From: a virus
Virus record (IMG/VR): IMGVR_UViG_3300017755_000010
Coordinates: 1-46,518 of that record
DNA: 46,518 nt
Strand: one strand, 5' to 3'
Position numbers and translations under genes: made by a program. Under the pieces are notes generated by a model that saw only the letters and a list, made by a program, of their open reading frames with translations, was not told where the DNA came from and searched no databases. Of this stretch, positions 1-46,518 are shown in pieces. How positions within the stretch are numbered: the first letter of the stretch is position 1; each line of letters opens with the position of its first letter.

Positions 1-46
1 ACTTCCTTCATCACACCCACTCTCATCTAAAAAGGGTAATGATGAA

Positions 47-274
47 ATGAAAGCAAGTTTTGTTCGTATAGGTCAATCTGTAAGCTGGTCAATCAATAAG
101 GACCCCGACCCACCTTCAACAGTACATGGTGTTGTAACAAGTGTAAATGGAAAAGACAAAGAAGCCACTATGTTAGTTTGGGCTATTAACGAAGATGGTA
201 GTCATAAAAAGACTGATAGAAAAGTTACTATGCCTATCTCTAAGTTGACTGTTATTAAAGATATCACTAAGTAA
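47..274 (+). CDS. Small TUDOR-like (HVA1/DUF2945-type) protein
   Basis: The product is 75 aa and basic. An opening beta-strand (IGQSVSW, residues 8-14) is followed by a short gap, HGVVTSV, and a closing S-K-L-T-V segment. This layout resembles the small TUDOR or SH3-like barrel proteins (hypervirulence-associated TUDOR, DUF2945) often found beside phage portal and protease genes. The start is ATG at 47, with a weak AGGG about ten bases upstream. ATGA at 47-50 would overlap the stop of an upstream gene read in frame 3 from the window edge, probably the portal, but too little of it is present to tell. The next gene is the prohead protease, which suggests a capsid-assembly or packaging accessory role (inference). 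The family call rests on pattern only. Confidence 0.5.
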   Translation: MKASFVRIGQSVSWSINKDPDPPSTVHGVVTSVNGKDKEATMLVWAINEDGSHKKTDRKVTMPISKLTVIKDITK

Positions 275-360
275 ATACCACACACTTTATAACCATTTGT
301 TATTATTTCTATATATGCACCTAAATAAATCTGTTAACAGTTTATATAGGAGATACACTC

Positions 361-1569
361 GTGAGTGAAATTAAGAATATCGACTTAGAATTTAAAGCGG
401 ACGGTGAAGGTAAAGTTTCTGCTGTATTCTCAGTTTTCAATACATTAGATAGTGATGGAGATGTAGTAATCCCAGAAGCTATCAAATCAGGATTTAAATC
501 AGGTTCAGTGCCAATGGTATGGGCTCATAAATGGGATATGCCAATCGGAAAAGGTGCAATCAAACAAGATGGCGATAAAGCTACTTTTGAAGGTGAATTT
601 TTCATGGACACAGAATCTGGTAAAGAAGCATACAATTTAGTTAAAGCTATGGGAGACCTGCAACAATGGTCTTTTGGTTATAGAGTTAACGATTCAGAAA
701 GAGGTAAATTCAAGAGCGGTGATAAGGATGTTGACGCAAGATACTTAAAAGACCTATCAGTCTACGAAGTATCTCCTGTTCTAGTAGGTGCTAATCAAGA
801 CACATACACAATGGCTATTAAATCTAATAAAGAACTATTAGAGGAAATGGCTTCTGAAAAGGGTGTTCTTGGTAATTCTACATTTTTAGAAAATGAAGAG
901 CCTGAAGAAGAGCAAACCGAAGAAGAAAAATCAACTTGCTGTGGTGGAGATAACTGTGCCCCAGCAGTAGCAGAATCATCAGACGAAAAAAGTTATGGTA
1001 ATTGTGACTATGACAAAACAGGCAAATGTGCCAAAGATATGAAAAAGTCTGATGATATAGAGAATTCAGAGGAAGTTTCTAAAACTTTCTCAGATGAGGT
1101 CAAAGACGTGCTTGCTGCGTTACATGACTTGATGACACGAACTAACGCCATTGCGATGTTACGTGCCAAAGACGGAAGGAAATTAGGAGTCAAAGCCACT
1201 GAAGCATTAAGGGCTGTTCAAGAAGACTTGTCAGATGCATGGACAGAAATTGACCAATTCATCGAACAAGTTGGAACCGAAGGTGCTTTAGAACAAGACT
1301 TAGAGGACGAACAAGCTGAAGATATTGAAGATGTTGTAGAAGAACCAACAGATTTAGTAGACACTGAAGAAGTAGCTGTTGAAGCTGAACCAGAAGATGA
1401 GGTAGAGAAACCTGCTGAAGAATCTGATGAAGCTGAAGTTACTGAAGAAGTTCCAGTAGATAACACAGAATCAGTCGAAAATGATGAGCTTGACGACGAA
1501 GTGTGGATAGAGAGCCAAAGATTAATAGCAGACGCTATTGATGTAGAAGCTCAAAACGACGAAGTATAA
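361..1569 (+). CDS. HK97-type prohead protease with long acidic tail
   Basis: This is a serine protease of the U35/HK97 type that matures the procapsid. Residues 1-160 form the protease fold. VFNTLDSDGDVV precedes the catalytic-histidine segment VWAHKWD (H56), and the nucleophile segment is QQWSFGY (S104). The domain ends with DLSVYEVSPVLVGANQ, typical of the family. The remaining 240 residues are unusual. They include a Cys-containing stretch (CCGGDNC near 195-201, then NCDYDKTGKC), a helical segment, and a very Glu/Asp-rich C-terminus. Family members are usually around 200 aa, so the extension may act as a fused scaffold or be removed by self-cleavage (inference). The start is GTG at 361 with AGGAG at 348-352. 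The capsid gene lies 25 nt downstream. Confidence 0.9.
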   Translation: MSEIKNIDLEFKADGEGKVSAVFSVFNTLDSDGDVVIPEAIKSGFKSGSVPMVWAHKWDMPIGKGAIKQDGDKATFEGEFFMDTESGKEAYNLVKAMGDLQQWSFGYRVNDSERGKFKSGDKDVDARYLKDLSVYEVSPVLVGANQDTYTMAIKSNKELLEEMASEKGVLGNSTFLENEEPEEEQTEEEKSTCCGGDNCAPAVAESSDEKSYGNCDYDKTGKCAKDMKKSDDIENSEEVSKTFSDEVKDVLAALHDLMTRTNAIAMLRAKDGRKLGVKATEALRAVQEDLSDAWTEIDQFIEQVGTEGALEQDLEDEQAEDIEDVVEEPTDLVDTEEVAVEAEPEDEVEKPAEESDEAEVTEEVPVDNTESVENDELDDEVWIESQRLIADAIDVEAQNDEV

Positions 1570-1594
1570 GTATATCTAATAGGAGATAATTACA

Positions 1595-2842
1595 GTGAGT
1601 AAAGTAGAAGAGCTTAGAGGAAATATCGCTAAGTCACGTGAAGAACTTAAATCTGTATTTGATGCTCCAGCTGAAGAAGGCAAGTACTCTCATGACCAAA
1701 AAGAGAAAATTAAAGGTCTAAATGATGAGCTTGCTGGTTCATTAGACGAGCTAAAGATTGAAGAATCTAAAGCTGCTAATGAAAAAGCTATGGAAGTTAG
1801 CAACGAAGTTGTTAATGAACTTCCTGTAGCCGAAGAAGCTCCAGCTGGTATCAAGTCAATAGGTGAGCAATTCACAAACACTGACGCTTATAATAAATAT
1901 ATGAGCAATGGTGTTAAAGGCGTAGATTCTCAAGCAGAATTTAAAACAACATTAAATACCACAGGTTATCCACCAGAGTCATTAAGAGCACCTGGAATAT
2001 TAGAGACCGCTTTAAGAGACCCAAATGCAATAATTGGATTGTTTGACCAAATCAATACAGACCAAAATGCATATGTATATCTTGAAGAGACAACATTCAC
2101 AAACAATGCAGCTGAAATTGCAGAAGCAGGAGACATCTCCTCTGCAGGCGAAGGTGCATTGGCATTTACAGAAAGAACAGAAAGCATTCGTAAGATTGCT
2201 ACTTTCTTGCCTGTAACTGATGAATTGTTGGCTGACGTTTCTGGTATCCAAGGATATGTTAATTCACGTCTCACCACAATGATGAGATTAAGAATGGACA
2301 ACCAATTACTAAACGGTAATGGTTCAGCTCCAAACTTGACTGGTGTATTATCAAAATCTGGTATTAACACATTTGACTATTCTTCATTCAGTGGAGAATT
2401 GAACAGACTTGGACAAGTGTATCAAGCAATTACTGAAATCAGAAAAGACTCTTTCGTAGAGCCTGATGCAGTTGTTATGCACCCAAGTGACTGGTATCAA
2501 ATCGTTACAGCAGTAACAGACCAAGCAGGAACCTCCTCAGCAGGTTATGCAAGCAAAAACCCATTAATAGTCGCCGCTGGTGGCTTTGGTGGAGACGTTG
2601 CTGCAAGACTCTGGGGTCTTAAAGTAGTTCCAAGCACAGCAATCGCAGAAGGTACCGCATTAGTCGGTAAATTCGGTGGTGGCGATGCTGCTCAAATTGT
2701 CATGAAGCAAGGTGTAGACCTAGCTGTATCTGACAGCCATAGTGACTTCTTTGCGAAGAATCAACTAGCTATCAGATTAACCATGAGAATGGGCTTTGTG
2801 GTCTATAAACCAACAGCTTTCTGTTCTATAACAAACTTCTAA
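1595..2842 (+). CDS. Major capsid protein (HK97 fold)
   Basis: The 415-aa protein has the HK97 capsid layout. A charged, helical N-terminal delta domain (about residues 1-90) acts as an internal scaffold and should be removed by the upstream protease. It is followed by a linker with PPESLRAPGILETALRDPN, a region typical of HK97 N-arm and E-loop sequences, then ERTESIRKIATFLPVTDELLAD and MRLRMDNQLLNGNG. The last two are hallmarks of this capsid superfamily. The C-terminal part (AVVMHPSDWYQI onward, then MRMGFVVYKPTAFC) forms the A and P domains. The start is GTG at 1595 with AGGAG at 1581-1585. An intrinsic terminator directly follows, consistent with high expression of the most abundant virion protein. 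Confidence 0.95.
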   Translation: MSKVEELRGNIAKSREELKSVFDAPAEEGKYSHDQKEKIKGLNDELAGSLDELKIEESKAANEKAMEVSNEVVNELPVAEEAPAGIKSIGEQFTNTDAYNKYMSNGVKGVDSQAEFKTTLNTTGYPPESLRAPGILETALRDPNAIIGLFDQINTDQNAYVYLEETTFTNNAAEIAEAGDISSAGEGALAFTERTESIRKIATFLPVTDELLADVSGIQGYVNSRLTTMMRLRMDNQLLNGNGSAPNLTGVLSKSGINTFDYSSFSGELNRLGQVYQAITEIRKDSFVEPDAVVMHPSDWYQIVTAVTDQAGTSSAGYASKNPLIVAAGGFGGDVAARLWGLKVVPSTAIAEGTALVGKFGGGDAAQIVMKQGVDLAVSDSHSDFFAKNQLAIRLTMRMGFVVYKPTAFCSITNF

Positions 2843-2869
2843 GTTTGATTTAGACGATAGTTTAATGAT

Positions 2870-2895
2870 AAGGGCTTCTTCGGAAGCCCTTTTCT
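2870..2895 (+). terminator. Rho-independent terminator after the capsid gene
   Basis: A perfect 9-bp stem (2870-2878 with 2883-2891) closes a TTCG tetraloop and runs into a T-rich tail. It lies 28 nt after the capsid stop and is the only strong intrinsic terminator I found in the window. It probably sets the capsid message apart from the downstream connector and tail genes. Confidence 0.9.
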
Positions 2896-2936
2896 AATAC
2901 CAACAATTTTTATTTTATAAGTTAGGATTAATCATT

Positions 2937-3230
2937 ATGTATACAATTCCAGAAAAGAACATTTATAAGCTACCTGATGGAAAGTTATGGGAAGGTGACG
3001 CAGTTGATGTGCCATATTCTCAAGCAGACCTAATTGCTAAAGCTGGTAAAGAATACCCTACTGATTGGCTCAAAGAGCAAGGTTGGGGTAAAAAAGCTAA
3101 AGCTGAGAAGAAAGCTCCAGCTAAAAAAGCTGAGAAAAAAGCTCCAGCTAAAAAGGCTCCAGCCGAAAAAGCAGTTAAAAAATCAGACGTAGAAGATAAA
3201 GCAGTTAAAAAAGACGTCGAAGACAAGTAG
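2937..3230 (+). CDS. Small Lys/Ala/Pro-rich head-region protein
   Basis: The 97-aa product has two parts. Residues 1-57 are a compact domain (YTIPEKNIYKLPDGKLWEGD... WLKEQGWG). Residues 58-97 are a low-complexity tail of KKAPAKKAEKKAPAKK-type repeats that becomes mixed-charge at the end. Such tails resemble the C-terminal part of histone H1 and bacterial histone-like proteins and could contact DNA, but this is inference. The gene lies between the capsid and adaptor genes, where many phages carry a small head protein. Start ATG 2937 has AGGA nine bases upstream. No family name can be assigned with confidence. Confidence 0.7.
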   Translation: MYTIPEKNIYKLPDGKLWEGDAVDVPYSQADLIAKAGKEYPTDWLKEQGWGKKAKAEKKAPAKKAEKKAPAKKAPAEKAVKKSDVEDKAVKKDVEDK

Positions 3231-3239
3231 GAGGTCTAA

Positions 3240-3896
3240 ATGGCTTTCTCAACGGCAGCTGACGTAGAGTCTTATACCCAAATAGACTTTGACTCAAGCA
3301 TAGAGACTCATTTAACTAACAATCTTATACCTTTCGTTGATGCCGCTATAAATCAATATGTCGGTTATAACCTTTCATACGGTACTAAGACTGAGACATT
3401 TACTGGCGACCAAACACACGAAATATTTTTAAGACATCTACCTATACATTCTATTACATCTGTAGTGGAAGATGATACAACATTAACAGAAGGTAATTCT
3501 TCTGATTTTGTTTTTTATGATAGTGGTAGGTTAAGAAGATTAGGTAAAAGATGGTCTTATGCTAAAGAACAGAACATTGTAGTAACTTATGTATCTGGGT
3601 ACACAGCATTTAATGGTGGAGTATCAACTGATTTACCAATACAAATAAAAATGGTTTCTGCAAGAGCTGCTGCAAGAATACTAGAAAACACTTTATCAGT
3701 ATCATCACAACAAGAACCTGGAGAAATATCCGCACAAGGTTCTTCGACTGCTGGTAACTTTAATTTAGCAATGTCAGAAAGAATAGGTGATTATTCAGCT
3801 GATTACGGAGTAGGTGTTGATGCACTATCGACAGCACCACTAACTCAATCAGATATGAATCTATTGTCACCCTATAGAAAGTCCTACTTTGTGTAA
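3240..3896 (+). CDS. Head-tail adaptor (HK97 gp6 / SPP1 gp15-like)
   Basis: The 218-aa protein sits in the adaptor slot after the capsid. It has the usual features of connector proteins that bind below the portal. An N-terminal helical region (TAADVESYTQIDFDSSIETHL, read in two parts) and VDAAINQYVGYNL precede a beta-rich middle with LRHLPIHSITSVVEDD. That middle part closely matches the P-I-x-S-V-x-S-V phrase common in this family. After INIVVTY-like strands (residues about 118-122), LPIQIKMVSARAAARILEN forms a C-terminal helix, and the protein ends in LLSPYRKSYFV. Stop and next start overlap as TAATG. The call rests on this pattern plus gene order. Confidence 0.8.
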   Translation: MAFSTAADVESYTQIDFDSSIETHLTNNLIPFVDAAINQYVGYNLSYGTKTETFTGDQTHEIFLRHLPIHSITSVVEDDTTLTEGNSSDFVFYDSGRLRRLGKRWSYAKEQNIVVTYVSGYTAFNGGVSTDLPIQIKMVSARAAARILENTLSVSSQQEPGEISAQGSSTAGNFNLAMSERIGDYSADYGVGVDALSTAPLTQSDMNLLSPYRKSYFV

Positions 3897-4525
3897 TGCC
3901 TAATAAGCAGACCCCATCAATAGAAGAGGCAAAAGAATTATTTAAAGCTAACCCTCATTACAAGTTAAAAGACTTTGCTAATGATTGGGGTGTCTCTATA
4001 GAACGTGTAAGGCAAATTAAAAAAGAAGCAGGTATAGTTCCAATGTCGGAAATAGATTTAAGTATTGTCGAAATAATTTTAGAGAGAATAAGAAACGGTG
4101 AAGCAACTTTGACTAATCGTGAGCTATATAAAGGATTACCAGTAGGTTACGACAGATTTAGAACATGGATGATGAAAGATTCTAGTATTAAAGAACAATG
4201 TGATTTAGCTAGAGAGGAATACTTATCTACTGATAAAGTAGAAAAGAAATGCTACAAATGTGAGATTATAAAACCCATAGATACATTTAATAGAAGTCAA
4301 AAGTATCAAGATGGATTCAATAGATATTGTATGATTTGTCAGGAACAGATTATAGAAGAAAAAGATGATGTTAAAAGAAAGACTTGTTTTATGTGCAAGC
4401 AATCTCTATCAGTAAAATCTTTTAACAAAAATAGAACTATGAAAGACGGATATTCTTTATTTTGTAAGAATTGTCAAAGAAAAGAACGTAGGTCTAAGAG
4501 AAGACTAAATAACTTAACTTCCTAA
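3896..4525 (+). CDS. HTH protein with two tandem CxxC zinc ribbons
   Basis: The 209-aa product starts with a helix-turn-helix-like segment (LKDFANDWGVSIERVRQIKKEAG, residues about 25-47, quoted beyond its core). A second helical region resembling a small-terminase or resolvase HTH (NRELYKGLPVGYDRFRTWM) follows. The C-terminal half holds two matched metal-binding modules: C119/C122 with C145/C148, and C164/C167 with C190/C193. Each pair is separated by an F-N-[RK]...DG...[YF]C phrase. This module is common at the front of phage HNH and endonuclease VII-type proteins, but no HNH core (H-N-H) is visible here. It overlaps the adaptor gene by one base. It could be a DNA-binding regulator or a nuclease-derived element carried in the neck region. 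No specific function is claimed. Confidence 0.75.
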   Translation: MPNKQTPSIEEAKELFKANPHYKLKDFANDWGVSIERVRQIKKEAGIVPMSEIDLSIVEIILERIRNGEATLTNRELYKGLPVGYDRFRTWMMKDSSIKEQCDLAREEYLSTDKVEKKCYKCEIIKPIDTFNRSQKYQDGFNRYCMICQEQIIEEKDDVKRKTCFMCKQSLSVKSFNKNRTMKDGYSLFCKNCQRKERRSKRRLNNLTS

Positions 4526-4546
4526 TCTAACTGCTAGATTTATAGT

Positions 4547-4894
4547 ATGGCAGGCTCATATCCCGAACGTTTATTAATACACAGAATTTCTATTCAAAGA
4601 ACTGTTGGTGCTAATTATGACACTCGTGGTTTAGATTCAGATGTATGGACTAATGTAGCTACTAATGTACCTACTCGTATGGTCTTTGGTAATGAAACAG
4701 AAAGTAGAGATGGTAGAAATACTGTCGTGCAAAACTGGTCAGCATACTTTACTGGTACAGTAGATTTAAAGTCATCTGATAGAATTTATTGGGATGATGA
4801 AGACCAATATTTTGAAATTAGTAGTGTAAGGAAAAGTCACAATCGAGTAGGCAGATTATTCTCAGTAACAGCTGAACTTATTTATTTCGAATAA
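4547..4894 (+). CDS. Head-closure / head-tail joining protein
   Basis: The 115-aa, beta-rich protein begins LLIHRISIQR, continues with DVWTNVATNVPTRM, and has SSDRIYWDDEDQYFEISSVR and RLFSVTAELIY at the end. This is the layout of the small stopper or joining proteins (SPP1 gp16 and HK97 gp7-like, Phage_H_T_join) that seal the connector before the tail binds. Length and position fit. Its stop and the start of the next gene overlap (TAATG). Confidence 0.75.
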   Translation: MAGSYPERLLIHRISIQRTVGANYDTRGLDSDVWTNVATNVPTRMVFGNETESRDGRNTVVQNWSAYFTGTVDLKSSDRIYWDDEDQYFEISSVRKSHNRVGRLFSVTAELIYFE

Positions 4895-7800
4895 TGCCTA
4901 ATATATCAACCAAAAGTGTTGCTGGTCAGTTTGGTGAAGAAACTAAGGTAATAACAAAAAAGACCTACGTATCTGAAGGTCGTAAAGATGTCCTCTTATC
5001 GAGAAAACAAGAAGCCACAGCTTTCAGTGTTCTAAGATATTATAACTGGTCAAAGTCATTTGGAATGAAAACTCAGTTTCTTAGTAACATGTCCAATGCA
5101 TCATATGGTATATTACAAACTTTAAATACAGTTTCTGCTTTCGCAACTTCTGATAGTTTAGTTCGTTCTATTGCTGCTCGTTATGGTTGGGTTGTAGCTG
5201 GTAGAGCTTTTGGTAGAGTGCAAGGTAAAGTTTTACCACAGGGTGGAGGACCTTTTGGTAGGTTTGCACGTGTTAAAGGTGGTCAGTTTTCAAGAAAAGT
5301 ATTAGGTAATTTTATGAATTACTTTACTACAACGACTATGGAATTTGAAAATGTAGCTGGTACTCAAAGAAAAATAATGAAGCAATTGCAAACTGCTGGA
5401 AGTATAGGACCAACTTGGGCTGGTATGGCACTAGCTGAAGCTATAACTGGAGCACCTGACCCTTATGCTACACAGGCTAGAAAAGTTATGAAAGGTGGTA
5501 GGGAAAGAACAATGAAAAGAGATGCGGGTTTTGCCTCAGATGCAGAAGCAGGTAAGACAGATTCGTATTTAAGTAAAAGAGCAGACATATTACAAAATAT
5601 GGGTTCTGCTGGTATGAGTGCTCCTGAAATGACATATTTAATAAAAGCAATGGAACAAGGTGGCGACCCTGACGACATAATGAAAAAATATAATGCCCTT
5701 AGTTCAGACATAATGAATACTTTGAATAAACACTCAAAACTAGGAGCTGGTGGAACTACAGGTCACAAAGGACAACGTGCAAGGTTTATTCAGCAAGACA
5801 TGACTGACAGTATGGGTAGACCTGTCATGGAAACAGCTTCCAATATTACTGGATATGATGATTCAGGTACTCTTGGATTTGGAAGTCATTATCTACAAAA
5901 TCAGTTTAATGATGGTACTGGTGGAGGTCCTAGTTTTTATCCTAAAGCAAATAAAGAAGAATCTGTAATCAGAGGTGGTAAAGCTTCTGTAATTGAATAT
6001 TCCACTACAGATGATACATTTGGTAGTTATACACAATTTAACGAAGATGCCACTCAAGTACAACAACAAAGAGTAAATGAGATACTTTCTGAAGCGTTAG
6101 GTGTAGATTTATACAAAGGACCTCAACAAATATTTGAAAGTTTTTTTGGTGGCTCTAGTACTCAAATGGGTCCTAGTGAAATGAAGTATGGTAAAGATTC
6201 TAAGAAAACAAGTTACCAAAAAATTATTGACCCAAAAACTGGTAAGTATGCAGGAAGTAAAGAAGTTGTTACTGGTGGTACTATAAAAGATAAGACTGGA
6301 GAATACAGTCAAGTAAGCAATCAGTTAGACCATACTAATTATAGACTTGTTCGTTCTTCTAGTAATCCCAAAGAGCATAACTATATTGCTTCACGACCTG
6401 ATATTATTAAAGGTTTAAGAATGATAGATGCTAAAAATCTTCACAAGAAAAATCCAAAAGGTGGATTCTTAGCTTACGGTATAGAGCTTTATCAACATAA
6501 AGGTCTTCGAGATGTTGAACAAATAGAATATGGTGGTCCAGCTACTGACTTGTCAAGAAGTTTAAGAAACAGAACAGATAGATATGTATATGCTAGAAGT
6601 ATGTTTGTTCATCAAGCAGCACAAAAAGCTGCTAACAAATTAGGTTTAGATGCAGACTTAAAATTTTCAAACCGTAAAGCAGACGTTATGGGAACTCTGA
6701 GGCAACGTCAGACTAAAGCTATTGCTCAATATCAAAAAGATAAAAATCAGCATACTTCTACGAAAGGTGGATTTACATTATTAGTAGATAAGAGAGTAAG
6801 GGAAATACTTAAAGAAGATTTAAAACGAGCCAGAAGTCCAAGGGTTGTAGACGGTAATAAGCTTAAATTTAATGATATGAAAGTATCGGATAATTTAATT
6901 CAAGCTGGAGAATACAATAGCCTCAGAAAAGGTGCTAACACTGTTTACTTCACTGATGATGCAGGAAATAGATTATCACATACTCTAAGTCCTAAAGATT
7001 ATCCACCAGAATTTTTAAATGAATTTGATAAGTTAAGAGAAGATTTAAAAAAGAATTTCACAAGTGTATCTGGAGATATGCCTTTATCTGATGAATATTA
7101 CTTATCAGGTGCTTTTGCTAGGTCTGATGCTCGAAGAAGACAAGCAGGTATTTTAAGTGATGACTTAGGTAGAAACGAATTTGGAAACAGAAGACAGCTT
7201 ACACCTACTCAATTAAGAAGACAAAACTTTAGAGTTAGGGGTGGTGTTTATACTGAAGATGACATTTTGAGCCAAGCACTTGCTGAAACAGCAGAAGAAT
7301 TATTTCCAGAATATTTGTCAGAACTTTCTGTTATACAAAAAGGAATTGAAGACAAGATAAAGATTAAAGTTGAACAAGGTCAAGCTGCAATCAAAAAACA
7401 AAAACTTAAAGGTGAAGCAAAACGTAGGGCATATAACGACTTAGAATTTGAAGCAGACCAAATGTACGAAAAAGGATATCAAGATGCTGTTACACAAGCA
7501 AATGCTAAAGTTCTCGGTAATTTAAATGCTACTCATCCTGTAGTAAGAGAAAAACTAGATGATATAAACAAGCAGATTGAAGGTGTTATTAGAGGTTCTG
7601 GTAACAGGAATCTAAATCAATTCAAAATGGCACCTATCATGATTCAATCTAAATATACCCAATACCACAATGCATTAATGAAAGGTGATGGAGCAGTAGC
7701 TAAAGACATACTTAATGAGTTGACCGACGATGGAAAAATTAAATTAAAAGCAGTTGAAAATCATTTAGGATACAGAATGGAAATGATTGGTAACCAGGCA

Positions 7801-8673
7801 AATGGTAATCCTATTTATAGAAGAGTTCCATTATCAGAGAGTAATAATTATCAAACTGAGGTAGAAGTTTTTAGGGGCACCCCTTATAGAGAAGCAACTG
7901 CGATTGTTAACGGTAAAGAAGTAAAATACAAGATTAGAGTAGATGAAGACGACCCAGGTGTCAAAAATTATAGAGATTTAGAAAGAAACCAAAAAAAAGG
8001 TAACGCTGGTTTAAATGATATAGGTGGTGTTGGTTCAAACATAAACAAAAGCAAATCAAATAAATTTGGCGACCCAACAGGACAACAAGCTTTAAAGGAA
8101 TTAAAAAAAGGTGATTATAGATTGTTTGGTGGTATTGGTAATGCAACTGACATATCTTCTGAGAAACTTCTTGAAGGAGTAGATAGTATGTTAGACAGTC
8201 CTCAATCTAAAGACCTCATGCGTGCTTATAAGGATGTACGAAGTCATGTTATAGTAAACGGCTCAGGAACAATAATAGGAGGTTTATATGGTGGTGAAGG
8301 TCAATTTGAATCTATTGCAGGTGGTCAGACTGGAAAAGCGACTCCTAAGTTTAAAAAAGCTTTAACAAGAATTAGTTCACTTAGTTATAGTGATGAGGAA
8401 ATGTTTACCCTTCTACACCTATTCCTAGCAGTAGAGGAGAATCAAGAAGTTAAAAAGGAACTAATTGCCGTATTTGACCCAACAACTGATTATGGGAAAC
8501 TAGCTACAGGTCAAAGTGCTAGAAGAAAAGGACATGCATTAGGTGAGAGATTTGGTGGTGGGTCTAGGGTTTTAGATTCATTTATGATAGAACAAATGAA
8601 GGCAGTGCTAAGAACTAATTCAAACAAAAGTAAGATAGATTTATTTTCTCTTGTAAGAGTTAGATTAAGGTAA
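4894..8673 (+). CDS. Large virion-type protein of unknown function, neck region
   Basis: I do not recognise this 1259-aa protein. It lies between the head-closure and tail-terminator genes, where most siphoviruses carry only a short HK97 gp10-like protein. Visible parts are an N-terminal, Gly- and aromatic-rich region (about 45-160) with weakly hydrophobic stretches but no clear signal peptide, a Gly/Thr/Lys-rich middle (about 290-480), and a long Lys/Arg/Glu-rich helical section (about 780-900). The C-terminus holds IVNGSGTIIGGLYGGEGQF, a helical pair around EEMFTLLHLFLAVEENQEV, and a basic end. No protease, nuclease or ADP-ribosyltransferase motif was convincing. An internal or ejected virion protein, or a giant neck protein, would fit the position (inference). 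Confidence 0.8.
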   Translation: MPNISTKSVAGQFGEETKVITKKTYVSEGRKDVLLSRKQEATAFSVLRYYNWSKSFGMKTQFLSNMSNASYGILQTLNTVSAFATSDSLVRSIAARYGWVVAGRAFGRVQGKVLPQGGGPFGRFARVKGGQFSRKVLGNFMNYFTTTTMEFENVAGTQRKIMKQLQTAGSIGPTWAGMALAEAITGAPDPYATQARKVMKGGRERTMKRDAGFASDAEAGKTDSYLSKRADILQNMGSAGMSAPEMTYLIKAMEQGGDPDDIMKKYNALSSDIMNTLNKHSKLGAGGTTGHKGQRARFIQQDMTDSMGRPVMETASNITGYDDSGTLGFGSHYLQNQFNDGTGGGPSFYPKANKEESVIRGGKASVIEYSTTDDTFGSYTQFNEDATQVQQQRVNEILSEALGVDLYKGPQQIFESFFGGSSTQMGPSEMKYGKDSKKTSYQKIIDPKTGKYAGSKEVVTGGTIKDKTGEYSQVSNQLDHTNYRLVRSSSNPKEHNYIASRPDIIKGLRMIDAKNLHKKNPKGGFLAYGIELYQHKGLRDVEQIEYGGPATDLSRSLRNRTDRYVYARSMFVHQAAQKAANKLGLDADLKFSNRKADVMGTLRQRQTKAIAQYQKDKNQHTSTKGGFTLLVDKRVREILKEDLKRARSPRVVDGNKLKFNDMKVSDNLIQAGEYNSLRKGANTVYFTDDAGNRLSHTLSPKDYPPEFLNEFDKLREDLKKNFTSVSGDMPLSDEYYLSGAFARSDARRRQAGILSDDLGRNEFGNRRQLTPTQLRRQNFRVRGGVYTEDDILSQALAETAEELFPEYLSELSVIQKGIEDKIKIKVEQGQAAIKKQKLKGEAKRRAYNDLEFEADQMYEKGYQDAVTQANAKVLGNLNATHPVVREKLDDINKQIEGVIRGSGNRNLNQFKMAPIMIQSKYTQYHNALMKGDGAVAKDILNELTDDGKIKLKAVENHLGYRMEMIGNQANGNPIYRRVPLSESNNYQTEVEVFRGTPYREATAIVNGKEVKYKIRVDEDDPGVKNYRDLERNQKKGNAGLNDIGGVGSNINKSKSNKFGDPTGQQALKELKKGDYRLFGGIGNATDISSEKLLEGVDSMLDSPQSKDLMRAYKDVRSHVIVNGSGTIIGGLYGGEGQFESIAGGQTGKATPKFKKALTRISSLSYSDEEMFTLLHLFLAVEENQEVKKELIAVFDPTTDYGKLATGQSARRKGHALGERFGGGSRVLDSFMIEQMKAVLRTNSNKSKIDLFSLVRVRLR

Positions 8674-8710
8674 TAACCTAAACTTTCTTTAAATAAGTTA
8701 GTATGAAAAT

Positions 8711-9193
8711 ATGCCAAATACATTAGATACAGGTCAAAAAGCACCACCTGACGCAGAAATTATATTGCGTAAATGGGCTATGGGACAATCTGCTATTACT
8801 GACATTGTTGGACAAAATATAGCTACTAGATTACCTAGGGAAGCAGCACTACCTTTTTTAACTTTATATAGAGCAGGTGGACAATTAGTAAATCCTATGT
8901 CAGAAGTACACATGCAAGCAGCTCTAATGCCTATGGATTGTTTTGCTGGTAAATGGGGAGGGTCAGCTAACACTGGTACTCCTGATTATGGAAAAGCATA
9001 TGAACTTTCAAATGCCGTGATTCAGTCAGCTTTCAACTATAGTAATGGGTATATAACATCTGATGATGCTACTCCGTTAAGAGCGAAGATTTACGGGTTT
9101 CAAATAATGCAGATGCCTACCAGAGTAGAAGAAACTGCAACTGGATTAGGTAGGTACTCAATAGCATTGAGTATGATGTACAGAGCAGTATAG
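8711..9193 (+). CDS. Tail terminator / completion protein (gp17, DUF3168-like)
   Basis: The 160-aa protein has the expected pattern of tail-terminator proteins. An N-terminal helix (PPDAEIILRKWAMGQSAITD) is followed by ATRLPREAALPFLTLYRAGG, a strand with MPMDCFAGKW, a central helix (KAYELSNAVIQSAF), and a final strand (GRYSIALSMMYRAV). The D-C-[FW]-A phrase followed by an A-x-x-[LA]-x-x-A helix is typical of DUF3168-type proteins that cap the tail tube and bind the head. It sits just upstream of the tube gene. Its ribosome-binding site is weak. Confidence 0.75.
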   Translation: MPNTLDTGQKAPPDAEIILRKWAMGQSAITDIVGQNIATRLPREAALPFLTLYRAGGQLVNPMSEVHMQAALMPMDCFAGKWGGSANTGTPDYGKAYELSNAVIQSAFNYSNGYITSDDATPLRAKIYGFQIMQMPTRVEETATGLGRYSIALSMMYRAV

Positions 9194-9201
9194 GAGATTT
9201 T

Positions 9202-9519
9202 ATGTTTGGAAAAGAAGATAAAGTTAAAATTAAAGTAAAGCTTAATCCTTTGTTCACACAGAACAAAGCAAAAGACGTTGTGACTGGCATTATGTTCAGT
9301 CAAAACGAATGGGTGGAAATTGAGTCCTCAGACTGGAATAGACTGAAGGATAAGACTTGGACACTAGCTGGAAAAGCCTATCCTTTACTTATTGAAGTTG
9401 ATGAGGAAGTCGCTGAAGAAGAAGACAATGATGCTTCAGATGACTATGTGGGTAAAGACATTGAAGACTTTGCCAAAAATGGCAGTGTCTTGCAAGATAC
9501 TGAAGTAGAAGAAGAATAA
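9202..9519 (+). CDS. Small acidic protein upstream of the tail tube gene
   Basis: The 105-aa protein is of unknown function. The first 75 residues look like a small beta domain (KVKIKVKLNPLFT... EWVEIESSDWNRLKDKTWTLAG). The final 35 are strongly acidic (VAEEEDNDASDD and a terminal TEVEEE). Start ATG 9202 follows a TAGGAGAT ribosome-binding site, 8 nt after the terminator gene. Similar small genes between tail terminator and tube are common in actinophages, but I cannot name the family. Confidence 0.7.
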   Translation: MFGKEDKVKIKVKLNPLFTQNKAKDVVTGIMFSQNEWVEIESSDWNRLKDKTWTLAGKAYPLLIEVDEEVAEEEDNDASDDYVGKDIEDFAKNGSVLQDTEVEEE

Positions 9520-9532
9520 TTAGGAGATAATT

Positions 9533-10180
9533 ATGCCAAGTACAAATGGTACAATATCTGAAGTTATTGTCGGAACTGGTGTACTTTATGTTGCAGCAAT
9601 CGGTAATGATGGTAATGCATCTGGCGATTACGTAGCATTCCCAACAGACGACGGTGCAAATGCATGGGCTGACCCTGCATCTGGCTGGCTTGACGTTGGA
9701 TATTCAGAAGACGGTTGGACTCTTGAAATGGATAAAACATTTGAAGACATAATGGTTGCTGAAGAAATAGACCCAATTGCTACTTTCAAGACTGCTCAAG
9801 AAGTTAGATTAACTGGTGAACTTGCACAAGCTTCACAAGCTAACATTCAAGTAGCTCTTGGTGGTGGAACAATAACAACTGGTGACGGTTCAAATGGTTA
9901 TGTCTCAGGATATAACGCAATTTTGCCACCTTCAACAGATGACTTTGATGAGAAATCATTACTGTTAATTGTTGACGGACCTAATGGTGCTGATAGACAT
10001 GTAGAAATTCCACGTTCTATAAACGTTGGAGCTTTCTCAATGGCTCATCAAAAAGCCCCACAAAAAGTTGTTATAGGAATTGAGTTTAAGGTACTTAAAC
10101 CAAAATCCGTGTCACAATACACAGACTTATTCAGAATCATTGATAATACAAATGACTCTGAAGTGTTTGACATTAACTAA
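9533..10180 (+). CDS. Major tail tube protein
   Basis: The 215-aa protein is placed directly upstream of the frameshifting chaperone pair, as tube proteins are. It begins NGTISEVIVGTGVLYVAAIG and continues DVGYSEDGWTLEMDKTFEDIMVAEEIDPIAT, in which an E-x-x-D-P-I phrase precedes the TAQEVRLTGELAQAS strand-helix of tube proteins. The end is IGIEFKVLKPKSVSQYTDLFRI. It should form the hexameric rings of the tail tube. Start ATG 9533 has TAGGAG upstream. Confidence 0.85.
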   Translation: MPSTNGTISEVIVGTGVLYVAAIGNDGNASGDYVAFPTDDGANAWADPASGWLDVGYSEDGWTLEMDKTFEDIMVAEEIDPIATFKTAQEVRLTGELAQASQANIQVALGGGTITTGDGSNGYVSGYNAILPPSTDDFDEKSLLLIVDGPNGADRHVEIPRSINVGAFSMAHQKAPQKVVIGIEFKVLKPKSVSQYTDLFRIIDNTNDSEVFDIN

Positions 10181-10223
10181 GATAGTTAAAATTAAATAAT
10201 AATGATTATGATTGGAGGTCGGC

Positions 10224-10583
10224 GTGGCTGACAAAAGATACAAAGACTTTGATTCTGCAACAAAAGAATCAGAGAAAGAACCTATTCAGGTTAAATTAAA
10301 CGAAAAAATATATACATTTCCCCCTGCACTACCTGCTAGAACTGTTTTAGCACAAATGCGTTGGATGGATGAAACAGGAGCAATGCCTACAGCAGCTGTA
10401 CCAGAGTGGTTGTCATCAATAGTTGGTGAAGAAACAATGGAAGAAATTCTTGACGAAGGTGCCACATGGACACAGTTAGAAGAATTGTTACAGTATTTGT
10501 TACAAGAATATCAGATAGTTCAAGACGTAGACGAAGAAGTCGAAGTCGAACCTGAAGAAGGCGAAGACGATACCCCAAAATAA
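10224..10583 (+). CDS. Tail assembly chaperone, short form (gpG-like)
   Basis: This 119-aa protein is the zero-frame product of the tail chaperone locus. Such chaperones hold the tape measure during tail assembly and are absent from the virion. I start it at GTG 10224 because GGAGG lies at 10214-10218. A TTG at 10212 in the same frame has no such site. Residues about 15-40 (PIQVKLNEKIYTFPPALPAR) form the usual beta opening. The C-terminus is acidic and ends TPK just after the slippery sequence. Its stop codon TAA at 10581 directly follows that sequence. Confidence 0.9.
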   Translation: MADKRYKDFDSATKESEKEPIQVKLNEKIYTFPPALPARTVLAQMRWMDETGAMPTAAVPEWLSSIVGEETMEEILDEGATWTQLEELLQYLLQEYQIVQDVDEEVEVEPEEGEDDTPK

Positions 10584-10912
10584 CTTTTGAGACTATCGAG
10601 ATAATTTATCGTTGGTCTCAAATAGAAGCAGATTTTCAAAGACACTATTCTATAGAAGACGCAGGTATAATAACCTGGAGACGGTTCATGGTGTTACTTG
10701 TGAATCTTCCTGTAGATGAATCCGTATTTTATGCTCCATTTTTTAGTGCAGCACAAGAAGGTACTTCTTATAAATCTAAAGAAGGAACGGAACCACCTAA
10801 AGGTTGGGTCAAAACAGAACTTGATAGAATTCGAGGACGTAACAGACCAAGAAAGCAATTATCAGTTGAACAGTTTGTAAAGGAGAGCAAGCGACAAGGT
10901 AAAACGAGATAG
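10224..10912 (+). CDS. Tail assembly chaperone, -1 frameshift form (gpGT-like)
   Basis: Slippage at CCCAAAA (10574-10580) moves ribosomes into the -1 frame, which is open without interruption to the TAG at 10910-10912. It adds 110 residues to the 119 of the short form, giving about 229 aa. The added part contains FQRHYSIEDAGIITWRRFM and VLLVNLPVDESVFYAPF, the W-R-R-x-x-V-L-L-x-x-L-P pattern I associate with gpT extensions in actinophages. The ATG at 10688 lies inside this segment with no good ribosome site, so I read it as part of the fusion and not as a separate gene. The tape measure starts 4 nt downstream. Confidence 0.88.
10574..10622 (+). promoter_or_regulatory. Programmed -1 frameshift signal (slippery site plus hairpin)
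   Basis: The heptamer C CCA AAA at 10574-10580 fits the X XXY YYZ rule in the zero frame (codons CCA AAA), followed at once by the stop TAA. After a 5-nt spacer an 8-bp perfect stem forms between 10586-10593 (TTTGAGAC) and 10615-10622 (GTCTCAAA). A small inner GATA/TATC hairpin can form within its loop. Spacer and stem match classical stimulatory elements. Confidence 0.9.
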
Positions 10913-10915
10913 GAT

Positions 10916-13900
10916 ATGGCTAAAGACGCATCGATAAAGGTGATGCTGGAGTTCCAATCGAACAACAGCTCTCTCTCAAAAGCAACTAAAGGTATAGCAA
11001 ATGAATTAAGTGGTCTTCAAAGAAAGACTGCAACTGTTGCTTCCTCAATGGCGTCCTTCGTACCAGCATTCGCCGCTGTTGGTGCCTCAGCATTCGCCGC
11101 TTTCTCATTCGCTGGTAGAGCAGCAGTACAATTTGAAGATTCATTTGCAGGCGTAAGAAAAACATTAACATTCACAGGAAGTGCTGCAAAGGCACAAGAA
11201 GCAAACTTTAAATCCCTATCTAAAAATTTAGTTGACCTTTCTAGGACTACACCAATGGCTGCTACTGAGTTAGCAAAAATTGGAGAGATTGGTGGTCAGT
11301 TAGGTATATCTGCTGGTGCTATAACAAACTTTACAAAAACTATTTCTCAATTAACTGTTGCTACAACTATGTCAGCAGAAGAAGCATCATTTGCTTTATC
11401 AAGGCTTGCAGCGATTACAAGATTACCTGAAAGAAACTTAGGTAACTTAGCGTCTGTATTAGTTAGATTAGGTAACGAATTTGCTGCTACAGAATCTGAA
11501 ATAGTTAACACAGCTATGAAGATTGCTTCTGCTTTAGAAGTTCTTGAATCATCTACATCAAACACTGCTGCTGACTCTTTAGCTTTAGCAGCTGCTTTGA
11601 AACAGGTAGGTCAGCAAACACAAGCTGGTTCTACTGCTGTTGCAAGGTCATTAGACATTATGGCTACATCTGTAATGGAAGGTGGTAGAGAGCTATCTAT
11701 ATTTGCAAAAGTATCAGGAATGACATCAGAGTCATTTGCAAAATTAGCACAAGCTGCACCTGCCCAAGCTTTCGTTGCATTCTTAGATGGATTACAACAA
11801 GTAGGTAACGCTGGTGCAAACACAGTTCAATTATTAGAAGAATTAGGATTAGGTCAGCAAAGAACACTTAGAGCTTTACGTTCTATGGCTCTTGCTTCTG
11901 ATGATGTAAGAGAAGCTATGAAATCTGCAAATGAAGAGTTTGCAGTTAATAATGCTCTTCAAACTGAGGCAGAAAAAAGATATGAAACTGTTGTATCTCA
12001 ATTAGGAATTTTAAGAAACAATGTAAATGCATTAGGTATTGAAGTTGGAAATAATACTCTTGGTCCTATTAATTCATTAGTTAGTATGCTCACCACAATT
12101 ACTGGTGGTACTACAACTCGAAATCTAAGAAACATAGCTGCTGGATTTACTGCAACTGCAGTAGCTATAAACCTTGTAGTCGCATCACTTAAAAAAATGA
12201 CACAATTAAATCAAGTGGCTATGAGTGCTGGAATGATGGGTAGTGGCGTAGATAATAAAATTAGATTAATGAACGATGGTCTTCGTGGTGCTGGCGAAAG
12301 AAACAATTTTGCAAATGCAGCTATGCTAATGAGCTCTGACCAACAGCAAATTGGTTTGAATAGGGAAAGCTATTTAGCACAACAAGCATCTTTAGGAAGA
12401 AACACAGCTGGTATGACAAACATACTTGATGCAGCACAAATCCAAGGTATAGATGTTTTTGATAGTGCTGAAAATAAAAGACTTCTTGATAGATTTGGAG
12501 GTCAACTACCAACTGGCGACCCTTCTGAGCTTACTATGATGGGTGATGATGGTGTCGAACAACAATTAGGTGCAAGAGACCAGGACAGAATACGATTATT
12601 GCAAGCTATTAATCAAGAGGAACAAAAAAATATTACCATAAGTAAAAAGCAACTTGAATTAGAAGAACGACGTAATCAGATTCTTACTAAGATTGCTGCA
12701 CTAGAAGATAAAATTGGTAACGAAAAAGGTCAGGCTACTGCTGCTACGGCTAAAAGTAATTCACAGAAAGCTATAGACGCACAAGCAGGAATGAATAGAG
12801 CCGCAACTGGTGCTGGTAGTGACGAGGCAATAGAGTTCATGACAAAAAATAATGAAATAGAAGAATTTGATAACTTGAGACAAGATGCTCGCTTAATGGC
12901 TAAGGAATTTGAAAAACTAGAAGAGCAGGAACGACAATTAAATGCCATGACTGATAAAACTTCAACAGAGTTTAGAGAGTTAACTAAGAGTATTGACAAA
13001 ACAAAAAAAGGCATGCGAGCCCAAGAGAAAGAACTCAAGCAAAACCAAAAAGGTTTACAAGGCTATCACAACGAATTGCAAATTATGAATCAAGAAATGC
13101 TCGAAACGGTTCAAAATTTCAACAAGCAGGGTGATGCTGCTAAAAAAGCAGAACCTGCTGTTAAAGATAGTATTAACGGAATGGAAGTTTCTGTAAATTC
13201 TCTTAATAGAGAACTCCAAGAAACTGACGTTCTTTTAGAAAAAGTTGCAGTTAAGGAAGCTAGAACTAGATTAGTACCTAACACCCAAAGTATTGGTGAT
13301 ACTGGTAGTAAGCAAACAGGGTTAATGAGAAGTAGCTTTGGTAGAACTGCCAGAGAGATTGGTCCTGTAATTAAAGGTCTAGCAGGTCTTAGTGCAGAAC
13401 AAGCAAAAACTACTACAACAACTAGAGCCTTAATTAAAGCTTTATTTATGAAACGTAAAGCTCTTATGGCAAACAAAGAAGCTATGCTATCTTCAGCACA
13501 AGGCTCACAAGCATTTAAAGTTGCTACTCAGAGTTTAGGTGCAGCCATAATGGGTCTTAAAGCAGCTTTAATGTCATTAGTTTCAATGATGGGAGTAATG
13601 ATTGCGAGTACACTTATATTTTCTTATATGATGAAATTGTGGGAAAACGCTAAAAAAACATCTCAAGCTATTAGAGAAATTGGTGACGAAATTAAAGCAG
13701 TCATTGATTTACAAGACCAATTGACATTTAGTGGACTACAAAGAGACATGATACAAAATGCTTTAGATGAGGAACTACAAAGAGCTACTCCTGACCAGGG
13801 ATTAATAGACACTTACACGCAGCAATTAATTGATATGGATAAAGGTATTGCTCAAGCGGCTTTCAATATTGACAAATCAACTGCTGAGTTAGGAAAAAGT

Positions 13901-16900
13901 CTAACACTAGATACTAAAGAAAGTGGTATAAATGTAGAAGCTAGGTTAGAGGCAATTAATAAAGCATTGGGAACTACTTTTGACCTTGAAGAATATTTCA
14001 TAATGGTTGGAAGACAAATACAAGATTTTGAAAATAGTACAACTAATTCCTTATTGACAGCAGTTCAGAACTTTGAAGAAACACAACAGGAATTGAGTGA
14101 CTTAGAAGCTCAGCCAATAAAATCTGGTGCTGAAAGAGAGCGAATGCAATTATTAAAAGATGAACTCGCTGCTGGAAAATTACTCAAAGAGTTTGCAAGC
14201 TCAGCTGGTGATGATTTTGAAGGTATTATCGAAAGTATTGGCGATGGTTTTGGAATATTTCAAGACTCTTTTACAGGTAGTTTGATACTTGATTCAGATA
14301 CACTTAACGACCAAGTTAAAAATATTGGATTGCAATATGAAGTAGTTACTAGAGGTACTGAAGAGTTTGTAGAAGTATTTAGGCAAAGACAAAAACAGTT
14401 TACAACTTCGTATGGTGAAGTAGTAACTGAGATGGAAAAATTTCCTTTGTTTTCTATGTTGAAAAAAGATTTAGATGATGCAGATATAGAAAATGCATTA
14501 GAGCAATTAAATGGATATATCCTATTAGGAGAAGTTACAAGAAGGCAAGGAGTAGGAAATGTAGATAGTTTGGGAGATGCTAATTCAACCTTTATAAAAA
14601 TGCAAAACGAAGGTTTAATTAAACAAATGAACTTCCTAAAGCAAAATGGCGTAATGATGCAAGACATAGACCCTATAAAAGATAGGGATAGAGCCATTAG
14701 AGAAGTTTCAAATGCAAGTAGAGTTTATCAACAACAACAAATAGCACAAGCACAAGCAAGTGCTCAATCACTTGGAATACTTGAGTTCCAAATGACTAAA
14801 TTTGAAAGAGCCTTAAACGAATCACTTAAAAGAGCTTCTGGTAACCTAGCAACTGTTTTTGGTGGTATGCCTGAAACTATACGTAAGAGTGTTGACAGAA
14901 TGCTTGAAGAAATGGTCATTAAAGAAGCTAGACTTAAAAATTTCCAAAACGATGTTAAAAGACTTTCTTCTATTGCACCTATGCTTGCAAAAGATATAGC
15001 AGAGCAAGGTTTAGCTGCTGAAGAAATATTAGATGATTTACTCCAAGACCCAGTTGCAGCATTCACACTTGAAGCTTCTATGACTAGAATTGCTCCATTT
15101 AAAGCTGAAGACTTAGGTATTAGTGAGCAAGAAATTGAAAAAATGCAACAGTCTGGTTTAATTCTGGGTGAAAACGCATCTAAAGGTATCATCATGGGAA
15201 TACAAAATAACAGTAAAGAACTTGAAGAAGTATTTGTTGGAACAATGAAAAATGCTATTGATGCTACTAGATATTACATTAAAGAAGGTTCTCCTTCTAA
15301 ATTAACAGCTGAAGTACTTGGTGAGCCATTAGCACAAGGTATTGCTTTAGGTATTTTCAGAGAAGATGGAACAATCAAAGAAGCACTTACAACTGTAATT
15401 AGTGATGCAATAGCAGAGGGTCAAGTATTATTGATGACTATACCAGAAGCAGTTAGTAGTCTTACTAAAGCTTTAAATATGATGTTTGCTGTTACAGGTG
15501 CTCAAAGAGGTGTAACTGCTGCAAACTTTGCTGTACAGAAGTCTGAACAGTCTTTAATGGCTACTAGAAGAAAGAATGCTACATTAAGTGAAAGAATACT
15601 TAAAAATCAAATATCTTTACAAAAAGCTGAATTAGAGGGACGTAAGAACAATATCACCATGACTGAAGAATTAAACATTCTTCAACAAAAAATATCTATA
15701 GACCAGATGAAAAAAGATATGAGTGGTAAGAAATCTGCTTCTGAGCGTAAAGCAATTGCTGATGCTGAAAAAGAATTAGAAGAATTAAGGCTCGCAGCCG
15801 AAGCAGGTATTGTTGATTCTTTAGATGTTGAGATAGCTGAAGAAAAATTAGCTGAACTTAAAGGTACAAATAAAACTATTGAAGAACAACGTGTAGAGAT
15901 ATTAAAACTTGCTGAAGCAGAGAAGTCACTACAGCAGACCGAGAAAGAAGCTAGAGAGATTGACCAAGAATTGATTGCCTTGAGAGAAGAGAACATAGCA
16001 CTTCTTGATGAAGCTGCTAACTCAAGTTTTGAACTACAAACTGCTTATGACAACCTTGACGCCTCTACTGAAAATGTTTTTACATCTGAAATGAAATATG
16101 CAGATGCTAGAGATAAGTTTGCAGACTTTGCTAAAAGCTCACCAGAATTATTTAACGCCTTAGTAGATGGATATGGTGGAGTTGGAAGCACTATAGATTT
16201 AATAAAACAAAAAACAGATTTATTCGTATCTACAACAGAAACTGGTGCTGATAGAGCTATTAGAGCAATCAGAGAAATAGTTACAGAAGCTAATGCAGCT
16301 TTTGCTCATGTACAGTCATTAGACTTACTTGGAAATACTTCTTTTGATTCTGCACCAGATGATGCAATGAACAGAAGAAATACAGTAGGAAGAGCTGAGG
16401 AATTTAATCAACTATTTGAAGGTAGTGCTTTAGAACCTTTCCTAGAATTTTTTAGAAAGGGTAGTGCTAAGGCAAATTCCGCAACTCAATTAGGAAAAAC
16501 TTCTGGTAACGATAGAAGTGTATTTACAGATTTTGATGACTACACAGCTAGTCAAAATGCATTAAGACGTGTGCAACAAGGTCAAGATATTACATTTTCT
16601 GATTACAACAGAGCTTTGCAATCATTCTTAGGCGTTGCAACAAACTTAGACAGTGCGGGACAAATAAACTTTTCACAAAGCCAAATAGAAAATCTAGGTA
16701 TTGCAGATACTTCTTCTTTGGCAATAGCAGAAGGTAGTGGGTCTAACCAAAATTATGGTTCTACTGTACTTGGAACTACTGGATTTGGATTAGGAGATAC
16801 TGGAGATTTATCAAGATTATCTGATAAAGAAAAAGTTACTTACGATTACGTAAAGGATGACAGTCTAGGAATTAATCAGAACACATATAACCTAAGAAAT

Positions 16901-17467
16901 AGACAAAATGTAATAGACATGTATAACCGAGCTACTGGTAATAATACAGGAAGTTTGGAAGAAGTCTTAGAATATTTTGGAATGGATGGAATACCTCAAG
17001 TTACAGCAGGTGTAAACAAAGGTAAACGTTTTCATCCTAAAACTGGTCTTGAAATATCAGGAAGCATGGACCTAGACTTAATATATAAAGAAGCTTTACA
17101 AAATAATAATGTGGCATATTTTGATGACCTTTATATGAAAGCTCGTGGTTTGCTTGATGGATTAGGTCAGAAAAAATATCAGTATATATTAAAAAGAAAA
17201 TATGGTGGTGGTATGAAGCCATTCCAAAGAGCACTTGTTGGTGAGTATGGACCAGAAATGGTTACTGCTTTACCTCAAGGTGGATTAAGAGTAACACCTG
17301 AAGGTTCTGAAAGAAGTGGTAGTATTACTGTAGGTAGTCTTAATGTAAATGTAACTGGTGTACCTACTGACCCATTGCAAGCTAGAAAAGCAGCAGTTCA
17401 AATACAAAAAGCATTAGTAAATCTTGAAAAGGAAGGCGTTTCAGGAACAGGATTGTCGAGGAGATAA
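10916..17467 (+). CDS. Tail tape measure protein (TP901 type)
   Basis: The 2183-aa protein sets tail length and is ejected at infection. Residues about 80-400 form the TP901 core: FAGVRKTLTFTG, MAATELAKIGEIGGQLG, and AADSLALAAALKQVGQQ. A long helical region with several coiled coils follows (about 570-760, 1000-1150, 1500-1720). One hydrophobic segment at about 884-909 (SLVSMMGVMIASTLIFSYMM) could cross a membrane. The C-terminus has the typical VGEYGPEMVTALPQGG phrase. No peptidase or lysozyme domain was recognised. At roughly 0.15 nm per residue the tail would be about 330 nm, which is long for a siphovirus (estimate from the known helix rule). Confidence 0.95.
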   Translation: MAKDASIKVMLEFQSNNSSLSKATKGIANELSGLQRKTATVASSMASFVPAFAAVGASAFAAFSFAGRAAVQFEDSFAGVRKTLTFTGSAAKAQEANFKSLSKNLVDLSRTTPMAATELAKIGEIGGQLGISAGAITNFTKTISQLTVATTMSAEEASFALSRLAAITRLPERNLGNLASVLVRLGNEFAATESEIVNTAMKIASALEVLESSTSNTAADSLALAAALKQVGQQTQAGSTAVARSLDIMATSVMEGGRELSIFAKVSGMTSESFAKLAQAAPAQAFVAFLDGLQQVGNAGANTVQLLEELGLGQQRTLRALRSMALASDDVREAMKSANEEFAVNNALQTEAEKRYETVVSQLGILRNNVNALGIEVGNNTLGPINSLVSMLTTITGGTTTRNLRNIAAGFTATAVAINLVVASLKKMTQLNQVAMSAGMMGSGVDNKIRLMNDGLRGAGERNNFANAAMLMSSDQQQIGLNRESYLAQQASLGRNTAGMTNILDAAQIQGIDVFDSAENKRLLDRFGGQLPTGDPSELTMMGDDGVEQQLGARDQDRIRLLQAINQEEQKNITISKKQLELEERRNQILTKIAALEDKIGNEKGQATAATAKSNSQKAIDAQAGMNRAATGAGSDEAIEFMTKNNEIEEFDNLRQDARLMAKEFEKLEEQERQLNAMTDKTSTEFRELTKSIDKTKKGMRAQEKELKQNQKGLQGYHNELQIMNQEMLETVQNFNKQGDAAKKAEPAVKDSINGMEVSVNSLNRELQETDVLLEKVAVKEARTRLVPNTQSIGDTGSKQTGLMRSSFGRTAREIGPVIKGLAGLSAEQAKTTTTTRALIKALFMKRKALMANKEAMLSSAQGSQAFKVATQSLGAAIMGLKAALMSLVSMMGVMIASTLIFSYMMKLWENAKKTSQAIREIGDEIKAVIDLQDQLTFSGLQRDMIQNALDEELQRATPDQGLIDTYTQQLIDMDKGIAQAAFNIDKSTAELGKSLTLDTKESGINVEARLEAINKALGTTFDLEEYFIMVGRQIQDFENSTTNSLLTAVQNFEETQQELSDLEAQPIKSGAERERMQLLKDELAAGKLLKEFASSAGDDFEGIIESIGDGFGIFQDSFTGSLILDSDTLNDQVKNIGLQYEVVTRGTEEFVEVFRQRQKQFTTSYGEVVTEMEKFPLFSMLKKDLDDADIENALEQLNGYILLGEVTRRQGVGNVDSLGDANSTFIKMQNEGLIKQMNFLKQNGVMMQDIDPIKDRDRAIREVSNASRVYQQQQIAQAQASAQSLGILEFQMTKFERALNESLKRASGNLATVFGGMPETIRKSVDRMLEEMVIKEARLKNFQNDVKRLSSIAPMLAKDIAEQGLAAEEILDDLLQDPVAAFTLEASMTRIAPFKAEDLGISEQEIEKMQQSGLILGENASKGIIMGIQNNSKELEEVFVGTMKNAIDATRYYIKEGSPSKLTAEVLGEPLAQGIALGIFREDGTIKEALTTVISDAIAEGQVLLMTIPEAVSSLTKALNMMFAVTGAQRGVTAANFAVQKSEQSLMATRRKNATLSERILKNQISLQKAELEGRKNNITMTEELNILQQKISIDQMKKDMSGKKSASERKAIADAEKELEELRLAAEAGIVDSLDVEIAEEKLAELKGTNKTIEEQRVEILKLAEAEKSLQQTEKEAREIDQELIALREENIALLDEAANSSFELQTAYDNLDASTENVFTSEMKYADARDKFADFAKSSPELFNALVDGYGGVGSTIDLIKQKTDLFVSTTETGADRAIRAIREIVTEANAAFAHVQSLDLLGNTSFDSAPDDAMNRRNTVGRAEEFNQLFEGSALEPFLEFFRKGSAKANSATQLGKTSGNDRSVFTDFDDYTASQNALRRVQQGQDITFSDYNRALQSFLGVATNLDSAGQINFSQSQIENLGIADTSSLAIAEGSGSNQNYGSTVLGTTGFGLGDTGDLSRLSDKEKVTYDYVKDDSLGINQNTYNLRNRQNVIDMYNRATGNNTGSLEEVLEYFGMDGIPQVTAGVNKGKRFHPKTGLEISGSMDLDLIYKEALQNNNVAYFDDLYMKARGLLDGLGQKKYQYILKRKYGGGMKPFQRALVGEYGPEMVTALPQGGLRVTPEGSERSGSITVGSLNVNVTGVPTDPLQARKAAVQIQKALVNLEKEGVSGTGLSRR

Positions 17468-18813
17468 TGGCTCACAAAGTACATATAGGTAGATTGTCTT
17501 TTACATCACCTGGTTCATTAAGTTTTGAATCTGGAGATGGTGGTAGAAGTTTAAGCATCTCAGGTAAAATGGGTGGAGAAGAAGTCACCTTAGAACACAT
17601 AAAATATATTAGAGACGAATTAGTTTCTTTAGCTTCATATGGTTTAACAGTTCCCTTTAGATATGATGGAGACTCAACATATGATGGATATGTAAAAGTT
17701 AACTCATCTAATATACAAACTAAAAGATATCAACGTGGTGGTTTTTCTTATAGTGTAGAATTTGAATATTTAGGTAGGTCTGGTGAAGTAGTTTTTGAAT
17801 CACGATTCACTGGTGCCTTACTAGACAATGACCATAGTGTAACTAGCACTACTAACCAATTTCATGCCTCACCTGGTGACCATTACAATTATTATCACCC
17901 AAGTGAACCAACAGATGGTACAAGGTTAGCAAAAGACGAGACAAGCACTGCTACTGGTGCAAATACAACTCTTAGACTTAAAACAGATAACAATTTAAGA
18001 ACTGCTAATGCTCAGTACCATGTAGAACCAGAAGACTTTTATAAAGGAGCTTGTTTAATAAAAACAGGAACTTATTATAAAGGTTTTACTTCTAGTGCTA
18101 ATGTACAAACTCTTACTGACACAGGTGAAGAAATAAGATGTGGTTTATTCTCTAATAACAAACCTGGAAGTCTTTCTTTAGAAAATGGATTAGTAAAGGT
18201 AGAATTTAGCCCCTCATCAACTCAAGCTTTGTTTAATACTTACATATATGATGTTGCAGATTATCAGTCTAGTAAAACATGGGCTTTTACTAGAGGAACA
18301 CCTTCTGGAACTGACCACCTTTCTACTAATTGGCTTGGTTGGAGAACTATGCAAATACTTAAAAATCACCCTGAATGTGCAACTGTAAGATGTACTACTT
18401 ATCTAAATGCTGACAGCAAAGATGGTAGGTTAGTAGTAGATTTTACACTAAGACGTGGTGCTCATCATGTTTCAATAGTAGCTAATCAATTTACTTCAAG
18501 TAGGTTTAATTTATCACTATCTACATATTCTGGAACTGATGCAGCAACAGGAACTGGATACATAATAGATAATACTGCTTCTCCTGAAGATGGAAATAAA
18601 TGGATACTAGGTAGTCCTGATAGTGCTTCATCATCTTTATTATTTGATACAGGTAGAGAAATGATGTATAAAAATGGCTCTCAAATGAAAGCATTTATTG
18701 GTTATGAATTAGCACAAGAGGATACATCTATTAACTCAGCAGACACTGCTACCTCCGTTAGAGACCAATACTTTGACAATGTTTATGAATATCAAAAGCT
18801 GGTGAAATCCTAA
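17467..18813 (+). CDS. Distal tail (Dit-like) / minor tail protein
   Basis: The 448-aa, beta-rich protein follows the tape measure by an overlapping start, the usual place for the Dit protein that forms the ring at the tail end. The first 120 residues (RLSFTSPGSLSFESGDGG, YIRDELVSLASYGLTVPFRY, FSYSVEFEYLGR) fit an N-terminal tube-like beta sandwich. The larger remainder (about 130-448) contains ATVRCTTYLN and RRGAHHVSIVANQF and may be a galectin-like or carbohydrate-binding insertion, as in evolved Dits. That last point is inference. No catalytic motif is visible. Confidence 0.65.
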   Translation: MAHKVHIGRLSFTSPGSLSFESGDGGRSLSISGKMGGEEVTLEHIKYIRDELVSLASYGLTVPFRYDGDSTYDGYVKVNSSNIQTKRYQRGGFSYSVEFEYLGRSGEVVFESRFTGALLDNDHSVTSTTNQFHASPGDHYNYYHPSEPTDGTRLAKDETSTATGANTTLRLKTDNNLRTANAQYHVEPEDFYKGACLIKTGTYYKGFTSSANVQTLTDTGEEIRCGLFSNNKPGSLSLENGLVKVEFSPSSTQALFNTYIYDVADYQSSKTWAFTRGTPSGTDHLSTNWLGWRTMQILKNHPECATVRCTTYLNADSKDGRLVVDFTLRRGAHHVSIVANQFTSSRFNLSLSTYSGTDAATGTGYIIDNTASPEDGNKWILGSPDSASSSLLFDTGREMMYKNGSQMKAFIGYELAQEDTSINSADTATSVRDQYFDNVYEYQKLVKS

Positions 18814-19502
18814 TGGCAGTAACAGAAAAGTTAATGGCTCAGGGTTCATTCAGTGTACAACTAGATTACAACAAGCTACCTAACTCAGTTTTAAATAGCG
18901 TTGATGCTTGGGACCAAATAGTAATTGTTCCTTCAAGAGTTACTGAAGATGAATTAAATGACTCAGCTATGTTAACTTCAGCTGAATATGTTGGTGTCAT
19001 AAAAACACTAGGTTTAGGAGATGACGCTGTAGAAATAACAGGAGCAGGTTTAGGTACATATTTAGGTGATGGTGGTAGTCGTGGTATGCCTATATCTGAC
19101 CAAGGCGACATATCTAATATGAGAAGTTATGAAAATAAATCTTTAGAGTATGTTTTAGATAACAAAGATGGAACACCATACGGAATACTTAGAGATGGAA
19201 GAGACGCTGGACTAAGAGCAATTAGACCTGGAACAATAACTAATCCCTCAAAAGAAAGTACAGATTTAATTTTAAACTTTGAAGGCAACAATGGTGACAA
19301 GACAACTACTGACGCTACAACTAAAAAACATGATGTTGAATTTTATGGGAATGCAAAAATAAGTACTGACCAAGCTAAATTTGGAAGTAGTTCATTATAC
19401 TTAGATGGTGATAGGGATTACTTGGAGGTTGACTATTCTTATCATTTCCAGTTTGAATCTGAAGATTTTACAGTTGAATGGTGGGAATATAGGGAGGCAT
19501 AA
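18813..19502 (+). CDS. Tail hub N-terminal half with 5' part of a LamG-like domain
   Basis: The 229-aa product starts like the first domain of a siphovirus tail hub or minor tail protein: FSVQLDYNKLPN, WDQIVIVPSRV, EYVGVIKTLGLGDDAVEI. KSLEYVLDN and a short helix follow. From about residue 151 it is the first half of a LamG/concanavalin-type jelly roll (DLILNFEGNN, FGSSSLYLDGDRDYLEV, EDFTVEWWEY). It stops three residues later, in mid-domain. AGGGAGG at 19491-19497, which encodes the last residues, is the ribosome-binding site of the next gene, whose ATG at 19502 overlaps this stop (TAATG). The missing half is in that next gene. Both proteins probably assemble together in the tip (inference). 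Confidence 0.75.
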   Translation: MAVTEKLMAQGSFSVQLDYNKLPNSVLNSVDAWDQIVIVPSRVTEDELNDSAMLTSAEYVGVIKTLGLGDDAVEITGAGLGTYLGDGGSRGMPISDQGDISNMRSYENKSLEYVLDNKDGTPYGILRDGRDAGLRAIRPGTITNPSKESTDLILNFEGNNGDKTTTDATTKKHDVEFYGNAKISTDQAKFGSSSLYLDGDRDYLEVDYSYHFQFESEDFTVEWWEYREA

Positions 19503-22500
19503 TGCCGCAGTTTGATTTAGCAAACGCAAATATAAGCTCTGGTGGAATAACAAAGGTTAAGGACAGAATTGGTTTTGTTCCTTTTGTTTATGACTCAGGC
19601 TATCCAAATTTAGGTAACTACCTAGATAATGACCCAGTTCCTTCTGGTTCTACTATATATGCAGAGAGTGTTGGAGGTAGAGTTCCTTATGACCCAGATT
19701 TTCATAATGGTGTAAGAGGTTCCCTAGTTGTTGGTTATGGTCATACTTACAGAAATGAAGGAGCACAATGGAAAGGTTCAGATGCTTTGTTTTATGATTT
19801 TTATAGCGTTAAAGAAAATGCATCAGACGCTAATTCAACAGCTTTTCAGATTAACAATATAGATTACGCTTTCCCAATACAAAAAGGTGATGTATTTGCT
19901 ACTACTGATGATGGTGGTAAATTCTTAGATTCAAGTAATAACGTAATCACTAAGGGTATAAGAGTTAAATACATAGGTGATGATACTTCGACATTAAACC
20001 AACGTTTTTCGGAGTCTATAGCTTCTACATTACTTGCTGAAGACATAGTTGGTTACAAAAATAAAGTAATAGCTGTATTTACTGGGTATGAAGACTCATT
20101 TCCTTATGACACTACTTTAGCTCAACAACACTTTGATATGATGGTAGGTTTGTGCTTTGCAGTAGGTAAAGAAGCTTTTGAAGACACTTTGTTTGTTTAT
20201 GAATACAAACAAGTAGATGGTACTTCAGTAACAAGTTCTAGTAATCTTACATCTTACAATGATGCAGGTTATTCCTTAATGTTTCTTGGTGCTAAAGCTA
20301 AACCAATGGACTATCCAAACGGAGATGCTTCTATAGCTTCTAACTTAATGCTTACTCACAGAACTGATGGAATTGTAGTAAATGGTACAAAGGTAACATG
20401 GGAAAATAGATTACTTTGGGACCCAGCATTAATTAAACAAAGACAGGAAGACATCGATGAACTACTTGGTTCTAACAGTGCAGTAAACCCTACTGCTACA
20501 CCTCTTGACCCAAGAACTAATTCACAGTGGTATTTAGGACCTGCAATAAATCAAGACTTCTTTATGGCTAGACCGAATGCACCAGCATGGGTAGACATTG
20601 TACAAACAACTTTACCAACTGGTTCTGTAAGTAATACTATTAGGTCATTATTAGACCAAGGTAGAGAAGCAGAGATACCACAATACTATACTGGTGATGC
20701 TTCAATATACGATACAGACCCTGGCAATGAAAACTATTGGGAAGAAGACCCGTTCTATCAAAAAGCTTATTCTCAGTTTTGGCAAATAAATAACAGATGG
20801 TACAAAGGTGCTCAAACATTTACAAGTATAAGACCTAGAACAACTAACGGACCAGCAATAGCAGCACAAAACGATGGCTCAGTCCCATCATACATATTAG
20901 GACTAGACAATGGTTCTGGTGAATTACAAATTTTTATGACAAGTACTAGAGCAGAAAGTACTATTGATGGTATTACTGGAATTGATTCTACTATATGGGA
21001 TATTGCAGATGGAATTAAATTAGGTGATAGACAAAATGGACAATGGGTTCATAGAGCTGTAACTAGAAAAGATAATAAGTTTACTACATGGGAAAACGGT
21101 ACATTAGTTTCACAATTCACTTCTGATAAAACTTTAAAGAGAGTAACTAGAGATGCTAAAACAAGTGGAACTGACGAAAAAGCTTCCTTAAACTTTTCAA
21201 TAGGAAAAAGTCAGCAAGCAGATTACTTTAAAGGTTATATAGACGGATTAAAAGTTACTAAGGGTGAAGCTTTATATAATTCTAACTTCACACCATCAAC
21301 ATCAGCACCAACAGTAGATAATACTGCTAATAGCTATACAGGTTTACACAATGTAGAGTCTGTACTAAATGCATTAAAAAAAGTTATGTCTCAGATGGAC
21401 ACAGAATATAAAGTAAACACTAACGGAACAATAGATGCTGGACCTAGTGAAAGCTTGTTTCAAGGTCATAATGATGATGAACCAAAAGCAATCATTGTTA
21501 GAGATTCATCAGGTGAAGACCCAGGAATTATAGGTTTAAATCCTGATGCACTGACTACACAGTTTGAAGCTGAAGATTGGGTATCTGGTGTCGAATATTT
21601 AAAGAATGTAGGTTCTGATGGTCAAAATATAGACTTAGTAGAGAGATTTTTAACAGACGTCCCTTACTATGATTTATTTGGCAATCCACTTGAAAGAGTT
21701 GCTTATGTAAACGAATCTGATACAAATGCACTTATGGCTCCAAAAAGAGCAGAAGCATACTTGGATGAATTTACTAGAACTAAAAAATCTCTGTCGTTAT
21801 CACTTGAGTATTATGACATCAAAGGTGACTTTGAAGTAGGGGATAACATATATGTTTACGACCCTGAAGTTGGTTTTGTTGACACACCTACTAAAGCTAT
21901 TGCTGATGGTAGAACCGAACCTTATGAAGCTATTTGGCAAGGTCAATATATAAATCCTGAGAAGATAAGAATAATAGGAATATCCTATCCAATAGAAGAT
22001 AGCTTTGGTGTTTATTTAAGAAAAGTTACAAGCACCTCTCCTTATCAAGTAAGGTATATAGATTTATCTGATTATGTTATGTTTGAGACAGGAAATACTT
22101 CACTTGATGTCGGAGACCTGGGTAAACAGATAGGTGATGATTTAAGATTCTCTAACCAATTATCTGGTACTACTACTGGTAGAACAGAATACAAACCAGG
22201 AAAAGTATTAGACCCTGATAATGTAGATTCAGAAGGTATAAGAACAACATCTAGTTTCTATACAGATGCAGTAGGTACACAGCAATCAATTATATTTATA
22301 GAATGGAGAACTCCTAGAAATACAAGTGGTACTGTTATTGAAAATGGTCTACATTATGAAATATCTGTAGAACCTGTCAACCCTGATTTAGGTGACGCTA
22401 CTAAATACTTCGTTCAATGGGGTAATGAAACATTTACTGTTGAAGGTTTGCAAAAAGCCACTGATTACAAGGTTGGTGTTCAAGCTGTTACTACTGGTGC

Positions 22501-23545
22501 AGCTTCAGGATATGTTTATGAAACTATAACTACAGCTGTAGATAGTGCTCAGCCTAATAAGCCAGCACAAGCTACAACTATGGCAACTATACAAGGTGCA
22601 GTACAAGTTATACACCATTTAGGTAGAGCTACAGATGATGCAGGTAACCCAGTGTCAAGTATTACAAATTTCACACTACCTTCTGACTTATCTTATTTAA
22701 ATGTTTATGGTTCTACTACTTCTGGGTTTACTGTTGCAGAATCAACAAAATTAGGAAACATACCTTGTGATGCTTCTTTCCTAAGATTAAGTATTCCAGC
22801 AGTAGCAACATTAAAAGGAGACTCTTTAGATAGTGCTCAAACAATGTTCTTTAGATTTACTGCTGTAGATAATGCTGGAAATGAATCAGACCCTTCTGAT
22901 GAGCAACAAGGTAATGCTGCTCTAGTTGCAACTGAAAACATAGATGACGCTGCTATTACTTCTGCAAAAATACAAAACCTATCAGTGGGAACAGCAAAGA
23001 TTGCAGATGCAGCAATATCAAATGTTAAGATTGCAAACTTAATTGAATCAGACAATTATGCTACAGGAACTTCAGGTTGGTCTATACAAAAGTCAAATGC
23101 TACATATCCTGATGGTTTTATAGAAATAAATGACGCTTTAATAAGAGGTAATATAACTGCAACTACAGGAAACATTGGTGGTTGGAGTATTGCATCAAAC
23201 AAACTAACTGCTGGAAACTTAGAACTAGATGGTGGTAATACAACTATTAAAGGTAATTACTCTTCTGGTTCTTCTGGATTTATCTTAAATAATGATGGTT
23301 CTGTTGAATTTAACAGTGGTACTTTTAGGTCAGATGTTGTGGGTGGAACATTGACTATAGGTGCTAGTGCTAAATACGATAATACAACGGATACAGATAT
23401 TTTTGTAGTTGATGAAAATGGTAACTTATACCTTGGACATCATACTCTTGGTAACGCACCATTTTCTGTAACTAATAGCGGTGACCTCGTAGCAACTTCT
23501 GTTACAATTACTGGAGGAGAATTACACATAGGAGGAACTCCATAA
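19502..23545 (+). CDS. Tail hub / tip protein with lysozyme-like, LamG, FN3 and fibre parts
   Basis: The 1347-aa protein is a mosaic. Residues about 10-310 resemble a phage lysozyme (GH24-type): ISSGGITKVKDRIGFVPFVYDSG, read as two pieces, then VVGYGHT at 76-82, LAEDIVGYKNKV, and LAQQHFDMMVGLCFAVG. The usual catalytic Glu aligns with I23 and the usual Thr with V76, while D31 is kept, so activity is doubtful. Residues about 437-605 are the second half of a LamG domain (QWVHRAVTRKDNKFTTWENG, YFKGYIDGLKVTKGEALYN). The hub core resumes at about 620-840 (VESVLNALKKVMSQMDTEYK). FN3-like repeats lie at about 913-1140, then AKIADAAISNVKIANLI (central-fibre helix), and a beta-rich fibre end. Its start has a strong ribosome site inside the previous gene. 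Confidence 0.8.
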   Translation: MPQFDLANANISSGGITKVKDRIGFVPFVYDSGYPNLGNYLDNDPVPSGSTIYAESVGGRVPYDPDFHNGVRGSLVVGYGHTYRNEGAQWKGSDALFYDFYSVKENASDANSTAFQINNIDYAFPIQKGDVFATTDDGGKFLDSSNNVITKGIRVKYIGDDTSTLNQRFSESIASTLLAEDIVGYKNKVIAVFTGYEDSFPYDTTLAQQHFDMMVGLCFAVGKEAFEDTLFVYEYKQVDGTSVTSSSNLTSYNDAGYSLMFLGAKAKPMDYPNGDASIASNLMLTHRTDGIVVNGTKVTWENRLLWDPALIKQRQEDIDELLGSNSAVNPTATPLDPRTNSQWYLGPAINQDFFMARPNAPAWVDIVQTTLPTGSVSNTIRSLLDQGREAEIPQYYTGDASIYDTDPGNENYWEEDPFYQKAYSQFWQINNRWYKGAQTFTSIRPRTTNGPAIAAQNDGSVPSYILGLDNGSGELQIFMTSTRAESTIDGITGIDSTIWDIADGIKLGDRQNGQWVHRAVTRKDNKFTTWENGTLVSQFTSDKTLKRVTRDAKTSGTDEKASLNFSIGKSQQADYFKGYIDGLKVTKGEALYNSNFTPSTSAPTVDNTANSYTGLHNVESVLNALKKVMSQMDTEYKVNTNGTIDAGPSESLFQGHNDDEPKAIIVRDSSGEDPGIIGLNPDALTTQFEAEDWVSGVEYLKNVGSDGQNIDLVERFLTDVPYYDLFGNPLERVAYVNESDTNALMAPKRAEAYLDEFTRTKKSLSLSLEYYDIKGDFEVGDNIYVYDPEVGFVDTPTKAIADGRTEPYEAIWQGQYINPEKIRIIGISYPIEDSFGVYLRKVTSTSPYQVRYIDLSDYVMFETGNTSLDVGDLGKQIGDDLRFSNQLSGTTTGRTEYKPGKVLDPDNVDSEGIRTTSSFYTDAVGTQQSIIFIEWRTPRNTSGTVIENGLHYEISVEPVNPDLGDATKYFVQWGNETFTVEGLQKATDYKVGVQAVTTGAASGYVYETITTAVDSAQPNKPAQATTMATIQGAVQVIHHLGRATDDAGNPVSSITNFTLPSDLSYLNVYGSTTSGFTVAESTKLGNIPCDASFLRLSIPAVATLKGDSLDSAQTMFFRFTAVDNAGNESDPSDEQQGNAALVATENIDDAAITSAKIQNLSVGTAKIADAAISNVKIANLIESDNYATGTSGWSIQKSNATYPDGFIEINDALIRGNITATTGNIGGWSIASNKLTAGNLELDGGNTTIKGNYSSGSSGFILNNDGSVEFNSGTFRSDVVGGTLTIGASAKYDNTTDTDIFVVDENGNLYLGHHTLGNAPFSVTNSGDLVATSVTITGGELHIGGTP

Positions 23546-23546
23546 C

Positions 23547-25250
23547 ATGGGATTTCATTTAGATACAACAGGTAATGTTTGGTTAGGGTCTGGTAGTACA
23601 GGAACTACTCTTACTCAAGCTATTACAGCTGGTCCTCCTAATTTTTATGTCACGAGTGCAGGTACATTATTTGCACAAGCAGGAACAGTAGGAGGTATTA
23701 CAATTGATTCTACTGGTATATATACAAACTACACTGCTGGAACTTCAGGTTTTAAAATATTTTCATCTGATGGTTCTGCTGAATTTGATGATGTAACTAT
23801 TAGAGCAGAGGTACAATCTAGTAGCCTCACAGGTAGTTTTGTCATGGGTTCTGGTGGTGAAATAAAAACTTCATCAGGAACTAGCAGAATAGAAATTGGT
23901 AATACTAACGAAACTTATATCAGCTTTATACAAGGAAGTGCAACAACTGGAAGAATTGAAACTATAGCTGGTACTGGTGGTGCAGATACTTTTAGAATAT
24001 CATCATTTTTGAATGATGACTTAGAACTATATGCTGGTGGAGGTAGCGGTAAGTTAGAAATAACAGCTGGAGAAATTTACATACCTGTAGGTGCAACTTT
24101 ATCTTTTTCTGGGGCTAGTGGCTCACCAGGTGAAGTACTAACTAGAAATAATGCAGGTGGTGCAAACTGGGCAGCAACTTCAGGTCATAGTCACTCTGGA
24201 TATAGTTTTCCTAACTCAGGAACATTATTATCAAACGATAATCATAACCACTCAAACTTTTTAGAGGGAGACCACTTACTTGCTAATAATCCACATAGTG
24301 TGTATGTAGAAAATGCTAATCATAATCACTCAAACTTTTTAGAAAATGCTGACCTATCAAGTTTTATATCTACCAGCAACAGTGCATTTAACTCTGTTGT
24401 TGACCATACAGATATAACTGCAAACCAAGGTGGAGGTTCTGCTCATGGTATGTCATTATCAGGTGTAAATGCAGCTGTATTACATGTCAATGATACCTCA
24501 GTTCATACAAACCATAATCACAACTATGGATTAGCTGAAGACCCTCATGGTAACGGTGAGCATAGCGAAGCATATATTACAAACAATAATGCCAATGCAC
24601 ATCATGGAAATACTTATGCAAACTCTGGTCATAACCACGGATATGCAAACTCTGGTCATACTCATAACAATGACCACGACCATAATGGTTATGCAGACTC
24701 TAGTCATAACCACGCATATGCAAGTTCATTTCATAATCACAGTTCTATCACGAATCACGCTCATAATAATTTTGCAAACTTAAATCATAACCATGGAAGT
24801 GGTAATTCAAATATTAACGCATGGATGCACGATGATAGGTTTATATCAGTAAATGCTAATACTGTACCTGGTCTTAATGTAGTCAATAGACTTAATCCTG
24901 TAACAGCAAACTTTAATGAAGGATATGTAGATAGATTGATTGAGTCAAACCCAGATAAAGCTTATAGAGACTCTTTCTCCTCAATGAAAAGAAAAACATA
25001 CAGAATTACAGCACAAGATGTAGAACAAGCACTTGAAGATGACGGTATTGATACTAATGATGTAGCTTGGTTAATAGACAGACTTTATTATGTAGACCCA
25101 TGGCTAAAGGATGAATCTGAAGAAAAGCAAGCACACGGCTCAAGAGGTCTTTTGAATGGTGAGCTTGAAGCAGTATTAGTACAGGCAATAAAAGATATGT
25201 CTGCTAAGATAGACACATTACAAGATAGAATAACAACCTTGGAGGGTTAA
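23547..25250 (+). CDS. Tail fibre with HxH repeats and S74-like C-terminal domain
   Basis: The 567-aa protein continues the beta-rich style of the hub C-terminus (residues 1-210). Then comes a His-rich section (about 212-420) with eleven HxH motifs (for example GHSHSG, NHNHSN, GHTHNN, DHDHNG). Such motifs bind iron in the needle tip of T4 gp37. The C-terminus (about 430-567) resembles an S74 intramolecular chaperone: LNVVNRLNPVTANF, YRITAQDVEQALEDDGID, and a final helix AVLVQAIKDMSAKIDTLQD. The usual S-D-x-R-x-K autoprocessing phrase reads H-D-D-R-F-I here, so the Ser and Lys of the dyad appear absent. It probably forms a trimeric fibre at the tip. It starts 2 nt after the hub gene's stop. 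Confidence 0.75.
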   Translation: MGFHLDTTGNVWLGSGSTGTTLTQAITAGPPNFYVTSAGTLFAQAGTVGGITIDSTGIYTNYTAGTSGFKIFSSDGSAEFDDVTIRAEVQSSSLTGSFVMGSGGEIKTSSGTSRIEIGNTNETYISFIQGSATTGRIETIAGTGGADTFRISSFLNDDLELYAGGGSGKLEITAGEIYIPVGATLSFSGASGSPGEVLTRNNAGGANWAATSGHSHSGYSFPNSGTLLSNDNHNHSNFLEGDHLLANNPHSVYVENANHNHSNFLENADLSSFISTSNSAFNSVVDHTDITANQGGGSAHGMSLSGVNAAVLHVNDTSVHTNHNHNYGLAEDPHGNGEHSEAYITNNNANAHHGNTYANSGHNHGYANSGHTHNNDHDHNGYADSSHNHAYASSFHNHSSITNHAHNNFANLNHNHGSGNSNINAWMHDDRFISVNANTVPGLNVVNRLNPVTANFNEGYVDRLIESNPDKAYRDSFSSMKRKTYRITAQDVEQALEDDGIDTNDVAWLIDRLYYVDPWLKDESEEKQAHGSRGLLNGELEAVLVQAIKDMSAKIDTLQDRITTLEG

Positions 25251-25466
25251 ATGGCGTTAGAAGAATATAAATTCATTACCCCATCATCTGAGACAGCTGA
25301 AGAAAAGCTAAAGAGATTGGCTAATGAATTAAAATCAATGGAAGAGCATTACAAAACACTAGAAGATGATGGTGCAAGTGATGAAAAGTTAGCAGTTCTT
25401 GAGCAAAATATTTTAGACAAAAGAACTGAATATGAAGGTTTGGGCGGTACTTACCCAGAGCTCTAA
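25251..25466 (+). CDS. Small coiled-coil protein
   Basis: The 71-aa product is mostly helical with heptad-like spacing (EEKLKRLANELKSMEEHYK, KLAVLEQNILDKRTEYE). It begins directly after the fibre stop and ends directly before the next start, so it is translationally linked to both. Its function is unknown. Similar short helical proteins occur twice more at 26249 and 26443. Confidence 0.65.
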   Translation: MALEEYKFITPSSETAEEKLKRLANELKSMEEHYKTLEDDGASDEKLAVLEQNILDKRTEYEGLGGTYPEL

Positions 25467-26222
25467 ATGATATTTAAAAAAGAAGGCAAAAAAATAATCG
25501 AGTTTAAGACCGATGTCGCAGGTCTTCATAAAGTTGCACCCGTAAAGCCTGCTAGCTACTTTATTCCACAGTGGTTTAAAGATATGTCAGACTTTATAGA
25601 AATGCCTGGCAATAACGATAAGCCACCAAATTACTTTGGTAAAGTAGGCGATACAGCAAAAAAATTACATGGCGGAACTGTTAAAAGGTGTCCTGCTATT
25701 ATTGACTTGATTTCTGGAGGTTACATTATTCCTATGTGGTCTGACTTTCTACTACAGAATGATGGAACTTTATTAGAGTGGGATAATAAAAACTTTCCTT
25801 ATGGTATTGAGTTTCATAATAATTCACAAATATACAATTGGAAACTAGATAAAAAAGATTTTAAAGAAGGAGTTAAATTTTCTAACCCTTGGAGAATATA
25901 TACACCACCTGGGTATTCTGTTATGTTTTTAGCTCCTTATTATCAATTTGAAAAAAGATTTACAGTATTGTCAGGAATAGTTGAAACTGACTCTTATCAT
26001 GCTATTAACTTTCCAACATTGATACATACTCAAAAAGACATAATTATAGAAAGAGGAACACCTTTTATACAAGTAATTCCTTTTAAAAGAGATGACTTTA
26101 TATTAGATGTTGGTGAAATGTCTGATGAACAAATGAAAACAGACAAAGAACATAAATTACATTTATCTACAAAATTTAAGAACGCATACCGTTCAATTAC
26201 CTCTAGTTTCAATAACTCATAG
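25467..26222 (+). CDS. ETDSxH family protein, copy 1 (DUF6065-like)
   Basis: The 251-aa protein belongs to a family with two further clear copies in this window (41370 and 43496). Shared blocks in order are VKRCPAIIDLISGGYIIPMW, a hydrophobic and acidic stretch, VKFSNPWRIYTPPGYSV, GIVETDSYHAINFP, and RGTPFIQVIPFKRD. The order of PPGY, G[IV][IV]ETD and G-x-P-x-x-x-x-P-x-x-R recalls DUF6065 proteins, whose function I do not know. Likely functional residues are E, D and H of ETDSYH. This copy sits alone among fibre genes, 5 kb after the hub, which hints at a link with the virion (inference). No signal peptide or membrane segment is visible. Confidence 0.75.
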   Translation: MIFKKEGKKIIEFKTDVAGLHKVAPVKPASYFIPQWFKDMSDFIEMPGNNDKPPNYFGKVGDTAKKLHGGTVKRCPAIIDLISGGYIIPMWSDFLLQNDGTLLEWDNKNFPYGIEFHNNSQIYNWKLDKKDFKEGVKFSNPWRIYTPPGYSVMFLAPYYQFEKRFTVLSGIVETDSYHAINFPTLIHTQKDIIIERGTPFIQVIPFKRDDFILDVGEMSDEQMKTDKEHKLHLSTKFKNAYRSITSSFNNS

Positions 26223-26248
26223 TATTATTTACACGAGGAGTGTAAATC

Positions 26249-26443
26249 ATGCCATACGATTACGAATATCTATCTGTTGATAAACAAATAAATTATTTAG
26301 AAAAACAAATAGAGAACAAAGAACTTAGAATATTTGAATTAGAACTCGCAGACCAAGAAGATGTGCAGATAATTCAAGATTTAGCTGACGCAAGTGCAGA
26401 TATAACTGCATTAAAAGCTAAGCTATCGGAACTAGAGGAATAA
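26249..26443 (+). CDS. Small coiled-coil protein
   Basis: The 64-aa product is almost entirely helical (YLEKQIENKELRIFELELAD, ADITALKAKLSELEE) and probably a short coiled coil. It has a clear ribosome site (GAGGAG near 26235-26240) and overlaps the next gene by one base. The function is unknown. Its position among fibre genes suggests a fibre-assembly or attachment factor (inference). Confidence 0.65.
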   Translation: MPYDYEYLSVDKQINYLEKQIENKELRIFELELADQEDVQIIQDLADASADITALKAKLSELEE

Positions 26444-26709
26444 TGTCAGAGGAACAACCTAAAAACGACTGGGATACTAATTACTTCTTTTTTGACCATG
26501 ATGCAAAAAGACAATATGTTTTGCAAAGAATGTTTGAAGCTGAACAACTACATTTTGAAATGATGGTTGATAAATTAGAAGAAGGTCATTCCGATTTTGA
26601 AAATTGGAAAGAAACGACTAAACAATTGAAAGAAGAACTAGATAGATTACGTTATTTATTTAAGTTATATGGAGGAACATTAGGCAGCGAATTACCCACT
26701 GAGGAATAA
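26443..26709 (+). CDS. Small helical protein
   Basis: The 88-aa protein is predicted to be helical (FMV-type helix EAEQLHFEMMVDKLEEG, then ENWKETTKQLKEELDRLRYL). It overlaps its neighbours on both sides with TAATG junctions, so it is part of one tightly coupled operon with the 64-aa gene and the fibre gene downstream. No family is recognised. Confidence 0.65.
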   Translation: MSEEQPKNDWDTNYFFFDHDAKRQYVLQRMFEAEQLHFEMMVDKLEEGHSDFENWKETTKQLKEELDRLRYLFKLYGGTLGSELPTEE

Positions 26710-27905
26710 TGCCTATTGATACCACTCATGATGCAGCACAGCGAATAGCTGGCTCTACCGATTATAACGACCATGTATTTAGTCTTGATTCAAATGGAGA
26801 CCCTTATGGATATCAAGTATCTAATGCAATAGTCCATATTGACGACACCACTGTTGATAGTAATGGTGATGAAATTGGATACAATCTTTACTTAGACGCA
26901 CAAACAATGGTTACTGACGGCTCGTTAGTAATGGGTACAATAGCATCAAAAGAATTATATTTTGCTACAGACGGAACTATACGTGCAAAGTTTACTACTG
27001 ATGGTTACTTTGATTTATTAAGTTCAAAACTTAAATTAAATGGTAATTCTGGTGCAGCTAACCAAGTAATGAAATCTGATGGTTATGGAAATCTAAGTTG
27101 GACAGATTTACCAAATCAACAACAAGCTTTTGGAAATATAGTTGTAACGGGTGAAGACACCATACAAGCAGATACTACTGGCGATACCTTAAATTTAGTA
27201 GCTGGTTCAGGTATAAGTCTTTCTACTGATGGAGGTAGTGATACCTTAACTATAAGTGCTTCTGGTGGAGGAGCAGCACAAGCGTTTAAAAATATTATTG
27301 CTGGTGGCAGTACAATGATTGCCGATAGTAATGAAGATACTCTTACATTAGTTGCTGGCTCTAACGTAACAATTACATCAGATTCAACAACAGATACTAT
27401 AACAATTGCTGCAAGTACAAGTGGTGATGTTAACCAAAGTGCTTTTACCCAAGTAGCTTCTACAAATCAAAATACTATACAAGCTAATGCTGAAAGTGAT
27501 ACATTAACTATTGATTCTGATGACGAAAGTTCTTTAGATACAAGGTATAAAGCTGACCGTGACCAGATAGATATAATAACCGATAGTTCAACAAAAACTG
27601 TTAAAGTGAACAGTAAAGTACCTAAGACTTTATCAATGGTTGGTAAAGCACCCGTAGTTACTAAACTAGGAGAAAATTCTGGAGTGCCTTTAAGAAATAA
27701 ATTTTTTAATGTAGCCACATCAGATGCTGTTTCTGGAAGTGGAGGATACGTAGGTGTTAGCACCAGAAGTCTACCTTTATTACAAAGCTCAGGTTCTGTA
27801 GTAGACATACTTATGCCAGCAAAAAGTGACAATTCAACTTTACAACTTACATACTTAGATAGCTCAGGTACAGAAGACATAATAGACATGGAAGTAGCTG
27901 AATAA
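26709..27905 (+). CDS. Fibre / appendage protein with beta repeats
   Basis: The 398-aa protein is rich in Gly, Ser, Thr, Asp and Asn and poor in Cys. Residues about 85-140 hold KELYFATDGTIRAKFTTDG and LKLNGNSGAANQVMKSDG, phrases found in phage fibres. From about 140 to 270 it has three imperfect repeats of the form F-x-N-I-[VI]-x-x-G-x-x-[TM]-I-x-A-[DN]-[TS]-x-x-D-T-L-x-[LI] (QADTTGDTLNLVAGSGISLS, IADSNEDTLTLVAGSNVTIT). The C-terminal part (SDAVSGSGGYVGVSTRSLPL) is beta-rich. A trimeric fibre section is likely. It overlaps the giant fibre gene by one base. Confidence 0.7.
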   Translation: MPIDTTHDAAQRIAGSTDYNDHVFSLDSNGDPYGYQVSNAIVHIDDTTVDSNGDEIGYNLYLDAQTMVTDGSLVMGTIASKELYFATDGTIRAKFTTDGYFDLLSSKLKLNGNSGAANQVMKSDGYGNLSWTDLPNQQQAFGNIVVTGEDTIQADTTGDTLNLVAGSGISLSTDGGSDTLTISASGGGAAQAFKNIIAGGSTMIADSNEDTLTLVAGSNVTITSDSTTDTITIAASTSGDVNQSAFTQVASTNQNTIQANAESDTLTIDSDDESSLDTRYKADRDQIDIITDSSTKTVKVNSKVPKTLSMVGKAPVVTKLGENSGVPLRNKFFNVATSDAVSGSGGYVGVSTRSLPLLQSSGSVVDILMPAKSDNSTLQLTYLDSSGTEDIIDMEVAE

Positions 27906-30900
27906 TGGCAGAAAAAACGCCAGTAAGAGTTAATTATGACGGTAGTAATAACGCTATCGGCTTTGCTGAATTACAAGCAGCAGATTTTATAGGTATAGAT
28001 GATGGTGGTACTGGTGCCATTACTGCATCTGGTGCAAGAACTGCATTAGGTATTGAGATTGGCGTTAACGTACAAGGTTACGACCAAGACTTAGCAACAA
28101 TAGCAGGACTATCTCACGCAGATGGTGCTTTTATTGTTTCCAATGGTTCTGCATGGACTGTCGAAAGTGGTGCAACAGCAAGAACTTCTTTAGGTTTAGG
28201 TACATCTGATACAGTCACATTTAGTGGTTTATCTGTTACTAACAATGTAACAATTACAGGTAATTTAACTGTTGACGGTACACAAACAATTCTTAATACT
28301 GAAACATTAACAGTAGACGATAACACAATAGTTTTAAACAATAATGTAACTGGCTCTCCAACAGAAAATGCTGGTATAGAAATTGAGAGAGGAACATCAG
28401 CTAATAAATCATTACTATGGGACGAAACAAATGATTATTGGACAGTAGGTTCAGACGGATTTGTTGCATCTTCTTTCACTGGTGCATTGAGTGCTACATC
28501 TACAATTGAAGATGGTGTCACAGCTACAACTCAAAGTTCTAGTGATAATAGTACTAAATTAGCAACTACCGCTTATGTTGATGCTCAAGTATCGACAGAA
28601 GATACATTAGAAGAAATGAACGATGTATCATTCTCAAGTTTAGCTAGTGGTGACTTTTTAAGATACAATGGCTCTAACTGGATTAATGACCCAGTCAACT
28701 TATCTACAGACACTATAGGTGATTATGTAGAAAGCTTAGTAGCTGGTACTGGTATCAGTGTTAGTGTTAACTCAGGTGAAGGACAAACACCAACAGTAGC
28801 AGTAACAATGTCTTCATTTGACACAGCTGATTTAACAGAAGGAACTAATCTTTACTATACAAACGCTAGAGCAGATGCTCGTATAGCAGCAGCTAGTGTT
28901 GGAGATTTATCTGATATAACTTTAACTTCTACACAAACAGGTGACATCCTTAGATACAATGGTTCAGCATTTATTAATGAACCACTTAATTTAGGAACAG
29001 ATACTGAAGGTGCATACGTTGCAAGCCTTGTTGCTGGAACAGGTATAGACCTTTCTAACAATACTGGAGAAACAGCAACACCAACTATTACAGTTGATTT
29101 TGGTGACTTTAGTACTACTGACTTAGCAGAGGGAACAAACCTTTACTATACTACTGCAAGATTTGATACAGCTTTTACAGGTAAAGATACTGGTGACTTG
29201 TCTGAAGGAAGTAACCTTTATTACACAGACGCAAGGGCTGACGCTAGAATTGCAGCTGCTACTACAGATGATTTAACTGAAGGTAGTAATTTATACTTTA
29301 CCTCAGAAAGAGTAGACGATAGAGTCGCTGCATTATTAGTAGATTCTACATCAAGTGGAATAGACATTAGCTATGACGACACAAACAATCAATTAACTTT
29401 AACTGTAGACCTACCAGAAGTAGAAGATGCTTTAGAAGACATCGTAAATGGACTTGTAGTTGGAGGAACAGGAATAACATCTACTTATGATGACACTGCT
29501 GGAACATTAACTTTAACCATACCTCAAGAAGTAGGAACATCAAGCGATGTAACTTTTAATCAGGTTACTGCTGACTTAGTTGGAAACGTCACAGGTAACT
29601 TAACAGGTAACGTAACAGGTAATGTAACTGGAGATTTAACTGGAGATGTTACAGGTGATGTAACTGGTAACACAGCTGGTACCCATACAGGTGCAGTCAC
29701 AGGTAATGTCACAGGTAATGTAACTGGTAACGTTACTGGTACTGTTTCATCTATAGCAAATCATGATACAGACTCTCTAACAGAGGGCTCAACTAATCTT
29801 TACTATACCGATGCAAAAGCTAGAGCTTCTGTTTCTGTTACTGATTCTGGAGGAGATGGTTCACTGTCATATGACAACTCGACAGGAGTTATAACATATA
29901 CTGGACCATCTGCTTCAGAAGTCAGAGCACACATATCTGGTGGTACTGGTGTAACAATTACATCAGGTGAAATTGTAATAGGTCAGTCAGTTGGAACTAC
30001 TGACAACGTAACATTTAATAACATAGATGCAGACGGAAACGTTGTTATCGATGGTAACTTAACTGTATCAGGAACAACAACATCTGTTAACACAGAGACA
30101 ATAGAATTAGCAGATAATGTTATCCTTCTTAACTCAAACGCTACAGGTAATGCTTCTCAGAATGCAGGTATTGAGATTGAAAGAGGCGATGATAGTAATA
30201 AGACATTAGTTTGGAATGAAAGCACAGACAAGTGGTCTGTAGGTAGTGAGACATTTGTAGCAGGGACTTTTGAAGGAGCTTTGACTGGAAATGTCACAGG
30301 TACTGTTTCAGACATATCTAATCATTCAACTACTGACTTATCTGAGGGAACAAACCTCTATTATACAGATGCTAGAGTTTCAGCTTACCACACAGGTGGA
30401 ACTGGAATAACATATAGCTCTGGAGCAATAAGCATAGACTTTTCAGAGTTTGATACAGATAGTATGGTTGAAGGTACTACAAACCTTTATCATACTGCTA
30501 CAAGAGCTAGGGCATCCTTAACAGGTAGTACAGGAATTACTTATGACAACAGCACAGGTGCTATAAGTATTGATGGTACTGTAGCTACGTTAGCTGACTC
30601 TCAAACACTAACTAATAAAGTAGTTAATTTTGAAAACAACACAGCAATAATTGAATATGCTGTAACAGTATCCAATGCTTCAGGTGGTAATAAATTTTAC
30701 TTAGACGGACAACTAGCAAGTACTGTACAACTACTTCCAGGTGTAACATATAGATTTGATACATCAGACTCCTCAACATCTGGTCATCCATTTGCTTTAT
30801 CTGAAACTAAAGACGGTTCACATAATAGTGGTTCTAGTTACACAACAGGTGTAACAACTAATGGTTCACAAGGCTCAACAGGTTCATATCTACAAATAGT

Positions 30901-33900
30901 AGTAGACGGTATGACACCTAACTTGTACTACTACTGTACAGCACACTCTGGTATGGGTAATGATGGAATGCTTCGTGTAAAAACACAAGATACTGATGAT
31001 GTATTAGAAGGTTCAAATAATTTATATTATACAGATACAAGAGTACAAAATAAGATAGATAGTTATGTAAGTGGTAGCACAGGAATTAATTTTAGCTCTG
31101 GTGCTATATCAATAGACTCAACAGTAGTAACTGAAAGCTCTACTGATACTCTTACAAATAAAACAATAAACTTTGAAGACAATACTGCAATTATAAAGTT
31201 TGCAGTTACTGTTTCTAACCCTGGCTCTGGCAACAAATATTATTTAGATACAGAGCTAAATGCAAATGTACAACTTATTCCAGGTATTACATATAGGTTC
31301 GACCAATCTGATAATTCTAACTCTGGACATCCTATACTTTTATCTACAACTAAAAATGGTACTCATGCTTCTGGTGCTAACTATACAACTGGTGTTACAA
31401 CAAACGGAACTCCAGGTACATCAGGTGCTTATACACAAATTGTTGTAGACGCTGCTACTGCTGATACTCTTTACTACTATTGTCAACATCACTCTGGTAT
31501 GGGTGGTGATGGAGTTATATCTGTACAAGGACTTTCTTTAGCAGACAGTACTACTGATGATTTAACAGAAGGTTCAACAAACTTATATTACACCACAGCT
31601 AGATGGGATACTAAGATGGCTGCTGCTGATACAGGAGATTTATCAGAAGGCTCAAATCTTTACTATACAGATACAAGAGTTGGTACATACTTAACAAATA
31701 ATACATACGCTACTCAAAGCTATGTAAACACACAAGTTTCAAACTTAGTAGATTCAGCACCAGGTACATTAGACACTCTTAATGAATTAGCAGCTGCTTT
31801 AGGAGATGACGCTAGTTTCTCTACTACTGTAACAAATAGTATTGCAACTAAGTTAGCTACTGCTGACTTTAACTCAACCTTTGATACACAATTAGCTACA
31901 AAAGATACAGCCGATTTAGCTGAAGGAACAAACTTATATTTCACAAATGCACGAGCTGATGCAAGAATAGCAGCAGCAACTACTGATGACCTAACAGAAG
32001 GTAGCACTAATCTTTATTACACAGATGCTAAAGCACAAGCAGTATCTATAAACAATGTAGTAGAAGATACTACTCCACAACTTGGTGGTAACTTAGATTT
32101 AAACAACAATCAAATCTTTGGAGCTGGAAGTATCTTAATGGAGAATGGAACTTTCCAATCTAAAAGTACAGATGCTGGCTCATCTGCTGGACCAATAATT
32201 GAATTAGTTAGAGATAGTTCATCACCTGCTGATGCAGATTACTTAGGACAAATTAAATTCTTTGGTGAAAGCGATAACAGTACTCAAAGAACTTATGCAA
32301 AAATTTCTGGAAAGATACAAGATGTAACTGATGGTACTGAAGACGGAATTATTGAATTTGCAAATATGAAAGCAGGTACAAGTACTATTACTGCAAGACT
32401 AAGAAGTGATAGTCTTCAATTATTAAATGATACTGGATTAACAGTTGCTGGTAGTACAACATTATCTGGAACTCTTAATACACATACAGTTCCTAGTGGT
32501 ACTGGTACATTAGCTTTAACTTCTGATATTCCTAGTGATACAGACGGGCTAACAGAAGGCTCATCAAATCTTTATTATACAAATGCAAGAGCAGACGCAA
32601 GAATAGCATTAGCTAACTTACAAGATTTAGCAAATGTTGGATTCTCTGCACCAGGTTCAAGTGAAAACCAAAAGGTTGTTTCTTGGGATAACAGTGCAGG
32701 AACATTTGTATTATCCTCAGTATCTGGTCTATCTGGTTCTGGTGAAACTAACACAGCTTCTAATGTTGGAACTGCTGGTGTTGGATTATTTAAACAAAAA
32801 GCTGGAGAAGATTTAGAGTTTAAGAAAATTAATGCAGGTTCTGCAAAGATTACAATTACTGATGACACTTCTAATAGTGAAGTAGATATAGACTTTGGTA
32901 CTGTATCAATAGATGATTTAAGTGATGTAGATACTACAACTTCAGCACCATCAAGTGGTCAAGCTCTTAAATGGTCTGGTTCTACATGGGAACCTGGAGA
33001 TGCTAGTTCACAAGTAGCACAATTAACAGATGTTACTCTAACTTCATTAGCTTCAGGAGAGTTCTTACAATATAACGGAAGTGCTTGGGTTAATGTTGTT
33101 CCTGATACAGACGATATCACAGAAGGTAGTGGACAATTATTCTTTACTAACGCTAGAGTTGATGCAAGACTTTCTGGTGGAACTGGTGTTACATATAACG
33201 CTGGAGCAATATCTATTGGACAGCCTGTAGCTACAACATCTGATGTAACATTTAATGACTTAACTGTATCTGGTGATTTAACAGTTTCTGGTACTACAAC
33301 TACTGTCAATACAGAAACAATAGCTTTAGCTGATAATCAAATCGTTCTTAATTCCAATGCAACTGGCTCTGCTTCAGAGAATGGTGGTATTGAAATTGAG
33401 AGAGGTGACGACACTAACAAAACACTTATTTGGAACGAAAGTACAGACAAGTGGACAGTTGGCTCAGAGACTTTTGTAGCTGGAACATTTGAAGGTAATG
33501 CTACAGGTATTACAACAGCAGCTATAACTGCTTTAACAGAAGATACCTCTCCAGCAGAAGATGATTTCTTAGTAACATTTGATACAAGTGCTTCTGCATT
33601 AAAGAAAGTTGCAAAATCAAATATCGCAGCAGCAGTTAGCTTTAGTGTTAATGATGAGATGCCTCTTACACTTGCAAATGCAAGTTCAGACCCAATAGAA
33701 TTTACAAATGTTGGTACCTCAGCTACAGACATAGACTTAGTTCTTGCTGATGGTTCTAGCGACCCAATAAACATTACAGGAACTTCAAACTCTGCAACAG
33801 TATTTAGAGATGGCGACACAGATACATTTATTAAGGTAGAAGATACTGCTGATGATGACACAATTAGGATGCACACAGCAGGTAGCGAAAGATTAAAAAT

Positions 33901-34372
33901 TGATAACACAGGTGAAGCTACTGCTACGCTTACTTGGGAAACAGGAACATTTACAGCCACAATTTATTACAGCTCTACATTAACTACTACTGGTAGTTTT
34001 GATAGTGGTAACTGGACTACTGCTACTGCAACAGCTAATTACACAAAAATTGGAAACTTATACAAGGTTAACTATCCAGCAATTACTAGGTCTTCACTTG
34101 GTTTATCATCAGACTTTATAGTTACAGCAATTAGTTTACCTGTAACATCTAGTTCAACTTATCGTAGCGTTCATCAATTAGGTGGTTATGGTTTAGGCTC
34201 AAGATACAATAACTCACAGTTAAATCATCCAGACTTAATTGCAGAAATATCTAACAATGCAACTGTTGTAAATCTTTATGGTTTAGATACTGAAAGAGGT
34301 GGTTCTGGATTTATAGAAGTTGGACAAACAAGTAATGGCTCTTTAAGAATAGCTGTGGATGTGATTGCATAA
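27905..34372 (+). CDS. Giant repetitive tail fibre with two cupredoxin-like domains
   Basis: The 2155-aa protein is built from modules common in marine phage fibres. I count fourteen copies of a D-L-[TS]-E-G-[ST]-N-L-Y-Y-T-D-A-R phrase. Three copies of an N-T-E-T...G-I-E-I-E-R-G unit lie near 28300, 30090 and 33310, and a run of V-T-G-N repeats lies at about 560-613. Two domains interrupt the repeats. Each has a conserved GHP histidine (H961, H1142) and a C-x2-H-x2-M end (C1011/H1014/M1017 and C1193/H1196/M1199), the ligand set and spacing of amicyanin type-1 copper sites. The last 170 residues are non-repetitive and may be the receptor-binding end (inference). No catalytic motif is visible. 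Confidence 0.8.
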   Translation: MAEKTPVRVNYDGSNNAIGFAELQAADFIGIDDGGTGAITASGARTALGIEIGVNVQGYDQDLATIAGLSHADGAFIVSNGSAWTVESGATARTSLGLGTSDTVTFSGLSVTNNVTITGNLTVDGTQTILNTETLTVDDNTIVLNNNVTGSPTENAGIEIERGTSANKSLLWDETNDYWTVGSDGFVASSFTGALSATSTIEDGVTATTQSSSDNSTKLATTAYVDAQVSTEDTLEEMNDVSFSSLASGDFLRYNGSNWINDPVNLSTDTIGDYVESLVAGTGISVSVNSGEGQTPTVAVTMSSFDTADLTEGTNLYYTNARADARIAAASVGDLSDITLTSTQTGDILRYNGSAFINEPLNLGTDTEGAYVASLVAGTGIDLSNNTGETATPTITVDFGDFSTTDLAEGTNLYYTTARFDTAFTGKDTGDLSEGSNLYYTDARADARIAAATTDDLTEGSNLYFTSERVDDRVAALLVDSTSSGIDISYDDTNNQLTLTVDLPEVEDALEDIVNGLVVGGTGITSTYDDTAGTLTLTIPQEVGTSSDVTFNQVTADLVGNVTGNLTGNVTGNVTGDLTGDVTGDVTGNTAGTHTGAVTGNVTGNVTGNVTGTVSSIANHDTDSLTEGSTNLYYTDAKARASVSVTDSGGDGSLSYDNSTGVITYTGPSASEVRAHISGGTGVTITSGEIVIGQSVGTTDNVTFNNIDADGNVVIDGNLTVSGTTTSVNTETIELADNVILLNSNATGNASQNAGIEIERGDDSNKTLVWNESTDKWSVGSETFVAGTFEGALTGNVTGTVSDISNHSTTDLSEGTNLYYTDARVSAYHTGGTGITYSSGAISIDFSEFDTDSMVEGTTNLYHTATRARASLTGSTGITYDNSTGAISIDGTVATLADSQTLTNKVVNFENNTAIIEYAVTVSNASGGNKFYLDGQLASTVQLLPGVTYRFDTSDSSTSGHPFALSETKDGSHNSGSSYTTGVTTNGSQGSTGSYLQIVVDGMTPNLYYYCTAHSGMGNDGMLRVKTQDTDDVLEGSNNLYYTDTRVQNKIDSYVSGSTGINFSSGAISIDSTVVTESSTDTLTNKTINFEDNTAIIKFAVTVSNPGSGNKYYLDTELNANVQLIPGITYRFDQSDNSNSGHPILLSTTKNGTHASGANYTTGVTTNGTPGTSGAYTQIVVDAATADTLYYYCQHHSGMGGDGVISVQGLSLADSTTDDLTEGSTNLYYTTARWDTKMAAADTGDLSEGSNLYYTDTRVGTYLTNNTYATQSYVNTQVSNLVDSAPGTLDTLNELAAALGDDASFSTTVTNSIATKLATADFNSTFDTQLATKDTADLAEGTNLYFTNARADARIAAATTDDLTEGSTNLYYTDAKAQAVSINNVVEDTTPQLGGNLDLNNNQIFGAGSILMENGTFQSKSTDAGSSAGPIIELVRDSSSPADADYLGQIKFFGESDNSTQRTYAKISGKIQDVTDGTEDGIIEFANMKAGTSTITARLRSDSLQLLNDTGLTVAGSTTLSGTLNTHTVPSGTGTLALTSDIPSDTDGLTEGSSNLYYTNARADARIALANLQDLANVGFSAPGSSENQKVVSWDNSAGTFVLSSVSGLSGSGETNTASNVGTAGVGLFKQKAGEDLEFKKINAGSAKITITDDTSNSEVDIDFGTVSIDDLSDVDTTTSAPSSGQALKWSGSTWEPGDASSQVAQLTDVTLTSLASGEFLQYNGSAWVNVVPDTDDITEGSGQLFFTNARVDARLSGGTGVTYNAGAISIGQPVATTSDVTFNDLTVSGDLTVSGTTTTVNTETIALADNQIVLNSNATGSASENGGIEIERGDDTNKTLIWNESTDKWTVGSETFVAGTFEGNATGITTAAITALTEDTSPAEDDFLVTFDTSASALKKVAKSNIAAAVSFSVNDEMPLTLANASSDPIEFTNVGTSATDIDLVLADGSSDPINITGTSNSATVFRDGDTDTFIKVEDTADDDTIRMHTAGSERLKIDNTGEATATLTWETGTFTATIYYSSTLTTTGSFDSGNWTTATATANYTKIGNLYKVNYPAITRSSLGLSSDFIVTAISLPVTSSSTYRSVHQLGGYGLGSRYNNSQLNHPDLIAEISNNATVVNLYGLDTERGGSGFIEVGQTSNGSLRIAVDVIA

Positions 34373-34569
34373 TGGAAGTATTTATAGCTTTTATATCAGG
34401 TTTTGCAATAGGTTGGGCTAGTTCATGGTTAGTAAAAATGCTACCTTTTTTAAAAGACACAGAGGAAGAAGAGTTAGATTATAATATGATTGAAAAGTCT
34501 GTGGGAGAATTTGTAAATAGCAAGTACGACCCTGAGAACTATTTTAGTCATGGAGAAGGAACTAAGTAA
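34372..34569 (+). CDS. Small single-pass membrane protein
   Basis: The 65-aa product has one N-terminal hydrophobic segment (FIAFISGFAIGWASSWLV, residues 4-21) followed by KMLPFLKD and an acidic, soluble C-terminus. It overlaps both neighbours. It could be a holin-like or spanin-like lysis factor, since no other lysis gene is evident, but one short segment is weak support. Its place among fibre genes also allows a membrane-anchoring role. Confidence 0.6.
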   Translation: MEVFIAFISGFAIGWASSWLVKMLPFLKDTEEEELDYNMIEKSVGEFVNSKYDPENYFSHGEGTK

Positions 34570-35027
34570 TGGCGACAAGACAACATCTTATTAGAGTAGC
34601 TACCACAGCAGGTGGAGACTCAAATGGTTTATCTGAATTTATAGCTGGTTCAGCTGATGGTGGACCATTAATACCTGCATACACAGATACAGAAAGAGAC
34701 GCAATCACCACAGCTACTGAAGGTATGATTATATACAACAGTACTGATGACCGTCTACAAGTTAGAACTGCAAGCTCTTGGTTATCAATGGACATTGGTG
34801 ACATTGTTGGTGTTACCACTGATGCATTATCAGGTATATCTGGAGGTGCAGGTTCTGGTGCAGTAGATTTAAACATAGATGCAACAAGACTTACAGACGG
34901 AACATCAATTGATGTGGATGAAGACAACGATTTAGTAATGTTATACGACAATTCCGCTAGTGCAATGGTTAAAGTGAAAGCTCAACAGCTACACACAACA
35001 GAAGCACTTCAGTGGATGGGACTATAA
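34569..35027 (+). CDS. Fibre-associated structural protein
   Basis: The 152-aa protein has phrases shared with other phage fibre and receptor-related proteins: YTDTERDAITTATEGMIIYN followed by STDDRLQVRTASSWLSMD. In many phage genomes this T-E-G-M-x-[IV]-Y-N-x-x-x-x-[KR]-L-x-x-[RY]-x-x-x-x-W pattern marks the neck of tail fibres. Residues about 90-152 are a separate beta section ending in QLHTTEALQWMGL. It overlaps the upstream gene and is followed 9 nt later by another small structural gene. Confidence 0.65.
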   Translation: MATRQHLIRVATTAGGDSNGLSEFIAGSADGGPLIPAYTDTERDAITTATEGMIIYNSTDDRLQVRTASSWLSMDIGDIVGVTTDALSGISGGAGSGAVDLNIDATRLTDGTSIDVDEDNDLVMLYDNSASAMVKVKAQQLHTTEALQWMGL

Positions 35028-35036
35028 GGAGAATAA

Positions 35037-35366
35037 ATGGCAATATATACAGCAGCAGAACTTGCAGAAGTAACTGCACTTGGAACATCTGAAGCACAAG
35101 TATTCAGTAATTCTAATAAGTGTATTATTAAGCAAATCTTGCTAGCGAACTATACAGCAACTGATAGAACAGTAGAAGTCAAAGTTATTCCTACAGGGGA
35201 TACAACTGGTGACCAACATATTATTTTTGGTGATACAACTGTTCAAGCAAACACAACTACAGTTATTGACTTAGCTATGGTTGTACCTGCTTCAGCATCA
35301 ATAGCTGCAAAATGTTCAGCAGCAACATCTGTTAATATTCATGTTTCTGGCGTAGAGGTTACCTAA
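35037..35366 (+). CDS. Small beta-rich structural protein
   Basis: The 109-aa protein is beta-rich. KCIIKQILLANYTATDRTVE and TTVIDLAMVVPASASIAAKC match the pattern of small phage proteins that form a jelly-roll-like sandwich (head decoration or baseplate accessory type). Function is unknown. Start ATG 35037 has AAGGAG upstream, and the stop overlaps the next start (TAATG). Confidence 0.6.
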   Translation: MAIYTAAELAEVTALGTSEAQVFSNSNKCIIKQILLANYTATDRTVEVKVIPTGDTTGDQHIIFGDTTVQANTTTVIDLAMVVPASASIAAKCSAATSVNIHVSGVEVT

Positions 35367-36718
35367 TGCCAATCATCGAACCAGACCCAATCTTTTTAGA
35401 TAGGCTTGGTGGGGACGAAATCTACGGATTTGGTCAAGATGGTAATGTTACAATTGCTGCCGACACCAGTCTTGCTAGAGATATGTTCTACAATGACCTA
35501 ACAATTAATTCAAGTTGTACTTTAGATACAAATGGATATCGTGTGTTCGTTAGAGGTACTTTAACTTTTACAGATGCTTCTTCCCGTATTGGAAGATTTA
35601 CTAATAAAACTACAGTAGGAACTCTTAAAGGTGGTTTTACTAAAGGTACAGCAGCAACTGATACACTAGGTGGTAAATCTGGTTCACAAGCTCAAAATAC
35701 ACATGATGCTAATCAATTCTTTGCTGGAGAAAATGAAATGTTTAACTTATCAGCAGCAATTGTTGGAAGAATGTTTGATGCAGCAGCTGAAGCATATAAA
35801 TTCGTAGGTGGTGGTTCAGGTGGAGGACAAGGTGCTGTTAATAATAATGCTAATGCAGGAACAGATGGTTCAGATACTAATTGGGCTGACTATCAAACTG
35901 TAGGTCAACCAGGTGGTAGAGGTGCAGATGGTAATGCAGCTTCTGCTGGTTCTGGAGCAGAAGGTGGTGGAGTTGTAATAGTCGTAGCTAAAACTGTTGT
36001 TGGTGATGGAACAATAAGAGCTGACGGAGATGATTCAAGTGCTTCAGTACAAGGTTCAGATGGTGCAGCCGCCCCAGACGCACAAACACCAGGAAATAAC
36101 TATTCATATGGTTATAGCTATGGGTATTCATACGGATACTCTTATGGCTATTCATATGGATATTCTTACGGTTATAGTTATTCAGGTAATAACTACTCAT
36201 ACTCAGGTAACAACTATTCATATACAAGTAACTATTCTTATAGTGGTTCTAATCCTCACACACATTATCACTGGCATCCAGTAACAATTAATAACTGGTC
36301 AACAGGTAGTTACCATTATCACTATGCACATTCACATCCTTATACAAACTATGGTTCAAATACTAACTATGGTTCTAACCCTACAAACTACGGTTCAAAC
36401 CCTACTAACTACGGTTCTAATTATGGTGCAAACTATGGTGCAAACTATGGAAATAACAATGCTAATAATACTGAAAACAATAATGAATCAAACCCTACTA
36501 ACTATCATCCAGGTGGTGCTGGTGGTTCAGGTGGTGCCTCTTCAGAAGCTTATAACGCAGGTGGAGGAACAGTTCTTTTTGTAACTGGTACAAAACCACT
36601 TCCAGGAAGTTTAACTTTATCAGCAGCAGCTGGAACTGGTGGAGCTGGAACGTCTGGCTCAGGAACAGTAGTAACAGTATTTAATATAGACGCAGACGAC
36701 ACAGACCCAGGAGCTTAA
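35366..36718 (+). CDS. Glycine/tyrosine-repeat appendage protein
   Basis: The 450-aa protein has three parts. Residues 1-240 are a beta-helix-like domain (FGQDGNVTIAADTSLARDM, GYRVFVRGTLTF, GGGVVIVVAKTVVGDGTI). This domain is shared with the downstream 221-aa protein. Residues 246-293 are six YGYS units flanked by YS and SGNNYS units. Residues about 296-385 are His/Tyr/Asn-rich (HTHYHWH, HYHYAHSHPY, then repeated NYGSN). A Gly-rich end (GAGGSGGASS, VVTVFNIDADDTD) closes the protein. It is probably an extended or adhesive virion appendage (inference). The repeat codons vary synonymously, so the peptide pattern appears selected. Confidence 0.7.
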   Translation: MPIIEPDPIFLDRLGGDEIYGFGQDGNVTIAADTSLARDMFYNDLTINSSCTLDTNGYRVFVRGTLTFTDASSRIGRFTNKTTVGTLKGGFTKGTAATDTLGGKSGSQAQNTHDANQFFAGENEMFNLSAAIVGRMFDAAAEAYKFVGGGSGGGQGAVNNNANAGTDGSDTNWADYQTVGQPGGRGADGNAASAGSGAEGGGVVIVVAKTVVGDGTIRADGDDSSASVQGSDGAAAPDAQTPGNNYSYGYSYGYSYGYSYGYSYGYSYGYSYSGNNYSYSGNNYSYTSNYSYSGSNPHTHYHWHPVTINNWSTGSYHYHYAHSHPYTNYGSNTNYGSNPTNYGSNPTNYGSNYGANYGANYGNNNANNTENNNESNPTNYHPGGAGGSGGASSEAYNAGGGTVLFVTGTKPLPGSLTLSAAAGTGGAGTSGSGTVVTVFNIDADDTDPGA

Positions 36719-36719
36719 T

Positions 36720-37385
36720 ATGCCAATAACAGAATACGGTGATGGTGCAGTACCTTCAGACTTTGAAACATTCGATGTAATACCTGACAGTATTTATGGT
36801 TCAGGGATGGATGGTAATGTAACTATCTCAACTAATACAACTCTCGCTAGAGATATGTACTATAACAATTTAACAATAAACCCAGGAATAGTTTTAGATA
36901 CAGCAGGATATAGAGTATTTGTAAGAAATAATCTAGCTATGGCTGCAACATCAACTAATCAAGGAGATACCAAAATAGGTAGAGTTGGTGGAGTATCCAC
37001 AACAGGAACTTTAAAAGGTGGTGGTCAAGCAGCAGTGATTGATTCTCTTGGAGGAAATGGTAACGGTTATACTGCTACTGCTCCAACAGAAGGTGCAGAT
37101 TATTTTAATCATCCTGATATTGCAGTTGATGGAGTTATACAACATGGTGGTTCAACTACACCTACAGCTTTAAATGGTGGTGCAGGAGATAGTGTTAACT
37201 ATGGTGGAGGAATTGTAGTTCTTTGTGCTAGAAAAATACAAGGTTATGGAACAATAGAAGCTAGTGGTGAAACAACTACTGGTGGTGGAGTTATATTTAT
37301 AGTTTCACAAGATATTCCACTAACAGGAGTATTAACAGACGTAACAGGATACGCTTCAGGTACCGTCAAGACATTTAAGGTTTAA
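36720..37385 (+). CDS. Beta-helix appendage protein, short paralogue
   Basis: The 221-aa protein aligns with both ends of the preceding 450-aa protein (GMDGNVTISTNTTLARDMYY, GYRVFVRNNLAM, GGGIVVLCARKIQGYGTIEA) but lacks the Tyr- and His-rich insert. It ends in GTVKTFKV where the longer one ends in GTVVTVFN. Adjacent paralogues of this kind suggest duplication and gain or loss of the repeat insert. It is presumed structural. The start lies 1 nt after the previous stop. Confidence 0.7.
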   Translation: MPITEYGDGAVPSDFETFDVIPDSIYGSGMDGNVTISTNTTLARDMYYNNLTINPGIVLDTAGYRVFVRNNLAMAATSTNQGDTKIGRVGGVSTTGTLKGGGQAAVIDSLGGNGNGYTATAPTEGADYFNHPDIAVDGVIQHGGSTTPTALNGGAGDSVNYGGGIVVLCARKIQGYGTIEASGETTTGGGVIFIVSQDIPLTGVLTDVTGYASGTVKTFKV

Positions 37386-37386
37386 C

Positions 37387-38265
37387 ATGGCTATTGTAAG
37401 AGTCTATTACGATAGAGAAGATGGAAATCAGTCTGAATATGACTTATGGCATTTTAAAGGATATTTTAATCCAGATGAATCTCATGACGATTTATCAATA
37501 CCCTTTTTTCCAAGAACTAAAGTATCTTTTGGAAGTAATGAATACGTAGACATAGATACAGGTTCAGATTATAAATTTTCATTTTTCATAAAAAGAAAAG
37601 ACGGAGATTTTGATTACAACCAAGAACACTGTGAATATGGAGAACTAACTTGTGGTTCAACATGTACCTTCTGTTATGAAATAGGATACCAGTGGAATAT
37701 TGATACCAACATAGCTCCTCATACTAACTTTTATATAAAAAATACTTCACCCTACATATATACCTCATCTGATTACACAGATATTTATGCAACAGGTACT
37801 GCATTCATAGGTGAAGAAGATGAAGGTGATGGAGAAGATGGTGTTGGAGTAGAAGACGATTATATAAGAATATTTTTCAGCTTATCGGAATATAAAGATG
37901 TTTATATACCAGAATCTGAAAGATGGGCTCAAAAGTATCTTCCATGGAGTGAGTTTTGGAAAAACGACATACCTAGAGTTCAAATGCTATACTTAATAAA
38001 TAAATCTTATACCGTAGGAGAAAATGATATGAACTTATCAATAGATGCTGATGCATTAGCTATTGAAAAAGCAGACGCAAAGCAAACATTAGAAAAAGCT
38101 ATTGCTAACTGCTTATTTAAATTAGGCGAAGATGTAGATGCTTTTGATGAAGACGCTTTTCTTGCTGATGTAGATGCTTACAAAGCTACTAAAAATGAAG
38201 TCCATGAAGTTGTCATAGACTATCTAAAAGAGTCGCTTGAAGCACATGCAGCAATTAGCAGTTAA
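37387..38265 (+). CDS. Unknown protein with Cys-rich centre and helical end
   Basis: I do not recognise this 292-aa protein. The N-terminal 150 residues are aromatic and beta-rich (KFSFFIKRKDGDFDY) with a Cys cluster (EHCEYGELTCGSTCTFCYE, residues about 81-99) that might bind a metal. An acidic loop (EEDEGDGEDGVGVEDD, about 139-155) follows. Residues 210-292 are helical (ALAIEKADAKQTLEKAIANC, EVHEVVIDYLKESLEAHAAI). It is the last gene before the accessory module, separated from it by 19 nt. Structural or assembly roles are both possible. Confidence 0.65.
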   Translation: MAIVRVYYDREDGNQSEYDLWHFKGYFNPDESHDDLSIPFFPRTKVSFGSNEYVDIDTGSDYKFSFFIKRKDGDFDYNQEHCEYGELTCGSTCTFCYEIGYQWNIDTNIAPHTNFYIKNTSPYIYTSSDYTDIYATGTAFIGEEDEGDGEDGVGVEDDYIRIFFSLSEYKDVYIPESERWAQKYLPWSEFWKNDIPRVQMLYLINKSYTVGENDMNLSIDADALAIEKADAKQTLEKAIANCLFKLGEDVDAFDEDAFLADVDAYKATKNEVHEVVIDYLKESLEAHAAISS

Positions 38266-38284
38266 TTTAATTTGGGAGGAATAG

Positions 38285-38758
38285 ATGAGGAGAGTATACT
38301 ACGTACCCGAAAGTCTTGATATTGAGGACTTTAAGTCAGAATGGGAACATAATACTAACGAAGTCCATCATGGGATATTTCCTAATATAGAACAATACGT
38401 AGAAAGTCCAGATGAAGCTGGTTGGTTATTTATACCTGAGTTTCAAGAAATGCATGCTCCCGCAAATGAAAGCGATGCTTCTTATTTTCAAATTGCTTAT
38501 GTAGATGACTTTGCTGATAGAAAAAACTTACCTCAATATGTACTAGAAGTGTGGACTAAGAACTTAGATAAGCCTTCCGAATCTCAGAATATACACGCAA
38601 CTCACATACTTCAATATGATGTAGGAGCAGGTTTCTTTCATACTGAGCATATAAGATTACCTATTGGTTGGTATGATTTAGTTTTGAAATTAGAAGATAC
38701 AGAAATACAAACAAAAGAAATATCTATATATGAGGCACCACCGAGTGAAGAAGAATAA
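38285..38758 (+). CDS. Unknown small protein, first gene of the modification module
   Basis: The 157-aa protein opens the module. Its GGGAGGA ribosome site (38274-38280) is stronger than most here, which may indicate re-initiation. It is acidic (EDFKSEWEHN, QEMHAPANESDASYF) with scattered aromatic residues and an HI(L)-Y-D beta section (ATHILQYDVGAGFFHTEHIR). No known motif is visible. Its end overlaps the start of the first oxygenase. Confidence 0.6.
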   Translation: MRRVYYVPESLDIEDFKSEWEHNTNEVHHGIFPNIEQYVESPDEAGWLFIPEFQEMHAPANESDASYFQIAYVDDFADRKNLPQYVLEVWTKNLDKPSESQNIHATHILQYDVGAGFFHTEHIRLPIGWYDLVLKLEDTEIQTKEISIYEAPPSEEE

Positions 38759-39461
38759 TCTTTGGCGTAGAGTAAAACCAATAGAGGTAGTTAAAGGCGT
38801 TTGGTCTTGGGAAAACTGCTTAGATGTACCAGAAGGTGTCATCGATACAATGAATAAAGAAGTTGACGCTTGGGTACCTACTGTTACTGAACAAGACATT
38901 AAACAAAAAAATGCAAAATCCTCTGTAGCTTTAGCAAATGGACCTATTAGATTTTCACCTGAAAACGATTTTAAACACGAAGATTCAAAAACCTTTTTAA
39001 AATATTGTCAAAAAAATGTTTTAGATAAAATTGCAGATTACTTTGATATGTTTGAAGAAGTCTCAAGAGAAGTGAATTGGATGGAAAATTGGCAGTATAT
39101 AACATACAGACCACCTAAACACATGACTTACCATAGTGACAATCACTCTGTAAGAAATCCTAATACAAATCAAAACTATCCTGCACCATACTTTAGAAGA
39201 ATAACTGCTCTAACTTACTTGAATGATGATTTTGATGGAGGAGCTTTAAGTTTTAGATATTTTCCTGAAGTAGACCCTTACAAACCACCAGCTGGTAGTG
39301 TAGTTATTATGCCAAGTTCATATATGTGGTCACATGCAACTACGCCTCTTTTAAATGGTAGGAAAGCAGCTTTTCTTGTGTCATGTGCTTCACATTACGA
39401 TATTGCAAGTTTAGAAGAAGGTGCAGATATAGAAGACATACAGAGAAGGGAAATACGATGA
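38730..39461 (+). CDS. 2-oxoglutarate-Fe(II) dioxygenase (prolyl 4-hydroxylase-like)
   Basis: The 243-aa protein has the double-stranded beta-helix signature of 2OG-Fe(II) oxygenases. The iron triad is H135-x-D137 (TYHSDNHS) with distal H202 (MWSHATTPLLNGRKAAF), and R211 is placed to bind 2-oxoglutarate. YFRRITALTYLNDDFDGGAL with PAGSVVIMPSSY is the P4H-like core. The substrate cannot be read from sequence. Peptidyl proline hydroxylation is one possibility. ATG 38730 gives the longest form. GTG 38745, with GAGG 9 nt upstream, is a possible true start. It overlaps the upstream gene, and its stop overlaps the next start (ATGA). Confidence 0.85.
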   Translation: MRHHRVKKNNLWRRVKPIEVVKGVWSWENCLDVPEGVIDTMNKEVDAWVPTVTEQDIKQKNAKSSVALANGPIRFSPENDFKHEDSKTFLKYCQKNVLDKIADYFDMFEEVSREVNWMENWQYITYRPPKHMTYHSDNHSVRNPNTNQNYPAPYFRRITALTYLNDDFDGGALSFRYFPEVDPYKPPAGSVVIMPSSYMWSHATTPLLNGRKAAFLVSCASHYDIASLEEGADIEDIQRREIR

Positions 39462-40141
39462 ATAATATGGGTGTAGTAGAAATTTATGAAGATTTCTTTT
39501 CAGGAACACAAGCAGAAGAAGTAATAAAAGCAGCAGAAGCTTTAGAGAACAGTCAAATACCTTTAGGTTATGAGAATGCATCTATTGGTAAAGGTCATAA
39601 AGGTGGAGATGTTAGAAGTAATCTATTAATGAATTTATCAGGCATAGCTTCCTTACCTGCTGAATCAAGAGAAGTAAGAGAGGCTGTAAAAGCTGGTAAT
39701 GATGTCTTAATACGAGATATACAACAGATATGCACAATGGTTCAATCTAAACTAGAAGCAGCTGTAAATGAATATACTAAAAAATATGAGTTTCCAATAT
39801 TGTTTGATGAAGGTTTCCAATTACTTAAATATGGTGGTGGACAAGAATATAAACCACACGCTGATTACGCACCACATATACCTAGATACTTATCAGCATT
39901 AATACTTTTAAACCCATCTGAATATGAAGGTGGAGGTACATACTTTGTACATTTTGATGAAATGATAAAACCAGATAAACCAGCTTTAGTATTGTTTCCT
40001 AGTAACTACGCATATGTACACCAAGCAATGCCCGTGGTTCAAGGAACTAAATATGCAATAGTAACATGGCTAGGTCATCCTATGGATTGGGAAGGCATGC
40101 CTCTGCAATACAGGGAAGGTGTTAATAATGAACGCAGTTAA
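39458..40141 (+). CDS. 2-oxoglutarate-Fe(II) dioxygenase (prolyl 4-hydroxylase-like)
   Basis: I start this 227-aa protein at ATG 39458, which overlaps the previous stop as ATGA. The frame is open back to 39383, but that part reads as Cys/Arg-rich shadow of the upstream gene. Motifs are H134-x-D136 (PHADYAP), ALILLNPSEYEGGGTYFVHF, distal H188 (YVHQAMPVVQGTKYAIVTW), and K198 where many P4Hs use Lys to hold 2-oxoglutarate. With the gene upstream it makes a tandem pair of related but clearly different oxygenases. Soluble, no signal peptide. The downstream start overlaps its end. Confidence 0.88.
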   Translation: MNNMGVVEIYEDFFSGTQAEEVIKAAEALENSQIPLGYENASIGKGHKGGDVRSNLLMNLSGIASLPAESREVREAVKAGNDVLIRDIQQICTMVQSKLEAAVNEYTKKYEFPILFDEGFQLLKYGGGQEYKPHADYAPHIPRYLSALILLNPSEYEGGGTYFVHFDEMIKPDKPALVLFPSNYAYVHQAMPVVQGTKYAIVTWLGHPMDWEGMPLQYREGVNNERS

Positions 40142-40682
40142 GTTAAATGAAATATTTAAAGGTAACAAATTAGAAGAAATGAAATATTGGTTGGACAATG
40201 AATCTCCATACTATGAAGACAGTAAATGGAAAGAAAGTCCAGATGGTTCACACATGGTTAAACAATGTAATGAATTAAACATGTATCACAATTCTCTTAT
40301 TGATGTAGCTAGAGAAACTTTTGCAATACATGACCTACTACCTACATTTGCAACTCTTAGCTGGTATGAAGATAGGAAAACAAGTAGTCATCATGACACT
40401 GGTCCTGTTGAACACACCATACTTTATAATTACTTCTCCGAAAATGAACTTGTGTTAGAATACCAAGGACAAGAAATTGTTGTCCAAAATGAAGAGGCAA
40501 TAGCTTACAACGGACAAGAATTTGAACATTATGTTAAAAATAACACTGGATTAAGTTTGTGTTTATATTTTAACTTTGCAAGACCTGATAATTATCACTT
40601 TGTTTTAGGACAACACACAAAACAAGGATATCAATTTCCATCAGGCAGAAGTGAATCAGAGGTGATTAAAGATTGGCTATAG
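40128..40682 (+). CDS. Small 2OG-Fe(II) oxygenase-like protein, family B copy 1
   Basis: I use ATG 40128 (ribosome site AGGGAAGG at 40112-40119), giving 184 aa. The iron-binding set is H88-H-D90 and H134 (FEHYVKNN), and the core has VEHTILYNYFSENELVLEYQ with EEAIAYNGQEFEHY. The protein at 43009 carries H88, D90 and H134 at identical positions, so the two are paralogues. The carboxylate-binding Arg may be in FARPDNY, but the partner has E there, so cosubstrate binding is uncertain. Its stop overlaps a TTG start of the next gene. Confidence 0.75.
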   Translation: MNAVKLNEIFKGNKLEEMKYWLDNESPYYEDSKWKESPDGSHMVKQCNELNMYHNSLIDVARETFAIHDLLPTFATLSWYEDRKTSSHHDTGPVEHTILYNYFSENELVLEYQGQEIVVQNEEAIAYNGQEFEHYVKNNTGLSLCLYFNFARPDNYHFVLGQHTKQGYQFPSGRSESEVIKDWL

Positions 40683-41368
40683 TAAAAAAAGGTTTTAGAT
40701 GCGGTATTACTGCTGATTATGACAACTCAGACAAATTTGAATCAAGAGTAGAAGAACTAGGACATATTAACTCTTCTTTAGAGTTCTGGATATTTAACAA
40801 TGCAGAGACAATAGACGAAGCATTAGTAATAGGTGCAGGATTTGGATTAAACAGTAAACAATTAATTGAGAATGAGGTAACAGTAACTTCATTAGAACCT
40901 AATGATTCTAGGTTTAGTTTACTTGAAGCAAATGCACCAACTGGTACAAATATTAATAAAGCTGCTGGTAGCAGTTCTGGTAATAGTGATTTAGTTTATT
41001 TTGAAGATAATCAATCAAAAGGTTCTATAGATAAAACTATGGGTAATGCAAGCGAATCAGTAGAAGTAGTAACAGTTGATAGCTTAGACTTATCACCAGA
41101 TGTTTTATTTATAAATACAAATGGAACTGAAATAGATGTTTTAAAAGGTGCTACTGATACTATCGCTAATAATTCCGATATGAAAATATGGATTAGATGG
41201 GACACAGATTTACTTGAAGACGTATCTTCCGATATAGAATATTTAAATTCATTAGGAAAAACAATCAAATTAGTACACTGGGAAAAAGTAGGAGATGCTA
41301 TTTCTTACAAGGAAACAAGTGATACAATATTAGAAGCAGTAATTACTGCAGATTTACTACTGGAGTAA
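40673..41368 (+). CDS. FkbM-type SAM methyltransferase
   Basis: The 231-aa protein matches FkbM-family methyltransferases (Methyltransf_21), which often O-methylate sugars. The SAM loop is ALVIGAGFGLN (G54, G56, G58), and acidic E75 in SLEPND follows strand 2. VEVVTVDSLDL and VLFINTNGTEIDVLKGATDT are the family end motifs, in which the usual I-D-[VT]-[ED]-G reads I-N-T-N-G here. The start is TTG 40673 with AGAGGTG 8 nt upstream, overlapping the oxygenase gene. In context, methylation of a decorating sugar or of a hydroxyl made by the oxygenases is plausible (inference). Confidence 0.8.
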   Translation: MAIVKKGFRCGITADYDNSDKFESRVEELGHINSSLEFWIFNNAETIDEALVIGAGFGLNSKQLIENEVTVTSLEPNDSRFSLLEANAPTGTNINKAAGSSSGNSDLVYFEDNQSKGSIDKTMGNASESVEVVTVDSLDLSPDVLFINTNGTEIDVLKGATDTIANNSDMKIWIRWDTDLLEDVSSDIEYLNSLGKTIKLVHWEKVGDAISYKETSDTILEAVITADLLLE

Positions 41369-41369
41369 C

Positions 41370-42182
41370 ATGAAAAAATGGTGGGAGAAAAAAGAATATA
41401 GTAGACTTCTCGAAGTAAAGAAACATAAAGTAGGCGACGAAAAAATACTTTTCTTAACTTCAAGCCCTGAATATGTAGACTTAGCACCCCCTCAAAGAGC
41501 TACTGAGTTCATGCCAGCTTATTATAAGCATTTACAAAGAGAATGGTCAGAAATGAGAGAGCATGATGATAGCTGGAATACTGTCCCATATAAAGACCAC
41601 TCTATGAAAAAATGTCCTACTGTAAAAGACATAATGTTTAGTGGTTACATTATACCTTTGTGGTTAGACTTGAAAATCAATCATGATGACAAAACAGGTT
41701 TCAATTGGTATAACAAACATGCTAATGAAGAAACTATTACTTATCATAAGCCACAATCTATTGGTAACTTACCTATACAAGACGGTTCTTTTAATACAGC
41801 TTTAAAGTTTGCTAATCCTTGGGATATAGTAACACCACCAGGTTGGTCTGTTCTAATTACGCAACCTTGGTATCACAGACATTGGGAAATAGAGATATTC
41901 CCTAGTGTTGTTGAAACTGATAGTTATCATCAAATGAACATACCTTTTCTTTATCATGGAAGAGACGAAAGAATCTTTAGACAAGGAATGCCTTTAATAC
42001 AAGTCATACCTTTTAAGAGAGACGGGTGGGATTTAGGTCAATTTGAATCTCGTAAAATGGATGAAGAAGAAAGAGAGTATTACGCAAAAAGTAGAGCTGG
42101 TGAGAGAACAAGACAAAATGGTTGGTATCGTTGGTTAACTCAGCAAAACAAAAGAAGATGGAAGAAGGATGGAATATTATGA
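41370..42182 (+). CDS. ETDSxH family protein, copy 2 (DUF6065-like)
   Basis: The 270-aa protein shares its blocks with those at 25467 and 43496: MKKCPTVKDIMFSGYIIPLW, LKFANPWDIVTPPGWSVLI, SVVETDSYHQMNIPFLYHG, and RQGMPLIQVIPFKRDGWD. The C-terminus adds a basic helical tail (GERTRQNGWYRWLTQQNKRR). It begins 1 nt after the methyltransferase stop and overlaps the next start as ATGA. The invariant E-T-D-S-[YF]-H block suggests a catalytic or metal site. Function unknown. Confidence 0.75.
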   Translation: MKKWWEKKEYSRLLEVKKHKVGDEKILFLTSSPEYVDLAPPQRATEFMPAYYKHLQREWSEMREHDDSWNTVPYKDHSMKKCPTVKDIMFSGYIIPLWLDLKINHDDKTGFNWYNKHANEETITYHKPQSIGNLPIQDGSFNTALKFANPWDIVTPPGWSVLITQPWYHRHWEIEIFPSVVETDSYHQMNIPFLYHGRDERIFRQGMPLIQVIPFKRDGWDLGQFESRKMDEEEREYYAKSRAGERTRQNGWYRWLTQQNKRRWKKDGIL

Positions 42183-43021
42183 GTAAATGCCCTGTACCAC
42201 ATGGTAAACAGAAAATACCTAGACTAACTGATATATGGTCTAAGAAGTTAAGCACTATTCATAAAGGAATGCCTGAAGTAGCATGGACTTTACCTAGACC
42301 TAATATGGTTTGGGGTGGTTTAGAGAACCAAGAAACAACTACTTATGAAACACCACCAATAAACTTTGAAACACCAAACAAGTTTATAAAAGCTCCTAAT
42401 GGATGTGTATCTACACAGTTTATGCGAAACAGAATGTACGAAGTAAAGTTTCCATGGTCTTATGTAAAGATTAAGTTAGAAGATAATCAGTTTAGTGATG
42501 AAATAGATAGATTTGGTGGATACAAGCATAGTGCTAGTTTTTATGGTGCTGTTAAACATCATGGACCTTTTAATGATGTAATTATGGAAGAAAAAGAAGC
42601 TTGGGGTCACCCTGATAAACCAGTAATGCAAATATCCTTACCAATTATGTTGTTTACTGATGATGAAGAAGTTTGGATGGATGTAATACCTAGTGATAGG
42701 AATACAGGACAAAACTTACCTGTATCTACTATCCCAGGGTTTATGCCTATATACGCATGGTCAAGAGGACTTTCATGGGCTTTTGAATGGACTGACCTAG
42801 AAAACAGAGAACTAAACTTAAACCACGATACTGTAATGTTCAACCTGTTATTTAGCAAGCCTGTAAAAATTAAGTATGTTGAATGGAATGAAACATTCAG
42901 TAAGACTTGGAATCAGATTACACAATCTAGTAAGAACAGACGTGAAACAAATATGCTCTATCCTTTAGCTAAAGAAAGAAGAGCTAAGAAAGTTATGCCA
43001 AAGAAAAAATGGATATTCTAA
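42179..43021 (+). CDS. Unknown protein, possibly distant to the ETDSxH family
   Basis: I start this 280-aa protein at ATG 42179 (ATGA overlap with the previous stop). The open frame extends further upstream but only as shadow of the neighbour. Visible segments are TLPRPNMVWGGLENQ, VKFPWSYVKIKLEDNQFSDE, VMQISLPIMLFTDDEEVWMD, and VMFNLLFSKPVKIKYVEWNE. Layout and aromatic content resemble the ETDSxH proteins on both sides, but that motif is missing, so common ancestry is uncertain. The end is very basic (KERRAKKVMPKKKW). Function unknown. Confidence 0.65.
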   Translation: MSKCPVPHGKQKIPRLTDIWSKKLSTIHKGMPEVAWTLPRPNMVWGGLENQETTTYETPPINFETPNKFIKAPNGCVSTQFMRNRMYEVKFPWSYVKIKLEDNQFSDEIDRFGGYKHSASFYGAVKHHGPFNDVIMEEKEAWGHPDKPVMQISLPIMLFTDDEEVWMDVIPSDRNTGQNLPVSTIPGFMPIYAWSRGLSWAFEWTDLENRELNLNHDTVMFNLLFSKPVKIKYVEWNETFSKTWNQITQSSKNRRETNMLYPLAKERRAKKVMPKKKWIF

Positions 43022-43503
43022 AGTTATCTCCCTTATTTCCAGAGTCTGTCTTTAATAAGTTGAAAGATACTTGTTACAGACAAAAGTATAAATTTCCTTT
43101 TAGTGAAGAGTTTGGTAGATATGGTGCTATTAATCATGATTGGAAAACTTTAAATGTTTACAATGAGATGCTTGTTCCAATGGCTAGAGAAGTATTTAAA
43201 TCAGATACACTTCTACCAAGTTATTCTATGTTTGTTCACTATGAAGGTGAGCATGCTAAGTTACAATCTCATAAAGATAACAATGCCTGCACATACACTA
43301 TTGACCTATGCTTATATCAAAAAGATAATTGGTCTTTATTTGTAGAAGGTAATAAGTATGACTTAGAACCTAATGAAGCACTTTGTTTCTACGGAGAAGA
43401 CCAAGAGCATTGGCGTGAAGATTTTCCTAATCCAGAAACAAATGAAGTAGGTCAAATGTTTTTTCATTTCGTAGAACCTGACCATTGGTTTTTCAATGAA
43501 TAG
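43009..43503 (+). CDS. Small 2OG-Fe(II) oxygenase-like protein, family B copy 2
   Basis: The 164-aa protein is the paralogue of 40128: the iron triad H88-K-D90 and H134 falls at exactly the same residue numbers. Core phrases are FVHYEGEHAKLQSHKDNNAC, LCLYQKDNWSLFVEG, and YDLEPNEALCFYGEDQEHW. The usual 2OG-binding basic residue is not obvious near the end (FHFVEPDHWFF), so the cosubstrate may differ. It overlaps its neighbours by 13 nt upstream and 8 nt downstream. Confidence 0.75.
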   Translation: MDILKLSPLFPESVFNKLKDTCYRQKYKFPFSEEFGRYGAINHDWKTLNVYNEMLVPMAREVFKSDTLLPSYSMFVHYEGEHAKLQSHKDNNACTYTIDLCLYQKDNWSLFVEGNKYDLEPNEALCFYGEDQEHWREDFPNPETNEVGQMFFHFVEPDHWFFNE

Positions 43504-44236
43504 TTTCAAAGGCAACAATATAACTTTTAAAACGCAGATACCTGCTTTAGTAGAATTAGAACCACCAGTACCTGCAAGTCAAATGATACCTGAATGGTTT
43601 CGCAAACTACCAATGGACTTACCTAGACCAGACCATAAGCCGTTTCCTGTGCTTGGTCAAATACTTAAAAAATGGTCTTCGCATACTCTTAAAAAATGTC
43701 CTGCTGTTGTTGATTACTTTGCAGAAGGATACATAATACCACTATGGTCTGACATCTTTATACAAAGACAAGGTGATGAGTTTCATTTTGATACTAATCA
43801 TGGAGACAATGGTATAGGTAGTACTATAGAGTTTCACAATGAAGCACAATTTGCTACTTACCCATTTAAGAGAGGTGATTTAAGAAGAGCTGTTAAATTT
43901 ACAAGTCCTTGGTTTTTCTATACACCACCAGGTTGGTCAATGTTATTCATACCTCCCCTATTAGAAAGAAATGATGACTTCACATTACTACCAGGAATTG
44001 TTGAAACAGATAGTTTTCATCAAGTAAACTTTCCAAGCATATGGCATAGTGAGGGAGATAGAGTTTTACAAAGAGGTACACCTTTCTTACATGTAATACC
44101 ATTTAAAAGAAGTAAACATAAAATAAAAGTTGAAGAGTTTTCAAAACAAGATTACGAATCTAATAGCAAAGAATCTTGGAACTTACGTAGTAAGATGACT
44201 AATGGGTATAGAGAAATTACAAGGAAGAACAGATGA
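43496..44236 (+). CDS. ETDSxH family protein, copy 3 (DUF6065-like)
   Basis: The 246-aa protein is the third clear member of the family: LELEPPVPASQ-type opening (VELEPPVPASQMIPEWFRKL), LKKCPAVVDYFAEGYIIPLW, VKFTSPWFFYTPPGWSMLF, GIVETDSFHQVNFPSIWH, and RGTPFLHVIPFKRS. It starts inside the oxygenase gene and overlaps the ferredoxin gene by 4 nt (ATGA), so oxygenase, ETDSxH protein and ferredoxin are translationally coupled here. Function unknown. The coupling suggests a shared reaction or substrate (inference). Confidence 0.78.
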   Translation: MNSFKGNNITFKTQIPALVELEPPVPASQMIPEWFRKLPMDLPRPDHKPFPVLGQILKKWSSHTLKKCPAVVDYFAEGYIIPLWSDIFIQRQGDEFHFDTNHGDNGIGSTIEFHNEAQFATYPFKRGDLRRAVKFTSPWFFYTPPGWSMLFIPPLLERNDDFTLLPGIVETDSFHQVNFPSIWHSEGDRVLQRGTPFLHVIPFKRSKHKIKVEEFSKQDYESNSKESWNLRSKMTNGYREITRKNR

Positions 44237-44496
44237 AAGTTTGGATAGACCAAGACTTATGTACAGGTGACGGACTATGTGCAGAAATAGCACCAGACAT
44301 CTTTACTATGAAAAATGATGGTCTAGCCTATGTTCAGGAAACTGTTGGAAACTTTGGTGACCTTAAAATATTTAGTTCTATTGATGGCAACGACCAAGGT
44401 GCAGAAGGTTTAGCAAGAGTTCCAGAGGGTGACGAAGATATAGTTACAGAAGCAGCTGAAGAATGCCCAGGAGAATGTATTTTTATAGTACCCTAA
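44233..44496 (+). CDS. Ferredoxin (3Fe-4S or 4Fe-4S, P450-associated type)
   Basis: The 87-aa protein has a single-cluster ferredoxin pattern: DQDLCTGDGLCAEIAPDIF (C10, C16), then NDGLAYV and the end AAEECPGECIFIVP (C78, with an extra C82). C-x5-C plus C-P is the ligand set of the small actinobacterial ferredoxins that feed electrons to cytochrome P450s. There is no P450 in the window. It may therefore serve a host enzyme or one of the unknown ETDSxH proteins coupled to it (inference). The wording MKVWIDQDLCTGDGLC is very close to actinobacterial ferredoxins as I recall them. Confidence 0.85.
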   Translation: MKVWIDQDLCTGDGLCAEIAPDIFTMKNDGLAYVQETVGNFGDLKIFSSIDGNDQGAEGLARVPEGDEDIVTEAAEECPGECIFIVP

Positions 44497-44500
44497 GTGT

Positions 44501-44641
44501 ATGGTTAATAGATACAACTTAGAATGGGAATTAATTAAAAAAAGTCAAGTTACAGACAGAGCACCTCAATCATCAGAAGTTAAAGGTCATATTTATGACT
44601 ATAGTGATTGTGAATGTGGTTGTAAAAAATTCGACAAATAA
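44501..44641 (+). CDS. Mini protein with CxCxC end
   Basis: The 46-aa frame begins ATG 44501, 4 nt after the ferredoxin stop, and ends with YDYSDCECGCKKFDK. The three closely spaced Cys could bind metal. No strong ribosome site is present, but coupling to the ferredoxin gene is possible. It overlaps the end of the convergent minus-strand glycosyltransferase by 43 nt, so one of the two ends may be less constrained. It was found by reading the gap directly. Confidence 0.5.
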   Translation: MVNRYNLEWELIKKSQVTDRAPQSSEVKGHIYDYSDCECGCKKFDK

Positions 44642-45453
44642 ATTTCTTTATCTACAACATTAATTAAATATTCTTTTTCTTCATCAGAAATATAAGCTCC
44701 AATATCAGAACGCTTTCCTCCTTCACCTTCTATGTCTCTTTCATAGAGATGACATATAAGTGGATAATCTACATTAGGTAGTTTCATTTCAAAACTTCTA
44801 TCTTTTAAATTTTTAGTTTGTAAAGGTTCTTCACTCCAAAATATAGATTCTTTATTTAGTCCAGAGTACTTACCCCATTCACTTGTACCAAAAGCAAAGT
44901 TCGCACAGAACTTAGTAGGTATAAAAGGTAGTGAACTAGGTGGAGTAATTGCATGCCAATTAAGTAGCCAATCAACTGGTTCCACTTTTTTGTTGTAAAT
45001 AGGAAGTAAAAAACCTTTTCCCTTAGGTTCTCTGATTCCATTTTTAGATATATAAGCAGGAGCATATCCAGTCAATATAGTTTTATCTGTTTGAGTCTTT
45101 AATAGTCCTATTAAGAGTTCATCCCAATCTTTACAAAACCATGAATGTGCGTCTACCTGTAGTACATAATCTTCACCATCATACATAGATTCTGCCTTGT
45201 GTCGTGCTCTACCTACACCTAAATGAGCTTTATTGAAGGTTTCGAGCTCTAATCTAAAGGATGAGCGTGAACTAAGTCTATCAGTGTAGTCTAATAGTTC
45301 TTGTTTAGCTACGTCAGTTGAGTAATGTAAGTAAACACCAAATACTAATCTTTCTGGATACTTTGCAGACTCTACTGCATTTTCTATAGTGTGAGATAGT
45401 TCTGAATCATCTAAAGAAGCTAATTTTATAAATACCCTTGGATGTGATGTCAT
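44599..45453 (-). CDS. Glycosyltransferase, GT60/GT27-like (GlcNAc-transferase type)
   Basis: The 284-aa minus-strand protein fits the cytosolic GlcNAc-transferase pattern (GT60, as in Skp1 hydroxyproline GlcNAc-transferase). It opens PRVFIKLASLDDSELSHTIE with NAVESAKYPERLVFGVYLH, then LGVGRARHKAESMYDGEDYV, the D101-A-H103 motif in LQVDAHSWF, and KDWDELLIGLL. The D-x-H motif binds metal and the sugar nucleotide in GT27 and GT60. KFCANFAFG and IFWSEEPLQ correspond to the later acceptor part. It is the only minus-strand gene here, with 16 nt between its start and the divergent gene. A leaderless start is possible because no ribosome site is visible. The donor sugar cannot be read from the sequence. 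Confidence 0.75.
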   Translation of the reverse strand: MTSHPRVFIKLASLDDSELSHTIENAVESAKYPERLVFGVYLHYSTDVAKQELLDYTDRLSSRSSFRLELETFNKAHLGVGRARHKAESMYDGEDYVLQVDAHSWFCKDWDELLIGLLKTQTDKTILTGYAPAYISKNGIREPKGKGFLLPIYNKKVEPVDWLLNWHAITPPSSLPFIPTKFCANFAFGTSEWGKYSGLNKESIFWSEEPLQTKNLKDRSFEMKLPNVDYPLICHLYERDIEGEGGKRSDIGAYISDEEKEYLINVVDKEIYLSNFLQPHSQSL

Positions 45454-45469
45454 ATACTAGCATTGTAAT

Positions 45470-45667
45470 ATGGATGAAAAATTAAATAACTTTGCAGAAG
45501 GTACTAAAAGGGAACAAGTTATTGATGAATTAATTGACCATGATGATATACGTGAAATAGTTCTTAAACAGTTTAATTATATGCGTATAAATGGAATCAA
45601 TCTAGTTCAAGACGCAGATGACTTAGTAAATTTATATCTTAAAATAGCTAAAAAGTTCCCTGAATAA
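45470..45667 (+). CDS. Small helical protein of unknown function
   Basis: The 65-aa product is acidic and helical (EQVIDELIDHDDIREIVLKQ, DADDLVNLYLKIAKKFPE). It is divergent from the glycosyltransferase gene with a 16-nt gap and has no clear ribosome site. It may be the first gene of the right-hand module. Confidence 0.55.
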   Translation: MDEKLNNFAEGTKREQVIDELIDHDDIREIVLKQFNYMRINGINLVQDADDLVNLYLKIAKKFPE

Positions 45668-45725
45668 ACAGACTTAAATACTTCCATTTTTACTGAACTA
45701 ATGTAAAATACTAATGGAGGTGATA

Positions 45726-45944
45726 ATGCAAGAATCACAAGACGCAGAAAAAGTGCAATTAAGTACTGAACAGTTAGTACAAATAGCTAATAGCTTACAA
45801 GCACAGAATAATCAAATGAACGCCATGGTCAAAGACCTAGGTGCAAAGATTGCAAAGATTGAAGTTGAAAACTCTCAATTAAAAGCAATGGTACAATCAC
45901 TGGCTCCAAAACCAGCTGATGATGGAAATCAAGAGGAAGAATAA
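45726..45944 (+). CDS. Small coiled-coil protein
   Basis: I start this 72-aa protein at ATG 45726, placed 5 nt after GGAGG at 45716-45720. The earlier ATG at 45714 overlaps that site and has none of its own. The protein is helical with heptad spacing (LVQIANSLQAQNNQMNAMVK, KIAKIEVENSQLKAMVQSL) and has an acidic end. A gap of 58 nt before it, with TAAAAT at 45704-45709, could hold a promoter, but a matching -35 box is weak. Unknown function. Confidence 0.6.
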   Translation: MQESQDAEKVQLSTEQLVQIANSLQAQNNQMNAMVKDLGAKIAKIEVENSQLKAMVQSLAPKPADDGNQEEE

Positions 45945-45959
45945 CACAGGGAGGCAAAC

Positions 45960-46181
45960 GTGACGTTAGCAGAGTACGCTAAAGAAGACTCAGTCAAAAC
46001 AGGCTACACAGCTTGGAAAGACTTAAATAACGATAACAGAAATGCTTGGCAAGAAGCCATAGATGGATATAAGAGTGGATTATCTGCATCAGTAGTTTAT
46101 CGTTGGTTAGTGGACAAAAAGAATTGTCCTTTAACAGAATCTACAGTACGTAACCAACTAATCTCAGACGCTAAGCGATGA
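45960..46181 (+). CDS. Small HTH protein, possible small terminase
   Basis: The 73-aa protein starts at GTG 45960 with GGGAGG upstream. LSASVVYRWLVDKKNCPLTE then STVRNQLISDAKR is a helix-turn-helix-like end, similar to the short HTH proteins near the packaging genes of actinophages as I recall them. It overlaps the next gene by 4 nt (ATGA). Packaging or regulatory use cannot be separated on this evidence. Confidence 0.55.
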   Translation: MTLAEYAKEDSVKTGYTAWKDLNNDNRNAWQEAIDGYKSGLSASVVYRWLVDKKNCPLTESTVRNQLISDAKR

Positions 46182-46518
46182 GTTTAGATGAATACGCTTC
46201 CAATTTTCGTAATATAGAAAATGCGAAAAGACAGAGGCAGGAACATCCAAAAGGTTGGGAACCAGGTTTAAATACTGCTAAAAAAGAAATAATTTCTAAG
46301 CCTATGGCTAAAGCAGAAAAACCTGAAGACCATAGATGGGATGCTTATCTAACTGAGTTAGGTTTTAATCCAAATGACTTTGAGATAATAGAGCCATTTG
46401 AAATTAGAACATGGACTGCAAATATGGGTGGTGGCGAAACTCAACAGTTCTATTACTACAAAGCAAAGATAATATCTAAAAACCTTGAAAACGAAAAAGA
46501 CTTTGATTACAAAGCACT
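46178..46518 (+). CDS. Partial gene at window edge (N-terminal 113 residues)
   Basis: The frame starts ATG 46178 (ATGA overlap) and stays open to the end of the window. The segments EHPKGWEPGLNTAKKE, then RWDAYLTELGFNPNDFEIIE and EIRTWTAN resemble the N-terminal part of actinophage proteins I recall being annotated as metallophosphoesterases or nucleic-acid-acting enzymes that follow a small HTH protein. No catalytic motif is within the part seen, so no function is assigned. Confidence 0.7.
   Translation, partial: MSLDEYASNFRNIENAKRQRQEHPKGWEPGLNTAKKEIISKPMAKAEKPEDHRWDAYLTELGFNPNDFEIIEPFEIRTWTANMGGGETQQFYYYKAKIISKNLENEKDFDYKA

Follow-up and report, generated by a model that had tools for sequence, protein, structure and literature searches.

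In Dictyostelium, a pathway consisting of the Skp1 prolyl hydroxylase plus the GT60 enzyme Gnt1 has been described (PMC3515798), and in phages, the receptor-binding tip of T4 gp37 carries HxH iron sites (PMC11705849). The 2OG oxygenases of cyanophages have been suggested to serve in DNA repair or in 2OG/nitrogen signalling (PMC3037559; PMC9146016). In this study, we describe a marine phage locus that, like the Dictyostelium pathway, combines a prolyl-4-hydroxylase-type oxygenase with a PF11397/GT60-type glycosyltransferase, the two genes lying in the same part of the genome. It lies in the window, that is, the whole 46,518-nucleotide stretch of IMG/VR virus record IMGVR_UViG_3300017755_000010. 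All of the genes that an earlier note on this DNA had listed are present where it placed them, and the relevant features are as follows:

25467 to 26222, plus strand: ETDS3, a further ETDS paralogue among tail genes (phrog_7084, DUF6065)
35366 to 36718, plus strand: glycine-rich tail protein with hairpin needle (conserved core, locked arms), candidate substrate of the cassette
36720 to 37385, plus strand: second glycine-rich tail protein, sharing an N-terminal region with the 35366-36718 protein (36/36 loci)
37387 to 38265, plus strand: tail-associated protein, N-terminus weakly PUD-like (36/36 loci)
38285 to 38758, plus strand: 157-aa protein of no known family, at the head of the cassette run (36/36 loci)
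38730 to 39461, plus strand: OXY1, 2OG-Fe(II) oxygenase (2OG-FeII_Oxy_3; 36/36 loci)
39458 to 40141, plus strand: OXY2, prolyl-4-hydroxylase-like 2OG-Fe(II) oxygenase (2OG-FeII_Oxy_3, PDB 5hv0)
40128 to 40682, plus strand: OXY3, divergent 2OG-oxygenase-like protein (phrog_2954, HxD...H; 26/36 loci)
40673 to 41368, plus strand: FkbM-like methyltransferase (phrog_8156, TIGR01444; 36/36 loci)
41370 to 42182, plus strand: ETDS1, DUF6065/phrog_7084-type protein (36/36 loci)
42179 to 43021, plus strand: ETDS-like protein, predicted dUTPase (beta-clip) fold (AF2 and Foldseek; 36/36 loci)
43009 to 43503, plus strand: OXY4, divergent 2OG-oxygenase-like protein (phrog_2954, HxD...H; 32/36 loci)
43496 to 44236, plus strand: ETDS2, DUF6065/phrog_7084-type, predicted dUTPase (beta-clip) fold (phrog_7084, AF2, Foldseek; 36/36 loci)
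44233 to 44496, plus strand: single-cluster ferredoxin, which closes the run (Fer4_15; 36/36 loci)
44599 to 45453, minus strand: GT60-type glycosyltransferase, accessory (PF11397, DxH motif)

The locus departs from the Skp1 pathway in that the glycosyltransferase is optional here, four oxygenases are accompanied by a methyltransferase, a ferredoxin and proteins of dUTPase fold, and no substrate resembling Skp1 was seen. OXY2 also has a weak PDB match (0.008) to the procollagen lysyl hydroxylase/glycosyltransferase LH3, and the likeness would lie in a repetitive, trimeric fibre protein being hydroxylated and then glycosylated, as proposed here. However, LH3 is a single fused enzyme of eukaryotes whose substrate is collagen, whereas this locus has separate genes, another glycosyltransferase family and no visible collagen repeats. 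Another parallel is found in cyanophage S-RIM44 (101841-111759), where 2OG oxygenases and an ETDS homologue likewise stand directly behind glycine-rich tail proteins; that cassette has tryptophan halogenases, JmjC and DUF6445 proteins which are absent here, and FkbM, ferredoxin and the needle were not detected in it.

The ten genes between 38285 and 44496 overlap their neighbours by 4-29 nt with a single exception, a 1-nt gap at 41368/41370, which bears out the earlier description of one overlapping run apart from the glycosyltransferase. The run is real from 38285 onward as had been noted, but its true start is at 34569, so that from 34569 to 44496 the needle and glycine-rich tail genes are followed without interruption by the cassette, with gaps of no more than 19 nt. 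Among 36 IMG/VR viral loci spanning the whole block, OXY1, OXY2, the FkbM gene, the three ETDS-type genes and the ferredoxin were all retained in every one, and these seven genes and the preceding tail-side genes keep a fixed order throughout, even where OXY2 identity falls to approximately 53%. Since the block is syntenic in all the spanning loci, the grouping is more than chance. The search for a close isolate phage found none, the sole match being of 42 bases, and psbA, which would have pointed to a cyanobacterial host, was not present in nine large contigs.

The four oxygenase-like genes claimed at this locus hold up, with Pfam or PHROG matches and an HxD...H iron-binding triad conserved in the homologue alignments of all four. 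OXY1 (4.7e-9) and OXY2 (3e-14) exceed the Pfam cut-off for 2OG-FeII_Oxy_3, and across 17 homologues the residues H135xD137, H202 and R211 of OXY1 and H134xD136, H188 and K198 of OXY2 are invariant, R211 and K198 being candidates for the basic 2-oxoglutarate-binding residue. OXY2, whose sequence matches solved prolyl 4-hydroxylases (PDB 5hv0, E=1.5e-8), is the clearest of the four. OXY3 (0.0025) and OXY4 (3.7e-16) match PHROG 2954, and their HxD...H residues are invariant in 32 aligned OXY3/OXY4 sequences, in which no basic 2-oxoglutarate-binding residue was identified. The FkbM-like methyltransferase matches PHROG 8156 (7.8e-18), though the protein falls just under the cut-offs of TIGR01444 in NCBIfam (5.4e-9, 36.6 bits vs 37.7) and of Pfam (18.7 vs 22.7 bits), and the ferredoxin, as claimed, matches Fer4_15 at 5.9e-19 and is 67-100% identical between loci. 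For the 38285-38758 protein, Pfam and PHROG family searches gave no match, and the 37387-38265 protein reaches the Pfam PUD family at 1.4e-4, just under the cut-off.

Two ETDSxH genes had been recognized previously; both are real, but ETDS3 and the divergent ETDS-like gene at 42179-43021 had been missed. ETDS1, ETDS2 and ETDS3 are of the DUF6065/phrog_7084 type in sequence, with phrog_7084 matches of 1.2e-53, 8.7e-57 and 7.5e-71, respectively; ETDS1 is alignable with ETDS2, and ETDS3 matches DUF6065 at 8.2e-6. The DUF6065 Pfam scores in the window (22.0, 24.8 and 25.9) lie below the cut-off of 26.6, which some relatives exceed. A sequence search of ETDS against the PDB gave nothing. The AF2 model of ETDS2 (pLDDT 77) matched dUTPase in Foldseek (1.7e-4), all 50 rows listed being of the dUTPase family, and aligned with dUTPase by VIA with Z 9.3 and rmsd 3.7 over 129 residues. 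For the 42179-43021 protein the model (pLDDT 64) gave a weaker result, with 50/50 listed matches to dUTPase-family structures and a best E of 8e-3. Its modelled fold suggests that it is a third, much diverged ETDS protein, tied to ETDS1/2 by fold prediction only, since its sequence similarity to them is undetectable and hhalign was negative. A dUTPase (beta-clip) fold is predicted for the ETDS proteins, which lack the PRSG motif of dUTPases. We rejected their assignment as dUTPase-family enzymes, because the PRSG active-site motif is absent from the ETDS alignment and PF00692 (Pfam dUTPase) had no match in the Pfam search here or in nine related contigs. Their assignment as oxygenases was also rejected, the predicted fold being dUTPase-like with no double-stranded beta-helix among the matches listed. 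Bacterial ETDS homologues occur at only two loci across the genome collection, and within the class of Aliikangiella 1/274 genomes has one, namely the Aliikangiella genome itself.

The candidate substrate has a needle at approximately aa 237-382, rich in Tyr, Asn, Ser, Gly, Pro and His, in which an arm of (GYSY)n/(PGNNYSY)n is followed by the core HTHYHWH..INN..YHYHYAHSH and by an arm of (TNYGSNP)n/(SNYG)n. The His core, including its HxH motifs, is invariant among 21 homologues. The arm lengths are locked to each other (30 unique pairs), YSY motifs stand opposite N[YS]G motifs with none of the 567 opposed positions alike, and within-class permutation gave 173 vs 57.5 +/- 11.4. At the level of sequence, the locked lengths and the complementarity imply that the arms would pair as an antiparallel hairpin; the needle is a protein whose two arms co-vary almost as paired strands do. 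It would resemble T4 gp37 in carrying tandem HxH motifs at the tip of a tail fibre, and differs from it in its arms of Tyr/Asn repeats, where YSY and N[YS]G complement each other in register. In the databases the needle was found only in the present lineage, where the cassette accompanies it at every locus whose flank is long enough; seven contigs matching the core pattern and two matching the arm pattern outside the lineage proved to be chance matches.

We propose that this is a late-gene cassette which matures the receptor-binding tail proteins of the phage itself, with glycosylation as an option, and we put the probability of this reading at about one half. Since the conserved enzyme run lies directly behind a needle-like tail protein, the phage probably decorates its own attachment proteins chemically. 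The cassette joins without a break onto the needle and glycine-rich tail proteins and follows them in 36/36 loci, which makes these proteins the likeliest substrate, in agreement with the earlier suggestion of the phage's own fibre proteins. Up to four Fe(II)/2-oxoglutarate oxygenases would hydroxylate side chains of these proteins, the FkbM-like enzyme would next O-methylate part of the new hydroxyls, and the GT60-type enzyme, where present, would put a sugar on a hydroxylated or Ser/Thr site. The ferredoxin may give electrons, perhaps to an ETDS metal centre or for keeping iron reduced, and the ETDS proteins may employ their dUTPase-like beta-clip fold for something other than dUTPase activity. 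The resulting tail tip would be less readily recognised by host defence or decoy molecules, or would bind better. The maturation reading is supported by the invariant catalytic triads, the synteny and the needle-cassette association. Moreover, mixes of ETDS, 2OG oxygenase and methyltransferase or halogenase genes adjoin other surface-exposed proteins in unrelated genomes, namely three Gly_rich_2 proteins (glycine-rich adhesins) in cyanophage S-RIM44 and a TonB receptor in Aliikangiella marina. However, all needle-cassette loci are of one lineage, so needle and cassette could have been inherited side by side with no link in function. It also counts against tail maturation that, to our knowledge, canonical 2OG oxygenases have no need for a ferredoxin, and that no oxygenase neighbour was detected beside the ETDS relatives of halovirus HF1 and Sf-CH8. 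It is possible, if doubtful, that the phage hydroxylates and O-methylates, and optionally glycosylates, a tip built as a self-complementary His/Tyr hairpin needle with 4- and 7-residue YSY and N[YS]G modules in register, using repurposed dUTPase-fold partners fed by a dedicated ferredoxin.

The earlier note had suggested a path similar to that of Skp1; taken as the purpose of the module, such a path would have hydroxyproline made by a prolyl hydroxylase and then capped with GlcNAc by a GT60 enzyme. The minus-strand gene does stay in GT60, with a PF11397 (Pfam GlcNAc) match of 1.2e-17 and 64.8 bits vs a curated cut-off of 21 and a DxH motif (D101/H103) invariant in 14 homologues; a profile search against the PDB gave nothing. 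Its co-occurrence with the oxygenases in relatives is partial: it lies within 2.5 kb of the cassette in 18/57 loci, is found in 10/27 contigs (which may be fragments), and is absent from contigs as large as 78 and 82 kb. A P4H-like OXY2 found together with a PF11397 enzyme, and glycosyltransferases that recur within the cassette or next to it, with two loci (L036 and L041) having them inside the operon, would favour such a path, and this repeated arrival suggests a coupling but no fixed two-step pathway. The gene is missing near most cassettes and so cannot be the conserved function, its slot varies (7-8 kb off in other loci), and its copies differ widely in identity (26-100%) and lie on either strand. 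The glycosyltransferase is cargo, an optional extra to the cassette, and the Skp1-like path as the module's purpose is improbable and is not supported as its definition.

It could also be argued that hydroxylation, methylation and glycosylation remodel the host surface or another host target, such as glycans or outer-membrane proteins, for example in superinfection exclusion. Sugars are frequent targets of FkbM and glycosyltransferase enzymes, and the related genes of Aliikangiella adjoin a TonB receptor; yet the cassette is embedded in a tail-gene run and not in an early region, and P4H-like oxygenases have protein substrates, which leaves host remodelling unlikely. Nucleic-acid or nucleotide chemistry, in which the oxygenases would hydroxylate bases or act in repair and the ETDS proteins would bind nucleotides with their dUTPase fold, would fit the predicted fold and the relatives of HF1, where the gene adjoins ribonucleotide reductase, and of S-RIM4, near the same enzyme. 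We see little likelihood in it, given that the oxygenases match protein hydroxylases, the PRSG motif is absent, the cassette is sited among tail genes, and nine large related contigs (fragments) have no thymidylate-synthase-type or dUTPase gene; DNA hypermodification was rejected for want of the former in these nine contigs. Finally, the genes might serve in auxiliary metabolism or in a small-molecule pathway that has nothing to do with virion proteins, or the enzyme folds might be used structurally, for example as trimeric beta-clip proteins in the tail. dUTPases are trimers, as are tail fibres, and each genome fragment has two or three matches to DUF6065. There is only a small chance of either, as no small-molecule pathway neighbour is recognisable and the strict retention of catalytic residues in all four oxygenases favours chemistry over structural use.

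Our literature search on phage tail hydroxylation and on DUF6065 found no relevant paper in the library searched. The DUF6065/phrog_7084 family, which had no function, is now given a predicted dUTPase-like fold. Moreover, the cassette has a defined set of enzymes, and a protein that may be their substrate is encoded in the same gene run. Many marine-phage 2OG oxygenases are of unassigned role, and the cassette offers a concrete alternative for them, that of post-translational maturation of attachment proteins.

The 46.5-kb record comes from a long-tailed phage and includes its genes for head, connector, tape measure and tail; no close isolate phage was found for it. The gene block at 38285-45453 contains the genes that the earlier note described. 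The oxygenases OXY1 (38730-39461) and OXY2 (39458-40141) belong to the 2OG-Fe(II) family by Pfam, and OXY2 is prolyl-4-hydroxylase-like; OXY3 (40128-40682) and OXY4 (43009-43503) are divergent but mutually related proteins with an invariant HxD...H that both match PHROG 2954. The methyltransferase is FkbM-like, with a score slightly under curated cut-offs, the ferredoxin is of the single-cluster Fer4_15 type, and the gene on the opposite strand encodes a PF11397 (GT60) glycosyltransferase. PHROG 2954, 3531 and 2297 match 2OG-oxygenase proteins at 38730-43503; the 'ferrochelatase' and 'DNA endonuclease' labels of the matched families look like annotation carry-over.

A candidate substrate lies three genes upstream of the block.

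35366-36718, + strand: needle protein gene; the needle is its C-terminal, low-complexity part (aa ~237-382)

The 146 needle residues include 33 Tyr, 30 Asn, 23 Ser, 18 Gly, 9 Pro and 9 His, and the histidines of the core are invariant. The arms flanking this His-rich core range from 44 to 72 residues and differ by a constant 5 (30 unique pairs, r = 0.999; constant difference in 0 of 10,000 permutations); in the needles of L100-102 the difference is 4 and the two core halves are swapped. YSY/TNTH motifs of one arm face N[YSF]G motifs of the other at a fixed offset, and none of 567 opposed positions is of like type, against ~41% in controls (arms shuffled between loci, neighbouring offset). Under a stricter within-class control, 173 exact motif partners compare with 57.5 +/- 11.4. 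Moreover, arm types swap between clades and also within an arm, and the opposite arm compensates. Locked lengths, complementary motifs and compensated swaps are thus strong evidence, at the level of sequence, for a predicted antiparallel paired hairpin. This predicted hairpin is reminiscent of the HxH iron needle carried by the T4 gp37 tip (PMC11705849). Since the genes at 34569-44496 form a single run with gaps of <=19 nt, needle and enzymes are probably co-expressed.

We retrieved 55 related IMG/VR loci with ETDS2, a DUF6065/phrog_7084-type protein, and mapped every window gene onto those and five more. The order needle protein, second glycine-rich protein, two unknown genes, OXY1, OXY2, FkbM, ETDS1, ETDS-like, ETDS2, ferredoxin is fixed in all 36 loci covering needle gene through ferredoxin, although these come from one viral lineage and are non-independent observations, so that co-occurrence of needle and cassette cannot tell function from inheritance. 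OXY3 occurs in 26 and OXY4 in 32 of the 36. An additional ETDS-type paralogue is found between ETDS2 and ferredoxin at L009:10276-10977, L012:10741-11442 and L021:10726-11424.

The glycosyltransferase behaves differently. It lies <=2.5 kb from the cassette in 18 of 57 loci, mostly in the slot after ferredoxin, and within the operon between ETDS2 and ferredoxin in two (L036, L041); in others it is 7-8 kb off. It was not found in 17 of 27 contigs, including ones of 78 and 82 kb, though contigs are fragments in which absence is not proof. Its slot holds a PAPS-reductase-like gene in L033 (10987-11871) and, judged by eye, a methyltransferase-like ORF in L012 (11789-12397). A hydroxylase-glycosyltransferase pairing as the core of the module is therefore not borne out: conservation covers the oxygenases, the methyltransferase, the ETDS set and the ferredoxin, and glycosylation is optional.

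The AlphaFold2 model of ETDS2 (pLDDT 77) matched dUTPases in Foldseek (E 1.7e-4), this family filling the matches listed, and aligned to a dUTPase by VIA with Z 9.3 and rmsd 3.7 over 129 residues. ETDS-like (42179-43021), in which no sequence similarity to ETDS1 or ETDS2 was found, gave an independent, weaker model (pLDDT 64) whose listed matches were again dUTPases throughout. By manual comparison, we infer that the invariant GIVETDSxHQ of ETDS aligns at the position of dUTPase motif 3, GVIDxDYxG. The PRSG motif of dUTPases is absent from ETDS, and we therefore claim no dUTPase activity. A further copy had been overlooked.

25467-26222, + strand: ETDS3, an ETDS (phrog_7084/DUF6065) paralogue among tail genes

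In cyanophage S-RIM44 (L064:5894-13020), three Gly_rich_2 tail proteins lie behind a structural protein and are directly followed by a DUF6445 gene, an ETDS homologue and four oxygenases of the 2OG/JmjC kind; with two annotated tryptophan halogenases, one confirmed here by Pfam, this set is a putative parallel cassette with halogenation. Next to a TonB-dependent receptor of Aliikangiella marina (L134:6467-13752) lie two methyltransferases, two 2OG oxygenases and an ETDS homologue; one of the oxygenases has a partial-length match to OXY2, at 41% identity. No oxygenase was detected beside the ETDS homologues of halovirus HF1 and Synechococcus phage Sf-CH8, and the tie between ETDS and oxygenases is thus recurrent, not absolute.

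Several explanations compete for the cassette. It may remodel the host surface, or have a structural or metabolic role; it may perform nucleotide or DNA chemistry; or it may follow a strict Skp1-like path of hydroxylation then glycosylation, as had been proposed for the module. The best reading is that it matures the phage's own receptor-binding proteins, with genes, catalytic residues, synteny and continuity with the tail genes directly seen in its support; the substrate, the order of steps and the roles of ferredoxin and ETDS we infer. Receptor-binding proteins would be hydroxylated by the cassette and O-methylated, and glycosylation would be an optional addition.
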